Below, one piece after another: positions 1 to 64,000 of a stretch of 64,000 nt of DNA. The DNA is from Ammoniphilus oxalaticus (GTDB lineage: Bacteria; Bacillota; Bacilli; Aneurinibacillales; RAOX-1), in the NCBI RefSeq assembly GCF_003609605.1, contig NZ_MCHY01000009.1:268523-332522 (forward strand). The letters run 5' to 3'. The translations under genes were made by a program, and so were the position numbers. Under the pieces are notes generated by a model, which worked only from the letters and a program-made list of their open reading frames with translations, had not been told where the DNA came from and did no database searches. How positions within the stretch are numbered: position 1 is the stretch's first letter; every line of letters starts with the position of its first letter.

Positions 1-899
1 ACTACCTCTATTCCTTTTAAAATCCACGATTTGCTGCAACGCAGCGCTTGCCTCTGGATGGCCTCCATTTGGTCAATATTTACCAGCTCGCTTTTCCGAT
101 CTATTTGAAAAAATAACACATCTCGATACCAATACAACAGTAGATCCAGCATCAACGGTAACCCTTGATTTCCTTGTTCCGTTTTAAGCGCTTTCTCCTG
201 TAAAGTCACTAAAACATAAGACCCTTTTTCAAGGATATCTTCTGATAATTGTATCATTAAATTTCGGTACTGCGCAAACTGCTCTGTTTGGCACAATTCC
301 CTTGCTTCAGCTAAATCAGCCGTTATTTTACAGGCATTTCGAACGATAGGCTCGAAGAAACCTTCTGACACTAAAGTAGCCACCCTTTTTTCAAAAGGAA
401 GTTCATCAAAATAAACAATCTGGCAGCGCGATAAAATAGTCGGCAAAATCTGATGAATATGCTCAGTTAATAAAAGGGCTGTTATTTGGTAAACAGGTTC
501 CTCTAAAAACTTCAATAAACTGTTTGCCGCTTGAACCGTCATTTTATCGGCATGTTCAATAATATACACATTTCGCGAAGACTCGGCAGCACGAAAGGAT
601 AGCGCTTTTTGGAGTTGACGTATTTGATCGATCTTAATACTTGCTCCATCAAGCAGGATTAGATGGAGATCAGGATGATTTCCTGAGTCAATCCTTTGAC
701 AATGATGGCACTGTTGGCAGGGGTTACCCGCTTCAGCTTGCTGACAAAGCAACGCCTTCGCATACTGTGCGGCAAGCTTCATCTTCCCGACACCTTGGCT
801 ACCTACGAATAAATAAGCGTGAGCAACTCGTTTGTGAAGAATACTATTTCTAAGTAAGGTTGCCACCTTCGGCTGATCGACAAAACCGTCCCACTCCAT
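1..899 (-). CDS. holB: DNA polymerase III delta' subunit (partial, 3' end cut by window)
   Basis: Delta' is a clamp-loader subunit that, with DnaX and delta, loads the sliding clamp on DNA. The frame is open from an ATG at 899 to the window edge, giving about 299 residues; the C-terminus lies outside. The N-terminus shows HAYLFVGSQGVGK, a degenerate P-loop, then a zinc knuckle of four cysteines (CQQAEAGNPCQQCHHC) at about residues 52-67, and later LLKFLEEP and LPTILSRCQIV, the SRC motif of clamp-loader AAA+ proteins. These match the HolB family. It lies 48 bases after tmk in the same direction, so it is probably co-transcribed with it. In B. subtilis yaaQ and yaaR separate the two genes; here they do not. 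Confidence 0.93.
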   Translation of the reverse strand, partial: MEWDGFVDQPKVATLLRNSILHKRVAHAYLFVGSQGVGKMKLAAQYAKALLCQQAEAGNPCQQCHHCQRIDSGNHPDLHLILLDGASIKIDQIRQLQKALSFRAAESSRNVYIIEHADKMTVQAANSLLKFLEEPVYQITALLLTEHIHQILPTILSRCQIVYFDELPFEKRVATLVSEGFFEPIVRNACKITADLAEARELCQTEQFAQYRNLMIQLSEDILEKGSYVLVTLQEKALKTEQGNQGLPLMLDLLLYWYRDVLFFQIDRKSELVNIDQMEAIQRQALRCSKSWILKGIEV

Positions 900-947
900 A
901 TTTACCACCTCATTATTTTCCATTATACAGCAATTTGCGCAACGATC

Positions 948-1598
948 CTATCTCAAACCATGATCCGCGCTGTTTAGGTAAGAATCAACAATGGAGCATA
1001 CGTCTGCAAACACTTGCTCAATGGGTCGTTGCGCCTGAATCAGTCGGATACGTTCTGGAAAACGCGCTGCTAACTGAACATATCCCGCGCGAACGCGCTC
1101 GTGAAAGTCAAGCTGTTCTAAATCTAAGCGGTTGACCTCTCTCGTTTTATCGGCATGAATCCTAGCAAGGCCAACTGCGGGCTCGATATCAAAATATAGA
1201 GTTAGATCGGGCATGTTATTTTCAATCGCAAATTGGTTGATTTCAAAAATTTCATCTATCCCTAATCCTCTTGCGATTCCTTGGTAGGTGAGACTGCTAT
1301 CAATAAATCGATCACATAACACGATTTTTCCCTGTTCCAAAGCAGGTCGCACTTTCTCTACGAGATGTTGTCTTCTTGCGGCCGCATAAAGTAGCGCTTC
1401 CGCGCGCGCGTCCATTTTTGTATTGGCCGGATTTAAAATAATAGAACGAATTTGTTCCGCGATCTCAATCCCGCCTGGCTCTCGTGTGCTAACCACGGTC
1501 CACCCCTTCGAAAAGAGGTATGTCTCAAGTTTATGAATAATCGTTGTTTTCCCAGCGCCTTCCCCGCCCTCTACCGTTATAAAAATCCCTTCGCTCAT
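948..1598 (-). CDS. tmk: Thymidylate kinase
   Basis: Phosphorylates dTMP to dTDP in the cytoplasm, an essential step of dTTP synthesis. The 216 residues are normal for the family. The P-loop [10 protein letters not shown] is at residues 10-19, the DR(F/Y) substrate motif appears as [13 protein letters not shown], and a lid region rich in arginine follows. A strong ribosome site (AAGGAGGGG) precedes the ATG. It follows the YaaO-like decarboxylase by 17 bases and precedes holB, the order known near the B. subtilis origin except for the missing yaaQ and yaaR. Confidence 0.97.
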
Positions 1599-1615
1599 GT
1601 CGCCGATTCCCCTCC

Positions 1616-3058
1616 TTATAAATAATCTTTTATGACCAGTATCGTTTCTAATGAAAGATCGGATAGGTCATGGAAGCGGCAACCCATCCGTTTCAGCTCC
1701 ACTATATAAGTTAATGTCATTGCATCCAACCGTTCTCCAGGATTAATGACTGGGACACCTGGTGGATAAGGCGTAACCCTCTCTGCGCTGACACGTCCAA
1801 CCGCATCCGTTATCGAAATCCGCTCTGTATCAAATCGATGCGTTTCAGATGGTAACAGAACAACCTCCTGAGCAAACGTATACGAAGGAAACCGCTCTTC
1901 GTTAGAGGAACTGTCTAGGCCATCCATGCCCTCTACTTCTATTCCCCGGAGCGCGTCTAGTAACCGATGCAAATCCTGCTCCTCTGTAAAAGGGGATAAA
2001 GCGAGCAAAACAAATTGTTCATCAGCCAGCTCCGCATAAATTCCATGCCGTTCCAAGTATTCCTTTAAAGCAAAACCATGAAAATGAGCAGACCTCGTTC
2101 GCAGTGTAATTTTTAATGGATCTAAAAAGTCGTAGGAAGGACTGGCTGTGACGAATTGCAGCCACGGGAATGATTCAACCTCTATTTTCCTATAAAATTG
2201 TTGGACCCATTGAATGACACGGGCTAGATCTTGCCCCCCTTGATGATGGAGATAATGTCGGGCGTAATCGAGAGATGCTAATAATGGATAGGAAGGGCTG
2301 CTTGATTGCACCATCGCTAAAGACCGACGCAATCGAGCCCGATCAATCAAATCCCCCTGAATATGTAACATCGAAGACATCGTTAAAGAGGGGAGCATCT
2401 TGTGAGTCGATTGAACAGAGGCGGATGCCCCCGCTTGCATAGCTGTTGGCGGAAGCGATTCATGGTGTCCAAAATGAGCCCCATGAGCCTCGTCCACCAA
2501 CAACGGGATTCGATACTGTTTACATAAATTAGCGTAAGGTTCTAGGTCAACTGTCATTCCAAAGTAATTTGGATTAGTTAGAAAAGCCGCTCTCGGTTTT
2601 TTTTCCTGCAATATCCGTTCAAATTTCTGTATGGAAACGGTCAATGCAAGACCTGTTTGCTGATCAAATTCAGGCGAGAGATAAATCGGCTTCGCATGAG
2701 CCAATGTGATGCCGTTCATAACCGATTTATGCGCATTCCGCTGAACCACTACGGAATCACCCGCTTGCGTAGTGGCTAACAACATAGCCAAATTCCCAAC
2801 CGTGCTTCCGCCGACTAGGAAAAATGTCTCTTCGGCATGAAACACTTGCGCGGCAAGCTGTTGCGCGAGAAGAATTGCTTCCTCCGCCTGATGCAAGTCA
2901 TCAAGTCCTGGTATCTCCGTCAAATCATTGGGAAAGATGGCGGAAAAAAACGGATTATTTGTTCTTCCCTTATGTCCCGGCACATGGAATCGGACAGGAT
3001 ATTGCTTTGTATATTTTTTAATCGCATCAATAATCGGCATTTGCCGCTGATTAAACAA
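1616..3058 (-). CDS. yaaO: YaaO-like Orn/Lys/Arg decarboxylase family protein
   Basis: A PLP-dependent fold-type I decarboxylase of the Orn/Lys/Arg family. About 480 residues. Seen in order: RFHVPGHKG near the N-terminus, [11 protein letters not shown] (cofactor phosphate region), [10 protein letters not shown] (the Asp/His pair that contacts PLP) and [13 protein letters not shown] with the Schiff-base lysine; the C-terminal domain has [13 protein letters not shown]. Substrate (lysine, arginine or ornithine) cannot be told from sequence. The start is uncertain: a GAGGAG lies ten bases before a TTG at 3058, which I prefer; an ATG 18 bases further in has no ribosome site. It lies between csfB and tmk, as yaaO does in B. 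subtilis, but xpaC and yaaN are absent. Confidence 0.88.
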
Positions 3059-3092
3059 GTATAAACATCTCCTCACTCATTTCCCCAAGTGT

Positions 3093-3132
3093 AAAAAAAA
3101 AGAAGCCGTCTTGCAACTGCAAAACGGCTTCT
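3093..3132 (-). terminator. Terminator after csfB
   Basis: Inverted arms AGAAGCCGT and ACGGCTTCT with a 14-base loop, followed on the minus strand by a run of nine T. It ends the csfB unit before the YaaO-like gene, which would then need its own promoter or read-through. Confidence 0.85.
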
Positions 3133-3138
3133 CCTATC

Positions 3139-3318
3139 TTATGCGTCTAATTTCCAGATCAATTTCATCTTTTCAACAAAAAAGGGATACTTTGTGTCCC
3201 TTACGTCCGTATTCACCATTTCCTGTTCACATGATTCACATATAAATGATTGCCAGATGGTGATTCCCTTTTGTTCCGTATCCCCACAAACGATACAACC
3301 TTTAATCGGCCAAGACAT
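3139..3318 (-). CDS. csfB: Anti-sigma factor Gin/CsfB
   Basis: Gin (CsfB) is a small zinc protein that binds sigma-G (and sigma-E) and keeps them from acting too early in sporulation. The 59 residues show CIVCGDTEQKG, then SFICESCEQE, giving the CxxC...CxxC zinc site of the family, and end with the conserved block YPFFVEKMKLIW. The ATG at 3318 is preferred because GTGGAG lies at normal distance; an upstream in-frame codon would add 11 residues with no match. It overlaps by 17 bases the end of a second, shorter Gin-like gene, in another frame. It sits next to bofA as in B. subtilis. Confidence 0.88.
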   Translation of the reverse strand: MSWPIKGCIVCGDTEQKGITIWQSFICESCEQEMVNTDVRDTKYPFFVEKMKLIWKLDA

Positions 3319-3430
3319 TACTGTTCTCCACTTCACGCTCACATGGCTCACAAATAAATGAATTCCATATCATAGCTACTTCTTCTGTTTGCGTTCCACA
3401 AACAGTACAATCTTTTAATTGATTTTCCAT
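3302..3430 (-). CDS. Short Gin-like zinc protein (42 residues), tandem copy before csfB
   Basis: A 42-codon frame with an ATG at 3430 and a good ribosome site (AGGTGG, seven bases upstream). It reads CTVCGTQTEE, then IWNSFICEPCERE, closely matching the zinc-binding half of the neighbouring csfB product (IWQSFICESCEQE), but stops at NSNVLAD and lacks the C-terminal YPFF block. Its last 17 bases overlap the csfB start in a different frame, so the two are likely translationally coupled. Role is inference: a mini-Gin that may bind zinc or a sigma factor, or the relic of a tandem duplication. Confidence 0.72.
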   Translation of the reverse strand: MENQLKDCTVCGTQTEEVAMIWNSFICEPCEREVENSNVLAD

Positions 3431-3498
3431 CCAAACCACCTAACTTTTCTAGTAATATTTTTATTATTAACAACAAATGAAATTCATATACATCCAAT

Positions 3499-4623
3499 TC
3501 AGACTTTTCTACCAAATGGAATATACTCAAAACCATGTCGTTCCATCATCCGCGCGGGAAACAAACTTCTTCCATCTATTATTAGCGAAGGAATAAGTCG
3601 CTCACTTAGCTTGACCAGATCAACTTCTCTAAATTCACGGTGACCCGCTAAAATTAGGAGCGCATCGACCGAATCGATCGCCGCCCATAAGTTCGGGTAA
3701 AATAAGTTGCGATTTAAAACATCTTCCTCAGATTGCGCAAGTAAATAAGATGGACTGTAAATTTGAGCGGTCACTCCATACCCCGTTAGTTTTTTAATTA
3801 GCGGCGAAAAAAGCTCGCTTTCCCCCGCCCAAACACCAACTGTTTTCCCCGCTAATGGCTTCAGTTTTTTAATTAGCTGATCTAAGGCCCAATCAACCTG
3901 TCGCTCATATGCGCTGCGCGCCGCCTCAAGTAACGACAAATCAACGTTATTTGCAATCACCTGATCGATTAATGAACTTAGTTCAAGTCGCGTTTCTTTC
4001 CAATCAAACCCGAATCCTTCTTCAAAATAGGATTGTCCAATTCGCGGGTCCATCCCAATTCCGCAACCAACGGTTTGCGCCTCCGCTCCTAACACTTCAC
4101 ATAGAGAAGCAATTTCATTCATAAATGAAATCTTTGTCGCAATGAAGGCATGAGCCGCAAAATGGATCATTTCCGTATTTCTACGCGTCGTCACCATCAT
4201 TGGAGCAAATCGCTTGGCTAGGGCTCGTCTCAGCCGAATGAGTGTTGGATGTCCCCCATCCCCGCCAAGAATAATTTGAATAGAACTTTTTGACGATAAA
4301 ATTTGTGTCCATGAAATGACTGCGATTGACTGCTGCTCCTGGTCAAACCAATCCTGAACGAAGTCGCCGCTGCCGACAGGCGCTGAGCCTGCCAAAATGA
4401 GACCGATTTGATCAGATAGATGTGGACCAAGTTGTTCAATGATCGCCCATAGTTGCTCGCTTTCCATCATTTCATCAACACAAATGAAAACATAACTAAG
4501 CTCCGCCACTTTTGATAGTCCTTGGTAATTTGGTTCTAAACGTGTCACCGAATAGCCATGCAACGCGCTTTCAATCGTTATCGCTAAATCTATCCTTTCC
4601 CCATGCAAAATACCAAATTTCAT
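3499..4623 (-). CDS. UDP-glucose/GDP-mannose dehydrogenase-like protein, probably not an active enzyme
   Basis: 374 residues. The middle part is clearly of the UDP-glucose dehydrogenase family: EMIHFAAHAFIATKISFMNE, followed by LGAEAQTVGCGIGMDPRIG, corresponds to the central helix region, and a C-terminal UDP-binding Rossmann half follows (KTVGVWAGESELFSPL). Two hallmarks are missing. The N-terminal GxGxxG of the NAD site is replaced by LHGERID, and the loop that carries the catalytic cysteine (GGSCFPKD in true enzymes) reads GFGFDWKETR. It is therefore probably a pseudoenzyme. The ATG at 4623 has AGGAAGG upstream and aligns with the family N-terminus; a GTG at 4656 is possible. It lies between bofA and the gin pair, so a sporulation role is possible but unproven. 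Confidence 0.7.
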   Translation of the reverse strand: MKFGILHGERIDLAITIESALHGYSVTRLEPNYQGLSKVAELSYVFICVDEMMESEQLWAIIEQLGPHLSDQIGLILAGSAPVGSGDFVQDWFDQEQQSIAVISWTQILSSKSSIQIILGGDGGHPTLIRLRRALAKRFAPMMVTTRRNTEMIHFAAHAFIATKISFMNEIASLCEVLGAEAQTVGCGIGMDPRIGQSYFEEGFGFDWKETRLELSSLIDQVIANNVDLSLLEAARSAYERQVDWALDQLIKKLKPLAGKTVGVWAGESELFSPLIKKLTGYGVTAQIYSPSYLLAQSEEDVLNRNLFYPNLWAAIDSVDALLILAGHREFREVDLVKLSERLIPSLIIDGRSLFPARMMERHGFEYIPFGRKV

Positions 4624-4707
4624 GATCCACGCGTTCCTTCCTATCCTAATTGTCACTTTCTTTTTTCCTCATCTAAAATTGTGCCCAAACAGCATGATTT
4701 CATGACA

Positions 4708-4742
4708 TAAAAAAAGGTTGCTCCAATTTGGAGTCAACCTTT
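4708..4742 (-). terminator. Terminator after bofA
   Basis: Hairpin GGTTG-CTCCAA / TTGGAG-TCAACC directly after the bofA stop, followed on the minus strand by seven T. Ends the yaaL-bofA unit. Confidence 0.85.
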
Positions 4743-5015
4743 TTATACGATAACAAGTGCTTTTACGACCACAAGTCCAATCAGTCCAGGTAAACCTAAT
4801 AATCCTGAAGCGGCTGCGGTAATCGGATTAATCGGGATAGTAAAATCATAATGGGCGCCAACACTGTTAAATAAAAATAGTAATACGCCTCCCAAAGCAA
4901 GTTTAAATAATCCATAGGCAACCCAACGAATCGGTTTCAACCAGGTCATTTGACTTAAGACAATAACGAAAAACAATAAACCAATCGCAATGATTCCCCA
5001 TAAAACCGTCGTCAA
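4743..5015 (-). CDS. bofA: Pro-sigma-K processing inhibitor BofA
   Basis: BofA is a membrane protein of the outer forespore membrane that, with SpoIVFA, holds the protease SpoIVFB inactive until the forespore signal arrives. 90 residues; a first hydrophobic segment at about residues 3-21, a second at about 33-50, and a conserved hydrophobic C-terminal part with NPITAAASGLLGLPG, typical of the family. It follows yaaL by 12 bases in the same direction, the B. subtilis order. Confidence 0.93.
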   Translation of the reverse strand: MTTVLWGIIAIGLLFFVIVLSQMTWLKPIRWVAYGLFKLALGGVLLFLFNSVGAHYDFTIPINPITAAASGLLGLPGLIGLVVVKALVIV

Positions 5016-5027
5016 TCTGTATCCCCC

Positions 5028-5240
5028 TTATTCTAAAGCATGAACTTTCCTTCTCTTAGCGGTTTCATATAGAAACATGTACCTTCTCTCCAAGATATCT
5101 GCCATAACATCACTCTCATTTTCGCCAGACAGGCTATATTGCCATTGAACCATTGCGAGATGGGCGCCTTCGATCAATTTTCTCCGTTCATTTGACACTT
5201 GCCAGTTCGTAGATTGTTCACTTCTAATCCGTTTTATCAT
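5028..5240 (-). CDS. yaaL: YaaL family protein (DUF2508)
   Basis: 70-residue cytoplasmic protein of unknown function found next to recR and bofA in many Bacillales. The reading matches the family (WQYSLSGENESDVMADILER followed by RYMFLYETAKRR). It is separated from recR by a terminator and reads into bofA, so yaaL-bofA appear to form one transcript. Confidence 0.87.
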   Translation of the reverse strand: MIKRIRSEQSTNWQVSNERRKLIEGAHLAMVQWQYSLSGENESDVMADILERRYMFLYETAKRRKVHALE

Positions 5241-5301
5241 ACTTTATCCCTCCGTTAAAAACATACGCTTGTCTTATTTAAAAAAGAACAAACTGCCCCA
5301 C

Positions 5302-5336
5302 AAAAAATAAGCAGCGCTAGTTAAGCGCTGCTTATT
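5302..5336 (-). terminator. Terminator after recR
   Basis: Perfect arms AATAAGCAGCGCT and AGCGCTGCTTATT with a five-base loop, overlapping the recR stop, followed on the minus strand by T-rich sequence. Confidence 0.88.
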
Positions 5337-5931
5337 ATAATTCTCTTCGACCTTCCAAAGCTTTTGTTAACGTAACCTCATCAGCGTATTCAAGATCTCC
5401 GCCGACAGGCAGCCCGTGCGCGATTCTTGTAACACGAATACCAAACGGCTTGACAAGTCGAGAAATATACATGGCTGTTGCTTCTCCCTCAATATTTGGG
5501 TTTGTCGCTAGAATTAACTCTTGCACCTGCTCATCCTGCAACCGCTTCAACAACTCAGGTAATCGAATATCCTCTGGTCCAATCCCTTCCATTGGAGAGA
5601 TTGCGCCGTGCAACACGTGGTATGCGCCTTGAAATTCCCTTGTTCGTTCCATTGCAATTAAATCTTTCGGTTCCTGCACAACACAAATACAGGAAGCATC
5701 CCTTGCTTTGTCATTGCATAAATAACAGGGATCTGTGTCGGTAATGTTTTGACATTGGGAACAAAAAAGCAAGTCGCGCTTTGCGTTTACGAGAGCCTTT
5801 CCTAAATCAAGCACATCCTCCTCTTCCATTTTCAAAACAAAAAACGCAAGCCGCGTTGCTGTCTTCGGACCGATCCCAGGCAATTTTGTAAATCCCTCTA
5901 TTAACTTTGCGATCGGTTCTGGATAATACAC
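5335..5931 (-). CDS. recR: Recombination protein RecR
   Basis: RecR acts with RecF and RecO to load RecA at gaps in DNA. 198 residues, the usual length. Helix-hairpin-helix [15 protein letters not shown] at residues 15-29, a four-cysteine zinc finger (CSQCQN...CYLC, with the pairs at about residues 57-60 and 69-72), then the Toprim domain with [14 protein letters not shown]-like sequence and the C-terminal [16 protein letters not shown]. It lies 12 bases after ybaB and ends the dnaX-ybaB-recR operon. Confidence 0.97.
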
Positions 5932-5942
5932 GATCGATCCCT

Positions 5943-6263
5943 CTAAAACAACCCGGGGATATTCATACCGCCCGTAAATTTACCCATTGATTGACTCGTT
6001 AAATCATCAACCTGTTTCATCGCGTCATTAATCGCGGCAAGCACCAGGTCTTGTAACATCTCCACATCATCTGGATCAACAGCCTCTGGTTTGATGATGA
6101 CATCTTTAACTTCCTTATGACCATTTACGACAACCGTTACAACACCGCCGCCAGCAGACCCTTCAACTGTTTTTTCCTTTAGTTCCTCTTGAGCCTTCAC
6201 CATTTGATCCTGCATCTTCTTCATTTGTTTCATCATGTTATTCATATTCATTCCGCCGCGCAT
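5943..6263 (-). CDS. ybaB: Nucleoid-associated protein YbaB/EbfC family
   Basis: Small DNA-binding dimer usually encoded between dnaX and recR (YaaK in B. subtilis). The protein is Met- and Lys-rich at its N-terminus, has [18 protein letters not shown] in the middle and ends [11 protein letters not shown], the family signature. I start at the ATG at 6263 (MRGGMN) because AGGAGG lies seven bases before it; the ATG at 6269 is too close to that ribosome site. Confidence 0.94.
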
Positions 6264-6279
6264 ATCCATGCCTCCTAGT

Positions 6280-7998
6280 CTAGTCTTTAATTTCCAATAA
6301 CTCTTCGCCTACTAACTTAAGCGCTTCTTCCAAAAAAGGATCTGCATCTTCGCGCTGCTCCGAAGTTTCTCTTTCCTGCCCTTGTTCAGATTTTAGCTCA
6401 GACGCGATTTCCTTCCATTGGTTTTCCATTAAGGTCAACATTTCCATTGGTTGGCCTAAGACAGATTGAATAACACCTTCAATAATCTCACGATGCTGTT
6501 CTTTTTCCGTTGTTTCACGATGAATCGCGCTTTTAAAACTAATTAAGACGCCGCTCTCACCGACCGCAACAGGTTCCCCGTCAATAAGCCAAGCATGAAC
6601 TTGGATCCTCTGTTTCTTAATCTGATTTAGAATATCAGGCCATTGCTGTGTCAACTTTTGTAAAGAGCTTCGACTAGCTGTAGCCAGTATTTCTTGGATG
6701 CGATGCTCATTAATTTTTACAGTAGGTGGAACAGAAGCCCTTCGCGGGGCCTCCACCCGTCGCGCTTGCCCGCTTCCCGTTGTTGATGTTGAAGCCGTTG
6801 AACGATGTTGAGTCACCTGCTGAAGCTTATTTTCTAGTTCTGTCAGTCGCTTTTGCAATTGATCCAACTCAGGCTGCGCCTCCGTCGTCAGTACCTCTTT
6901 TTGAGGTTGGGATCGATTCAATTCAAGCAAGCGAATTAGACCGATCTCTAACGCGATTTTAGGATGTGTAGCCCATTTCATATCAGCAAGCGACTTATTC
7001 AGACTCTCGATAATTAAATATAATGATTCATGATCAAACGTATGAGCAATTTCAACAAATTGTTCATCCCCTGTTATGCGATGTTGAATTTCCTCCAGGT
7101 TAGGCGCTGTCTTATAGACGAGCAAGTCACGAAAATAAATGAGAACATCATCCAAAAATTGTTCTGAATTTTTCCCTTCTGACGTTAACTGGTGTACTAA
7201 TTCCATTAGTTTAGCGGCATCACCGTCTAATACAGCTTGAGATATCTCCGATAATGCTCTTTGAGGAATGACACCGGTCACCATGATGACGTCTTCTTCC
7301 TCAATCGTCTGCCCCGCATAAGAAAGGATTTGGTCAAATAAGCTCAATACATCTCTCATCCCGCCTTGCGCAACCCGTATCATGAGGGACAAGGCTTGTT
7401 TCGAGATCTTAACGTCTTCCGCATCGGCAATAAAACAAAGGCGTTCCATCATTGCTTTTGCCGAGATGCTTCTAAAATCAAAACGTTGACATCTAGAAAT
7501 AATTGTTGCGGGCAATCGATGCGGTTCTGTGGTCGCCAAAATAAACACGACATGCTGCGGAGGCTCTTCCAATGTCTTTAACAACGCGTTGAAAGCTTCC
7601 GTCGTCAGCATATGAACTTCATCGATAATATAAATTTTAAAGGCAACCTCAGTCGGCGCATACTTCACCTTATCGCGGACATCTCGGATTTCCTCTACAC
7701 CGCGATTTGACGCCGCATCAATTTCAATGACATCGACAACCGAACCTTCTGTAATACCCTCACAAGCCGAGCATTGATTGCAAGGTTCAGCTGCCGGACC
7801 TTGCTTACAGTTAATCGCCTTGGCCAATATTTTCGCCGCGCTCGTTTTCCCCGTGCCTCGCGGACCGGAGAATAAGTATGCATGGGAGAAGCGTTTTTCT
7901 TTTAACGCATTTTGTAAAGTTCGGGTGATATGTTCCTGTCCTACCAAATCACCAAAAATTTGAGGACGAAATACACGATATAAAGCACGATAGGCCAT
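6280..7998 (-). CDS. dnaX: DNA polymerase III gamma/tau subunit
   Basis: AAA+ motor of the clamp loader; tau also joins polymerase and helicase. 572 residues. Seen: [11 protein letters not shown] (Walker A) at about residues 40-50, a four-cysteine zinc finger ([16 protein letters not shown]), IIDEVHMLT (Walker B), LLKTLEEPP and [11 protein letters not shown] (sensor/SRC motif), then a charged tau-specific tail. The ATG at 7998 (MAYRALYR) with GGGAG upstream is preferred over a TTG 15 bases earlier. No A-run of six suited to gamma-producing frameshift was seen. First gene of the dnaX-ybaB-recR operon. Confidence 0.96.
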
Positions 7999-8076
7999 GA
8001 TCGACACTCCCAATCCTCTTATTCCATTATTACCATAAGTATACTACAGCTCATTTTCATTTCACAAACGAATACT

Positions 8077-8110
8077 AAAAAAGCCCCAATGGAATTACCA
8101 TTGGGGCTTT
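8077..8110 (-). terminator. Terminator after SRP RNA
   Basis: Perfect ten-pair stem GCCCCAATGG / CCATTGGGGC with a five-base loop, followed on the minus strand by TTTTTTAG. Ends the ffs transcript. Confidence 0.92.
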
Positions 8111-8117
8111 GTAAAAT

Positions 8118-8388
8118 TACTGCCGCGCACCTATTATCGATACGACCAACCAAGCGTTACTTGTGTAGTTAGCTCAAATCAGGTTGCCCTACGGCACACA
8201 GATGACACCACTTATGGCTGCTTCCTTCCGGACCTGACCAGGTTCACGGCTATCTGTTGCGCAGGACCCAATTGTCAACACCACTTATACAAGGCAGACC
8301 TTACATGAATCGCACCTCTAATAGGAATTCAACCCCGCTAAGGCGGATTGCGGGTTATAGGGCACCGCCAACTCCCCATCTAGCGCGA
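8118..8388 (-). ncRNA. ffs: Signal recognition particle RNA, large Bacillus type (scRNA)
   Basis: RNA core of the signal recognition particle, which with Ffh and FtsY targets membrane and secreted proteins. On the minus strand the conserved domain IV is present as GGTCAGGTCCGGAAGGAAGC followed by AGCC, with GGGTCCTGCGCAAC before it and GTGCCGTAGGG after it. The 5' part has GATGGGGAG and GGCGGTGCCC, and the 3' end GGTGCGCGGCAG, so this is the long (about 270 nt) form with an Alu domain. Ends are approximate. Position between tadA and dnaX is the usual one. Confidence 0.95.
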
Positions 8389-8436
8389 CAAAGTTATACA
8401 CTACGTTAGATGCAGTTTATCTCGACTGCTTTATTA

Positions 8437-8465
8437 CTATAACACAGATCTGACGACGATATCAA
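8437..8465 (-). promoter_or_regulatory. Sigma-A promoter of ffs
   Basis: Minus strand: -35 TTGATA (8460-8465) and -10 TTATAG (8437-8442) with a 17-base spacer. Predicted start near 8430, about 42 bases before the mature RNA, leaving a 5' leader to be trimmed. Confidence 0.8.
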
Positions 8466-8530
8466 GTTAAACAGAGTTGAAAATAATGGGTAGGATCCGA
8501 TTTGACCACATCGTTTCAACTAACAAACAA

Positions 8531-8565
8531 AGTCGGCGAAAGAAACATCTGTTTCTTCGCCGACT
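8531..8565 (-). terminator. Terminator-like hairpin after the solute-binding fragment
   Basis: Arms AGTCGGCGAA and TTCGCCGACT with further pairing (GAAAC/GTTTC) inside, followed on the minus strand by TTGTTTGTT. Probably the old terminator of the transcript coming from DUF3231 and the decayed gene at 8692. Confidence 0.6.
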
Positions 8566-8691
8566 TCTTCCAAAAAACTATTCTGTAGTGGATTGAACCT
8601 CTCTGCCTATGTGAGTTTATTATATCTCAATTCGCTGCGCGCTATACAGAATATGTGTAGAAAAATTACCTCCAAAGAATTGAATTGTAGT

Positions 8692-8883
8692 TTAATTCTT
8701 TCTAGCCTCTTGCATTGCTCTTTCCCCTTTCTCTTGGGCAGCTTTTAACGCTTCGTCAATCGATTTATTATTCGCAAATACTTGATCCAGTTCTTCGCCT
8801 AGCGCATCCAAAGCATTTATTTGACCAATATTTCGCGTTCCCTGAAAACCGATTTCTAGCTTGGCAACGAGAAAATCTTCTTT
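8692..8883 (-). pseudogene. C-terminal remnant of a family-1 sugar ABC solute-binding protein
   Basis: A 63-codon open frame with no start codon of its own: it begins right after an in-frame TAG and lies eight bases beyond the DUF3231 stop. It reads GFQGTRNIGQINALDALGEE followed by LDQVFANNKSIDEALKAA and ends QEKGERAMQEARKN, the typical C-terminal helices of extracellular family-1 (maltose-type) binding proteins. The rest of the protein and any permease genes are absent. I read it as the tail of a gene removed when the DUF3231 gene or neighbouring DNA was inserted. Confidence 0.72.
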
Positions 8884-8888
8884 CTAAT

Positions 8889-9890
8889 TTAAACCCTCGC
8901 TAACGCCTTACGATCAACGGCTGTTGGAGGTTGCTCCAACCAACCACGGTCAATTAAAATTTTTGCCCCTTCTTCTTGAAACTTCAATGTGCCAGCTAGC
9001 ATCTTTGCATAATTGGCGCCGATATCATGTCTTCCGCCTTCGCCAAGCGCCTGTCCGTATCTCGCGCTAGCAATGACACCCAATGATACGACTTTAATCA
9101 TCATCAATTTATCGGAAAAAGGAGCTATCGTTGAATTTGTTACTTCCGATTCAAAAGAAGGAATCGAAGGGAGACCCGCTTCCGATAACATCGACTGAAA
9201 GGCTCTTAAGTGCTGCTGAGCAATTTGTGACCCTCTTAAGAAATAAGCCCGAATTTCCTTTGATCTAGCCACTTGACTAAAACTCATACATACCGCTCTC
9301 CCTATTGCAGTGCCCAAGTAGTTGGCTACAATGTAATTTATCTCGAGAACCGTCATCGGTCTTCGTTCACCGAGCCAGCCTGTTAGAAAACTCTTTTCTT
9401 TCACGAAGTCAATTTGTTTACAGATCGGCACTGTCGGCGCCGTTAAATATAACCCCTTTTTTATTAATACTTCCGTTGCCCTATTATATAATTCAACCGT
9501 TTCTCTGACGCAATTTGAAAAAAACTCACGAATATCCGCCCTTCCCGAAACAGATAGACTGAGACTATGTCCAAGCATACCGTATTGAGACAAATTTTGA
9601 ATGTTGTAGAGATAAAAGTGATCTGTGTATAGCCGTGGCGCATCCAAATGTATGTCCTTTTCCGTAAAAGCAATCGGGGTAGGATAATCTTCCTCGTTTA
9701 AAAAAGCCCGAGCTCCAGTTGTAATTTTATTTGAAAACTGTAATGCGCTATCTAATACAGATCTAATTTCGAGATCGTTACAATGAACCAAGAAGTATTC
9801 CAAATGCGCTTTAAACATCATATTGACCACAAATGCAGACCATATTTGCGATACTTCTGCTGATGTCATTTTGTTCCGACCTGTCACCAA
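8889..9890 (-). CDS. DUF3231 family protein
   Basis: 333 residues made of two related helical halves of about 165 residues each, as usual for DUF3231 proteins of Bacillales. The halves start at LTSAEV-like MTSAEVSQIW and at MTVLEINYIVANYLG; both carry acidic and histidine residues on helices that recall ferritin-like bundles. Function is not known. The start is uncertain: a TTG at 9890 has AAAGGGG upstream and gives the N-terminal extension often seen in the family; an ATG at 9869 is the alternative. Transcribed alone, with a remnant of another gene directly downstream. Confidence 0.82.
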   Translation of the reverse strand: MVTGRNKMTSAEVSQIWSAFVVNMMFKAHLEYFLVHCNDLEIRSVLDSALQFSNKITTGARAFLNEEDYPTPIAFTEKDIHLDAPRLYTDHFYLYNIQNLSQYGMLGHSLSLSVSGRADIREFFSNCVRETVELYNRATEVLIKKGLYLTAPTVPICKQIDFVKEKSFLTGWLGERRPMTVLEINYIVANYLGTAIGRAVCMSFSQVARSKEIRAYFLRGSQIAQQHLRAFQSMLSEAGLPSIPSFESEVTNSTIAPFSDKLMMIKVVSLGVIASARYGQALGEGGRHDIGANYAKMLAGTLKFQEEGAKILIDRGWLEQPPTAVDRKALARV

Positions 9891-10052
9891 CGAACGCTAC
9901 CCCTTTCAAAGTCAATTTAACCTATACTAAAAAGGATTCCCCCTTCAACGGCTACTCACTATTTGTAAAAAAAGGGAGATCATTTTACCCATTAGTATCA
10001 TCAACTTTGATAATGTTTCCCTGGTAATAATCAAGTTTTTATCAACTCGTTT

Positions 10053-10541
<489 letters not shown>

Positions 10542-10572
10542 TCATCATCCTATTCATCATCAATAATCACAA

Positions 10573-10611
10573 AATAAAAAGAAAGGAGCTGAATTTAGGC
10601 CACTCAGCTCC
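10573..10611 (-). terminator. Terminator after the Pit transporter
   Basis: Arms GGAGCTGA and TCAGCTCC with an 11-base loop, followed on the minus strand by TTTCTTTTTATTTT. Confidence 0.85.
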
Positions 10612-10618
10612 TTCATCA

Positions 10619-11623
10619 TTATAAAATCCCGATTATCCAATAGGATAATGAGGCAAGTACCGCAGAAATCGGCAACGTAATTATCCATGTTACTACAATT
10701 TTTTGGGCGGTTCCCCACTTCACGCTTTTTACCCGTTTGGCAGCCCCCACACCCATAATCGCAGAAGAAATAACATGTGTTGTACTGACCGGTAAACCTA
10801 ACTTCGTAAAGCCAAAGATGATGATCGCGGATGTTAAATCAGCAGCCGCCCCGTTAACCGGCTCAATTTTCATGATTTTTCCACCGACAGTCTTGATAAT
10901 CTTCCATCCCCCAACAGCAGTCCCTAAGCCCATTGCCAAGGCGCACGAAATACGCACCCAATAAGGAATTTCATCAACAGATTGATGGAACCCCCCGGCT
11001 ACTAAAGCAAACATAATAATCCCCATTGCCTTTTGGGCATCATTAGTACCATGCGTAAACGCTTGTAAAGCAGCTGTAAAAATCTGAAACGTTCTAAATC
11101 CGCCATTTACTTTATGCGGCGGAGCAGGCACTAAACTTAATATATAACGGAATAAGCTCATCATGATAAACCCTGCCGTCAAAGCTATGATCGGCGAAAC
11201 AAGAAGAGCTTTTAAAATATCAGTAAAACCACTCCAATTTACCGCATTGAAACCCGCGGCGGCAATAACAGCGCCTACCAACGCTCCAATTAAGGCATGA
11301 GAAGAACTGCTTGGAATCCCGTACCACCACGTAACTAGATTCCAAATAATCGCGGCGATCAACGTAGCAATGATGATAATCATTCCATGTTCCAAATCGG
11401 CGGGATCGGCAATTGCTCCGCCGATTGTTTTGGCGACACCGGTAAAACTAATCGCTCCAATAAAGTTCATGACAGCAGCCATATAAATAGCAACGCGCGG
11501 CGGCAAGGCTCTCGTCGAAACACACGTTGCTACTGCATTTGCCGTATCATGAAAGCCATTGATAAAATCAAAGGAGAGAGCTAAGGCAACAACAAGAATA
11601 ATAATTAATAAACTTGTATCCAT
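10619..11623 (-). CDS. pit: Inorganic phosphate transporter, Pit family
   Basis: Membrane carrier that imports phosphate, usually as a metal-phosphate complex with protons. About 334 residues with roughly ten hydrophobic segments. The two family signature repeats are GFHDTANAVA (near residue 24) and FTHGTNDAQKAMG in the second half, with SSSSHALIGA and VSTTHVISSA matching. AGGGTGG lies six bases before the ATG at 11623; a GTG nine bases earlier is less likely. It follows the DUF47 gene by 14 bases, and the two form one operon. Confidence 0.93.
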   Translation of the reverse strand: MDTSLLIIILVVALALSFDFINGFHDTANAVATCVSTRALPPRVAIYMAAVMNFIGAISFTGVAKTIGGAIADPADLEHGMIIIIATLIAAIIWNLVTWWYGIPSSSSHALIGALVGAVIAAAGFNAVNWSGFTDILKALLVSPIIALTAGFIMMSLFRYILSLVPAPPHKVNGGFRTFQIFTAALQAFTHGTNDAQKAMGIIMFALVAGGFHQSVDEIPYWVRISCALAMGLGTAVGGWKIIKTVGGKIMKIEPVNGAAADLTSAIIIFGFTKLGLPVSTTHVISSAIMGVGAAKRVKSVKWGTAQKIVVTWIITLPISAVLASLSYWIIGIL

Positions 11624-11637
11624 AAATTCCACCCTAT

Positions 11638-12255
11638 TTAGGAGTTACGCATGATGATGGTTTCTAACGTATCCGCCACATCTTCGCCGCTATCTGTCAC
11701 ACTTTCCAGTATCTCATATAATTCTTTATATTTTATGATGTGAATTGGATCTTTCGATGTTTGAAACAGCTCGCGAATGCTTGTCCGAAGAAGTTCGTCC
11801 CCGACTGATTCAAGATCATTAATCTTGATTGTAAATTCCCGAATCGGCAATAATTTTCTCTCACGCAACAATTCCATCGCATTTAAAATTTCCTTACTGG
11901 CGGCTTCAATGACTTCCCCAAAACGCGCCATATATTTATCGCTCTCACAGACGTCGTACATATAAAACCGTGAAGCGCACGCTTCCATCCCATCCAGCAC
12001 ATCATCCAATTTACCAGCTAACGTTAATATGTCTTCCCGTTCAATTGCGGTTATAAACGTATTGTTTAAGGCCCGTATAAGACTATGTATGTATGAATCT
12101 CCCTTGTTCTCATACTCTTTAACCTTTTTAGCGAACTCTTCAACACTTTCGGGCGAATCAATTTTATATTGATTGAAGAATTTAGCGCATTCATGGACAT
12201 TAACGGCTATTTCGTATAGTGTCTCTAAAAAAGTGTCTCTCCGTCTAAAAGCCAT
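11638..12255 (-). CDS. DUF47/PhoU-like Pit accessory protein
   Basis: 205-residue all-helical cytoplasmic protein of the DUF47 family (YkaA in B. subtilis), regularly paired with Pit transporters and thought to regulate them. Seen: VNVHECAKFF, ENKGDSYIHSLIRALN, EREDILTLAGKLDDVLD and SVTDSGEDVADTLE, which include the E/DxxxD metal-site motifs of PhoU-like proteins. First gene of the DUF47-pit operon. Confidence 0.92.
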   Translation of the reverse strand: MAFRRRDTFLETLYEIAVNVHECAKFFNQYKIDSPESVEEFAKKVKEYENKGDSYIHSLIRALNNTFITAIEREDILTLAGKLDDVLDGMEACASRFYMYDVCESDKYMARFGEVIEAASKEILNAMELLRERKLLPIREFTIKINDLESVGDELLRTSIRELFQTSKDPIHIIKYKELYEILESVTDSGEDVADTLETIIMRNS

Positions 12256-12401
12256 TCTCTTCTACCCCCAGTAAATTAAAAAACCTATGTACTATTTTAA
12301 AAAACCCACGCATTTTTAATTATAATATTAAGTCTCCGTCAAGTTTGTAAAGATTATGTAAAGATTTTATGAACCATAGTCTATTCCAACATAATAAACG
12401 T

Positions 12402-12430
12402 AAAAAAAAAAGCCCTTCGTGTTTAAGGAC
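12402..12430 (-). terminator. Terminator after the CBS gene
   Basis: Short six-pair stem (GTCCTT / AAGGGC, one G-T pair on the minus strand) overlapping the stop codon, followed by ten T. Confidence 0.7.
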
Positions 12431-12851
12431 CTTTAATCTCGTTTCGATACTCTAACAACATATTGGCGCAATATTCAATTACCTCTCTTCTCCTAACGAT
12501 CCCAATAAACACACCTTTATCATCCACAACGGGAACAAAGTTTTGCATCGTAACCAAAGGAATAAGATCTTCTATTTGAGCATCAATTCGAACGGTCTGA
12601 TTATTAACACGGAGCGGGACATCCTTTAAAGAAGTCTTATGCGTATTTTCAAAATTTAAACCGTCTGTATTTTTCAATTTCCACAAAAGATCACCTTCCG
12701 TAATTGTCCCCACATATCTGCCCTCTTCATCAAGCAACGGGACAGCCGTATATCTATGGTATTCCATACGCTCAAGAGCTTGCCTCATCGTAGAATTAGG
12801 GGTTAAAAAAGCAACTTCATTTTTTGGTAAGAGAAAAAAGGCAATATTCAT
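12423..12851 (-). CDS. CBS-domain protein
   Basis: 142 residues formed by two CBS domains (about residues 5-65 and 80-138) and nothing else; such pairs bind adenine nucleotides and act as sensors. Seen: HRYTAVPLLDEEGRYVGTIT and FVPVVDDKGVFIGIVRRREV, the two CBS cores. Divergent from the KtrB-type K+ transporter 181 bases away. A role in sensing ATP/AMP or c-di-AMP for potassium control is possible but not shown by the sequence. Confidence 0.85.
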   Translation of the reverse strand: MNIAFFLLPKNEVAFLTPNSTMRQALERMEYHRYTAVPLLDEEGRYVGTITEGDLLWKLKNTDGLNFENTHKTSLKDVPLRVNNQTVRIDAQIEDLIPLVTMQNFVPVVDDKGVFIGIVRRREVIEYCANMLLEYRNEIKGP

Positions 12852-13032
12852 CTAACAATCCTTTCTCTACATGTTATACATTTTAACCGAACACACTGGT
12901 TACTTTAATTATAACTTAAAACCCATCAATATGATATGAAGATTGGGATATAAATAGAATGGAAAAAGGATAAATTATACATTTATATATCGCGCTATCT
13001 TTTCGATCGTTTCCCTTACAGGAGGTTGTTTA

Positions 13033-14367
13033 ATGCGTGAGAAAAAAATTAGACTGATTGAATTAGAGCCCTCTTATATCTTAATTTTAGGATTTGGAAG
13101 TTTAATTGCTGTTGGAACACTCTTGTTTATGCTGCCGTTTTCAACGACTGATGGGCAAGGACTCTCTTTTATAGATGCCTTGTTTGAAGCGACTTCCGCT
13201 GTTTGTGTTACAGGTTTAGCTGTCGTTGACACAGGTGGAACCTTTAATTTTTTTGGACAAATCATACTCCTTGTTTTGATTCAAGTCGGGGGCTGGGGAT
13301 TTATGACAACAGGTGTATTTATGGTCATTCTACTCGGGAAAAAGCTTAGTTTAAAGGAACAGGCTCTTCTTCAAAGCACACTAAATCAAGTTACTCTGCA
13401 AGGAGCTGTCACTTTAGTCAAACGGATTATTGCCATCACGCTAATTGTCGAATGTCTCGCCGCTTTTGTATTAGCTGTCCGCTGGTCATTTGAGATGTCG
13501 GTCAGTCAATCGATCTATTATGCGGTTTTCCACTCCATCTCCGCTTTTAATAATGCCGGCTTTGGTTTGGAATCGGATAATCTTATCCAATGGGTTGGCG
13601 ATCCCACCATCAACATCATTATAACCTCCCTATTTATCATTGGAGGAATCGGCTTTACAGTGATTATGGACTTGCTTCGAACGAGATCTTTTAAAAGGCT
13701 ATCGCTTCATTCCAAACTAACCTTGTTGTTGACCTTGATCATCAACATCATGGCTTGCTCACTTATTTTCTTTCTAGAACATAATAATCCACTGACGATG
13801 GAATCGATGGGTATGTCAGATCAACTATGGGCCTCTTATTTCCAAGGCGTCGTTACGCGAACAGCCGGGTTTAGCACGGTAGACATTGGACAGATGACGC
13901 TCTCTTCACAGGTCCTGATGATGGGCTTAATGTTTATTGGCGCGGGCTCAGCTTCGACGGGGGGCGGGATAAAAATCACAACCTTTGGTCTGATCATCTT
14001 AGCTGTATGGAGTTTTCTATCGGACAAGACCCATGTATCAATCTTTAGAAGAACAATTTCATGGGATCTTGTCCATAAAGCGTTCACGATCACTTTAACC
14101 GCTGTCATCTTTATTTTTTTTATTTTCTTTTTATTTACCATTACTGAAAATCTTCCAATGTCTGATCTTTTATTTGAAGCGATTTCCGCATTCGGAACGG
14201 TCGGCCTATCCACTGGAATCACAGCCCATCTCTCTTTTACAGGTAAGTTTTTGATTTCCGTCTTAATGTTTATCGGGCGGGTCGGTCCACTCACAATGGC
14301 TTTTGCTTTGATGTCTAAAACGAAAAGTAAGGTTCGATACGTTGAAGAAAAAATCATGATTGGATAG
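13033..14367 (+). CDS. ktrB: KtrB/TrkH-type potassium transporter membrane subunit
   Basis: Forms the K+ (or Na+-coupled K+) pore of Ktr systems. 444 residues with four pore loops that each carry a filter glycine: ATSAVCVTGLAVVDTG, FNNAGFGLES, TRTAGFSTVDIG and FGTVGLSTGIT. Strong ribosome site ACAGGAGG before the ATG. No KtrA (RCK) subunit is encoded in the window, so its regulatory partner must lie elsewhere. Confidence 0.93.
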   Translation: MREKKIRLIELEPSYILILGFGSLIAVGTLLFMLPFSTTDGQGLSFIDALFEATSAVCVTGLAVVDTGGTFNFFGQIILLVLIQVGGWGFMTTGVFMVILLGKKLSLKEQALLQSTLNQVTLQGAVTLVKRIIAITLIVECLAAFVLAVRWSFEMSVSQSIYYAVFHSISAFNNAGFGLESDNLIQWVGDPTINIIITSLFIIGGIGFTVIMDLLRTRSFKRLSLHSKLTLLLTLIINIMACSLIFFLEHNNPLTMESMGMSDQLWASYFQGVVTRTAGFSTVDIGQMTLSSQVLMMGLMFIGAGSASTGGGIKITTFGLIILAVWSFLSDKTHVSIFRRTISWDLVHKAFTITLTAVIFIFFIFFLFTITENLPMSDLLFEAISAFGTVGLSTGITAHLSFTGKFLISVLMFIGRVGPLTMAFALMSKTKSKVRYVEEKIMIG

Positions 14368-14659
14368 GGAAATGACCTTGGACAGTGGCTGGTTGGGGAG
14401 GATTGAGGGATTAGAGAGTTAATGGTCAAAAGTCCAACTGGATCGATAATACTCAAAACGGGGATGGGATAGATGGACTTTTGTCAACTATCGTTGAAGG
14501 AGGATGCTCCTCTTTTACTATATAGTATTGGGGCTGGCATCTGTAACGGGAGCTGGGACCTCTACAGATAGGAAAATCAATGAAATTAACAATGTAGCGG
14601 AAGTTTCGGCCTTTACAGTAGAAGTAAACAACGAGGGGCCCCCCTCCTCTCACCGCCTT
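14368..14659. other. Intergenic stretch without recognisable gene
   Basis: About 290 bases between ktrB and the larE terminator. I see no coding frame with a ribosome site. It holds an inverted repeat with arms CAAAAGTCCA (14427-14436) and TGGACTTTTG (14474-14483), a short GC-rich palindrome (GAGGGGCCCCCCTC) near 14635 and an AGGAG/CTCCT hairpin near 14505 followed by CTTTT that could end ktrB. Confidence 0.5.
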
Positions 14660-14714
14660 AATAAAATAAAAGGTTGTCCTTAAAGTTAGTTTGAACCAAC
14701 TTTAAGGACAACCC
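14660..14714 (-). terminator. Terminator after larE
   Basis: Perfect 16-pair stem (GGTTGTCCTTAAAGTT / AACTTTAAGGACAACC, arms 14672-14687 and 14698-14713) with a ten-base loop, followed on the minus strand by TTTTATTTTATT. Confidence 0.92.
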
Positions 14715-14723
14715 CATCTATAA

Positions 14724-15527
14724 TTACTGAGCGTCGAGCAATTTGTTCATGCTCCCGCTTTGATAACCACTAAGATCTAACGTAACGTATTGATAGCCCA
14801 GCTCTTTCAATTTTTCAATGACTTGTTGGCGAATTTCAACTAAACGCGGAAAATCCCCTTCTTCCACTTCAATTCTCGCCATTTGATCATGGTGACGCAC
14901 GCGAACTTGTCGAATGCCGAAATTTCGTATCCATGCCTCCGCCTGATCAATTGAAGATAGCTTTCCTAGTGTAATCTCTTCACCATAGGCAATTCGTGAT
15001 GATAAACAAGCAAATGATGGTTTGTTCCATGTATCTAAATCCATCTGCTTCGATAATTCGCGAATCTCCTCTTTATAAAGTTCCACTTCTTGCAGCGGTC
15101 CACGCACACCGTGTTCTACCGCAGCTTTGGAACCGGGGCGGTACTCGCTCAAATCATCAGCGATTAACCCGTACACGACTGCATTAAGCTGGTGCTGTTC
15201 CTTTATCGGCCCTAATTCTTCAAACAATCCCTTCCTACAAAAATAGCAGCGATTACGATCATTTTCTTTATAACCGGGGATAGCTAACTCTGAGGTTTCC
15301 ATTACGATATGTCGAGCTCCGATTTGACGAGCTAATCGTTTCGTTTCCTTTAACTCGGAAGAAGGGATCGTTTCTGAATCCGCGGTCACCGCCAGCACGT
15401 TGTCTGGACCCAAAGTGTCATATGCAACCTTTAACAAGAAGGTACTATCGACTCCTCCCGAAAAGGCTACCAGCACACTACCCATTTCCTTCAGATTTTT
15501 CTTTAGCTTTTCTAACTTTTGCTCCAT
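14724..15527 (-). CDS. larE: LarE, ATP-dependent sulfur transferase for the nickel-pincer cofactor
   Basis: LarE adds sulfur to the pyridinium dicarboxylate precursor of the nickel-pincer nucleotide used by LarA. 267 residues; PP-loop SGGVDS at residues 23-28, consistent with adenylation. Three cysteines stand out: RCYFCRK (C94, C97) and SFACLSSRI (C174). LarE proteins with three such cysteines hold a 4Fe-4S cluster, in contrast to the single sacrificial-cysteine type, so this one is probably of the cluster type (inference). GGAGG lies seven bases before the ATG at 15527. It follows larA by 128 bases in the same direction. larB and larC are not in the window. Confidence 0.9.
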   Translation of the reverse strand: MEQKLEKLKKNLKEMGSVLVAFSGGVDSTFLLKVAYDTLGPDNVLAVTADSETIPSSELKETKRLARQIGARHIVMETSELAIPGYKENDRNRCYFCRKGLFEELGPIKEQHQLNAVVYGLIADDLSEYRPGSKAAVEHGVRGPLQEVELYKEEIRELSKQMDLDTWNKPSFACLSSRIAYGEEITLGKLSSIDQAEAWIRNFGIRQVRVRHHDQMARIEVEEGDFPRLVEIRQQVIEKLKELGYQYVTLDLSGYQSGSMNKLLDAQ

Positions 15528-15655
15528 CCCAAGCCTCCGTGTATACCATAGTTTCAATCTAACCCTCTAACTTATTATAACAGAAATGCGCAACCAATCC
15601 GCCGCGCTGCTCTCTACCGTTGCTCAAATTCAACAACAAGATTGAGAACAACTCC

Positions 15656-16921
15656 CTATTCTTCTACGTAAGGAATCGTTAGAGGACCAAGTGGCAATAC
15701 GGCTACAGACATATCTTCCCCATACTTCTTTTTCAATTCTTCTAATGTCTGTTGCAGATCGCTTGACGGTTCAAACATCGCAGATTTAACTGTCTCATCG
15801 TCTAATGATGAGTAAACATGGACATCGGCCCACACTTGGATAACCGCTTGTTTTTGAACTTGCCATTGATCAAAAATCTGGAACGATGGATCATTGATCA
15901 TATCTAGGATCTCTTGAGGTGTTTTTCTCATTTTTAAAATTTCGGCGTAATTTCCGTGATCGGGCAATCCATCTGAGCATTCTGCTGCGCAAATGATCGT
16001 TCCGCCTTCTTTTACTATTTTATGAGCAGCGCTCATTCCTTTTACGGCTTGGTATAGATTTTGGTCTAACGGATAACCTGAGTTCGACGTAATAACAACA
16101 TCAAAACGATTATCGCATTTAATCATCGCATGTTCTTTTGCAAACGCGCATCCAACATCGTGAGTTTCAAATAATTCTCCCGCAAAGACAGCCGTAATTT
16201 CTTTCTCCCGGTTCAACGTAACATTCAGACAAAAATCTGGCGGGCACATCCGATTGACTTCTCTCGCCATGTCTTGGACAGGATTGTCTACCATATTCCC
16301 CCATGTCGCTTGTGGGTCTCCGATCATCCTCGCATTGTGGAAGGTCAAAATGGTTTCAATACCGGCTATTCCAGGCATAATTCCTTTCGGCCCGCCGGAG
16401 AAGCCTGCAAAGAAATGCGGCTCGATAAAACCCGTTACAATTTTAAAGTCGGCTTCCACATAATCTTTGTTTAAGTAAGCATCACAGCCGAACTGACTTT
16501 CTCCTACTTTAACCAAGTGATTTTTATCATGACACTGGTTGTTGATGATACGAATATTATCGACAACCCACTGTCCCAACATTTGTACAAACTCTTCCTC
16601 TGTTTGATCCCGATGCGTGCCTGTGCCATTAATAACAACGAAGTTTTCTAAAGGAACATGAGACAGCTCCTCAATAAGCCATGGCACTAGCTTATGATTC
16701 GGAGTCGGTCGAGTAATGTCGCTAATTACAATTGCGACAGTGTCTGTTTCTTTCACACGCTCGCGAAGCGGCGCGCTTCCGATAGGATCCCTTAATGCAG
16801 CTTGCACAGCAGCTTTATCATCTTCTAATTCTGGTAGATTGTTAGGTTCCACAATGACCGATCCACTTGGAACTTCTAAAGGCAGTTCACCTTCACCGTA
16901 AAGTAACGCAGTCTTCTTCAT
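15656..16921 (-). CDS. larA: LarA-family nickel-dependent 2-hydroxyacid racemase/epimerase
   Basis: LarA enzymes interconvert 2-hydroxyacid stereoisomers with a nickel-pincer nucleotide bound to a lysine. 421 residues. Seen: SDITRPTPNHKLVP, GTGTHR (catalytic histidine), EPHFFAGFSGGPKGIMPG (the lysine that binds the cofactor and a catalytic histidine) and TFHNARMI (nickel-binding histidine). The family includes lactate, malate and other racemases; sequence alone does not fix the substrate. Its position between glycerate kinase and larE, under a CdaR regulator, suggests that the substrate could be glycerate rather than lactate. Confidence 0.9.
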   Translation of the reverse strand: MKKTALLYGEGELPLEVPSGSVIVEPNNLPELEDDKAAVQAALRDPIGSAPLRERVKETDTVAIVISDITRPTPNHKLVPWLIEELSHVPLENFVVINGTGTHRDQTEEEFVQMLGQWVVDNIRIINNQCHDKNHLVKVGESQFGCDAYLNKDYVEADFKIVTGFIEPHFFAGFSGGPKGIMPGIAGIETILTFHNARMIGDPQATWGNMVDNPVQDMAREVNRMCPPDFCLNVTLNREKEITAVFAGELFETHDVGCAFAKEHAMIKCDNRFDVVITSNSGYPLDQNLYQAVKGMSAAHKIVKEGGTIICAAECSDGLPDHGNYAEILKMRKTPQEILDMINDPSFQIFDQWQVQKQAVIQVWADVHVYSSLDDETVKSAMFEPSSDLQQTLEELKKKYGEDMSVAVLPLGPLTIPYVEE

Positions 16922-16997
16922 AGCTACCTCCTTATTTTTACCCTTTTATACATTATCGTTAAAATCCCATCGTTAAACAACAGGGGATAAATGTTTA

Positions 16998-18140
16998 CTA
17001 TACTTTTGGAGCTAATAAAGCGGCTGTACGAATGATTTGTTCCGCTCTTTGTTCAAGTAATTCCTCCGCGCGGGTCATTGCATCTTCCAATGACATTGGC
17101 GCGTTAACGAGACTGTGAATGCTTGTAATCCCGTATTGATAAAGCGTATCAATTCCTTCACCGATTGACCCGGCAATCACGACAACAGGAATCCCCTGTT
17201 TTTGGGCCGCTTGGGCTACACCCATCGGCGTCTTTCCAGAAGCCGTTTGATAGTCGATCTGACCCTCACCTGTAAACACAAGATGGGCACCCTGCATTTT
17301 TTCCTCTAATTTCGTGAATTCAATAACGATATCAATCCCACGTTTCATTTCCGAAGGGAAAAAGGCCTGAAATGCGCCGCCAATCCCACCCGCGGCTCCC
17401 GCTCCTGGCAAATCATGCAGTCGAACTCCTTTTTCCCGCTCAACGAGATCAGCCCAATGTTTCAGATTATGATCCAACTGCTTGACCATTTCTGGCGTGG
17501 CCCCTTTTTGCGGTCCGAATACATACGATGCCCCGTCGGGACCAACCAACGGATTTTGCACATCACTCGCAATTAAAAACTCGCTTTTCGCAATTCTTGG
17601 ATCCCAACCACTTTGATCGATTTGCTGTATCTGATCGAGGACGCCACCGCCATAACCAACCGCGGCTCCTTGTTGATCAAAAACTTGCAATCCAAGCGCC
17701 TGCAACATACCGACGCCTCCATCATTGGTAGCGCTGCCGCCGATCGCTAATATAAACCGACGATACCCATCATCTAACGCCTTTTTAATTAATTCTCCTG
17801 TTCCATAGGTTGTCGCTTTGAGCGGATCCCTCTCTGCATCGGAAACAAGATACAGTCCTGAAGCGCTCGCCATTTCTATTACGCACGTAACGCCATCGCC
17901 TAGCACACCAAACGCCGCCTGAACAGGCGCCTGCAGCGGTCCCTTCACAGTAACTTCCACAAAATGCCCGCCTGTGGCCGAAACTAAACTATCCATTGTG
18001 CCTTCCCCGCCGTCAGCGACAGGAACAAGCACTGTTTCTGCTTGCGGCAACGCGTTCTTAACTCCTCTTTCAATCGCAACAGCGACCTCTGGCGCCGATG
18101 CGCTCCCTTTAAACGAATCTGGCGCGATAATAATTTTCAC
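16998..18140 (-). CDS. glxK: Glycerate kinase, GarK/GlxK type
   Basis: Phosphorylates D-glycerate, feeding it into glycolysis; the family makes 2-phosphoglycerate (GarK type) or 3-phosphoglycerate. 380 residues, the normal length. Seen: APDSFKGSASAPEVA at the N-terminus, PVADGGEGTMDSL, AIGGSATNDGGVGMLQALG and TGEGQIDYQTASGKTPMGVA, all family hallmarks. First gene of a kinase-larA-larE unit and divergent from the cdaR-type regulator 157 bases away. In oxalate users glycerate arises from glyoxylate through tartronate semialdehyde, which would tie this gene to the oxalate cluster further right (inference). Confidence 0.93.
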   Translation of the reverse strand: MKIIIAPDSFKGSASAPEVAVAIERGVKNALPQAETVLVPVADGGEGTMDSLVSATGGHFVEVTVKGPLQAPVQAAFGVLGDGVTCVIEMASASGLYLVSDAERDPLKATTYGTGELIKKALDDGYRRFILAIGGSATNDGGVGMLQALGLQVFDQQGAAVGYGGGVLDQIQQIDQSGWDPRIAKSEFLIASDVQNPLVGPDGASYVFGPQKGATPEMVKQLDHNLKHWADLVEREKGVRLHDLPGAGAAGGIGGAFQAFFPSEMKRGIDIVIEFTKLEEKMQGAHLVFTGEGQIDYQTASGKTPMGVAQAAQKQGIPVVVIAGSIGEGIDTLYQYGITSIHSLVNAPMSLEDAMTRAEELLEQRAEQIIRTAALLAPKV

Positions 18141-18297
18141 TACTTATTCCCCCTTCCAAATCGATCGAGTCTGTTCTGCTACCTTTTATTATAAAAAACC
18201 AAACAAAAGATTTCCTCATAAAAAATGCACAAAAGTTAAGGCTGAATCCTACAGTGTTTTTGTGTAAAATAGACTAAAGGAATCTAAGGAGGTTGTC

Positions 18298-19398
18298 ATG
18301 TTAACAAAGGAAATTGCCCAACAAATCGTCCAGGAAACGATGCAGCGTCTCAATAAAAACATCAACATTATTGACCAACATGGCAGAATCCTTGCTTCAG
18401 GCGATGCAAAAAGGGTAGACCAAATTCATGAAGGCGCCCTAGAAGTCATCAAAAGCAATCACGCGTTGATTATTGACCATCCTTCTATGTGGAAAGGAGC
18501 TTTGCCTGGTGTCAATTTACCGATTGTATTTGACGAAAAATTGGTGGGGGTAATTGGGATTACGGGCGATCCTCTTGAAATCCAACCGATTGCTGAATTA
18601 GTTAAAATGACAACAGAGATGATGATAAGACAAGCCTTTATCGCCACCCAACTAGAATGGAGACAACAAATCAAGGAATTAATTTTCACTGAATTAATTC
18701 AACCAAATCCTAATCTAGATGCCTTAGATCAACGGTTACGACTACTTAAACTTAAACTAGACGCGCCGTATCAAGTCGCCCTCATCGAGATCAGTGAGAA
18801 GTCTATTCCCAACAGTTCTTTACTCAAAACCATTCGTGAAAATACAAATTTAAAACAAATGGTCTGTGGGTTTCTTCATGTTCATTGTTTGTTTATCCTC
18901 TCGCACGGCTTATCAGAAGAGAAAGTCTTGCTAAAATTAAATTCCTTAAAAAGAATATTGAAACAGATGAGAATGGATTTTCAAATGGGGCTCGGTTCAG
19001 AAGTGTCGGAATTACGCCATACTTACATTTCATTTCAAGAAGCCCAACTCGCCATAGAACTTGGGGAAAAGGAACAATCACTTATTTCTTATGCTGACAT
19101 AGAAATCAAGTTTCTTCTCTCACAAATTGGCGCAAAGTACCGAAAAAAATTTAGTGAACGGACGTTGGCATCCTTATCGTCTAAAGATTTATCGACACTC
19201 GAAAAACTTTTTGCTTGCCATCTCAATTTATCAGAAACAGCGAAACAACTGTATATTCATAGAAACACCTTAATGTATCGTTTGACTCGGATTAAGGAAC
19301 GGACGGGCTACAACCCCCAACACTTTCATGATGCGGCCACGCTACAAATGGCCTTGTGGATGCGAAAAGAGCATGCTGGGGAAGATGGAATGGATTAG
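18298..19398 (+). CDS. cdaR: CdaR-family sugar diacid/glycerate regulator
   Basis: 366 residues. Domains in order: the putative sugar-diacid recognition domain (QQIVQETMQRLNKNINIIDQ near the N-terminus, then GVIGITGDP at about 86-94), a GGDEF-like middle part and a C-terminal PucR/CdaR helix-turn-helix (LNLSETAKQLYIHRNTLMYR followed by LTRIKERTGYNP). CdaR proteins activate genes for glycerate, galactarate and glucarate use. Divergent from the glycerate kinase operon, its likely target. Ribosome site AAGGAGG before the ATG. Confidence 0.9.
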   Translation: MLTKEIAQQIVQETMQRLNKNINIIDQHGRILASGDAKRVDQIHEGALEVIKSNHALIIDHPSMWKGALPGVNLPIVFDEKLVGVIGITGDPLEIQPIAELVKMTTEMMIRQAFIATQLEWRQQIKELIFTELIQPNPNLDALDQRLRLLKLKLDAPYQVALIEISEKSIPNSSLLKTIRENTNLKQMVCGFLHVHCLFILSHGLSEEKVLLKLNSLKRILKQMRMDFQMGLGSEVSELRHTYISFQEAQLAIELGEKEQSLISYADIEIKFLLSQIGAKYRKKFSERTLASLSSKDLSTLEKLFACHLNLSETAKQLYIHRNTLMYRLTRIKERTGYNPQHFHDAATLQMALWMRKEHAGEDGMD

Positions 19399-19692
19399 GT
19401 AATCTATCGTTAAAAACTATAATTAATTATCATCTTAATTAGATCCATAATACAATTTAAGTTGTTATTATTCAAGAAAACATGCGTTATTTTGTAACAT
19501 TTTGCTTCCTTTCATCCGTTCTTTTTCCCTCATAGATAAAAGCTGCGCAAATACGTTATAAATGGTAGTAGAATACACGCTTTTTCAGGACATTCCTTGA
19601 GCATATTGGGACAAAACATGATAGAATGTTATTAGAGGTAACTATATTAATGTAGTTTTCTGTTTTGAAAAGAAAAGGAAGGGGAAAGACAA

Positions 19693-20421
19693 ATGGAATT
19701 ATACTCCCAGATTGCTGATGAAATAAAAAAGGCAAAAAAAATTACCGTAATTACGGGCGCAGGAATTAGCGTTCCTAGCGGAATCCCTGATTTCAGATCG
19801 TCAACTGGTTTATACGCCGGAAAAGAAGAAAACATCCCTTATTATCTATCTGTAACTTATTTCCGCAAGGAACCAAAAGAGTTTTGGGAATTTTATAAAG
19901 ACTTGCTTCAACTTAAACTACAGGACACTTACGAACCAAACGATGGACACTTTTTCCTAGCTGAGTTGGAGAAAATGGGGAAAGACGTAACGATTGTAAC
20001 CCAGAATGTTGATTCCCTACACCAAAAAGCAGGGAGCACAAATGTGATTGAAATTCATGGAAATGCTCAACATTCCAGTTGTCCTGAATGCGGAACGATC
20101 TATGATCTAGAATATATTAATAAAGAGGTTGTGCCTCGTTGTGAAAAAGATAACGCTGTCATCAAACCAGGGATGGTTATGTTTGAGGAACCCATCTTAG
20201 GATTTGAAGAAGCTTACAATGCAACACAAGAAGCAGATCTGTTTATGGCTCTAGGTACGTCTTTGCAAGTCGGACCGGTTAACCAATTACCTCGTTATAC
20301 GAAAAAATCAGCAGCAAGAGTGCTCGTTAATATGGATCCAACAGAAATGGATCATCTCTTCCAGTATCGGGCGCATGAAGCAATCATCGACTGCTTTGAA
20401 AAAGTAAAACAACAACTATAA
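19693..20421 (+). CDS. Sir2-family NAD-dependent protein deacylase
   Basis: Removes acyl groups from lysine with NAD. 242 residues. Seen: GAGISVPSGIPDFRS at residues 20-34, TQNVDSLHQKAGS, the catalytic histidine in EIHGNAQ and GTSLQVGP. The small zinc module is incomplete: it starts CPEC as expected, but the second pair reads CEKD instead of CxxC, so one of the four zinc ligands is an aspartate. Transcribed alone, with weak promoter-like sequence TTGAGC at about 19597. It is close to B. subtilis SrtN in plan. Confidence 0.88.
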   Translation: MELYSQIADEIKKAKKITVITGAGISVPSGIPDFRSSTGLYAGKEENIPYYLSVTYFRKEPKEFWEFYKDLLQLKLQDTYEPNDGHFFLAELEKMGKDVTIVTQNVDSLHQKAGSTNVIEIHGNAQHSSCPECGTIYDLEYINKEVVPRCEKDNAVIKPGMVMFEEPILGFEEAYNATQEADLFMALGTSLQVGPVNQLPRYTKKSAARVLVNMDPTEMDHLFQYRAHEAIIDCFEKVKQQL

Positions 20422-20451
20422 AACAATGTTCGTTCTGAATTTAAGAGGAAC

Positions 20452-20485
20452 TTTTAGCCCCTGCGCAAAGGAACAGGGGCTAAAA
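20452..20485 (+). terminator. Hairpin after the sirtuin gene
   Basis: Perfect 12-pair inverted repeat TTTTAGCCCCTG / CAGGGGCTAAAA with a ten-base loop, 31 bases after the stop. There is no T run beyond the stem, so it may be an end-processing or weak terminator structure. Confidence 0.6.
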
Positions 20486-20622
20486 TCACAATTTAATGAG
20501 GTCTGAGACTGAGTGAAGAGATTTTTTAAGGTTGTAAGCTTAACAAAACACAATCCATCATACTACCTATGTTTTGTTCCGAATTATTTAAGCAGGGATA
20601 AAACTGTGATTCGAGGAAACCG

Positions 20623-21984
20623 ATGAATAACTTACTTGGTTTAAATGGTCTATTCGGGATCAATGACCTGCTGTTTCAAATCCTCATTGTCATTTTTCCC
20701 ATCTCAGTATACCAATTGTTTTGGATTGAGAAAGGCGAAATTGCCGAGTCAAAAAAAGGGAAAATCATCTCCTTTATTTTTTACGCAACTACGATCGCGC
20801 TCTGTATGCTCTTTCCAATTCATAGCGACTATGAACATCGCTTTGACTTAAGAGTCATCCCGCTAACGATCGGTTATTTGTACCTCGGCCACAAAGCAGG
20901 TATTTTACTCTTTGCTTGGGTATTGCTGCTTCGCATTTTATTTGGCGGACATTTTGGTATCTTACACGCTGTCATTAATATGTCGCTCTATTTCCCTGTT
21001 TTATTTTTAGTATCAACAACCTACCAGCATTCATCGAGGATAAAGAGGCTCAAACTTTACCTTCTTTTGAAACTGTATTATTTATTCTGCTTTTTGATTA
21101 GTTCTGTATTTGATGACTTTATCCTTGTCGACGCAGAGGCTATTTCCGTTTTTGTTACCTTTGTTGTCATTATTTTAACAACAAGTTTGGTTATCATTAG
21201 TTTTATCGAAAGTGTTCAAGAGAAGTTAAGAATGAAAGAAGAATTGCAAAACTCAGAGAAAATGCGATTGTTAAGCGACCTAACTGGGATATTTGCCCAT
21301 GAAATACGGAATCCGATGCAGGTGACACGTGGTTTTTTGCAACTTTTAAACGAATCCAATTTACCGGATAGTAATAAAGGATACATTAAAATTTCAATTG
21401 AAGAATTAGATCGAGCCAATATGATTATTAACGATTTTTTGACCTTTGCAAAGCCAACAACGGGCGAATCAAAAGAAGTCGACATTAAATCGGAATTGCT
21501 TCGAGTAGCCAACATTACGCATACGTTTTCAAACACTCAAAATGTAGATATCGAAACAAACTTAACTGACAACTGTTGGGTTTTGGCTAATCCACAAAGG
21601 CTGGATCAATGTTTCATTAATATCCTAAAAAATGCAATTGAATCAATGCCTAATGGCGGTCAAATCAATGTAAGTTGCGCTCCGACAAAACACGGTTATA
21701 TTGAAATAAAATTTACGGATCAAGGAATTGGAATGACAAAGGAACAAATTGAAAACCTTGGCACCCCATTCTATTCCCTAAAGAAAAATGGGACAGGTCT
21801 AGGGATGATGATCACGTTTCAAATTATCCGATCCTACAACGGTAAAATAAAAATTAAAAGTCAGTTAGAAAAAGGGACAACGGTTTCTATCTTGTTGCCC
21901 CGCCTTGATAAAGCAACCTCGAACCTTAACACGAGCGCCACTCATCAAGGCAATAGAACCCTTTCTGATGATCCCGAACCCTAG
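20623..21984 (+). CDS. Membrane sensor histidine kinase, sporulation-kinase (KinB) type
   Basis: 453 residues. Residues 1-200 form about six membrane segments that match the 5TM-LYT sensor type (RVIPLTIGYLYLGHKAGIL, ISVFVTFVVIILTTS). A short coiled linker leads to the HisKA domain with the phosphorylated histidine in IFAHEIRNPMQVTRGFLQ, then the ATPase with N box ILKNAIESMPNGG, G1 DQGIGM and G2 KNGTGLGMMI. No response regulator lies beside it, as expected for an orphan kinase such as KinB that feeds the Spo0 phosphorelay; that role is inference. The gene ends in an inverted repeat (AGAACCCTT near 21954 / AAGGGTTCT near 22012) that may stop transcription from both sides. Confidence 0.85.
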   Translation: MNNLLGLNGLFGINDLLFQILIVIFPISVYQLFWIEKGEIAESKKGKIISFIFYATTIALCMLFPIHSDYEHRFDLRVIPLTIGYLYLGHKAGILLFAWVLLLRILFGGHFGILHAVINMSLYFPVLFLVSTTYQHSSRIKRLKLYLLLKLYYLFCFLISSVFDDFILVDAEAISVFVTFVVIILTTSLVIISFIESVQEKLRMKEELQNSEKMRLLSDLTGIFAHEIRNPMQVTRGFLQLLNESNLPDSNKGYIKISIEELDRANMIINDFLTFAKPTTGESKEVDIKSELLRVANITHTFSNTQNVDIETNLTDNCWVLANPQRLDQCFINILKNAIESMPNGGQINVSCAPTKHGYIEIKFTDQGIGMTKEQIENLGTPFYSLKKNGTGLGMMITFQIIRSYNGKIKIKSQLEKGTTVSILLPRLDKATSNLNTSATHQGNRTLSDDPEP

Positions 21985-22039
21985 ATCCAAGTGGATCTTG
22001 CGCTTCATTCAGTAAGGGTTCTATCTCCATTCATTCAAT

Positions 22040-22888
22040 CTATGATTCTATTGGCGCCTTCAATTCCCCTACTATATTTCCATCTAAATCCCATTTAATC
22101 GCTCGATAGAAATAATCGTGATAAAATACAAACCATGCCTCTTCTTCAATCGCTTTCTGTATCCATTTTTCTTTTGCAAAAATTGAATCCATCGGATAGT
22201 CATCATAGGCCATGACCCACAAAGGGTTTCTGTGAGCATGGGTAGGCAGGATATCCGATAAGTGGTAAGCGACTTCCCCTTTGCTTTCGATTCTTACAAT
22301 AGCATGCCCCGCGCTATGTCCGCCTGTGTGAATAAGATCTACACCTGGCAGGACTTCATAACGGTCATTATAAGTCTGTACTATTTTTTCAACTGGTTGC
22401 CAGTTCTCTTCGAGATACGTATTGCGTGTTCGGATATTAGGGTGACGCGCTTCCTGCCATTCAGTTGCTTCTACATAGTGTCTCGCTTCGCTAAAGACTG
22501 CTGTGTATCGATCGTCCTTCTTTCTAGTTAAACCCGCAGCGTGATCATTATGAAGATGTGTTAATAGCACATAATCAATATCTTGCGGGGTCAGGCCAAG
22601 GGCGCGTAATGACTGCTCAACTGTTGATTCTTCAACTAGCCCCATCCGTCTCTTTTGACTTTCATCTAGTTTGCGGCTGCCCATACCTGTATCAATTAAT
22701 ATATTCCTCTCATCCGTTTGAATTAAGATAGGATCTACCCGCATTTTAATTTGGTTCAAATCATTGCATGGGTATCGTTTGCTCCACATAAATTTTGGAA
22801 CAACCCCGAACATCGCTCCCCCATCTAATAAAATCTTACCGCCATTTAACCAAACAAGGCGAAAGTCGCCAATCTGTAAATGATCCAT
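22040..22888 (-). CDS. ytnP: Metallo-beta-lactamase fold hydrolase, YtnP-like (quorum-quenching lactonase type)
   Basis: 282 residues. Metal-site motif THLHNDHAAGL, second-shell HTGGHSAGHAIV and the aspartate in YHLSDILPTHAH give the two-metal MBL site. The N-terminus (WLNGGKILLDGGAMFGVVPK) matches YtnP of B. subtilis, a lactonase reported to open acyl-homoserine lactones. Substrate here is not proven. Transcribed on its own and convergent with the kinase gene. Confidence 0.86.
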   Translation of the reverse strand: MDHLQIGDFRLVWLNGGKILLDGGAMFGVVPKFMWSKRYPCNDLNQIKMRVDPILIQTDERNILIDTGMGSRKLDESQKRRMGLVEESTVEQSLRALGLTPQDIDYVLLTHLHNDHAAGLTRKKDDRYTAVFSEARHYVEATEWQEARHPNIRTRNTYLEENWQPVEKIVQTYNDRYEVLPGVDLIHTGGHSAGHAIVRIESKGEVAYHLSDILPTHAHRNPLWVMAYDDYPMDSIFAKEKWIQKAIEEEAWFVFYHDYFYRAIKWDLDGNIVGELKAPIES

Positions 22889-22955
22889 ACCAATACCCCT
22901 TTATTTATAAAAAATATATGGATAATTGTATATCTATATGTAAATTATATCAAAC

Positions 22956-22990
22956 GAAAACAAGCTGATCCGATTGAGGATCAGCTTGTT
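22956..22990 (-). terminator. Terminator after frc copy 1
   Basis: Arms AACAAGCTGATCC and GGATCAGCTTGTT with a six-base loop, then TTTTCGTTTG on the minus strand. The other strand also runs into T-rich sequence, so it may work both ways for the YtnP gene promoter region. Confidence 0.85.
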
Positions 22991-23025
22991 TCTTACTATA
23001 TTATGAAACCAATAGGCTTCTAATC

Positions 23026-24318
23026 TTAGATAGTGCTTTCAAGTTTAAGATGAATGGTTTCGCCAACCACTTTTTCAGCAATCATTTCTTCGATTTCCTC
23101 TTCACTGTAACCTAGAAGGGCTAATGTTTCACGTGTGTGCTCACCCAATAAAGGGGATTCCTTAATTTCAGGTGTGAACGCAGTAAATTTGATTGGGCAT
23201 CCAACTGTCAGATACTTGCCGCGAGCCTTATGGTCAACCTCAACGATGGTTCCGCTTTCGCGAAGGTCTTCGTCATAAGCGATTTCCTTCATGCTCTTAA
23301 CTGGAGCGCAAGGGATATCAAACTTACGTAAGTAGTCAACCGCTTCGTCCTTCGTCTTATCGGCTAGGACATTATCTTCAATGTACTTGAAAATATCGAA
23401 TACTTTCGGAAGACGAGCTTGCGCCGTAGCGTACTCAGGATCTTCCGCCCACTCAGGCTTACCAATCGCTTCTGCAGTGCGCTTCCAGTTTTGTCCTTGA
23501 ATCGTAAAGTAAATGTAAGCGTTCGGATCTGTTTCCCAACCTTTACATTTCAAAATCCAACCCGGTTGTCCGCCACCGCCTGCGTTACCGCCACGAGGAA
23601 CAGCGTCGTCAAATTCTAATCCTAGACTCTCTTGCGGATACTCCTCTAGTTTTCCTAACTTTTCAAGACGCAATTGGTCACGAAGCTTTACACGGTTCAG
23701 GTTAATGTTAGCAGCTTGCATCGAAACCGCTACTTTTTGACCTTTACCTGTTATATCACGTTGTCTTACAGCAGCGATCAATCCAATTGCTAAGTGCATC
23801 CCTGTATTGGAGTCACCTAAAGCGGCGCCTGCTACTGTTGGAGGTCCATCCCACCATCCCGTTACAGAAGCGGATCCACCCGCGCACTGAGCAACGTTTT
23901 CATATACTTTCAAATCGTTATAACGAGAATTTTCTTCAAATCCTTTAATTGAACCAAAGATTAATCTTGGATTTAACTCCTGTAAGCGCTCCCAAGTGAA
24001 GCCCATACGGTCAAGAGCTCCCGGGCCAAAGTTTTCAACTAACATATCATATTCTTGTACTAGTTTCTCCAAAACCTCTTTCCCTTTAGGCGTTCGAGGG
24101 TTTAGTTCTAATGATTTCTTATTACTGTTTAATTGCGTGAAATAAAGGGCGTCTACATCCTCAATATCACGTAATTGTCTACGTGTGATATCCCCTTCTC
24201 CAACACGCTCAATCTTAAGTACTTCCGCTCCCAGCCAAGCTAATAATTGAGTACAAGCAGGTCCTGCTTGAACCCCAGTCATGTCGATAATTTTGATCCC
24301 GTCTAAAGGCAACTTCAT
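23026..24318 (-). CDS. frc: Formyl-CoA:oxalate CoA-transferase, copy 1
   Basis: Moves CoA from formyl-CoA to oxalate, giving oxalyl-CoA for the decarboxylase, in the cytoplasm. 430 residues, class III (CaiB/BaiF) fold. It follows the Oxalobacter enzyme closely: [10 protein letters not shown] near the N-terminus, [31 protein letters not shown], the catalytic aspartate in [12 protein letters not shown], and the active-site glycine loop [15 protein letters not shown]. The C-terminus ends [17 protein letters not shown]. Own promoter, CIRCE-like operator, 285-base leader and terminator. One of three tandem paralogues; no oxalyl-CoA decarboxylase gene is in the window. Confidence 0.94.
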
Positions 24319-24455
24319 TGATTAATCACTCCTAGATTTAATTTAAATCGGTTTGAACTTTGTTCATTGATTTACCAAGGAAAGACAGTTTCGACAGCGT
24401 TCTCCATTTCCTTCTTAATAACTGACTGCCCAAAGTAAACGCTTCCTTTTTTGTA

Positions 24456-24469
24456 AGAAAGCGCTTTCT
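24456..24469 (-). promoter_or_regulatory. Possible CcpA (cre) site in the frc1 leader
   Basis: Palindrome AGAAAGCGCTTTCT, differing from the optimal cre TGAAAGCGCTTTCA at the outer T/A pair only. It lies about 170 bases inside the predicted frc1 transcript, where a bound CcpA could block elongation. A weaker relative (AGTAAGTGCTTTCA, 26340-26353) is in the frc2 leader. Confidence 0.45.
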
Positions 24470-24602
24470 ATTTTAACAGCTCAAAAGGATTATTTAAAAG
24501 GCGGTGTGGTTAGCTATTAATTTCATTTTAAGATCGGCTGTTATCATATGAAATTCATTCGCTTAATCCATTTTCACCATCCTTTACATGGAGATCATAA
24601 CT

Positions 24603-24629
24603 TTAGCGCTTTTCAATGCCCAGCGCTAA
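24603..24629 (-). promoter_or_regulatory. CIRCE-like operator of frc copy 1
   Basis: TTAGCGCTT-N9-CAGCGCTAA; 14 of 18 positions match the HrcA operator TTAGCACTC-N9-GAGTGCTAA, with the exact nine-base gap. It starts about ten bases after the -10 box, the classic CIRCE position. Confidence 0.55.
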
Positions 24630-24639
24630 CGTTACTTAA

Positions 24640-24668
24640 AATATATAGGATAGATAAAAATAGATCAA
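24640..24668 (-). promoter_or_regulatory. Sigma-A promoter of frc copy 1
   Basis: Minus strand -35 TTGATC (24663-24668), -10 TATATT (24640-24645), 17-base spacer. Same layout as the promoters of the other two frc genes. Confidence 0.72.
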
Positions 24669-24840
24669 ATCCGTATTCTCTCTGTTTTTACCCTTTACTG
24701 TAACTTATCTCCATTTTTCTCCTATTATGATTAAAATGCTTCAGTTTTTGAAAAGATTAAATTTCTCTACCTTTTAAACTCTATTAAATTAGCTTATAAC
24801 AGATTAATTTCAATAGTCAGACAGGGATATTTAAGAGAAA

Positions 24841-24876
24841 ACAAAGCGAGCTGATTCTAATTAAGAATCAGCTCGC
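24841..24876 (-). terminator. Terminator after frc copy 2
   Basis: Arms GCGAGCTGATTCT and AGAATCAGCTCGC with a five-base loop, followed on the minus strand by TTTGTTTTCTC. Confidence 0.88.
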
Positions 24877-24956
24877 CTATATTCTAGGAGTATTTAATGT
24901 TCAGAAGTTTTAGTTTGCTTACCTTTTTGGTTTGCCTATTGTAAAAGGTTTGCTTA

Positions 24957-26249
24957 TTAAATCGTTGTTTCTAATTTTAGATGGATGGTTTCGCCAACGA
25001 CTTTCTTTTCAATAAATTCGTTAACTTGTTCTTCAGTGTAGCCAAGGGACTTCAAAGTTTCACGCGTGTGCTCACCTAGTAAAGGAGATTCTTTGATCTC
25101 AGGTGTGAACGCTGTAAATTTGATTGGGCATCCAACCGTTAGATATTTACCGCGAACTTTGTGGTCAACTTCAACGATGGTTCCGCTTTCGCGAAGGTCT
25201 TCGTCATAAGCGATTTCCTTCATGCTCTTAACTGGAGCAACTGGAATATCAAACTTACGTAGGTAGTCAACCGCTTCGTCTTTCGTCTTATCCGCTAATA
25301 CGTTATCTTCAATGTACTTAAAGATATCGAATACTTTTGGTAGACGAGCTTGCGCTGTAGCGTACTCAGGATCTTCCGCCCACTCAGGCTTACCAATCGC
25401 TTCAGCTGTACGTTTCCAGTTTTGACCTTGGATTGTGAAGTAAATGTAAGCGTTCGGATCTTCTTCCCAACCTTTACATTTCAAAATCCAACCTGGTTGT
25501 CCGCCACCGCCTGCGTTACCGCCGCGAGGAACAGCTTCGTCGAAATCCATTCCTAGACTTTCTTGCGGATACTCTTCTAATCTACCAGCTGCTTCTAAAC
25601 GCATTTGGTCACGAAGCTTAACACGGTTTAGGTTGATGTTAGCAGCTTGCATCGAAACTGCTACTTTTTGACCTTTACCTGTTAGGTCACGTTGTCTTAC
25701 AGCAGCAAGGATACCGATCGCTAAGTGCATTCCTGTGTTAGAGTCACCTAGAGCAGCTCCAGATACTGTTGGAGGTCCATCCCACCATCCAGTTACAGAA
25801 GCGGATCCACCCGCGCACTGAGCAACGTTTTCATATACTTTCAGGTCATTATAACGGGAGTTTTCTTCAAATCCTTTGATCGAACCGAAGATCAATCTTG
25901 GATTTAACTCTTGTAATCGCTCCCAAGTGAAGCCCATGCGGTCTAGAGCTCCTGGACCGAAGTTTTCTACTAAGATATCATATTCTTTAACTAGTTTTTC
26001 AAGAATTTCCTTACCTTCTGGTGTTCTTGGGTTTAACTCAATAGACTTTTTGTTACTATTTAGTTGCGTGAAATAAAGAGCGTCAACACCCTCAATATCA
26101 CGTAATTGTCTACGTGTGATATCCCCTTCTCCAACACGCTCGATCTTCAATACGTCAGCGCCAAACCAAGCCAACATTTGTGTACATGCTGGACCAGCTT
26201 GAACACCTGTCATATCAATAATCTTAATTCCTTCTAGAGGCAATGACAT
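24957..26249 (-). CDS. frc: Formyl-CoA:oxalate CoA-transferase, copy 2
   Basis: Same length (430 residues), motifs and order as copy 1, including [12 protein letters not shown] with the catalytic aspartate and the glycine loop [15 protein letters not shown]. It differs from the others in scattered conservative positions, for example [17 protein letters not shown] where copy 1 has [16 protein letters not shown], and DIPVAPVKS where the others have DIPCAPVKS. The ATG at 26249 with AGGAGTG upstream is the true start; the frame is open for 21 codons before it. It has its own promoter, operator and terminator, so each copy can be expressed independently. Confidence 0.94.
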
Positions 26250-26432
26250 GCAAGAATCACTCCTAATTTGAATTTTGGTAAATCGCTTGAACTGTGTCCA
26301 CTGCTTCACCAAGAGTCAAACTTCAATGACTGTATAATCAGTAAGTGCTTTCATATGAGAGCGAAGTCTTCTAAAAAACGAACACATAAGAAATTCACTT
26401 GCTGAAATCCAGTCACGGTCTTGATGGTAAAG

Positions 26433-26459
26433 TTAGCAATCGGAATTCCGAAGCGCTAA
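26433..26459 (-). promoter_or_regulatory. CIRCE-like operator of frc copy 2
   Basis: TTAGCAATC-N9-AAGCGCTAA; 15 of 18 positions match CIRCE, nine-base gap kept. It begins about ten bases after the -10 box of the frc2 promoter. Confidence 0.6.
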
Positions 26460-26469
26460 CTTTAATTCA

Positions 26470-26498
26470 AATATACAGGACATCCACTTTTTGAGCAA
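26470..26498 (-). promoter_or_regulatory. Sigma-A promoter of frc copy 2
   Basis: Minus strand -35 TTGCTC (26493-26498), -10 TATATT (26470-26475), 17-base spacer. Confidence 0.68.
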
Positions 26499-26611
26499 AC
26501 TTGTATTTTGGCGTTTTTTGTCCATATTTGCATTATTTTGCACTTTATCTCCTGTTAACTATCGAATCCTTCACTTACCAGATCAACTTCTTTTTAACTA
26601 TGTTGTATATA

Positions 26612-26646
26612 AATAAAAGGAGCTGACTCTATATAGAATCAGCTCC
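26612..26646 (-). terminator. Terminator after frc copy 3
   Basis: Inverted repeat GGAGCTGACTCT / AGAATCAGCTCC (one mismatch pair) with a short loop, followed on the minus strand by TTTTATTTAT. Confidence 0.85.
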
Positions 26647-26713
26647 CATCTTAAATTCTAGGAGTTTTTAGTTTTCTATTATGGTTTGTCTATATATCTA
26701 TTTTATAAAATGG

Positions 26714-28006
26714 CTAAATCGTTGTCTCCAGCTGCAAATGGATCGTTTCGCCGACAATTTTCTTCTCGATTAATTCATCAATTTGCTTATCCGTATATCC
26801 TAGCTCCTTTAATTCCTCACGCGTATGCTCGCCTAGTAAAGGAGACTCTTTGACCTCAGGTGTAAACGCTGTAAACTTGATTGGGCATCCAACCGTTAAA
26901 TATTTACCGCGAACTTTGTGGTCAACTTCAACGATGGTTCCGCTTTCACGCAGATCTGGATCTTCAGCAATTTCCTTCATGCTCTTAACTGGCGCGCATG
27001 GAATATCAAACTTGCGGAAATAATCAACCGCTTCGTCTTTCGTCATATCTTTTAAAACATTGTCTTCAATGTACTTAAAAATATCAAAGATTTTCGGTAG
27101 TCGAGCTTGCGCTGTAGCATACTCAGGATCTTCTATCCACTCAGGCTTACCAATCGCTTCAGCTGTACGCTTCCAGTTTTGTCCTTGAATCGTAAAGTAA
27201 ATGTAAGCATTCGGATCTTTTTCCCAACCTTTACACTTCAAAATCCAACCTGGTTGGCCACCGCCGCCAGCATTACCACCGCGTGGAACTGCTTCGTCAA
27301 ATCCAAGATTTAGGCTTTCTTGCGGGTACTCTTCCAATTTCCCCAATTTTTCCAGACGCATTTGGTCACGAAGCTTAACGCGGTTCAGGTTGATGTTAGC
27401 CGCTTGCATCGAAACAGCCACTTTTTGACCTTTCCCCGTCAAATCTCGTTGCCTAACTGCCGCAATCAAACCAATAACTAAGTGCATTCCCGTATTGGAA
27501 TCACCTAATGCAGCTCCGGATACTGTTGGAGGTCCATCCCACCATCCCGTTACAGAAGCGGAACCACCCGCGCACTGGGCAACGTTCTCATATACTTTTA
27601 AGTCATTATAGCGAGAGTTTTCTTCAAAACCTTTGATTGAGCCAAAGATCAATCTTGGGTTTAGCTCCTGTAGACGTTCCCAAGAAAAGCCCATGCGGTC
27701 TAACGCTCCCGGACCGAAATTTTCAACTAATATATCAGATTTCTTAACTAGTTTCTCAAGTATTTCTTTACCCTCTGGCGTTCGTGGGTTTAATTCCATG
27801 GAACGCTTATTATGGTTTAATTGTGTAAAGTAAAGGGCATCTACACCATCAATATCACGTAATTGCCTACGCGTGATGTCCCCTTCTCCAACACGTTCGA
27901 TTTTAAGCACGTCCGCCCCGAACCAGGCTAACATTTGTGTACAAGCTGGACCTGCTTGAACCCCTGTCATATCAAGAACCTTAAGACCTTCTAAAGGCAA
28001 TGTCAT
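26714..28006 (-). CDS. frc: Formyl-CoA:oxalate CoA-transferase, copy 3
   Basis: 430 residues with all frc hallmarks ([51 protein letters not shown]). Distinct from copies 1 and 2 in the acceptor-side helices ([28 protein letters not shown]) and near the C-terminus ([20 protein letters not shown]). It is the copy nearest to the OxlT-like carrier and is divergent from it; their shared upstream region of 432 bases holds the best CIRCE-like match. Expression of the three copies may differ because their operators differ. Confidence 0.94.
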
Positions 28007-28173
28007 TGATTAAATCACTCCTAATTTAAAATTTTGGTAAATCATTCACCAACTGGAGATAAAGAACATGCTGGTCTCTCTATCTCCCTGAATTAAATTA
28101 AGCAAACAACAACATTAAGTTATGGGGACGAACCTAGATGACGGTTTGTGTCACCTTCCTTTATCTTTTTTTG

Positions 28174-28200
28174 TTAGCACTCTATGTTGTCGAGCGCTAA
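28174..28200 (-). promoter_or_regulatory. CIRCE element of frc copy 3
   Basis: TTAGCACTC-N9-GAGCGCTAA; 17 of 18 positions match the HrcA operator TTAGCACTC-N9-GAGTGCTAA. It starts about 12 bases after the -10 box, which is the usual place for HrcA repression. Normally CIRCE controls groESL and dnaK operons. Confidence 0.75.
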
Positions 28201-28212
28201 CTTTCAATTATT

Positions 28213-28241
28213 ATGATAGGAAAATCAAAGAATAATATCAA
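28213..28241 (-). promoter_or_regulatory. Sigma-A promoter of frc copy 3
   Basis: Minus strand -35 TTGATA (28236-28241), -10 TATCAT (28213-28218), 17-base spacer. Confidence 0.7.
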
Positions 28242-28438
28242 CTTTGATTTTTAATGATAATTAAGCAAATACTTGAAATATATAATAATATCAAATTATT
28301 TCTACGGTAAATTCAATATTTCAAAGTATCTTGATCTAAACAATTGAATTGAACCATAAATTCCCAAGTTTAACTTAATTGTAATTAGATCACAATATGA
28401 GCAGTTAGTCCCAATAGATGAAGAAAGGAATGAAGATA

Positions 28439-29665
28439 ATGTCAAAAGGTAGATTAATTTTAATGGTTTGTTTGTTTACACTTGGTTGGACATTGATGTA
28501 CGCTGACAGAAATATCCTGGGACCTGTTCTAGGTACTGTTGGAACAGAGTGGGGGTTGAATAAATCACAACTCGGACTTCTTTCCACCGTGTTCTTTGCA
28601 GGCTATGCCGCATTGCAAATTCCGAGTGGAATCATTGCCGATAAATTTGGAAGGGTTAAAGTCCTTGTGATCGGCATGCTGGTATTTGGTGTTGGAGTAT
28701 TCTTCAGTGGGATAGTTGGTGGATTTACCGCCTTCTTAGTAGTTCGGTTAATTACAGGAATTGGAGAAGCAACTTATTACGGCACGCAGTATGCGATCTC
28801 ATCGAGTGTCATTCCAACAAAGATCCGCGGTCTTTCCTCAGCAATCATTAATAGTGGTATGGCTCTTGGGGTAGCTTTAGGCTTAATGTCATCTAGTTAT
28901 TTCACTTACACTGCAGGTAAACAGTGGCAATTCCCGTTTACTCTTTTAGCTATCCCTGCCATTGTACTTGCTATTGTCATTGGATTTGTTGTTAAAGATA
29001 AGTCTCCGGATACCGATTCGACAACAGTGGACCCAAACGCCCCAAAAGCATCCGTTAAGATGTTATTTAGTCGTAACCACATCCTAACGTATGTCGTTAT
29101 CTTCTGTTCCTTGTATGGATTCTTTGGCATGTTAACTTGGCTCCCACTCTACCTACAACAGGTGAGAGGATTGGCAGCGTCACAAACAGGATTTATTGCA
29201 TCCCTAGTACCTTTAGCATCGATACCGGGAGCCATTTTCTTTGGTTATATTTCAGATAAAATGAAAGATAAGAAGAAGTTGGTGATCAGTCTAGCTTTTG
29301 CAGCCGCGATCTGTCAAGTTATGATCCCATATGTCGGGAATTATAGTTTGATGATCGTGGGGCTTGTTTTATACGGACTGATTGGAAAGTTAGCGCTTGA
29401 TCCCGTTTTAATCTCCTATGTTGGTTCCATTACACCTAAAGTTGTGTACGCTAAAGGATTTGCCTTCTTTAACTTTGCGGGTGTATTGTCCTCCGTCTTT
29501 GCGCCAACTGTCAATGGATGGTTGGCGGAGGTAACAGGAACTTTAACATCTGGATTTTATCTATCGGCAATACTGATAATATTGGGTGGAATTTCATTTT
29601 CGTTTACAACAAAAATTGATGATCCAAATGCAACACTTATAACTGGTGATACTAAAGTTGCCTAA
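28439..29665 (+). CDS. MFS carrier, probable oxalate/formate antiporter
   Basis: 408 residues with 12 hydrophobic segments in two six-helix halves joined by a charged loop (about residues 187-210). MFS signatures: GIIADKFGRVKVL after helix 2 and GYISDKMKDKKKL in the second half; YADRNILGPVLGTV in helix 1 resembles anion:cation symporters of the MFS. Oxalate:formate exchange (OxlT role) is inferred from the divergent frc genes; the sequence fits the OxlT/ACS group but does not prove the substrate. The ATG at 28439 with AAAGGA upstream is preferred to in-frame ATGs at 28418 and 28430. Confidence 0.8.
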   Translation: MSKGRLILMVCLFTLGWTLMYADRNILGPVLGTVGTEWGLNKSQLGLLSTVFFAGYAALQIPSGIIADKFGRVKVLVIGMLVFGVGVFFSGIVGGFTAFLVVRLITGIGEATYYGTQYAISSSVIPTKIRGLSSAIINSGMALGVALGLMSSSYFTYTAGKQWQFPFTLLAIPAIVLAIVIGFVVKDKSPDTDSTTVDPNAPKASVKMLFSRNHILTYVVIFCSLYGFFGMLTWLPLYLQQVRGLAASQTGFIASLVPLASIPGAIFFGYISDKMKDKKKLVISLAFAAAICQVMIPYVGNYSLMIVGLVLYGLIGKLALDPVLISYVGSITPKVVYAKGFAFFNFAGVLSSVFAPTVNGWLAEVTGTLTSGFYLSAILIILGGISFSFTTKIDDPNATLITGDTKVA

Positions 29666-29726
29666 ACTGTTTATTATAGTTATATAGCTTAGCTTGATCG
29701 GCCACAGATATACGTTATGAAGTATC

Positions 29727-29763
29727 AAAGGATGGATGCCTTTTAACAAAGATTCCATCCTTT
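29727..29763 (+). terminator. Hairpin between the OxlT-like gene and the LysR gene
   Basis: Arms AAAGGATGGA and TCCATCCTTT between two convergent genes, directly at the LysR stop codon. Likely a two-way terminator although T runs are short. Confidence 0.6.
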
Positions 29764-30645
29764 CTACACAATACTCGTTTGCGCAATCTTTTTAAAAACC
29801 TCCATTGCTTTAGTTTGAAATGTAGCAGAATGGGTGACAATGGAGAATTTACGCCTTATAGGCATACCCTGGATATTTACAATACTTAGGGTGCCCAACG
29901 AAAGTTCCTTTTGCGTTGCCCATTGAGAAAGCAATGTAATCCCTAGGCCCGCTTCAACCGATTCTTTAATCAGTTGGGCGCTTCCAAATTCCAACACTTT
30001 CACAGGTATAAATCCAAAAGACACAAACATCTTCTCCGCGGCTTCTCGCGTTCCTGAGCCCACTTCACGAACAATCCATGTTTCCTCTTTTAGTTCAGCT
30101 GCGGTGATCATCTCGAGTTGCGTAAAAGGATGCTCAGCAGAAGTAAATATATACATTAAATCTTCAGCAAAATTCTCAACCGATAGCTGCCTCTGATTAA
30201 AGTTCCCTTCCACAATACCAATGTCTAGTTGGTGATTTCGAACTAAATCAGATATTTCCTTCGTATTACCAATCGTTATCGTCGGTTTAATATGCGGATA
30301 TTGTTTGCTTAGCTTGGCAATGATGTGCGGCAGTACGTGTTCGCCAAATGTATAGCTGGCTCCAATTGAAAGGGTCCCGCTGGCTGTATTCGATAAATCA
30401 TCAACTAAACTTTGCATACGCGAGTAAAGCCCCAAAATTTCTACCGCATGATGATAGACAATTTCGCCCGCTTTATTTAGGCGAACCATTTTACTTGTAC
30501 GATCCAACAACTTTACGCCCATCAATCTCTCAAGGGATTGTATATATTGGCTTACTGCGGGTTGCGTCATATGCAATTGTTCTGCCGCCTGCGAGAAACT
30601 TTTTAAGTCCACTACTTTCACAAACACGACGAGATGCTGATTCAC
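29764..30645 (-). CDS. LysR-family transcription regulator
   Basis: 293 residues. Winged helix-turn-helix at about residues 11-60 (SFSQAAEQLHMTQPAVSQYI), followed by the effector-binding domain (GTLSIGASYTFGEHVLP). It resembles CysL/YeiE-type regulators, which are commonly paired with yeiH as here, where the two genes are divergent with 130 bases between. The GTG at 30645 has AAAGGA at good distance; a TTG 18 bases earlier lacks one. Confidence 0.88.
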   Translation of the reverse strand: MNQHLVVFVKVVDLKSFSQAAEQLHMTQPAVSQYIQSLERLMGVKLLDRTSKMVRLNKAGEIVYHHAVEILGLYSRMQSLVDDLSNTASGTLSIGASYTFGEHVLPHIIAKLSKQYPHIKPTITIGNTKEISDLVRNHQLDIGIVEGNFNQRQLSVENFAEDLMYIFTSAEHPFTQLEMITAAELKEETWIVREVGSGTREAAEKMFVSFGFIPVKVLEFGSAQLIKESVEAGLGITLLSQWATQKELSLGTLSIVNIQGMPIRRKFSIVTHSATFQTKAMEVFKKIAQTSIV

Positions 30646-30775
30646 GCCATCACATCCTTTCAAGGCTCCTATCTATAAGTGAATAATTATAGTTTATATA
30701 ACAACAAATTATTTTACTTATTATTAAAACAAATTTATGCTATTCATTGTAAACGACATAGAAGAGGTGATGCGA

Positions 30776-31786
30776 ATGAATGATTCTTTTAATAAAATCT
30801 TACTATGGATAGGCGGGGTTTTATTTACTTTTTTAATTGCCTTGATCGGCTATGGTTTGGCTTTTATTCCAGGGTTCAATCGTCTCGGACAAATGTCTTG
30901 CGCGATCATCCTCGCTATTGCTTATCGACAAATCTTTGGTTATCCGCGCCAAATTCAAGCGGGGATTCAATTTTCATCGAAAGTGTTATTGAGGTTGGCA
31001 ATCGTGTTATACGGTTTAAAACTTAACATCGGATTGGTTTTGAGCCAAGGATTGGGACTCTTGCTTCAAGACGCCATCATTATCATGTCAGTCATTATAG
31101 TGATGATGCTACTTGCCAAGCGCTTAAAGGCGGAAACCTCCCTCTCTTTACTGCTGGCTATTGGAACTGGCGTATGCGGCGCCGCGGCAATCGCAGCGGC
31201 TTCACCTATCTTAAAGTCAAAAGATGAGGACACCGCGCTTGGTGTCGGTATAATCGCTTTAGTTGGAACGATCTTTGCAATTATCTATACAGTCGTTAGA
31301 CCTTTTCTTCCGATTTCACCTTTGCATTACGGAATCTGGTCGGGGGTCAGCCTGCATGAACTAGCCCATGTTGTATTAGCTGCTGCGCCAGCGGGGCAGG
31401 ATCCTTTAGCCATCGCCCTACTGGCTAAACTGGGGCGTGTTTTCTTGCTTATTCCCTTATGTTTCATTTTAATGTTTTGGATGAATAAAAATCAGATGAG
31501 CGTATCCGCCACATCGAAATCAAAGATTTCATTTCCATGGTTCCTAATCGGTTTCATCATCATGAGTATCATTGGCAGCTATATATTAGGCGTTTATATT
31601 CCTGTTTCGCCTACATTTAACGCTACAATGACTCAACTGACGACCTTCACCTTAACAATGGCGATGACTGGCTTAGGTCTCAATGTTAATTTACATGATG
31701 CTCTAACAAAGGCTTTCCGTCCATTGTTAGCAATGACCTTCACTTCCATCCTTTTATCCATTGCCACGTACTTTTTTAATTATTAA
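30776..31786 (+). CDS. yeiH: YeiH/UPF0324 family membrane protein
   Basis: 336 residues, about ten membrane segments; conserved motifs RLGQMSCAIILAIAYRQ, FSSKVLLRLAIVLYGLKLN, IGTGVCGAAAIAAASP and SGVSLHELAHVVLAA, all typical of the family, proposed to export sulfonate or sulfite-like anions. AGAGGTG lies before the ATG at 30776. Divergent from and probably controlled by the LysR regulator. No proof of substrate; the oxalate genes next door leave open a role in organic anion export. Confidence 0.88.
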   Translation: MNDSFNKILLWIGGVLFTFLIALIGYGLAFIPGFNRLGQMSCAIILAIAYRQIFGYPRQIQAGIQFSSKVLLRLAIVLYGLKLNIGLVLSQGLGLLLQDAIIIMSVIIVMMLLAKRLKAETSLSLLLAIGTGVCGAAAIAAASPILKSKDEDTALGVGIIALVGTIFAIIYTVVRPFLPISPLHYGIWSGVSLHELAHVVLAAAPAGQDPLAIALLAKLGRVFLLIPLCFILMFWMNKNQMSVSATSKSKISFPWFLIGFIIMSIIGSYILGVYIPVSPTFNATMTQLTTFTLTMAMTGLGLNVNLHDALTKAFRPLLAMTFTSILLSIATYFFNY

Positions 31787-31803
31787 ACCGAAGCTGCGGA
31801 TCT

Positions 31804-31848
31804 AAAAAATCCCCTGGTACAATTCAATTTTGTAACAAGGGGTTTTTT
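31804..31848 (+). terminator. Two-way terminator between yeiH and the Lrp gene
   Basis: Stem AAAAAATCCCCT / AGGGGTTTTTT with inner GTAC/GTAAC pairing, T run on both strands. Confidence 0.85.
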
Positions 31849-31851
31849 AAC

Positions 31852-32307
31852 TTATATAAGAATCGAATGTTGTTCCTTAAACCTACGCAGCAATAACTCG
31901 CTTGTAATATGAGTGATTCCCTCAATCTCCTGTAACTTATTAATAAATTCCCCAACATGATCGGGATCATCAAACATGCCATGCGAATGCAAATGCGGTT
32001 TACCGCTCATCTGATAAACATTCGTAATTTCCGCATATTCTGAAATTTCATTCGCCACAGATTCAAGCTTTAACCACTCAACTTCAATATTTAAATAGAC
32101 CGATAAAAGAGTACCCGCTTTCCGTGGATCAACAATAATTGTAAATCTGTCAATTACACCTTTTTCCACAAGTGAATTAACCCGTTCACGCACCGCAGCT
32201 CTTGAAAGATTTAACATTCTACCCAGTTCCGCGTTACTCATTCGACCATTATCCGACAAGTATCTTAAAATCTCCATATCAGTCTCATCGATATCTCTCA
32301 GGTTCAA
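31852..32307 (-). CDS. Lrp/AsnC-family regulator
   Basis: 151 residues: N-terminal helix-turn-helix (DMEILRYLSDNGRMSNAELG, then NLSRAAVRERVNSL) and a C-terminal RAM-like ligand domain (KAGTLLSVYLNIEVEW). Lrp/AsnC proteins sense amino acids. Target genes are unknown. Divergent from the germination gene gerB 134 bases away. Confidence 0.88.
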   Translation of the reverse strand: MNLRDIDETDMEILRYLSDNGRMSNAELGRMLNLSRAAVRERVNSLVEKGVIDRFTIIVDPRKAGTLLSVYLNIEVEWLKLESVANEISEYAEITNVYQMSGKPHLHSHGMFDDPDHVGEFINKLQEIEGITHITSELLLRRFKEQHSILI

Positions 32308-32441
32308 AGCGTTTCCCCCTCATTTTTCTTATCGAAAGTAATTAATCGTCTTACTATAGGAGGTGTAATTTGACGTATATAATTAAGCGATTTCGTTAAT
32401 AAATATCAATTGTAATTAAAATCAAGATAGGGTCGATATAC

Positions 32442-33536
32442 ATGAAGCTAGACAATTCAAAAATATCCTCATTGCAAATGGCGATCCTGATCTTTCCGAT
32501 GGTAATAGCAACGGGTGACCTTTTATTACCCGCTGTGATGAGCCATCATGCGGATCGAGACGCTTGGATCTCTGTCATTCTCTCGTCATTCATTGGATTT
32601 ATAGTCGTTTACATCTGCTACCAATTGCACAAGGCATATCCAAAGCTAACCTATATCCAATACATGGAGAGTATCTTAGGTAAACCACTTGGAAAATGTG
32701 CCGGTTTGCTTACTTTAAGTTACTTCATAATTAACAACGCTACCGTTGTTAGACAATATGGCGAATTTATTGCAGGTAGTTTTCTGCCAAAGACGCCGAT
32801 GTTCTTCATCTTAGGCAGCATGGTTCTCATTTGCGCCTGCGCCGTCAAAGCCGGCCTAGAAACGTTAGCAAGGCTGGCTGAGATGTTTGTGCCGATCATT
32901 ATTATACTGTGGATCCTAATCATTCTCTTGCTGATACCGGATATGAACTTTAAAAACATCACTCCCCTAATGGCAAATGGGTTCCTCCCAGTAATAAAGG
33001 GAGCTATTCCACCAGCAGGCTGGTATACGCATGTGATGATTATCGCTTTTTTACTTCCATCTGTAACCGATCAAGAAAAAGGGCTAAAGTGGGGAATGAT
33101 CTCCGTATTTGGTATCTTCCTAACACTCTTTTTCATTAATCTCGCTACCTTGTTTGTATTTGGACGCATTACGCCAAGTTTAATGTATCCCGTGATGAGC
33201 GCAGTTAGTTACATCAGTTTCGCAGAATTTCTAGAACATCTCGAGTCCGTTATCATGGCGATATGGGTAACGGGCGCCTTTCTAAAAATCTCACTTTACT
33301 TTTACATTGCTAATCTATGTTTTAAACAAGTGTTCAATCTTTCAAACGAGCGGTCCACTGTGTTCCCATTGGCTGGGCTGATCATTATTTTATCGTTTTG
33401 GGTAAGTCCCAACTTTCAAGAACTTGTTCAATTCTTAAGATCAGTCTCTCCTTTTGTCAACCTCACGTTCGAAATGATGATTCCTGCCATCCTCTTGTTT
33501 ACGCTGATCATTCGCAGAACATTATTATCATCATAA
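32442..33536 (+). CDS. gerB: Spore germination receptor B subunit (GerAB family)
   Basis: 364 residues, ten membrane segments, APC-like permease fold that forms the germinant-binding subunit of Ger receptors. Seen: MAILIFPMVIATGDLLLPAV, YFIINNATVVRQYGEFI and MYPVMSAVSYISFAEFLEHL. It lies convergent to the gerA-gerC genes rather than between them, so the receptor is encoded in two units. The ribosome site is weak (AGGGT). Confidence 0.9.
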   Translation: MKLDNSKISSLQMAILIFPMVIATGDLLLPAVMSHHADRDAWISVILSSFIGFIVVYICYQLHKAYPKLTYIQYMESILGKPLGKCAGLLTLSYFIINNATVVRQYGEFIAGSFLPKTPMFFILGSMVLICACAVKAGLETLARLAEMFVPIIIILWILIILLLIPDMNFKNITPLMANGFLPVIKGAIPPAGWYTHVMIIAFLLPSVTDQEKGLKWGMISVFGIFLTLFFINLATLFVFGRITPSLMYPVMSAVSYISFAEFLEHLESVIMAIWVTGAFLKISLYFYIANLCFKQVFNLSNERSTVFPLAGLIIILSFWVSPNFQELVQFLRSVSPFVNLTFEMMIPAILLFTLIIRRTLLSS

Positions 33537-33553
33537 AATCAGACTTCAATAAA

Positions 33554-33583
33554 AGCAAGGACCAATTCATTATGGTCCTTGCT
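33554..33583 (-). terminator. Terminator between the two germination units
   Basis: Arms AGCAAGGACCA / TGGTCCTTGCT with an eight-base loop, then TTTTATT on the minus strand. It can stop transcription from both sides. Confidence 0.85.
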
Positions 33584-33597
33584 AAGAACTCTTGCTA

Positions 33598-33822
33598 CTA
33601 TTTAAGCATCGCGCTAAAAGGTTTGTAAACTTTATCGACCCAAGTTAACGGACTTTTTAAATCAGGAAACAAAACGAGTAAAATACCGAGAAAACAACCT
33701 AGTCCGACTAAACAAGCATAGGCGATCAAATCCCTTACGCCATTACTGACTAGACTTGACCACTCTAACCACGTCAGGACTGCAAAATATAATACAATCC
33801 CGATAATAGCAAACCCTTTCAT
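33598..33822 (-). CDS. Small two-helix membrane protein of the Ger cluster
   Basis: 74 residues with two hydrophobic segments (about 4-20 and 31-53) and a short polar tail. It lies 22 bases after gerC in the same direction. Small two-segment D-type proteins encoded next to Ger operons are known to tune receptor function in Bacillus; this is likely one of them, judged by size, topology and place, not by a specific motif. Confidence 0.65.
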   Translation of the reverse strand: MKGFAIIGIVLYFAVLTWLEWSSLVSNGVRDLIAYACLVGLGCFLGILLVLFPDLKSPLTWVDKVYKPFSAMLK

Positions 33823-33844
33823 TCGTTACGCATCACCTTTCCAC

Positions 33845-34987
33845 TTACATCCCTTGTGAGTTTGTCGACATGCCGGGCCGCTTCACTTTTCCTTTTAGAT
33901 CATAGTGAACTTCGACCGTTGAGAAAATATCAACCCAATTACCTTCAACTTGGTTCCACTGCTGCGGATACTTCCGTTCGAAAGCGTCCGCAAAGCCAAG
34001 CGCATCTACCTTGTAATTTTTCTGTAAAAGCTTAAGGACCGCCTCCATTTGCTTTTCTGCCTCTTCTTCCATTCTTTGTTCAATCTTCCGAATATCTACT
34101 GGATTCATTACATCCCAACTTGATCGATTCATAATGATCTCATCCACCAGTCTTCCTTTTACAGTCATTTTCCACTTCTCTCCTTCTATTTCTGGAACCA
34201 ATTCCATTTCCGCCCGCAAAATGTTTGTGGAAATAAACTCATTTTCAGCTACCTTGATTGTTACAGTGGCTCCGTCAATTTGATTCGTAAACCAGAGCAA
34301 TCCTTTCGTCATTTGCTCATCTACCATTCCAATCATTTGATCTCCTCCAAGGATTGCGGTGTGACTAATGTAGGCGGCTGTCTGTAACGGATCTTGACCT
34401 TGTTCAACTGGGAGAATACTAACAGCTGGGATTACAGCGGCATGCGCTTCCGATTCCAACATTTCTAATAAGTCTTTTAAAGTAACATCCATTTGAAAAG
34501 GAGATCTCGACATTTCACGCATTACTTCTGAGGAGCTTCTTTCCAAAGCGGGATGAAGCATCAACACTTCTTTTGCGGTGGATGCTTTGCTGACGTACAT
34601 ATGGCTACGTAAACGGGCCTTTGGATGACGCGCAAAAAAATCGGCATATTCACTGATTCCCTCTCTAGCTAATTCCTCACCAAATACAATCACTTTCGTA
34701 TGGCCCCAAAAAATTCTTCTAGAAAATTTCGTTTGCGCATCAGCCACAGCATCGGTAATCGTTGCTCCCCTTCCTGTTCGGACCATCGTTTCATCTCCCG
34801 CTCCGCCCCCTTCGGCGCTTAATACTTTAGGAACGATGATTTGCGCCGTAACTTCCACCTCATCTCCTTTTTTATCTACACCAGCTCCAACAACAATCGC
34901 CAAATCATTGATTTCGATTCGATCCCAACACCCTGCTACGAATGGCAACCAACTAAATAATAGGAGAATGCGATAAAGCTGTTTCAT
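33845..34987 (-). CDS. gerC: Spore germination receptor C subunit (GerAC lipoprotein)
   Basis: 380 residues. Lipoprotein signal with lipobox FVAGC (C20), then the family start CWDRIEINDLAIVVGAGVD, and the three-domain GerAC body (FWGHTKVIVFGEELAREG). Anchored on the outer face of the inner spore membrane. The start overlaps the gerA stop by four bases (ATGA), so the two are translationally coupled. Confidence 0.92.
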   Translation of the reverse strand: MKQLYRILLLFSWLPFVAGCWDRIEINDLAIVVGAGVDKKGDEVEVTAQIIVPKVLSAEGGGAGDETMVRTGRGATITDAVADAQTKFSRRIFWGHTKVIVFGEELAREGISEYADFFARHPKARLRSHMYVSKASTAKEVLMLHPALERSSSEVMREMSRSPFQMDVTLKDLLEMLESEAHAAVIPAVSILPVEQGQDPLQTAAYISHTAILGGDQMIGMVDEQMTKGLLWFTNQIDGATVTIKVAENEFISTNILRAEMELVPEIEGEKWKMTVKGRLVDEIIMNRSSWDVMNPVDIRKIEQRMEEEAEKQMEAVLKLLQKNYKVDALGFADAFERKYPQQWNQVEGNWVDIFSTVEVHYDLKGKVKRPGMSTNSQGM

Positions 34988-36546
34988 CTTTTCTCCTCCT
35001 TCGTATCCGATTTCCGTCTAGGGATCTGACGGAATTTATTGTAGGGGCCATCCGTAAGATCAGGTCGGGTATTTAGCATCCACCACGGAGCTCTTATTAG
35101 AACATCTTTCATTTCACGAAATCGCATGGGAGCCATTGGAGCCAAGTATGGAATACCAAAAGAACGCAGTGAGCATAAATGAATAATGATCATGATGATC
35201 CCCAGCATAATTCCAAGTAAACCCATCGTGCCCGCTAACAAAATCATCGGGAATCGAAGCAAGCGGAACGTAATTCCCACTGCGTAGCGAGGTATAGCAA
35301 AGGAGGCAATTCCCGTAATCGCTACAACCATCACCATCGGCGCCGAAACAATTCCCGCTTGAACCGCTGCCTGACCAATAACTAAGGCTCCGACAATCCC
35401 AACAGCTGGCCCTACTTGGCTCGGTAAACGAATCCCCGCTTCTCGCAACGCTTCGAACGTAATCTCCATAATTAACGCCTCTATAAGGGCAGGAAAAGGA
35501 ACTTGTTCCCTAGACGAGGCGATACTGATTAATAAAGAAGTCGGCGTCATTTCTTGGTGAAAAGTGAGGACCGCAACATACAATGAGGGGAATAGAAGTG
35601 AAATGACCAAAAATAAATACCGTAACCAACGGACAGCCGTGTTTAACCAAAACCCTCCATAATAGTCCTCGCTCGATTGTAAAAACGAATACAGGCTCAC
35701 TGGAGCGACAAGCGTAAAGGGAGTGCCATCGACTAAAATCACAAAGCGCCCCTCTAACAAGCTAGAGACGGCGACATCCGTTCGTTCAGTATTTAGAATT
35801 TGCGGAAAAGGAGAAACGGGGTGATCTTGAATTAACTCCTCAATGTAGCCACCCTCAAGAATGCCATCAATATCAATTCGCTCGAGACGAACGGTTGCTT
35901 CATCAATTAAAATCGGATCAGCAATTCCCTGGATGTAAGCTAAAACAACATCGGTTTGTGTCAAACGCCCCATTTTCATATTTCTCATTTTTAATTTTGG
36001 ACTCTTAATTCTTCTACGCAACAAGGCGGTATTGACTCCAATCGATTCCGTAAAACCTTCTTTCGGTCCGCGCACGACCGCTTCTCCCGTCGGCTCATTG
36101 ACTGAGCGTCTTTCCCATTTTGTCAGTCCTAACGAGAAGGTAACTTCTTCACCCGCGATCACTAACACGGGACTGCCTGCTGAAATATGTTCGATACACT
36201 CACTAATTGAACCAAGCTCAGTTACATTAGCCACGGCTAATTTTTGTTGTAGCCACAAACGGTTTGCTTCTGGATCGATCTGTTCATTCATCAACGGAGA
36301 TAACACTCGAGCATCGATCTCTTCTGTATTTGCTAGCCCGTCAATGTAGATAATAGTCGCTTCTGTTTGATTCCCGACTAAAAATGACCGGAAAACGACG
36401 TCATCACAATCTTGGTAGACCCTTTTAAAATATTGAATGTTTTCACTAAAATGCGTAGATAAAGAAATAGGTTCAGCAGCAGACTGCTCGACTGGAACAG
36501 TCTCTTTAGTTTGATTCTGTTTAGACTTTTTTCGAAATAGACGCAT
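34984..36546 (-). CDS. gerA: Spore germination receptor A subunit (GerAA)
   Basis: 520 residues: a cytoplasmic N-terminal domain (to about 290) and a membrane domain with about five segments. Seen: RRRIKSPKLKMRNMKMGRLT, PFPQILNTERTDVAVSSLLE, GRFVILVDGTPF and PTSLLISIASSREQVPFPAL. The subunit forms the channel of the receptor. First gene of gerA-gerC-small protein. No germinant can be predicted. Confidence 0.93.
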   Translation of the reverse strand: MRLFRKKSKQNQTKETVPVEQSAAEPISLSTHFSENIQYFKRVYQDCDDVVFRSFLVGNQTEATIIYIDGLANTEEIDARVLSPLMNEQIDPEANRLWLQQKLAVANVTELGSISECIEHISAGSPVLVIAGEEVTFSLGLTKWERRSVNEPTGEAVVRGPKEGFTESIGVNTALLRRRIKSPKLKMRNMKMGRLTQTDVVLAYIQGIADPILIDEATVRLERIDIDGILEGGYIEELIQDHPVSPFPQILNTERTDVAVSSLLEGRFVILVDGTPFTLVAPVSLYSFLQSSEDYYGGFWLNTAVRWLRYLFLVISLLFPSLYVAVLTFHQEMTPTSLLISIASSREQVPFPALIEALIMEITFEALREAGIRLPSQVGPAVGIVGALVIGQAAVQAGIVSAPMVMVVAITGIASFAIPRYAVGITFRLLRFPMILLAGTMGLLGIMLGIIMIIIHLCSLRSFGIPYLAPMAPMRFREMKDVLIRAPWWMLNTRPDLTDGPYNKFRQIPRRKSDTKEEKR

Positions 36547-36625
36547 TCACCCACCCTCTTAAATCGATGCTTGATTTTAACAATCAGCTTTTCCAATTTG
36601 GTCTTTTTTAGTCTACAAACAGTAA

Positions 36626-36657
36626 GTAAGCCCTACTTTACTTAAAGTAGGGCTTAC
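36626..36657 (-). terminator. Hairpin after the MFS gene
   Basis: Perfect 14-pair stem GTAAGCCCTACTTT / AAAGTAGGGCTTAC with a four-base loop. No strong T run follows, so it is a likely but not textbook terminator separating the MFS gene from gerA. Confidence 0.65.
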
Positions 36658-36669
36658 GCTCTAAAAAAT

Positions 36670-37881
36670 TTATACATTCATTCTATTTCTAACCAAGTAC
36701 CAACCGTAAACCACCAGAAAACTGACTGTCATGATAGCTGAATAACGATACATCAACGCATAGGAAGAGGCATTTGCAATAGCTCCTAGACCCATCGCCC
36801 CGATCCCGATTCCTAAATCAAAGGCGGAAAAAAAGGTGCTGTTTGCCGCGCCGCGACGATGAGGAGCTGCTCGATCAATTGTCCAAGCTTGTAAGGAGGG
36901 TTGAACAGCTCCAAAACCAAACCCATAAAAGATAGCCGCAATCAATAAACTTGTGGTTGTATCCGCAAAAGAAAGAAGAAGCACACCGCTGGCTAAACAT
37001 ATAATCCCCGGCAACAACACCCATGCATGACCTTTCATATCAAACAATTTTCCGGCAAATGGGCGTGTTAGCATAATAACGACGGCATTACCTAAAAAGA
37101 ACCACCCTACATTCCCAATGCCGACTTCTTTTCCAAACAGCGTTATAAAGCTAACTATCCCCCCATAAGTGACCGATATCATTAACATCAACAGAGAAGG
37201 AAACAAAGAACTTCTTTCCACAAGCCCCGCATAGAAATTACCTTTGCGTTCAGGTTCATCTGAAGATGATTGCGGGGCGCGCTGCGGTTCAGGATAGTGT
37301 ATAAATTGGGAGAGAATAAGTCCAATGACTCCGAGGGTCACCGACACTGTGAATAAAGGGCCAAACCCCATATCATTCATAATCCAAATCCCTATCAACG
37401 GGGCAAACGCCATCGCAAAGTTGCTCGACAGCCCATAGTACCCCATGCCTTCCCCGCGACGTTGCTGTGGAATCAGATCAGAAACAATCGTTCCATATGC
37501 TGTCGTGGAGATTCCCCAACCGATCCCGTGAATAAAGCGAAGCGAGAGGACCAAAAAGATGGTGGACATCCAATAATAACCTGAAGAGCATAAAATAAAC
37601 AAAATTAACCCGATCACTAACACTTTTCTTCGATCCATCGAATCTAGCGCTTTACCTGCGAATGGTCGAGCCAATAAGGCAGAAATTGTGAATACACTGA
37701 TAACCATCCCTACCGCAAGTTCATCCCCACCCATATTAGCGACAAAAACAGGGAGAGTCGGAATCAACATCTGAAAACTTAGAAATAAAAATAGGTTTGA
37801 AATTGTTAATATAATAAACGCTCGGGTCCACAATCGAGGCGTTGCTTCAGTTTGTGGCGCCACTGGATCTACATGACCCAT
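36670..37881 (-). CDS. MFS efflux-type transporter
   Basis: 403 residues with 12 membrane segments. The loop 2-3 motif reads GKALDSMDRRKVLVIG and a matching GKLFDMKGHAWVLLPG occurs in the second half; motif C-like HGIGWGISTTAYGTIVSD lies near helix 5. It belongs to the drug:proton antiporter-like MFS group; substrate is unknown. AAGGGTGG lies five bases before the ATG. Single-gene unit. Confidence 0.8.
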   Translation of the reverse strand: MGHVDPVAPQTEATPRLWTRAFIILTISNLFLFLSFQMLIPTLPVFVANMGGDELAVGMVISVFTISALLARPFAGKALDSMDRRKVLVIGLILFILCSSGYYWMSTIFLVLSLRFIHGIGWGISTTAYGTIVSDLIPQQRRGEGMGYYGLSSNFAMAFAPLIGIWIMNDMGFGPLFTVSVTLGVIGLILSQFIHYPEPQRAPQSSSDEPERKGNFYAGLVERSSLFPSLLMLMISVTYGGIVSFITLFGKEVGIGNVGWFFLGNAVVIMLTRPFAGKLFDMKGHAWVLLPGIICLASGVLLLSFADTTTSLLIAAIFYGFGFGAVQPSLQAWTIDRAAPHRRGAANSTFFSAFDLGIGIGAMGLGAIANASSYALMYRYSAIMTVSFLVVYGWYLVRNRMNV

Positions 37882-37905
37882 CCAACCACCCTTTCTTTAT
37901 CGAAT

Positions 37906-37959
37906 AAAAAAAAGAGTGAGCGCTATCCACACTCCCGCGCATGGTAGACTCACTCTTTT
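37906..37959 (-). terminator. Terminator after the CysJ-like gene
   Basis: Arms AAAAGAGTGAG / CTCACTCTTTT with a long loop, then TTTTTTTTATT on the minus strand. Confidence 0.82.
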
Positions 37960-37996
37960 AGATGTTTAACAGCAGAACTGTCAAATCTTTTAAATT

Positions 37997-39145
37997 TTAG
38001 TAAACGTCACGTTGGTAACGGCCTTCCTTGCTCAGGTTTTCAAGATACGCTTCCGCATCTTCACGGCTCATTTTACCTTCTTGTTCGATAATTGTAATTA
38101 GCGCATCGTTTACGTCTTTTGCCATGTAGAGCCTATCTCCACACACGTAGAAATACGCGCCATTATCTAACCACTCAAAGATTTCCTTGCCATTTTCAAG
38201 CATCTTATGTTGCACATATACTTTTTGATCGGTATCACGCGAGAATGCTGTATCTAACTTTGTTAGAACCCCATCCTCTTGATATTTCTCTAACTCTTCT
38301 TTGTATAAGAAGTCTGAAGCAACGTGCTGGTCTCCAAAGAATAACCAACTCTTACCTTCTGCTTTCGTTACTGCGCGCTCTTCAATAAACGAACGGAATG
38401 GCGCGATTCCAGTTCCAGGACCAACCATAATGATGTCTGTATCTTTAGACTCGGGTAGGTAGAACATTTTGTTCGGTTGAACAAATACAGGCAATGTATC
38501 GCCCTCGTTAACTCGCTCTGCGCATTGAACTGAACATACTCCTTTACGCTCGCGACCATGAGCTGTGTAACGCACAGCGCCAATTGTCAAATGAACCTCA
38601 TTTGGATGAGCATCAATGCTGCTAGCAATAGAGTATAGACGTGGTGTCATTCTTCTTAGTAGAGCTGTGATGTCTTCCGCTGAAGCGCTCCATGGACCGA
38701 AATCTTGCAATAAATCAAGTAAATCGCGCCCATTCAGATACTCTCTTAACTGAGCCGCATCTTCTACAAGTCCTTTTAGATCTGCGCTTTCAGTGAAATT
38801 CGCTGCTTCTTGGACAATCTTTCTAGAAAGATTCGTAATGTCAAAGTGCTTCGTTAACGCTTCTTTAAGCGGAAGTGTTTCCCCGTCTTTGTTAATCGCA
38901 ACAGGTGCATCCGCATCCCACTTCATCAAATCGATCAAAGCAGCTACTAATTCAGGATCGTTCTCAGGATAAATACCTAAAGCATCTCCTGGCACATAGC
39001 TTAGACCGGATCCTTCTAATGAAATTTCAAGATGTCTTGTTTCTTTATTGGATCCTTCTCCGTTTAGGTCGATATTCTTTAAGATCTTCCCAGGAAACGG
39101 ATTCATCCTTGTAAACGGTGCGTTCTTGACTACATTCGCCTGCAT
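37997..39145 (-). CDS. CysJ-like NADPH flavoprotein lacking the FMN domain
   Basis: 382 residues that match only the FAD- and NADPH-binding parts of sulfite reductase flavoprotein / cytochrome P450 reductase: connecting domain SYVPGDALGIYPEN, FAD motif RLYSIASS, GVCSVQCAER, pyridine-nucleotide motif MVGPGTGIAPFRSFIEER, and the C-terminal YVCGDRLYMAKDVNDAL. The N-terminal flavodoxin domain (about 200 residues) of CysJ is missing, and there is no cysI beside it. It may pass electrons through a separate flavodoxin or ferredoxin. Single-gene unit with its own terminator. Confidence 0.85.
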   Translation of the reverse strand: MQANVVKNAPFTRMNPFPGKILKNIDLNGEGSNKETRHLEISLEGSGLSYVPGDALGIYPENDPELVAALIDLMKWDADAPVAINKDGETLPLKEALTKHFDITNLSRKIVQEAANFTESADLKGLVEDAAQLREYLNGRDLLDLLQDFGPWSASAEDITALLRRMTPRLYSIASSIDAHPNEVHLTIGAVRYTAHGRERKGVCSVQCAERVNEGDTLPVFVQPNKMFYLPESKDTDIIMVGPGTGIAPFRSFIEERAVTKAEGKSWLFFGDQHVASDFLYKEELEKYQEDGVLTKLDTAFSRDTDQKVYVQHKMLENGKEIFEWLDNGAYFYVCGDRLYMAKDVNDALITIIEQEGKMSREDAEAYLENLSKEGRYQRDVY

Positions 39146-39469
39146 ATTTTTTTCACCTCAAAAAGTTATATACACATAGGATAACATAGAAACCTGATTT
39201 CAGAAATATTAATTTGCACATTTCCAAAAAAATAGTATTTATTGATTAATCAAATAAATACCCATTTCCTTGACACAACTTCGCTGTAAACCAATTCTTG
39301 ACCACTTCAATTGACTCCAATGGAAACTATTCCGTCTACAGAGCTCCTGTATTTGACGGACATTTACCTAACGTTGATTTTTACTCTACACCTAACAAAT
39401 ACTTTATCCAACCAACGCCACTTTTAATAGTATTATAGCCGAGCAAATTTTAAAACCAATTTTTAAAAT
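39146..39469. other. Intergenic stretch with a start-less open frame
   Basis: About 320 bases before the gene remnant at 39470. On the plus strand a 54-codon frame is open from 39274 to a TAG at 39438 and reads like protein (SIDSNGNYSVYRAPVFDG), but it has no start codon or ribosome site and follows a TGA. I do not recognise it; it may be a decayed gene piece. Confidence 0.3.
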
Positions 39470-39572
39470 TTGAAACACATTCAGATTGTATGCTTGCAAA
39501 AAGGTCGATTAAACGCATCCAGAAGATTTGATTGACGCGTTTCTCAATTATGAATCTACTCTAAGGAGATAG
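39470..39572 (+). pseudogene. Possible frameshifted Spo0E-like gene
   Basis: Read with one frameshift near 39510, the plus strand gives KHIQIVCLQKGRL, then HPEDLIDAFLNYESTLRR and a stop. This recalls the short Spo0E family (a leucine-rich first helix, HP, then a second helix ending in LxxLLxxY). Without the shift the first frame stops at 39535. No ribosome site precedes it. Weak evidence; could be chance. Confidence 0.3.
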
Positions 39573-39626
39573 TAAATAATGAACAATGAAGTATGTTAAA
39601 ATAAAAAAAACGGATGGAGGTAATTT

Positions 39627-39977
39627 ATGTATATCGTTGAGATGAAGGATGAGGGTATGAAGGGACTTTCCAGCTTTATTTTAGACGAATTAAAATTAGA
39701 AGCCATCTTTGCCCGCGCAAAACATGAAGAAATGATCGGCCTATACACGACCGAACAATTGATTTCGCCAAGCATCCAATATGTGCTTTCAAATGTTTCA
39801 AAAGGTTATAATGAAGCCCGCTACGAGGTTCAATTTATAAACATGACTCATAATGAACATAAATCATGCTATTTTGATGATTTGCAAGAAGTGAAGGATT
39901 TAATTTTAATGATAAGAGAAATGGTGGAAAAAGAAGAAGCGGTCAAGGAGAAAATTGCTAGGCTAATCGATTTATAA
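39627..39977 (+). CDS. Uncharacterised 116-residue protein
   Basis: Not recognised. Strong start: GGAGG eight bases before the ATG. The protein is soluble, acidic and mixed helix/strand, with a Lys/Glu-rich C-terminal helix (MIREMVEKEEAVKEKIARL). No signal peptide, membrane segment or cysteine pair. It has its own terminator, so it is probably a real single-gene unit. Upstream lies possible Spo0E debris and a six-codon frame with a ribosome site at about 39580. Confidence 0.6.
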   Translation: MYIVEMKDEGMKGLSSFILDELKLEAIFARAKHEEMIGLYTTEQLISPSIQYVLSNVSKGYNEARYEVQFINMTHNEHKSCYFDDLQEVKDLILMIREMVEKEEAVKEKIARLIDL

Positions 39978-39988
39978 CAATAATAACA

Positions 39989-40017
39989 AAACGACCTTCA
40001 ATGAAGGTCGTTTTTAT
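39989..40017 (+). terminator. Terminator after the 116-residue gene
   Basis: Arms ACGACCTTC / GAAGGTCGT with a three-base loop, then TTTTATTT. Confidence 0.92.
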
Positions 40018-40261
40018 TTCCCGGAAAAACCGAATGGCTTGAATGGCTTTCCCTTAGATGATTTAGATTCCCTTGCGCTTCACGCTACAAATACATGTTT
40101 ACTTCTAAATAAAGTTCAAAACGACGAAAGCCCTACCTCTCTTCCATCCTTACGGCTCCGATGACCGCGCCAGTGTGAGTTGAATTTTAATCTTCATAAT
40201 AAGATATGGTTAGAAAAGAAATAAGAAGTGATTTGTGGTATGACTCATTTCGAGGGTTTCA
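40018..40261. other. Intergenic stretch without recognisable gene
   Basis: About 245 bases between two terminators. No frame with a ribosome site. A short minus-strand frame near 40140-40185 reads THTGAVIGAVRMEER and stops; no family recognised. Confidence 0.4.
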
Positions 40262-40265
40262 TTTA

Positions 40266-40306
40266 AAAGGGGAAATCCCTTATGGTGGAAATCGTCATAA
40301 GGGATT
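40266..40306 (-). terminator. Terminator after cspA
   Basis: Arms AATCCCTTATG / CATAAGGGATT with an 11-base loop, followed on the minus strand by TCCCCTTTT. Confidence 0.8.
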
Positions 40307-40327
40307 AGCTACATCTGTTAGAAAGAC

Positions 40328-40528
40328 TTATAACTTACTAACGTTTGCTGCTTGCTCGCCGCGTTGTCCTTGAACAACTTCAAACTGTACTCGTTCTCCC
40401 TCATCTAGAGATTTAAATCCATCGCTATTAATCGCGCTGAAGTGTACGAAAACATCGTCTCCATCTTCTCTTTCGATAAATCCAAACCCTTTTTCTGCAT
40501 TAAACCATTTAACTGTTCCTGTTTGCAT
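40328..40528 (-). CDS. cspA: Cold shock protein
   Basis: 66-residue single-stranded nucleic acid chaperone. RNP1 KGFGFIER and RNP2 VFVHFSAI are both present, and the start [14 protein letters not shown] is standard. GGAGG lies eight bases before the ATG. The about 230 bases upstream are free of genes and may form the usual long cold-shock leader. Confidence 0.96.
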
Positions 40529-40763
40529 TGTAAAACCTCCACCTAATTTAAATTAAATATGCTTATTATTCTTTTGGGAAAAAATTCACATATTAAAAAG
40601 AGCAACCGATTGATCAAAATGATAACCCTTTTTAATGCGTGAATTTTGCAGATTAGATTTTTAGAGGCCCCTATTACTGTTACTATTCCCTGATCCTAAA
40701 GAATCATACTTCCGATTTTAAAAATATATAGAAAACAGAGATGTTTTTGGATCGCATCTTAAA

Positions 40764-41192
40764 CTAGCTCAGTGATTGTTCAATTTCTGATTTCAATAAT
40801 TGCAAATCATAGTCGAATTCAAAAAAATACGGTTTGTTTTCATCATCAAAAATCATCAATAACGGCTTACTTCCCGTAGGGAGAATTAAAATCAGCTCGT
40901 TAATAAAAGTAGTCACCCACTCATTATTAACTGTTACAGATGGTTCCAGCGGAATTTTAATCATTTGACCCTTTGTCGGGATTGGATCAAATTCCTTCGT
41001 CAGTCCAGTAATCTTCGTTAGACTATTTCCAAGTTCTTTCTGAACTATTTCCGAATTGGCTGTAGTATTTGTCACTTGCTTCGTCTCCACGTCAAACACC
41101 TCAATATTTAATCGTTCCGCCGCCTCGACATAAGATACAAGCGCCCCTAAACTAATAAGTAGTAAAATTAATAGCCATCTATTTTTCCTCAT
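40764..41192 (-). CDS. Secreted or membrane-anchored protein of unknown function
   Basis: 142 residues. Signal peptide or anchor at residues 1-25 (MRKNRWLLILLLISLGALVS, then a likely cleavage after VEAA). The mature part is an acidic, beta-rich domain with no recognised motif (ILILPTGSKPLLMIFDDENK). No terminator was seen directly after it and no neighbours share its function. A single-gene unit facing the cspA gene's direction. Confidence 0.6.
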   Translation of the reverse strand: MRKNRWLLILLLISLGALVSYVEAAERLNIEVFDVETKQVTNTTANSEIVQKELGNSLTKITGLTKEFDPIPTKGQMIKIPLEPSVTVNNEWVTTFINELILILPTGSKPLLMIFDDENKPYFFEFDYDLQLLKSEIEQSLS

Positions 41193-41241
41193 ATTATCAC
41201 CTTAACGTATCTTCCCCAAAACAAACTAACTTATTAAATAC

Positions 41242-41271
41242 AAAAACCAGCCATTCATTAAGAGGCTGGTT
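41242..41271 (-). terminator. Terminator between the old yellow enzyme and the secreted protein
   Basis: Arms AACCAGCC / GGCTGGTT with an 11-base loop, followed on the minus strand by TTTTTGTATTT. Lies 190 bases after the flavoenzyme stop. Confidence 0.8.
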
Positions 41272-41461
41272 CCATTTATGTAGGTCCGCATTCATAATCA
41301 ATCTTTAACCACTTATTCTTACATTATAACAAAGATCACAACTTACGTCACTGTTAACTTTTTGGAAATGGGACAATGGAATAATATAGGGCCAAAATCG
41401 AGGTCATCAACTAAATATTCCCTCATTTGACCCTTTTTTATTCCATTTATTTTAATACATC

Positions 41462-42487
41462 TTAAAAAAAGTGTCGGTATTGCCGCGGAATACTAGTTTC
41501 CTCCCCAAGTATACGGGCGGCCCGAATGGTCCAGTACGGATCACGTAATAATTCCCTGCCAATCGCGACTAAATCCGCATCGTCATTCGCAATGACTGAC
41601 TGGGCCAAATCGGGACTTTCCAACATGCCGACGGCAATAACAGGGATCGATACAGCTTCGCGAATCGCCCGAGCAAATGGAACCTGGTAACCAGGATAAT
41701 TACCTGGCTTTTTCTCTCCCGCTACCCCTTCACCGCCTGAACTTACGTGAAACAAATCAACACCCGCTTCTTTATAAGCGCGACAAAGTTTGATCGCATG
41801 ATCAAGTTCATAACCGCCATCCGCATACTCAATAGCAGAAATTCTAAAAATAAGAGGCATGTCCGATGGCATTTCACGCTTCATCGCTTGAATCACTTCC
41901 ACACCAAATCGCTCTAAATCACGTCCATATTCATCATCTCTTTGGTTCGTTAACGGTGATTGAAATTGATGAATTAAATAACCGTGAGCTCCGTGAATTT
42001 CGAGCACATCCACTCCCGCTTGGACTGCGCGTCTAGCGGCTTCCGCATAAAGTTGTACCGTCTCTTTTACTTCACCTGTCGTTAATGCCCGTGGTTGTTT
42101 ATAATCAGGACCAGGAAATCGAAGGGGTGAGGGAGCGACGGGTTGCCCAGCATCCTCAGCTTTACGGCCTGCGTGAGCAATTTGAATTCCAATCTTTGCC
42201 CCATGTTGCTGGACCGCCTTAATAATTCGAGAAAAGGCGGGAATTTGGTCATCAGACCACAAGCCAAGATCATAATCGGAGATTCGCCCATCAGGCTCTA
42301 CATCTGTCATCTCCATAATGATGAGACCGACGCCACCAACAGCGCGACTAACATAATGCGTATAATGCCAGTCATTCGGAACACCATCTTTCGCCGCAAC
42401 AGAATACTGGCACATTGGAGCCATGACAACCCTATTTTTTAACTCAAGACCTTTAATTGAAAAAGGGGAAAATAAATGATTTGACAA
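41462..42487 (-). CDS. namA: NADPH dehydrogenase NamA/YqjM (old yellow enzyme)
   Basis: FMN enzyme that reduces activated C=C bonds with NADPH. 341 residues, TIM barrel. Seen: APMCQYS (the Cys/Tyr pair typical of the YqjM class), the substrate-binding histidines in EIHGAHGYLIHQFQSP, RISAIEYADGGYE, and the C-terminal IPRQYRHFF with the arginine finger. The TTG at 42487 sits eight bases after AGGAG; a GTG nine bases earlier overlaps that ribosome site. Likely role: detoxifying enones or xenobiotics. Confidence 0.93.
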   Translation of the reverse strand: MSNHLFSPFSIKGLELKNRVVMAPMCQYSVAAKDGVPNDWHYTHYVSRAVGGVGLIIMEMTDVEPDGRISDYDLGLWSDDQIPAFSRIIKAVQQHGAKIGIQIAHAGRKAEDAGQPVAPSPLRFPGPDYKQPRALTTGEVKETVQLYAEAARRAVQAGVDVLEIHGAHGYLIHQFQSPLTNQRDDEYGRDLERFGVEVIQAMKREMPSDMPLIFRISAIEYADGGYELDHAIKLCRAYKEAGVDLFHVSSGGEGVAGEKKPGNYPGYQVPFARAIREAVSIPVIAVGMLESPDLAQSVIANDDADLVAIGRELLRDPYWTIRAARILGEETSIPRQYRHFF

Positions 42488-42595
42488 AACTAACACTCCT
42501 CATCATTTTTCAAGGATTTTCATCATCCACATGTAGTTTACCTAGCTGCATTCGACAATACAAACAAAGATCCTCTCTACCTATAAACCTCTTAC

Positions 42596-43408
42596 TTATA
42601 CAATAACAGAGCGGTTATGAGGAAACATCGGGATTGCCGTAAGCAATGCTTGTGTATAGGGGTGCTGCGGTGATTCGAGCACCTTTTTTGTCGGACCGAT
42701 TTCTACGATTTCACCTTTATATAGAACAGCCAGTCGATCACACAAATACGAAACTGTCGATAAATCATGAGATATATAGAGCATCGTCAATTTAAACGTG
42801 TCATTCAACTGTTTTAGTAAATGTAAAATCCCAGCCCGTATGGAAACGTCTAGCATGGACACGGGTTCATCTGCGACAAGGAACCGCGGATTCAACACAA
42901 TTGCCCTCGCGATCGCAATGCGTTGCAATTGCCCTCCACTTAATTCATGTGGAAAGCGATTGATATAATCCTCTACCGGGCTTAGCTCTACTTGAGCGAG
43001 AGTTTCATATACCTTTTTTCTAATCTGTTCTTTCTGCCTCCATCCATGGATGCGAAGCGGTTCAGCAATCGTATCAAATACAGTGAATGAAGGATGCATC
43101 GTTTCATATGGATCTTGAAAAACCATTTGGATATCTCGTCTCATTTGTTTCCTAGCTTTTTTACTTACAGTAGAGAGGTTTTTACCCGCGAACATAACAT
43201 GACCTTCCGTTGGTTTTTCAAGTTGAAGAATAATCTCACCGAGCGTTGATTTTCCAGATCCGCTTTGCCCGACAAGACCAATAATTTCACCCTCTTTAAT
43301 CGAAAGAGAAACATCGCGGAGCGCCTCCACCCCTTTACCTTTTCCTCTTAAAGGAAATGAAGTTGGGTATTGTTTTGTAATCTGTTTTAATTCAAGCAAT
43401 GGACCCAT
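42596..43408 (-). CDS. Peptide ABC transporter ATPase, OppF/DppF type
   Basis: 270 residues. Walker A GLVGQSGSGKST, signature LSGGQLQRIAIARA, Walker B FLVADEPVSMLD and the H-loop ISHDLSTV. Together with the OppD-type ATPase upstream it powers the importer. The C-terminal SPQHPYTQALLTAIPM element is typical of OppF. Last gene of the five-gene transporter, four bases after the previous one. Confidence 0.93.
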   Translation of the reverse strand: MGPLLELKQITKQYPTSFPLRGKGKGVEALRDVSLSIKEGEIIGLVGQSGSGKSTLGEIILQLEKPTEGHVMFAGKNLSTVSKKARKQMRRDIQMVFQDPYETMHPSFTVFDTIAEPLRIHGWRQKEQIRKKVYETLAQVELSPVEDYINRFPHELSGGQLQRIAIARAIVLNPRFLVADEPVSMLDVSIRAGILHLLKQLNDTFKLTMLYISHDLSTVSYLCDRLAVLYKGEIVEIGPTKKVLESPQHPYTQALLTAIPMFPHNRSVIV

Positions 43409-43411
43409 GCT

Positions 43412-44416
43412 CTACCTCCGTCTTTCCCAAGTGGCTATTTCCTTAGCCTCCCTACGAAATCGTTGCGCTTCACTCACATAATGACAAGCCACTTTGTGTC
43501 CCTCGGCAATTTGCTGTAATTTTGGTTCAACACTTACACATTTATCCGATACAAATGGACACCTTTCATGAAACTGACAACCTTTGCTTAGTTCGGTCAA
43601 TTTTGGAGGCATCCCCGGAATCGTAATCAATGCCTCCCCATTCATTGAAAAGTTTGGCGAGGCATACTGTAGCCCTATTGAATAAGGATGTGAGGCTCTC
43701 GCGAGAAACTGTTCCATCCTACATGTCTCCATAATCTTCCCGCCATACATGACGACAATCGTATGACAAAAGCTTGAAACCAGCGCGAGATCGTGAGATA
43801 TAAAGAGTAAAGCGCTGTTCAATGCTTCTTGCATTGTCCTTAATTTATGTAGAATATTTTGCTGGACAATCACATCCAAGGCTGTTGTAGGTTCATCCGC
43901 AATAATGAGCGTCGGCTGCAACATAAGCGTCATCGCGATAATAATACGTTGTTTCATGCCACCGCTTAATTGGTGAGGATAATCATTGAGATGCCTTTCA
44001 TGAATGTCAACCGAATGAATCGCCGCTCGAATCGTTTCAAGCGCCTTTTTCTTTGGCATGCTTGTATGTTCATACAACAGTTCAATTAGTTGATCCCGTA
44101 TGCGATGAACTGGATTCAGCGCATTCATTGCATTTTGCGGAATAAAAGCAATCTCTTTCCCGCGTTTTTTTCTCATCTGTTCTTTACTTAGCGCTAACAA
44201 ATCTTCGCCATCTAACAAAATTTGTCCACTTGAAATAACCGCATTGGGGCTTAGTAGCCTTAATAAAGCGCGGGCAAGTGTTGTCTTGCCACACCCACTT
44301 TCACCCACAAGGCCAAGACGCTCCCCTCTTCGAATTTTCATTGATAAGTTTTGAATGACATATGCTTTGTTATTGTCTCTTTTATAATTTACATAAAGAT
44401 CGTTCACCTGGAGCAT
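43412..44416 (-). CDS. Peptide ABC transporter ATPase, OppD/DppD type
   Basis: 334 residues. Walker A GLVGESGCGKTT, signature LSGGMKQRIIIAMT, Walker B LIIADEPTTALD. The C-terminal part has the oligopeptide-ATPase tail with four cysteines (CQFHERCPFVSDKC and CHYVSE), which binds a 4Fe-4S cluster in some family members. It starts two bases after the permease stop. Confidence 0.93.
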   Translation of the reverse strand: MLQVNDLYVNYKRDNNKAYVIQNLSMKIRRGERLGLVGESGCGKTTLARALLRLLSPNAVISSGQILLDGEDLLALSKEQMRKKRGKEIAFIPQNAMNALNPVHRIRDQLIELLYEHTSMPKKKALETIRAAIHSVDIHERHLNDYPHQLSGGMKQRIIIAMTLMLQPTLIIADEPTTALDVIVQQNILHKLRTMQEALNSALLFISHDLALVSSFCHTIVVMYGGKIMETCRMEQFLARASHPYSIGLQYASPNFSMNGEALITIPGMPPKLTELSKGCQFHERCPFVSDKCVSVEPKLQQIAEGHKVACHYVSEAQRFRREAKEIATWERRR

Positions 44417-44417
44417 C

Positions 44418-45296
44418 TTACGACCTCCTTTTAAGCCTAGGATGAATCACTTCTTCAAATGAGCGCGTTAAAAAAAAGATAGACAACAATAATAAAACAA
44501 TCGCTATTCCAGGTGGCGCAACCCACCACCATGCTGTTTGAGAATGACCTGTTAAAAAATTTGTATGTAAAATTTGCCCCCAACTAATCACATTAGGGTC
44601 TCCAAGTCCGAGAAAAGACACACTTGCTTCTGTCATAATAGCTGAATTAACGATAAATGCCATTTCAAGTAACGCAATCGGTAACACACTTGGTAAAATA
44701 TAACGAACCATAATCCGAAGATGCCCTGCCCCACTTACGATTGCCGCTTTAATGAAAGGTCGCTTTGCAATTGTTAACACTTGGGACCGAATGATACGAG
44801 CTACGGTTCTCCAACTCAGCAATGAAATAGCCAAAATAACATTCCAAATCGAAGGCTTTAATAGAGCAACTAATACAATGACAAATGGAATAAAAGGAAT
44901 TGCATAAAATACATCAACAATTCTCATCAAAATGATATCTGTTATTCCCCCGAAGTAACCCGAAATAAGTCCCACCATCACTCCTACAAATGTCACTAAT
45001 AGAGCAGCAATAAACCCGACAGAAATTGCCGTTCGTGTTCCAAAAATAACCTGACTGAATAAATCACGACCAATATTGGTCGTACCAAATGGATGTTCAA
45101 TCGAAGGAGTATATAGTTTTTTGATTTCACCATTTTCTGCGCGAATGATTTCATAGGCGTCATAAGGCGCTAGAAAATTTGCAAAGATGGCTACGATAAG
45201 AAAAAGAAGCAACAGAATTAATCCAATAAGCGCAAATGGATCTTTTAAGATGCGTCTTACTAATTGGTTTTTGCTCGCTTTCCGAACTGTTATCAT
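44418..45296 (-). CDS. Peptide ABC transporter permease, DppC type
   Basis: About 292 residues with six membrane segments. EAA-loop motif near the middle (KAAIVSGAGHLRIMVRYILP) and the usual DppC start (DPFALIGLILLLLFLIVA). The ATG at 45296 has a GCGGGT upstream; a TTG at 45341 would extend the protein by 15 residues. Pairs with the DppB-type permease upstream. Confidence 0.9.
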   Translation of the reverse strand: MITVRKASKNQLVRRILKDPFALIGLILLLLFLIVAIFANFLAPYDAYEIIRAENGEIKKLYTPSIEHPFGTTNIGRDLFSQVIFGTRTAISVGFIAALLVTFVGVMVGLISGYFGGITDIILMRIVDVFYAIPFIPFVIVLVALLKPSIWNVILAISLLSWRTVARIIRSQVLTIAKRPFIKAAIVSGAGHLRIMVRYILPSVLPIALLEMAFIVNSAIMTEASVSFLGLGDPNVISWGQILHTNFLTGHSQTAWWWVAPPGIAIVLLLLSIFFLTRSFEEVIHPRLKRRS

Positions 45297-45396
45297 ATCA
45301 AAACCCGCTTCCACTTTAATCAGTTTCCTATTGCGCGGCAATTCATCGTATCATTAAAACGCCTCCAACTACAGATCGTGTAGTGATGGAATAGAA

Positions 45397-46368
45397 TCAC
45401 TTATATGTAATACGCGGATCGAGAAACGCATAAATAATATCAGCAAACACATTCATCATCATAATCAGGCCCGCCATTAATAAAAAAGCAGTTTGAGCAA
45501 GTGGATAATCATGACGCTGGGCAGCTAAAATCATTTCTTGACCTAACCCTGGCCAACTAAACACGTACTCAATCATCACTTGTCCACCAAGAGCTGAACC
45601 TATAAATAACGCGCCTGCTGTCACAACGGGTAAAAGCGCATTGCGCATCGCATGATGAAATAAAATTCTTCTCTCTCGTAATCCTTTTGCTCGCGCCATT
45701 TCAATGTAATCTTCGCCCAACACATCAATCATCGTATTCCTCATCAGTAATAGCGGGGTCGCTAAATAAAATAAACCCGTCACAATAGTTGGTAACAGAA
45801 GATGCCTCAAAAAATCAACAGAGAAAAACAAATCAAATGAATGTTTTGCATCATAACCCGGTGAGCGAATCCCTGAATGAGGAAGCCAACCAAGCGTAAC
45901 GGAGAAGACATAAATGGCAAGCAGCCCAACCCAAAAGGTTGGCGCTGAACGAAAAATTAAGGCAAAGGTTGTCCAAAAAAGATCCAAAAAAGATCCCCTT
46001 TTCCAAGCAATCAAGGCCCCGCCAAAAACCCCAAATCCATAAGCAACAACCATCGAGGAAAACATGAGGATAATCGTAGCGAGAAATTTATCGCTTAATA
46101 CAGCAAGTGTAGAGCGTTTATAATAAAAAGATTGTCCGAAATCAAATTTGAGTAGATCTTGTAAAAAAATGAGATATTGCGACCAGATACTCTGGTCCAG
46201 ACCATACTGTTTAATCACCTGGTCGCGCGCTTCTTTCGCAATGGATGGGTCAATCAAAGCAGCAGTCATATCCCCAGGCATAAGACGAAACATAAAAAAA
46301 ATCAATGTCGCCACGACAAGAAGCGTGATTAGGGATTGGATGAACCTTTTAACGATAAAGGAAACCAT
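45397..46368 (-). CDS. Peptide ABC transporter permease, DppB type
   Basis: 323 residues with six membrane segments; start MVSFIVKRFIQSLITLLVVA is typical. The EAA motif reads EMARAKGLRERRILFHHAMR, and RMRP-like FRLMPGDM lies in the first periplasmic part. It is separated by 159 bases and a hairpin from the binding-protein gene. Confidence 0.92.
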   Translation of the reverse strand: MVSFIVKRFIQSLITLLVVATLIFFMFRLMPGDMTAALIDPSIAKEARDQVIKQYGLDQSIWSQYLIFLQDLLKFDFGQSFYYKRSTLAVLSDKFLATIILMFSSMVVAYGFGVFGGALIAWKRGSFLDLFWTTFALIFRSAPTFWVGLLAIYVFSVTLGWLPHSGIRSPGYDAKHSFDLFFSVDFLRHLLLPTIVTGLFYLATPLLLMRNTMIDVLGEDYIEMARAKGLRERRILFHHAMRNALLPVVTAGALFIGSALGGQVMIEYVFSWPGLGQEMILAAQRHDYPLAQTAFLLMAGLIMMMNVFADIIYAFLDPRITYK

Positions 46369-46489
46369 GAAGATAGCTCCCCTTTCCTCATGAATGAATC
46401 AATTTCATATAGATTTTAAGCAACTGAACCTACTACATACAGAAACTATATCGCAGAGCGTTAGAATTATAAAATGGATAAAACAGCAG

Positions 46490-46519
46490 AATGGCAGTCA
46501 AAAAAGTTTTGACCGCCAT
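46490..46519 (-). terminator. Hairpin between the binding-protein gene and the permease genes
   Basis: Arms AATGGCAGTCAAAA / TTTTGACCGCCATT (one mismatch), directly after the binding-protein stop. Probably a partial terminator or 3'-protecting structure that raises binding-protein over permease levels. Confidence 0.7.
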
Positions 46520-46527
46520 TTCACATG

Positions 46528-48168
46528 TTAGTTTACAGGTAATCTCAATTTACCTTCTGAATCCCAATTGTACCCAGCTTCACGCAAGATGTCGCGCGCT
46601 TTTTTAGGATCAAAAATAGGTTGATGCGCTGCTGGATTGTGCCAAAATTCATTCGCAGGCTGAATCACTAATCCTGGCCCGCCTTTCGTTCCATACCCTT
46701 CCAAATAAACATCTAAAATCGTATCATAATCAATCGTCAAAGCAAGCGCCTGACGAAACGCTTCATTGTCAAATGGAGCTCTTCGTAAGTTTAGCCCTAA
46801 ATATTCAAACCCGATATCAGCTACTTCAATCGTACTTATGTGTTCAATGTTCTCCGCTTGTTGAATGTGGGCTGAAATTAGACGATCAGCATGCGTATCA
46901 ATTTCTCCTGTTCGTAATGCGGACAAGACCGCTTCAGGCTGACCATATACACGATAAATATACCCATCCACGTTAATATTATTATAATAATCAGGGTTTC
47001 GCGATACCTTCAGTTCCTCGCCTCGTCTCCAGTATTCAAAGACAAAGGGCCCACTGCCTATCGGCTCTAAGTTAGCAAAATCCAACGGATTCCCCTCAAC
47101 CTTTTCCCATATATGCTTAGGCAAAATTGGAATTTGCGTTAATGTCGCTGTAATAAATGGAGCATACGCCTCAGTCAAATGGAATCGAATCGTTTCTCCT
47201 CCAAGTAATTCAATGGACTCAATTGGTTCCAAAAAGGCTTGTAAATAACCGTCGTTCCATTTATCCATGAATTCATAAGAGAATTTAACATCCTCCACTG
47301 TTACCGGCTTTCCATCATGGAATGTCATATTCGGCCGCAGAAAAACGTCTATCGTCTTGTCATTAACAACTTCCCAATTGGCGGCAGCTGATGGGACAGG
47401 TTCTATTTGTGGATTCAGCCGCACAAGCTTATCGTAAATTTGCCGTAACTGGCGCCAATCAAAAACACTTTTTGCCGCGATCGGATTCAGTGTATCCAAA
47501 TCTTGAATTCCGCCGATCTTTAACCATTTATCATCGGTAAGCGGCTCCGCTTCAGTCGGCATCCATTCGTTGAATACTCCTTCTCCGGCCATCGCAGGCA
47601 ATTCATTAAACCGTTCATGGTTATACGCATGAACGAGCGTATTAGAGTATAAGCTGACGACCGGAACTTCATCCGCTAGTATTTCTTGAGCTTTAAAAAC
47701 GAGATCCCGCCGTTTTTCAGGATCCATTTCATGACGTTGATCCTTTGAATACTTGTCGTACTCTTCATTGACAAGTCCTGTTGTATTACTTCCGCCAGGA
47801 CCTGCAAGTGAGGAATGAAAAATAGTATATGTAAACATATCAGGATCAAGTCTTTCTACTCGCCCAGAATAGCCAATCGTAAACGCATCATAATCTCGTT
47901 CATCCGGCGCCCACAAACGATCAACTTTCGCATGAAAATCCATCGGCTGAACAGTCACATCCACCCCGAGCTTCTTCCACTCTTCTGAAATCATTTTCAT
48001 CGCTTCGTATGTTATGTAATTTTCCTCCGGCGTAGCTGTGAGTACAGTAAATGAAGGCGCCAATTCACCCAACTCATCATCGGCTACCTTTTCCCCTTTT
48101 TCAGACGAGCAACCAACAAGAGCGAAGATAAGTACAAGTAATAGCAAATATCTTTCTTTCCTAAACAA
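46528..48168 (-). CDS. Peptide-type ABC solute-binding lipoprotein, family 5, circularly permuted
   Basis: 546 residues. Lipoprotein signal with lipobox LVGC (C20). What follows is in an unusual order. Residues about 35-200 (FTVLTATPEENYITYEAMKM, RDYDAFTIGYSGRVERLDPD, AQEILADEVPVVSLYSN) are the part that normally ends a family-5 binding protein. Residues about 215-546 (KIGGIQDLDTLNP, FHDGKPVTVEDVKFSYEF, EPIGSGPFVFEYWRRGEE, APFDNEAFRQALALTIDYDT) are the normal beginning and middle, and the protein stops at FDPKKARDILREAGYNWDSE plus ten residues, exactly where the displaced segment would usually follow. All lobes are therefore present but rotated. Start is a TTG with AGGGGG eight bases before it. 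First gene of the transporter. Confidence 0.88.
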   Translation of the reverse strand: MFRKERYLLLLVLIFALVGCSSEKGEKVADDELGELAPSFTVLTATPEENYITYEAMKMISEEWKKLGVDVTVQPMDFHAKVDRLWAPDERDYDAFTIGYSGRVERLDPDMFTYTIFHSSLAGPGGSNTTGLVNEEYDKYSKDQRHEMDPEKRRDLVFKAQEILADEVPVVSLYSNTLVHAYNHERFNELPAMAGEGVFNEWMPTEAEPLTDDKWLKIGGIQDLDTLNPIAAKSVFDWRQLRQIYDKLVRLNPQIEPVPSAAANWEVVNDKTIDVFLRPNMTFHDGKPVTVEDVKFSYEFMDKWNDGYLQAFLEPIESIELLGGETIRFHLTEAYAPFITATLTQIPILPKHIWEKVEGNPLDFANLEPIGSGPFVFEYWRRGEELKVSRNPDYYNNINVDGYIYRVYGQPEAVLSALRTGEIDTHADRLISAHIQQAENIEHISTIEVADIGFEYLGLNLRRAPFDNEAFRQALALTIDYDTILDVYLEGYGTKGGPGLVIQPANEFWHNPAAHQPIFDPKKARDILREAGYNWDSEGKLRLPVN

Positions 48169-48465
48169 TAAAAATCCCCCTTAGTCAAAATGACATAACA
48201 AAGACCACTTTCCCCTGCCGATATGGAGTGGAGGAGTGGTCAAAACCTTTTAAATAAAAAGAGAACTCCGCTAGCTATGATCCCAGGTGTGGGACAACGA
48301 GTAATCTTAATAATATACCCATTTAATATAACAAAGCGATAGTATCATAGCAAGATATACCTATAGATTGACTATGATAGGACCCAATGTTTGCAAATTG
48401 ATAGAAACATTCAAAGACACGGATCCTAATAGGGTCTAAACCCGCATTGTTACTGACTTTATGTA

Positions 48466-48542
48466 TGGCGGCCCCGAGAGGATTCGAACCTCCGACTCAC
48501 AGTTTAGGAAACTGCAGCTCTATCCGACTGAGCTACGGGGCC
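48466..48542 (-). tRNA. tRNA-Arg (anticodon CCT)
   Basis: Minus strand, 77 bases with encoded CCA. Acceptor GGCCCCG / CGGGGCC, D arm with AGCTCAGTCGGATAGAGCT, anticodon stem CAGT/ACTG around loop TTCCTAA (anticodon CCT, reads AGG), T arm GGAGG-TTCGAAT-CCTC. Stands alone; no tRNA cluster around it. Confidence 0.96.
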
Positions 48543-48721
48543 ATATTATGTTTAATAACTTAACACATCGTAATACCTACTTACAATATATAAACTATGT
48601 GAACTTTACCATTCCCTTCCGCCCCGTACCCCACCTTTTAAATATATGGAATGGCGCAAATTGATGGTGATTGTTTTAATCGCTCGCCAACTGGACGAAT
48701 CTCGAGATAGCGACCGGTATC

Positions 48722-48763
48722 AAAAGCAGGGGTAAACAACAAAAGCTGTCTACACCTGCTTTT
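48722..48763 (-). terminator. Terminator after the LysM gene
   Basis: Outer arms AAAAGCAGG / CCTGCTTTT with additional inner pairs. T-rich on both sides. Confidence 0.7.
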
Positions 48764-48795
48764 CTTTTGGGTATGATCCCAGTCTATAATTACGT

Positions 48796-49113
48796 TTACC
48801 TTCCTTCTATCCGCCGAACCCGATCCTCCAACCTTTCCACACGCCGCCCCAACTGATTAACCTCACGTTCTAATGAATTTACACGTCGTTCTAAATTTCG
48901 CCCAGGCCCTGGTGTTGGCGGCGGTGTAGGTGACGGTTGTGTTGGTCCCGACGGTGAGTAGGAAGACCCGACAGGAATTTGAATAACCGTCCCTACATAA
49001 ATACGATTCGGATCCGTAATCCCATTCACTCGCATAATTTGCTGAACACTTACCCCATAACGCGCTGCGATCGACCATAAATTTTCACCTGGTTGGACAA
49101 CATGATTAATCAA
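48796..49113 (-). CDS. LysM-domain protein with coiled-coil tail
   Basis: 105 residues: one LysM domain at residues 4-48 (VVQPGENLWSIAARYGVSVQ, then YVGTVIQIPV), a proline-rich linker (PTQPSPTPPPTPGPG) and a heptad-rich basic/acidic coiled coil (LERRVNSLEREVNQLGRR). No signal peptide, as in several spore-coat and cortex LysM proteins that are made in the mother cell; a spore role is inference. Single-gene unit. Confidence 0.85.
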   Translation of the reverse strand: MINHVVQPGENLWSIAARYGVSVQQIMRVNGITDPNRIYVGTVIQIPVGSSYSPSGPTQPSPTPPPTPGPGRNLERRVNSLEREVNQLGRRVERLEDRVRRIEGR

Positions 49114-49243
49114 TCGTTATTTCCCCCTCATTGGATATTCCATAACAAAGTATGTATCAGATTAGTTATCTGCCCTAGGCAGCAATCTATTTCCGCGATA
49201 AATCTTTATCCTATCCCTGGGTCATGCAAATCTTAATAAGACT

Positions 49244-49285
49244 TTGACATTTCTTTTGTACCTGTGTACTATGTTATTAGTACAC
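49244..49285 (+). promoter_or_regulatory. Promoter and palindromic operator of the GntR/ABC operon
   Basis: -35 TTGACA (49244-49249), 17-base spacer, -10 TACTAT (49267-49272). A perfect inverted repeat GTGTACTA-N6-TAGTACAC (49264-49285) covers the -10 box and the start point. Its size and place fit an operator of the YtrA-type GntR repressor encoded in the same operon. Confidence 0.8.
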
Positions 49286-49314
49286 TAATTCACAGATACA
49301 AAGGAGTGTGTTTT

Positions 49315-50067
49315 ATGAATCCATGGACTGGATTATTGAGAAAAGAGTTTCGTCTAGGAAGAACAGGGGTGCTGATCGCACTATTAGTCATGGCGATATA
49401 TATCGGTTTTTCTATCTATCTCTCCTGGAAAACGCTACCAGGGGTTTTAATTGGTATGTCGTTTATGTTAATTATGGCTCATATTTTCTATCTTCCATTT
49501 TATGTTGGATTTAGTCTTCACAGAGAAAAGCATACGATGCACCATTGGCTACACAATCCGCTATCAGGAAACGCGCTGCTTACAGCAAAATTTATTAACG
49601 GACTTGTCTCCTTTTGCTTCTCACTGTTTATTGCTTGTCTTTTCTTCCTATATGCTTGGTGGACGAACAAAAGGCTGTCAGATGAATTACTCATCCCTTT
49701 TCAAGATGTCATCGGAACGGGCGGGTTCATTTTGGTCCACATCATCCTCTTTGCTATCTATCTAACCCTGTGGACATTAATGCTCTCTATGCTAGAACTT
49801 GTAACCAAACAAAAACTCGGCAAGTGGAGAGGCGTGATTGCTGTTGCGATCATTTTATTCGGTCCAAGATTGTGGGCAACACTCGAGGCAACTTCGTTAT
49901 ATCATTTCTTAACACAGTGGGGTCCGATCTATTTGGCAAACACACACATGATGATTCCCCAAATTAAGGTGGTTTATGTTGGATTTTATATCTTCCATCT
50001 CATCATCGCGATCATGCTCTTTGCTCTCTCAAGTTGGATGTTGGACCGTAAGGTGGAGATTATGTAA
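49315..50067 (+). CDS. ABC-2 type membrane protein
   Basis: 250 residues with six membrane segments (GVLIALLVMAIYIGFSIYLS, AHIFYLPFYVGFSLH and so on). Family of YtrC/YtrD-like permeases encoded with YtrA-type regulators. AAGGAG lies eight bases before the ATG at 49315. Overlaps the start of the regulator gene by one base. With the ATPase downstream it forms an exporter or bacitracin/antibiotic-type resistance or sensing system; substrate unknown. Confidence 0.82.
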   Translation: MNPWTGLLRKEFRLGRTGVLIALLVMAIYIGFSIYLSWKTLPGVLIGMSFMLIMAHIFYLPFYVGFSLHREKHTMHHWLHNPLSGNALLTAKFINGLVSFCFSLFIACLFFLYAWWTNKRLSDELLIPFQDVIGTGGFILVHIILFAIYLTLWTLMLSMLELVTKQKLGKWRGVIAVAIILFGPRLWATLEATSLYHFLTQWGPIYLANTHMMIPQIKVVYVGFYIFHLIIAIMLFALSSWMLDRKVEIM

Positions 50068-50444
50068 TGAATGAGGATTTCAATCCAGATCAACCGATCT
50101 ACCTGCAGTTGGCCGAACGAATTAGTTATCGGATCACACGCAAAGAACTTGGTCTCGGGGCCAAACTTCCTTCTGTGCGTGAGATGGCGATTCAAGCAAG
50201 CGTGAACCCAAATACGGTCCAAAGGGCGTACAGTGAATTGGAAAGGAAGGGCATCGTGGAAACGAAAAGAGGGCAAGGCACTTTTGTAACCAAGGATGAT
50301 TTCGTCTTAACCAAGTTAAGAGAAACATTAAAGCAGGAGCAAATTGTAAATTTCGTCAACGATATGCGAAACATGGGCTATAGCGATGAAGAAATGATCA
50401 ATGGATTGGAACATTATTTCCAAAAGGGGGGAATTAACAAGTGA
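50067..50444 (+). CDS. GntR-family regulator, YtrA type
   Basis: 125 residues: winged helix domain (PIYLQLAERISYRITRKELG, LPSVREMAIQASVNPNTVQR, GTFVTKDD) followed by a short helical tail for dimer formation, without a ligand domain, as in the YtrA subgroup. Such regulators repress their own ABC operon. Starts within the stop of the permease gene and its stop overlaps the ATPase start, so the three genes are coupled. Confidence 0.92.
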   Translation: MNEDFNPDQPIYLQLAERISYRITRKELGLGAKLPSVREMAIQASVNPNTVQRAYSELERKGIVETKRGQGTFVTKDDFVLTKLRETLKQEQIVNFVNDMRNMGYSDEEMINGLEHYFQKGGINK

Positions 50445-51130
50445 TTGAATTTAAGCAAGTATCAAAACGATATGGATCGAAAAAGGCCCTAAAGGATATT
50501 TCATTTACTTTGCCAGCTGGTAAAATCATAGGTGTGATTGGCGAAAATGGAAGCGGCAAATCAACCACATTGAAACTAATCGCAGGATTAGCTAAACCGA
50601 CATCAGGAACTATTACAATCGACGGTCAGCCGGTTACCCGCAGAAGCTGCCGATACGTTTCCTATCTTTCAGATTCGGATCAATTTTATCCCTTTTTCAC
50701 CATAGGCGATATGATTGACTTTTATCAGTCTCAATTCGCTGACTTTCAAGTAGAGAAGGCGAACGAAATCCTGACATTCATGAAATTAGATCGAACTCAA
50801 AAGATAAATAGCCTGTCAAAGGGGAATCGCGGTCGCTTAAAGATTACGTTAAGTCTTGCCCGCGATGTTCCAATTATCTTAATGGATGAACCGCTGGCTG
50901 GACTGGATCCAATGGTTCGAGATTCAATTATTCGCGGACTCATTTCCTACATTGATATTGAAAAGCAAACAGTTTTGATAACAACGCATGAGGTGGAAGA
51001 AGTAGAACCGATTCTTGATACGATGATGGCGATAAGAGACGGTGAACTTCTCTGTATTCAAGATGTGGAAGAATTGCGAGAGCAAGAAAAAACGGGAATC
51101 CTTGAGTGGATGAAACGAGTATATCAATAA
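50441..51130 (+). CDS. ABC transporter ATPase
   Basis: 229 residues. Walker A GVIGENGSGKST, Walker B VPIILMDEPLAGLDP, and H-loop TTHEVEEVEP. The signature motif reads LSKGNRGRLKITLSLA, normal for the YtrB/bacitracin-type group. GTG start overlapping the regulator stop (GTGA). Last gene of the operon, before a strong terminator. Confidence 0.93.
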   Translation: MIEFKQVSKRYGSKKALKDISFTLPAGKIIGVIGENGSGKSTTLKLIAGLAKPTSGTITIDGQPVTRRSCRYVSYLSDSDQFYPFFTIGDMIDFYQSQFADFQVEKANEILTFMKLDRTQKINSLSKGNRGRLKITLSLARDVPIILMDEPLAGLDPMVRDSIIRGLISYIDIEKQTVLITTHEVEEVEPILDTMMAIRDGELLCIQDVEELREQEKTGILEWMKRVYQ

Positions 51131-51162
51131 GAGGAGGGTTTCATTAGACCCTCCTCTTTTTT
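51131..51162 (+). terminator. Terminator of the GntR/ABC operon
   Basis: Arms GAGGAGGGT / ACCCTCCTC with an eight-base loop, then TTTTTTG; starts at the ATPase stop. Confidence 0.94.
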
Positions 51163-51181
51163 GTTACGAAACATGTACCTT

Positions 51182-52141
51182 TTATGAAAGCAAGATGGAA
51201 ATCGACTTGGAAGCAATCATTCCTTGGCCAGCCGCCAAAGATATACTTGTGTAATCCGCTGGTGTACATACATCCCCAATTGCAAAAATATGCGGTTCAC
51301 TCGTTTGATACTTGGGATTATGAAGAATATATTGATTCTGATCCATCTCCACTTTTCCTTTTAATAAGCCACTGTTCGGTTCCACGCCAACTCGAATGAA
51401 TACACCGTCTACAACAAGCTGATTCACTTTTCCGTTGGCATCTACTATCGTAACACCTGTTACGCGACTTTTCCCGTCAATTCGTTCTATTTTACAATGG
51501 GGATATAGTTGAATGCTATCTCGCTTTGTAACTTGCTGGATGTATTCTCTACGAGCTCGAAAACGATCCGAACGGTGAATCAGACTCACTTCCGCTCCGT
51601 TTTCAGCCAAGATCAAGGCCCCTTCAAAGGCTCGATCCCCGCCTCCGATAATCGCCACTCGTTTATGCGCAAATAAGGCGCCGTCTTTTGAGGCTGAATA
51701 AATCTCGCCACGCTGCATCATTTCCGTTTCCCCTGGGATGCGCAATCTGCGAGGTTTAGCCCCCGTCGCAAAAATCAAGTATTGAAAATGGATAACTTCA
51801 GGGTCTCGTTTCCCCTCTTTTACAGTAAGACATCGATTCGCTGCGTCTATGGATAACACAGAAGTTCCGAGACGAAAACGGCAATTCAATTGAAGAAGAT
51901 GCTGGTGAAACTTTTCCTGTAATTGTTGCCCATTGTTCGTGATCATTCCCGGATAGTCTATAATTTCATTTTGAATATTGTGGAGCTGTCCTCCTGTGGC
52001 CGTCTCAGATTCCAGTAGCAAATGATCGATCCCTAACCGCTTACACCAGATTGCCGCCGATATCCCCGCTGGACCTCCGCCAATAATGACAACCTCAATC
52101 GATTGATTCAAAAATTCTCGCCCCAATTCTAAAAAATCCAT
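51182..52141 (-). CDS. Thioredoxin-reductase-like flavoprotein without the redox CxxC
   Basis: 319 residues. FAD motif IGGGPAGISAAIWCKRLG at the N-terminus, IFATGAKPRRLRIPGE, NADPH motif AIIGGGDRAFEGAL followed by IHRSDRFRARREY, and FAIGDVCTPADYTSISLA at the C-terminus. Where thioredoxin reductases have the CATC pair, this reads IYSASKDG, so it cannot reduce thioredoxin in the usual way. It may be a ferredoxin/flavodoxin reductase or an unknown NADPH oxidoreductase. It follows serS by 33 bases in the same direction and may be transcribed with it. Confidence 0.85.
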   Translation of the reverse strand: MDFLELGREFLNQSIEVVIIGGGPAGISAAIWCKRLGIDHLLLESETATGGQLHNIQNEIIDYPGMITNNGQQLQEKFHQHLLQLNCRFRLGTSVLSIDAANRCLTVKEGKRDPEVIHFQYLIFATGAKPRRLRIPGETEMMQRGEIYSASKDGALFAHKRVAIIGGGDRAFEGALILAENGAEVSLIHRSDRFRARREYIQQVTKRDSIQLYPHCKIERIDGKSRVTGVTIVDANGKVNQLVVDGVFIRVGVEPNSGLLKGKVEMDQNQYILHNPKYQTSEPHIFAIGDVCTPADYTSISLAAGQGMIASKSISILLS

Positions 52142-52174
52142 TTCTCCTTTTTAAAACTTATCCACACACTCGCT

Positions 52175-53452
52175 TTATTTACTAATCCGCTCTCTACCGC
52201 CCATGTAAGGACGCAACACTTCAGGAATAATTACACTTCCATCCTCTTGTTGATAATTTTCTAAAATTGCGGCGACCGTTCTGCCCACAGCTAAACCGGA
52301 ACCATTCAAGGTGTGCGCAAACTCAGGTCTTCCTTTCTTTTCTCGACGGAAACGAATATTCGCTCTTCTCGCTTGAAAATCTTCAAAATTACTGCACGAG
52401 GAAATTTCGCGATACGTATCATAGCTCGGCAACCATACTTCAATATCATACGTTTTAGCGGAAGAAAACCCGATATCCCCTGTACATAAGTTTACCACAC
52501 GATAAGGCAAACCTAACAATTGCAGCACATGTTCCGCATCAGCAGTCAACTTTTCTAATTCTTCATAGGAATCATCTGGATTAACAAACTTGACAAGCTC
52601 TACCTTATTAAATTGATGCTGACGAATCAAGCCGCGCGTATCTCTTCCCGCAGAACCCGCCTCAGAACGAAAGCAAGCGCTATAAGCTGTAAACTTAATC
52701 GGTAATTGCTCTCCAGCTAAAATGTCACCACTATAGTAATTAGTCACAGGCACTTCCGAAGTCGGAATCAAGTAGTACTCTGTTCCCTCCAATTTAAAAA
52801 CATCTTCTTCAAACTTTGGTAGCTGCCCCGTACCTGTTAAGCTAGCCTTATTTACAATGTATGGCGGTTGAAGTTCCTCATAGCCGTGTTTATCCACATG
52901 TAAATCTAACATAAACTGTGTTAACGCCCGTTCGAGGCGAGCGCCTAGGCCGCGGTAAAATACAAAACGGCTTCCCGTCACTTTAGCAGCGGCTTCAAAG
53001 TCCAAAATTCCTAAATCAGAGGCAAGATCCCAATGCGCTTTCGGTTCAAAAGAAAAAGATTTCTTTTCCCCCCAGCTCCGAACTTCAACATTATCATCCT
53101 CCGATTGACCGATCGGAACACTTTCATGGGGAACATTCGGAATTCCCATCAAAATTTGGTCCAATTGCTCCTCAATTTCACGAAGTTGATCATCAAACTG
53201 TCTAATTTGATCACCGACTGTCTTCATTTCCTTAATGAGATCGTCAGCATCCTCTTTTTGCTGCTTCTTCTTTGCAATTTCCTCTGAAACCGTATTTCGC
53301 TTATTCTTCAACGTTTCACTTTGCACAAGTAAGGCTCTTCTTTGCTCATCTAGCGTGGAGAATTGGTCCAATTCTTTAAAATCCCCGCCGCGGTTTTTAA
53401 GCGTTTGTTTAATACCCTCCAAATCACTGCGTAAACGTTTAATTTCTAACAA
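52175..53452 (-). CDS. serS: Seryl-tRNA synthetase
   Basis: Charges tRNA-Ser. 425 residues: N-terminal coiled-coil arm (about 1-110) and class II catalytic core with motif 1 around [20 protein letters not shown], motif 2 [20 protein letters not shown] and motif 3 [18 protein letters not shown]. Start is a TTG with AAGGAG upstream. Preceded by a serine T-box leader that couples its expression to uncharged tRNA-Ser. Confidence 0.97.
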
Positions 53453-53483
53453 CTGCTTTCACTCCTTCAGAATTTTTGGATAC

Positions 53484-53727
53484 AAAAAAATCCCGTCCCA
53501 TTACATTAGGGACGAGATTTTACCCGCGTTGCCACCCTAGTTGACTATGTACGTACCATAGTCCACTCTTGGAAAATGAGCTTAGGGGTGGATTCATTCA
53601 TAACCTAGATCGGTTCGCACCAAACACCGACTCTCTGCGCTAGTCATCATGAATTACTATTCCCATCATCGCTCTGCATATATTGAATTTACGGTTTTAA
53701 CCCTTGATATACCAGTTTATGCCGTAA
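53484..53727 (-). promoter_or_regulatory. T-box riboswitch of serS (serine)
   Basis: Minus strand holds the T-box sequence AGGGTGGCAACGCGGG, followed by the terminator stem ATCCCGTCCC / GGGACGAGAT and seven T. Stem I with GGTGCGAACC lies upstream. In ATGAATCCACCCC the specifier is most likely TCC (serine) followed by a purine. A -10 box TATAAT at 53734-53739 lies just before it. Uncharged tRNA-Ser would pair with the T-box and allow read-through into serS. Confidence 0.93.
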
Positions 53728-53751
53728 AACTCTATTATATACTAACAAATA

Positions 53752-54636
53752 CTACCAACCGCGTTCTGACATTCGCTCATTTTCAAGCAAAGTGGAGATT
53801 TCAATTCCTGTCATTGCGTTTCCTAAGTTCTTTGATAGTTCCGCGATTAAAGCATAATCCTCAAAATTAGCTGTCGCTTGAACAATAGCCTTCGCAAATT
53901 TCTCTGGATTATCCGATTTAAAAATACCGGACCCAACAAATACACCGTCCGAACCTAAATACATCATCAATGCCGCATCTGCAGGTGTAGCAACGCCTCC
54001 CGCAGCAAAGTTTACGACAGGCAGTCTGCCGTTTTTATGAACAAATTCAAGCAGTTCATATGGAGCCGCAATGTTCTTCGCTTCATTCGCCAACTCATCA
54101 TAAGACATACTTTGTACTCTGCGAATTTGACTTTGCATCGTTCTTTGGTGTCGAACCGCTTCTACGATATTCCCAGTGCCTGGTTCCCCTTTGGTGCGAA
54201 TCATTGCCGCTCCTTCGTTAATGCGACGAAGCGCTTCGCCAAGATCACGAGCCCCGCATACGAATGGAACTTTAAAGTCTTTTTTGTTAATATGATAAAC
54301 CTCATCAGCCGGCGTTAATACTTCACTTTCATCAATGTAATCAACGCCTAACGTTTCCAATACTTTCGCTTCAACATAATGGCCAATTCGAGCTTTCGCC
54401 ATAACTGGGATTGAAACAGCCTTCGTAACCTCTTCAACGATTGTAGGATCCGCCATCCGCGCTACGCCGCCCGCAGCTCGAATATCAGCTGGAACCCGTT
54501 CTAAAGCCATCACAGCGATCGCGCCAGAAGCCTCAGCCACTTTAGCTTGTTCGGCATTTACAACGTCCATAATCACGCCGCGTTTTTGTATCTCAATTAC
54601 TCCGCTCTTTTCTCTTGAAGTACCTGTTTCTATCAT
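53752..54636 (-). CDS. pdxS: Pyridoxal 5'-phosphate synthase subunit PdxS
   Basis: Makes PLP from ribose 5-phosphate, glyceraldehyde 3-phosphate and ammonia. 294 residues, TIM barrel. Seen: [34 protein letters not shown] (with the catalytic lysine), [13 protein letters not shown], and [12 protein letters not shown]. The glutaminase partner pdxT usually follows directly, but here the next gene is serS. Position between dacA and serS matches the B. subtilis order. Confidence 0.97.
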
Positions 54637-54731
54637 GATTATCCCCCTACTTAACCCTTTAGAATGTTAATTGTCAATTAATATCATAATACATAAACCA
54701 ACAGGAAAAGACAACATAACAGACTGGCAAA

Positions 54732-56036
54732 CTAGAACAAACCTGTAATCTTATCAACGATGCCGCCAAAGATACCACCGATAAAGTTCTTAATTGCTCG
54801 GAAAAACAACCGAATCCAGCTTGCTTTATCGACATCTGCTTCAGCTACAAGGTTAACCGCTGCGCCCTCATCTTCCGAAGAAATATACTCTACGGGATCA
54901 TCTTCTCCCGTATATTGAACGGTTACCTTTCCAATAGGTTGTCCCTTCTCAATGGGAGCTATTACTTCTTCTAATTGTACAGCTACCTCATATTGGTCCT
55001 TTTCATTCGTGTGAAGAGGGAAAACAACATCTTTCTCGGGGGCAACAGCTACGTTTAAACGCTTCCCCTTCTTGACAGTCGCTTCCTCTGCTCCTTCAAT
55101 CGGTTGACCTTTTGGCGTTAGCGTTTCCAAGCTGTAATTATTAAATCCATAAGTCATTAACTTTCTCGTTTCACCAAATCGCTTCGCTTCACTTTCCGCG
55201 CCCATTACAACCGTAATGACCCTCATTCCATTACGAACGCCGGTACCCGTAAAGCAATACTTTGCCTCATTCGTATGTCCAGTTTTTAACCCGTCGACCC
55301 CATCAAAGTGATAAACAAGGCCCGGTAACATCCAGTTCCAGTTCGGCATCATCAACGAATTAGCTTCTCCCTCACGGAAAACCTTCTTTGGAATTTTGGA
55401 TATTTCCAATGCTTCGGGATATTTATTAATTATCTCGCGCGCTAAAATAGCGGAGTCCTTTGCGGACATGACGTGATCACCTTCAATATTTGGGCGATAT
55501 TCACCCAATTCGGAGGCGGGATAACCACTGCTCGTCAGGAAGTGGGAGTGTTCCATACCGATTTCTACCGCTTTTTGATTCATCATTTTTACAAAATTCT
55601 CTTCCGTGCCCGCAATATGTTCCGCTAACATCACTGTTGCGTCATTTGCGGAGTATATAGCCATCGCTTCATAAAGCTCACGTACAGTGCGTACTTCGCC
55701 CATCGCCAAAAATACGCGCGATCCTCCGTATTTCCCCATATAATGACCATATTCGCTCGTTTGTACCGGATCATCCCAACTAATTTTGCCCTCTTCAATA
55801 TATTCCATAACCAATAACTCCGTCATCATCTTGGTCATGCTGGCAGGCGGTAAAGCAACATCCTCATTCATTTTATACAAGATACGCCCTGTAGTAGCTT
55901 CGATCATAATCGCCGACCTTACTTCCAGATTAATTCCCGACGGCGCGGCTTCCGTTCGATTCCCCGGAATGATCGTAAAGAGAAAAAGTAATGTGAAACT
56001 TAATACTGATGCAATCCATTTTCTGCTTCCGTTCAA
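54732..56036 (-). CDS. dacA: D-alanyl-D-alanine carboxypeptidase (PBP5 type)
   Basis: Trims peptidoglycan side chains. 434 residues: signal peptide to about residue 31 (cut near TEA-APSG), catalytic SMTKMM (SxxK), YSANDAT (SxN) and GLKTGHTNEA (KTG), then a C-terminal beta domain and an amphipathic membrane anchor (RLFFRAIKNFIGGIFGG). The TTG at 56036 with GGGGAG upstream gives a normal signal peptide; the earlier in-frame TTG lacks a ribosome site. Confidence 0.95.
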   Translation of the reverse strand: MNGSRKWIASVLSFTLLFLFTIIPGNRTEAAPSGINLEVRSAIMIEATTGRILYKMNEDVALPPASMTKMMTELLVMEYIEEGKISWDDPVQTSEYGHYMGKYGGSRVFLAMGEVRTVRELYEAMAIYSANDATVMLAEHIAGTEENFVKMMNQKAVEIGMEHSHFLTSSGYPASELGEYRPNIEGDHVMSAKDSAILAREIINKYPEALEISKIPKKVFREGEANSLMMPNWNWMLPGLVYHFDGVDGLKTGHTNEAKYCFTGTGVRNGMRVITVVMGAESEAKRFGETRKLMTYGFNNYSLETLTPKGQPIEGAEEATVKKGKRLNVAVAPEKDVVFPLHTNEKDQYEVAVQLEEVIAPIEKGQPIGKVTVQYTGEDDPVEYISSEDEGAAVNLVAEADVDKASWIRLFFRAIKNFIGGIFGGIVDKITGLF

Positions 56037-56140
56037 CCGAACTCCCCTCCCTCTGTTTATATAGACCAAAATTTATTGTACCACAGCTTTTTCCAAGTGG
56101 AAATGAAAATCAAAGATTTGAACATAACGCAACAAAGCAC

Positions 56141-56167
56141 AAAAAAAGCGGCCTTAAAACAGGCCAC
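56141..56167 (-). terminator. Terminator after guaB
   Basis: Stem GTGGCCT / AGGCCGC around TTTTA, then seven T on the minus strand. Confidence 0.85.
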
Positions 56168-56173
56168 TCAAAA

Positions 56174-57655
<1,482 letters not shown>

Positions 57656-57672
57656 TTAAATATATTAGACGT

Positions 57673-57702
57673 AGTTTAACAAAACCCATAAATTACTGTC
57701 AA
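57673..57702 (-). promoter_or_regulatory. Sigma-A promoter of guaB
   Basis: Minus strand -35 TTGACA (57697-57702), then TAAACT as a -10 with an 18-base spacer (57673-57678), overlapping TTAAAC at 17. No purine riboswitch was seen in the short leader. Confidence 0.6.
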
Positions 57703-57808
57703 GTTCTCTCTTATATTGTTCGTCATTCGAAGTAAACTATGTTAAAAACCATGAAAATTGTGTTTAAGTGAAAACTATTGCTGAATATGAAAATAGAATG
57801 GTGATATA

Positions 57809-58870
57809 ATGCGTGAAATTCATCGAGTTTCCTGTGAAAACCCAGTTAATAAAATGTGGAATATGTTCGTCTACTTTGAAAGCGAACCACATGTTAAACA
57901 GTTATTCGACCAGTACTATCAAGATAAATATAAAGCAGATACAGCCCGACTCTCTTTTCAAAATACGCGCAAGTTTATTTATTACATCAAACAAGGTCGC
58001 GAATATTTCCATACGGCTTCCCGCAGCGCCGATTTAGTTAAACCACTGTTGCTTTATTACGGGATGGTCAGCTTACTTAAGGCTTTTATCTTAACCGCGG
58101 ACGCCCATTATCCAACACATACAAAAGTTCTTCAACATGGAATGACGTGTCGAAAACTTAAAAAATTAGACTACACATTTTCGGATGACGAAGTAAAAAT
58201 TCAACGGGACGGTTTATTCCCGCTCGTTGCCGCTCATTTAGGCAGCGAGCAACTCGTTGGAGAAAAGTTTAAAATGAAGAATCTGTTGGCCATGCTACCC
58301 GAATTACGCGCAGCCTATGAGAAGACGTATGAGCATGTCGATCTCGAGCCGATCCACATTTCAAAGCATGTCGATTATACTTACCCTTACACAACCTTTT
58401 ACTTGCCCGAACATATCTTGGATAAATGTCATCTTTCTTATAGCAGCTTTATTCACTTTTTAAATCGTTACAATCATGGACAAGCCCGATTCACGACTCA
58501 TGACCTAGAGGCGCCGCAAGGCATTATCCGCTTAAATTGGCATCATCCCGAGCAAATTCAAGTTTTGGAGAATCCAACGGGATTTGACAATGATCTTTTC
58601 ATCCAGGATTACAAAGGGAATCATTATTTTTATACAAAGCCTGATGCGGCGGCTTCTTTCATCCCTGAGATACTCGTCCACTATATGCTCATGTACACAC
58701 TTGGAATGATCTGCCGCTATGAAACCGAATTATGGGGAGAAATGATTTTTTCGCTTTCTTCCACAGAAATGTTTATCATCCAAGAATTTCTGGCAATTAA
58801 CGAACGAAAATTTCCTAATATGATTTTAAATCTGCTATTCCAGGAACGTTTTATTTTTGAGACAAAATAG
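57809..58870 (+). CDS. yaaC: YaaC family protein
   Basis: 353-residue cytoplasmic protein of unknown function found between gyrA and guaB in many Bacillales. Seen: QNTRKFIYYIKQGREYFHTA, LLLYYGMVSLLKAFILTADA and HGMTCRKLKK, typical of the family. Convergent with gyrA and divergent from guaB, the B. subtilis layout, but without the rRNA operon that separates gyrA and yaaC there. Confidence 0.92.
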   Translation: MREIHRVSCENPVNKMWNMFVYFESEPHVKQLFDQYYQDKYKADTARLSFQNTRKFIYYIKQGREYFHTASRSADLVKPLLLYYGMVSLLKAFILTADAHYPTHTKVLQHGMTCRKLKKLDYTFSDDEVKIQRDGLFPLVAAHLGSEQLVGEKFKMKNLLAMLPELRAAYEKTYEHVDLEPIHISKHVDYTYPYTTFYLPEHILDKCHLSYSSFIHFLNRYNHGQARFTTHDLEAPQGIIRLNWHHPEQIQVLENPTGFDNDLFIQDYKGNHYFYTKPDAAASFIPEILVHYMLMYTLGMICRYETELWGEMIFSLSSTEMFIIQEFLAINERKFPNMILNLLFQERFIFETK

Positions 58871-58873
58871 AAT

Positions 58874-58924
58874 GAACCTAGCATAGGGATCCCGTCGATG
58901 ATGTGTTCCCTATACGCTAGGTTC
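58874..58924 (+). terminator. Hairpin between yaaC and gyrA
   Basis: Arms GAACCTAGCATAGGG / CCCTATACGCTAGGTTC with a central loop; lies between two convergent stops and can end both transcripts. Confidence 0.75.
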
Positions 58925-58969
58925 TATTCCAGCACTTCGGTAAAGTGGTCAACAAATAATGAATTGGAC

Positions 58970-61528
58970 TTAGTCTTCCTCTGGATCCCCATCTACGAGG
59001 TCTGATTCTATATCTGATTCAGATTGTGGTTTTTCGCTTACTTCTGTCTCTTCAACTTCTAAATCAAGATCTTCATGATCCTCTTCTGTTTCATCATCTG
59101 GTTCTTCCATATCGACTTTCGCTACCGTAGCAACTGCTTCATCATTTTCGACACGAATTAATTTAACTCCTTGTGTGTTCCTGCTCATCGTCGAGATTCC
59201 GTTCACATTTAAACGAATGATGACGCCAGAAACCGTCACAATCATCAAATCGTGTTCCTCATTGACTACTTTCAATGCGACAATATGACCATTCCGATCT
59301 GTTACATTCAGGGTGATCAATCCTTTACCACCGCGTGTTTGCGGGCGGTATTCATCAACAGGCGTTCGCTTTCCATAGCCTTCGGAAGTGACGATTAACA
59401 CATGGGATCCGTCGTCAATCAGATCCATATCAATGACTTGATCGTTTTCAACGAGAGTAATGCCTTTAACACCCGTTGCCGTTCTTCCCATTGGTCGAAC
59501 ATCCTCTTCATTGAAACGGATCGACATCCCAAATTTTGTGCCAAGAATAATGTCTTTCGTTCCGTCTGTTAGACCGACGCCAATCAGTTCATCATCCTGG
59601 CGAATATTAATCGCAAAAAGCCCGCCCCTACGGATATTTTCATATGCAGTCAGGTCAGTCCGCTTTACAATTCCCTGTTTTGTGGCAAAAAACAAAAAGC
59701 GGTCATCCTTAAATTCCCTAACTGGAATCACAGCTTTAACGGATTCCCCTTGTTCAATCTGGATTAAATTAATGATCGGGATACCGCGGGCTGTCCGACT
59801 AAATTCTGGCACTTCAAAAGCTTTTATGCGGTATACTTTGCCTCGATTTGTAAAGATTAATAAGTAGTTGTGCGAATTCGTAACAAACAGCGTTTGAACG
59901 TAATCGTCATCTTTCGTCTCCGCGCCTAAAATCCCTCTACCGCCCCGACGCTGACTTTTATACGTGGAAACAGGTAAACGCTTGATATAACCGTCATGTG
60001 TAAGCGTAATACAAACTTCTTGCTCAGGAATCAAATCCTCAATATCAAGCAAGTCTTCCGAATCCATAATTTCCGTTCGACGCGGATTGTCGTACTTATC
60101 TCGCACTTCAATCAGCTCATCTTTAATGATGGCCAAAACCTTATTTTCGTCAGCAAGAATCGCTCTCAGTTCAGCAATAAGTTTAACCAATTCTTGGTAT
60201 TCCGCTTCGATACGGTCACGCTCTAAACCAGTCAAACGTTGCAATCTCATATCTAAGATCGCTTGTGATTGCTCATAGCTTAACGAGAACGTCTCCATCA
60301 AGCCATTTCTTGCTTGCTCAGTTGTTTGAGAGCGGCGAATCAAGCTAATGATTTCATCAATATGGTCCAACGCGATACGCAATCCCTCTAAAATGTGAGC
60401 CCGCGCTTCCGCTCTGCGTAAATCAAATTCAGTGCGTCGGCGAATCACTACGCGTTGATGATCAAGATAATGCGTGAGCATCTCTTTTAAATTGAGCACT
60501 TGCGGTTGCCCGTTTACTAACGCGAGCATATTAATACCGAAAGTAGTCTGTAGCGCCGTTTGTTTATATAAATTGTTTAGCAATACTTGCGGATTTACAT
60601 CACGTCTCATCTCAATCACAATGCGCATCCCGTTACGGTCAGATTCATCACGAAGATCAGTGATTCCATCAATTCGCTTGTCGCGAACAAGTTCAGCAAT
60701 CCGTTCAATCAATCTCGACTTATTTACCTGATAGGGAATCTCATCAACAATGATCCGATGCCTTCCGTTTTCCTCTTCTACAATTTCCGCGTTAGCGCGA
60801 AGCGTGATACTGCCGCGTCCTGTCTCGAACGCTCGATAAATTCCCCCTCTGCCCATGATTTGTCCAGCTGTTGGAAAATCAGGGCCTTTCACAACTTGCA
60901 TTAAATCAGGAATCGTTACTTGTTCATTCTCAATCAACATCAAGATCCCGTCGATCACTTCGCCTAAATTATGCGGAGGAATATTTGTTGCCATACCAAC
61001 AGCAATGCCCGCCGCGCCATTTACCAATAAATTTGGGAAACGAGCAGGAAGAACGGTGGGTTCTTTTTCATTTTCGTCATAATTCGGCGCAAAGTCGATC
61101 GTATCTTTATTAATATCGCGAAGCAACTCTGTGGCAATTTTAGATAAACGGGCCTCAGTATAACGCATCGCTGCCGCTGAGTCGCCATCGATCGATCCAA
61201 AGTTCCCATGTCCGTCAATTAACGGATAGCGATAGGAGAAGTCTTGCGACATCCTGACCATCGTTTCGTATACAGCCGAATCCCCATGAGGGTGATACTT
61301 ACCGATAACATCCCCCACGATTCTAGCTGATTTCTTATATGGCTTATCAGGAGTCATTCCCATCTCATTCATGGAAAAGAGGATGCGTCGATGAACCGGT
61401 TTCAAGCCATCTCGCACGTCTGGCAATGCCCGGCTCACGATTACGCTCATCGCGTAACCTAAAAACGATTCACGCATCTCTTGGGCAATACTACGATCTA
61501 TGATGTTGGAACGTTGCTCTTCAGCCAT
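58970..61528 (-). CDS. gyrA: DNA gyrase subunit A
   Basis: Breaks and rejoins DNA during negative supercoiling. 852 residues: N-terminal winged helix with the quinolone region [20 protein letters not shown], the catalytic tyrosine in [12 protein letters not shown], a coiled-coil arm, and six C-terminal beta-pinwheel repeats with the GyrA box QRRGGRG (then GILG). The acidic tail after residue about 810 ([20 protein letters not shown]) is long. Quinolone positions read Ser/Glu-type wild type (DSAVYE). Thirty bases after gyrB. Confidence 0.98.
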
Positions 61529-61558
61529 TCCATTTTACCTCCGTTTTTATTTCACTCA

Positions 61559-63466
<1,908 letters not shown>

Positions 63467-63476
63467 TTAGGCACAC

Positions 63477-63734
63477 CTACTCTCTACTCTCTAAACTGCT
63501 CACATAGTCTGCTCTTCTTTTTAAAGTTAAGGAGGAAATGGGAGAACAATAAATTCGATCTCTCAATACAACGTATGATTTTGTCTCTTCATTACTGATA
63601 CGGATGACTTGCTGCCCAGAGTTTTCTCCCTCCAAAAATTGCTTTGTTATTTTAGAGACTTCCATGCCGCGCTGAATAATAGCGATCACCTCATCAGAGC
63701 GAACAACCGTGTCCCCGCCTAAGTGAATGAACAT
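63477..63734 (-). CDS. remB: Extracellular matrix regulator RemB (DUF370)
   Basis: 85 residues of the RemA/RemB DNA-binding family that regulates biofilm matrix genes in B. subtilis. Starts MFIHLGGDTVVRSDEVIAII, the family signature, and ends in a longer charged tail. GAGGTGGGGAT precedes the ATG. Lies between recF and gyrB as yaaB does in B. subtilis. Confidence 0.92.
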   Translation of the reverse strand: MFIHLGGDTVVRSDEVIAIIQRGMEVSKITKQFLEGENSGQQVIRISNEETKSYVVLRDRIYCSPISSLTLKRRADYVSSLESRE

Positions 63735-63743
63735 ATCCCCACC

Positions 63744-64000
63744 TCACTTTTCCCTAATGGCCTTGCCAGAATGAATCCTGTAAATAGAAGCATGCTGCAA
63801 CGCTTGATGAGACAATCCTTCTACTCCTGTAGCAGTAACGAACGTTTGGACTTTGCCTTGGATGGCGTCTAATAAATGAGTTTGCCTTGAAGCATCCAGT
63901 TCGGATAATACGTCATCTAATAAGAGAATTGGATATTCCCCCGTTTCTTCATAGATGAGTTGAATCTCAGCCAGTTTAATAGACAGCGCGGTCGTCCGTT
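63744..64000 (-). CDS. recF: DNA replication and repair protein RecF (partial, 5' end cut by window)
   Basis: Only the last 84 residues are in the window. Walker [18 protein letters not shown] and the C-terminal [20 protein letters not shown] match RecF, an ABC-type ATPase that acts with RecO and RecR. Stop TGA at 63744-63746, ten bases before remB, so the two are probably one transcript. dnaA, dnaN and the origin are expected beyond the right edge. Confidence 0.95.

What the first reader, a model, noticed from the sequence alone, without database searches (positions are those of the whole stretch)
46528..48168. Naturally circularly permuted family-5 solute-binding protein
Seen: after the lipobox, the segment that normally closes an OppA/DppA-type protein (residues about 35-200) comes first, and the normal N-terminal and middle parts (about 215-546) come second. 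The protein stops exactly where the moved segment would usually follow. All parts are present once. The gene heads an intact oligopeptide-type operon, so it is probably functional. Such a rotation could arise by tandem duplication and loss of outer halves; the anchor would then attach to a different place in the fold.
Basis: partly seen in the sequence, partly recalled or inferred. Interest (0 to 1): 0.75.

Follow-up and report, generated by a model that had tools for sequence, protein, structure and literature searches.

The report
Naturally rotated nutrient-binding transporter proteins
This gene makes a nutrient-catching protein whose chain is the usual one cut in the middle and rejoined with its halves in reversed order, and the same rotated version turns up in many bacteria and in salt-loving archaea, so it is a stable, overlooked branch of a very common uptake system.

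Summary
Window 46528-48168 (-) encodes a 546-aa lipoprotein. After the lipobox comes the stretch that normally ends a family-5 solute-binding protein (SBP), then the normal N-terminal and middle parts, each once. Rotating it back at the joint turns two broken matches into one colinear full-length match (249 to 339 bits). It is not a one-off. I found 73 distinct proteins with the same order and cut, in Bacillota, Spirochaetota, Chloroflexota, Thermomicrobiota, Alphaproteobacteria, Myxococcota and haloarchaea. In trees they form a single clade (SH-aLRT 100), and their partner permeases form a matching one. Most head the same SBP-permease-permease-ATPase-ATPase operon. The predicted structure is confident (pLDDT 92.6). 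PDB searches by sequence and fold show no chain with this order, while an ordinary SBP of the same genome aligns end to end. New termini lie inside lobe 2, so lipidated members would be tethered by lobe 2 instead of lobe 1. About half the members lack a lipobox, so tethering is not needed to keep the topology. I found no description in the literature searched; the nearest precedent is TpMglB-2, a permuted type I sugar-binding protein. Verdict: a real, single-origin, permuted subfamily of cluster C SBPs. Ligand unknown.

The parts
46528..48168 (-). Circularly permuted family-5 solute-binding lipoprotein, 546 aa, TTG start
48109..48168 (-). Signal peptide with lipobox, lipidated Cys at residue 20
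   Evidence: Sequence LVGC20; hydrophobic stretch and lipobox scan
47554..48060 (-). Moved segment (residues 37-205): equivalent of the C-terminal part of an ordinary SBP (part of domain 2 plus return to domain 1)
   Evidence: Profile 365-502 of ordinary SBPs; 5u4o 373-484
46531..47553 (-). Residues 206-546: equivalent of the N-terminal and middle parts of an ordinary SBP, ending in the loop where the moved segment would follow
   Evidence: Profile 38-362; 5u4o 46-359
47524..47583 (-). Joint of old C-terminus to old N-terminus (residues 196-215), short linker
   Evidence: Rotation scan peak; alignment of 48 members
47839..47865 (-). Subfamily motif GRVERLDPD (residues 102-110); R106 is in 52 of 52 members and sits in an insertion absent from ordinary SBPs
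46490..46520 (-). Terminator-like hairpin between SBP and first permease (14 pairs)
45397..46368 (-). Permease 1 (OppB/DppB type, PF00528 + PF19300)
44418..45341 (-). Permease 2 (OppC/DppC type, PF00528 + PF12911)
43412..44416 (-). ATPase 1 (ABC_tran + oligo_HPY)
42596..43408 (-). ATPase 2, 270 aa, without the C-terminal oligo_HPY-type region

Best explanation
The gene encodes a working substrate-binding protein of an Opp/Dpp-type ABC importer that belongs to an ancient, single-origin, circularly permuted subfamily of family-5 (cluster C, type II) SBPs. Shown here by computation: order, completeness, identical cut in 73 proteins, one clade, co-inheritance with its own permease clade, conserved operon, confident fold. 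Inferred: it closes on its ligand like other SBPs and hands it to the co-encoded permeases and ATPases; in lipidated members the tether leaves from lobe 2, not lobe 1; it arose once by tandem duplication or a similar duplication-and-trimming event and then spread by descent and horizontal transfer. Ligand is unknown; small peptides, or amides and hydantoin-like derivatives of amino acids, are the best guess (about 0.5), from neighbouring peptidases, hydantoin racemases and hydantoinases.
For: Two-piece match in rotated order, each part once; one colinear match after rotation in all 48 proteins tested; profile comparison with ordinary SBPs headed by L002 of the same genome: 473 colinear columns rotated versus 329 native; same cut in all further members; single clade, SH-aLRT 100, with 73 permuted and 51 ordinary rows, also on the N-terminal plus middle part alone (100) and more weakly on the moved part alone (65); partner permease also one clade, SH-aLRT 100; conserved operon; model pLDDT 92.6, pTM 0.86; Foldseek aligns only 330-390 columns of typical PDB SBPs with TM about 0.5 for the permuted protein, but 501-534 columns of the same entries with TM up to 0.88 for the ordinary SBP of the same genome, although that model is poorer. 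Peptidase, racemase and hydantoinase neighbours.
Against: No experiment. The model was not superposed in rotated register (no coordinates to hand), so completeness of both lobes rests on sequence and on confidence values. The window's own operon has no peptidase or hydantoinase neighbour, so the ligand guess is weakest for this very gene. The moved-segment tree supports one clade only weakly. No duplicated intermediate was found.
Confidence: 0.93

Rival explanations
1. The first segment is not the protein's own moved C-terminus but came from a different SBP gene (a chimera), as was suggested as a possibility for TpMglB-2.
For: No intermediate seen; the moved segment's tree resolves the clade poorly, SH-aLRT 65.
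Against: Both segments give the permuted clade as one group, and both give a clean colinear profile match after rotation. A chimera of two family-5 proteins would still have a permuted order, so this changes the history, not the architecture.
Confidence: 0.12
2. Assembly error, frameshift patch or recent rearrangement that broke the gene.
For: None.
Against: Same order and cut in 73 distinct proteins from many genomes and laboratories, including complete plasmids; open frame, conserved motif and operon.
Confidence: 0.01
3. The permuted protein is not a transporter subunit but a sensor or decoy that kept the operon position.
For: SBPs can double as receptors (established knowledge); ligand unknown.
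Against: Conserved SBP-permease-permease-ATPase-ATPase order in most loci and co-inherited permease clade.
Confidence: 0.04
4. The rotation was selected for membrane tethering (the idea put forward for TpMglB-2, PMC4990184): moving the anchor to another lobe is its point.
For: The anchor site does change lobe; many members are lipoproteins.
Against: By a rough scan about half the members carry Sec or Tat signals without a lipobox, including alphaproteobacteria and Halanaerobiales, yet keep the same topology.
Confidence: 0.15

Closest known systems
Family-5 / cluster C (type II) SBPs of the Opp/Dpp/App/Nik type (e.g. AppA 1xoc, DppA 1dpp, 5u4o; NCBIfam Opp4A)
   Same: Same domain by sequence (PF00496 far above cut-off), same partners, full-length colinear after rotation
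   Different: Chain order is rotated; new termini inside domain 2; a short inserted R-x-E-R-x-DPD motif in the loop where DppA has its ligand Asp
TpMglB-2 (Tp0684), 'Type Ic / cluster Bc' sugar-binding protein of Treponema pallidum (PMC4990184)
   Same: A natural circular permutation in an ABC transporter binding protein, lipidated, shared by a family
   Different: Type I (cluster B) fold of the MglB kind, its first three strands moved to the C-terminus and a fourth hinge crossing; not homologous in cut or subfamily. The present family is type II (cluster C), reaches more phyla and haloarchaea in the data seen here, and its moved part still matches by sequence
Peptide and hydantoin utilisation loci with M19/M20/M28 peptidases, Asp/Glu/hydantoin racemase and hydantoinase B
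   Same: Neighbours of many permuted members
   Different: The window's own copy has only the transporter genes next to it

Membership tests
SBP family 5 (PF00496, cluster C) | Match above Pfam gathering score | tested here: met
   234.7 bits against cut-off 32.4
SBP family 5 (PF00496, cluster C) | All parts of the domain present once | tested here: met
   Profile 365-502 and 38-362, no overlap; rotated 42-502 in one match
SBP family 5 (PF00496, cluster C) | Canonical order N-terminal, middle, C-terminal part | tested here: not met
   Order is C-terminal part first, in all 73 members
SBP family 5 (PF00496, cluster C) | Two-lobe type II fold | tested here: inconclusive
   Confident model and sequential Foldseek match of the larger part to SBPs; no topology-independent superposition was possible
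SBP family 5 (PF00496, cluster C) | Encoded with two permeases and two ATPases of the Opp/Dpp type | tested here: met
SBP family 5 (PF00496, cluster C) | Binds ligand between the lobes | not testable with these tools
   Needs binding assays
Natural circular permutation of a family-5 SBP | Rotation at one point restores a colinear full-length match | tested here: met
   peak of the rotation scan at the joint
Natural circular permutation of a family-5 SBP | Stable, inherited topology rather than a single broken gene | tested here: met
   73 members, one clade SH-aLRT 100
TpMglB-2 type (cluster Bc) | Type I sugar-binding fold of the MglB kind | tested here: not met
   All listed sequence and fold matches are family-5 type II proteins

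The most novel reading that the evidence does not exclude
The rotated chain defines a distinct class of cluster C binding proteins ('cluster Cc') with its own pocket (an inserted Arg motif in place of the amino-group-binding Asp) and, when lipidated, a tether on lobe 2, that evolved with its own permease line to import a kind of substrate (such as hydantoins, D- or cyclic dipeptides) that ordinary Opp/Dpp systems do not handle.
Probability: 0.3. Interest if true: 0.75.

Novelty: new variant of a known kind. Interest (0 to 1): 0.62.

Why it matters
Peptide-type SBPs are among the most numerous bacterial proteins, yet none of the solved structures found here has this order, and the annotated copies I looked at carry only the generic name 'ABC transporter substrate-binding protein'. 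An inherited rotation with one origin, spread over several phyla and two domains of life, is a natural experiment on what chain order, termini and tether position contribute to folding, lobe closure and docking. It also bears directly on the idea from TpMglB-2 that such rotations serve membrane anchoring: soluble members argue against that being required. Finally, tools that demand one colinear match see two partial hits, so such proteins are easily misread as fusions or fragments.

Tried and rejected
A single-sequence scan of the genome collection found nothing, because its eight-residue patterns were too strict; the joint-region alignment then found 45 loci, 44 of them permuted, and the other, L088, an ordinary SBP. 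Assembly artefact and one-off rearrangement: rejected by relatives. Difference in base composition between the two segments as a sign of a chimera: none (GC 0.428 and 0.427). Tandem-duplicated intermediates: none among the open frames seen. A conserved Asp in the permease 'scoop' loop (43 of 43 bacterial partners in the first set) looked like a docking partner of the new Arg motif, but some ordinary permeases have an Asp there too and both archaeal partners lack it, so I do not claim it. Riboswitch or T-box upstream: none found, only a tRNA. Literature searches on permuted binding proteins gave engineered sensors and one natural case, TpMglB-2.

Full report
Check of the observation. The ORF at 46528-48168 (-) is open for 546 codons from a TTG with AAGGGGGA upstream, and begins with a lipoprotein signal ending LVGC. 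Pfam PF00496 matches well above its cut-off but in two pieces. Against solved structures the larger, second part of the protein matches the front and middle of family-5 SBPs and the first part matches their back: for 5u4o, 216-533 to 46-359 and 51-168 to 373-484; for AppA 1xoc, 266-536 to 75-346 and 39-175 to 359-488. A profile of 18 ordinary SBPs gives 23-203 = 365-502 and 200-544 = 38-362. So every part is there once, in rotated order.

Rotation test. Moving the first part behind the second gives one unbroken match over profile 42-502 and raises the score from 249 to 339 bits; scanning all rotation points in steps of six peaks at residues 187-205, the joint. Profile against profile, ordinary SBPs headed by L002 of the same genome align to the native order over 329 columns and to a rotated alignment over 473. 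In other genomes, ordinary SBPs match the rotated profile end to end, for example G036 10-518 and G399 7-517 of 518.

It is a family. A search of 151 related genomes gave three full-length colinear hits in native order (53, 42 and 34% identity). A scan of 84,980 species genomes with the region around the joint gave 45 loci, of which 44 are permuted (the other is an ordinary SBP). With hits from further genomes and plasmids there are 73 distinct permuted ORFs, one of them cut by a contig end. They come from Bacillota, Spirochaetota, Chloroflexota, Thermomicrobiota, Alphaproteobacteria, Myxococcota, one Latescibacterota MAG, and the haloarchaea Halalkalicoccus and Haladaptatus. The cut is at the same place throughout. 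The family is thinly spread: 4 of 399 Bacilli, 7 of 398 Bacillota and 7 of 150 genomes in the order of Aquibium at strict thresholds, so these are lower bounds.

One origin. In a tree of 73 permuted (back-rotated) and 51 ordinary SBPs the permuted ones are one side of one branch, SH-aLRT 100 (52 rows gave the same). The front and middle part alone gives 100, the moved part alone 65. The first permease of the operon, sampled from 49 permuted and 15 ordinary loci, splits the same way with support 100. The transporter has therefore been inherited as a unit. The trees are unrooted and the ordinary set is mostly from Bacilli, so a second independent permutation elsewhere is not excluded. The spread over distant phyla and plasmids suggests horizontal transfer (inference).

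Structure. AlphaFold2 with the 48 relatives gives pLDDT 92.6 and pTM 0.86. Foldseek, which needs sequential order, aligns it to family-5 structures over only 330-390 columns in nearly all top hits, with TM about 0.5, and finds no chain with the full rotated order; sequence search of the PDB also finds none. As a control, an ordinary SBP of the same genome, with a poorer model (pLDDT 75), aligns to the same entries over 501-534 columns with TM up to 0.88. The cut lies in the loop between the helix at 521-530 and the strand now at 40-44. On MppA it falls near chain position 354, inside domain 2, which spans residues 288-506 (PMC6022919). The old termini lie in domain 1a and are joined here by a short linker. 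So in lipidated members the tether leaves lobe 2 instead of lobe 1.

Export. By a rough scan, about half of the 73 have a lipobox and most of the rest have Sec or Tat signals without one. Lipidation is thus not needed to keep the topology, which bears on the proposal made for TpMglB-2 that rotation arose for anchoring (PMC4990184).

Pocket. Members share [GA]R-x-E-R-x-D-P-D; R106 is in 52 of 52 and R103 in 49 of 52 aligned, with R106 in a short insertion that ordinary SBPs lack. In E. coli DppA, D436 and R383 bind the dipeptide (PMC12136057), and in MppA, D439 binds the amino group (PMC6022919); these lie in the part that is moved here. I infer a changed ligand chemistry, perhaps recognition of an acidic or amide group.

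Context. In most loci with enough flank the order is SBP, permease, permease, ATPase, ATPase. One branch (Brevibacillus, Halanaerobiales, alphaproteobacteria and others) has Asp/Glu/hydantoin racemase, M19, M20 and M28 peptidases, hydantoinase B or amidohydrolase next door; haloarchaeal copies have creatininase-family, M20 or D-aminoacylase genes. The branch of the window gene has mainly transporter genes and many members from alkaline or saline habitats, going by their names. A terminator-like hairpin follows the SBP gene, as expected if SBP is made in excess (inference).

Comparison. It works like a family-5 SBP and belongs to that family by homology, but fails the feature of canonical order, so it is best filed as a permuted subfamily. 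The only natural permuted binding protein I found described is TpMglB-2, which is type I and unrelated in cut. The absence of a description is a statement about the open-access papers searched, not about all literature.

Noticed in passing
46490-46520: Terminator-like hairpin of 14 pairs between the SBP gene and the first permease, fitting partial termination that would yield more SBP than permease.
   Followed up: no
42596-43408: The operon's second ATPase is 270 aa and lacks the C-terminal oligo_HPY-type region; no remnant is seen in the other frames downstream before the next gene (an NADH:flavin oxidoreductase-like ORF, 41462-42496).
   Followed up: partly
49264-51130: A membrane protein, GntR-type regulator and ABC ATPase in a row, resembling the Bacillus YtrA-type operon (from memory).
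   Followed up: no
48466-48542: tRNA-Arg (anticodon CCT) just upstream of the SBP gene.
   Followed up: partly
L160, L163: Haloarchaeal plasmids (Halalkalicoccus jeotgali, Haladaptatus pallidirubidus) carry the permuted SBP with a full operon; the H. jeotgali plasmid is typed as conjugative.
   Followed up: yes
L127, L128, L058, L142: One deltaproteobacterial MAG (G404) carries at least four permuted SBPs, so the subfamily has expanded there.
   Followed up: partly
L056: A permuted SBP assigned to a Latescibacterota MAG nests inside spirochaete sequences; possible binning contamination or recent transfer.
   Followed up: no
L044-L057: The window gene's own branch comes mostly from alkaliphiles and soda-lake MAGs (Evansella, Alkaliphilus, Anoxynatronum, Alkalispirochaeta), judged from organism names.
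   Followed up: no
45397-46368 and the same gene in other permuted loci: The periplasmic 'scoop' loop near the N-terminus of permease 1 has an Asp in 43 of 43 bacterial partner permeases of the first set, but not in the two haloarchaeal ones; some ordinary permeases have it too.
   Followed up: partly
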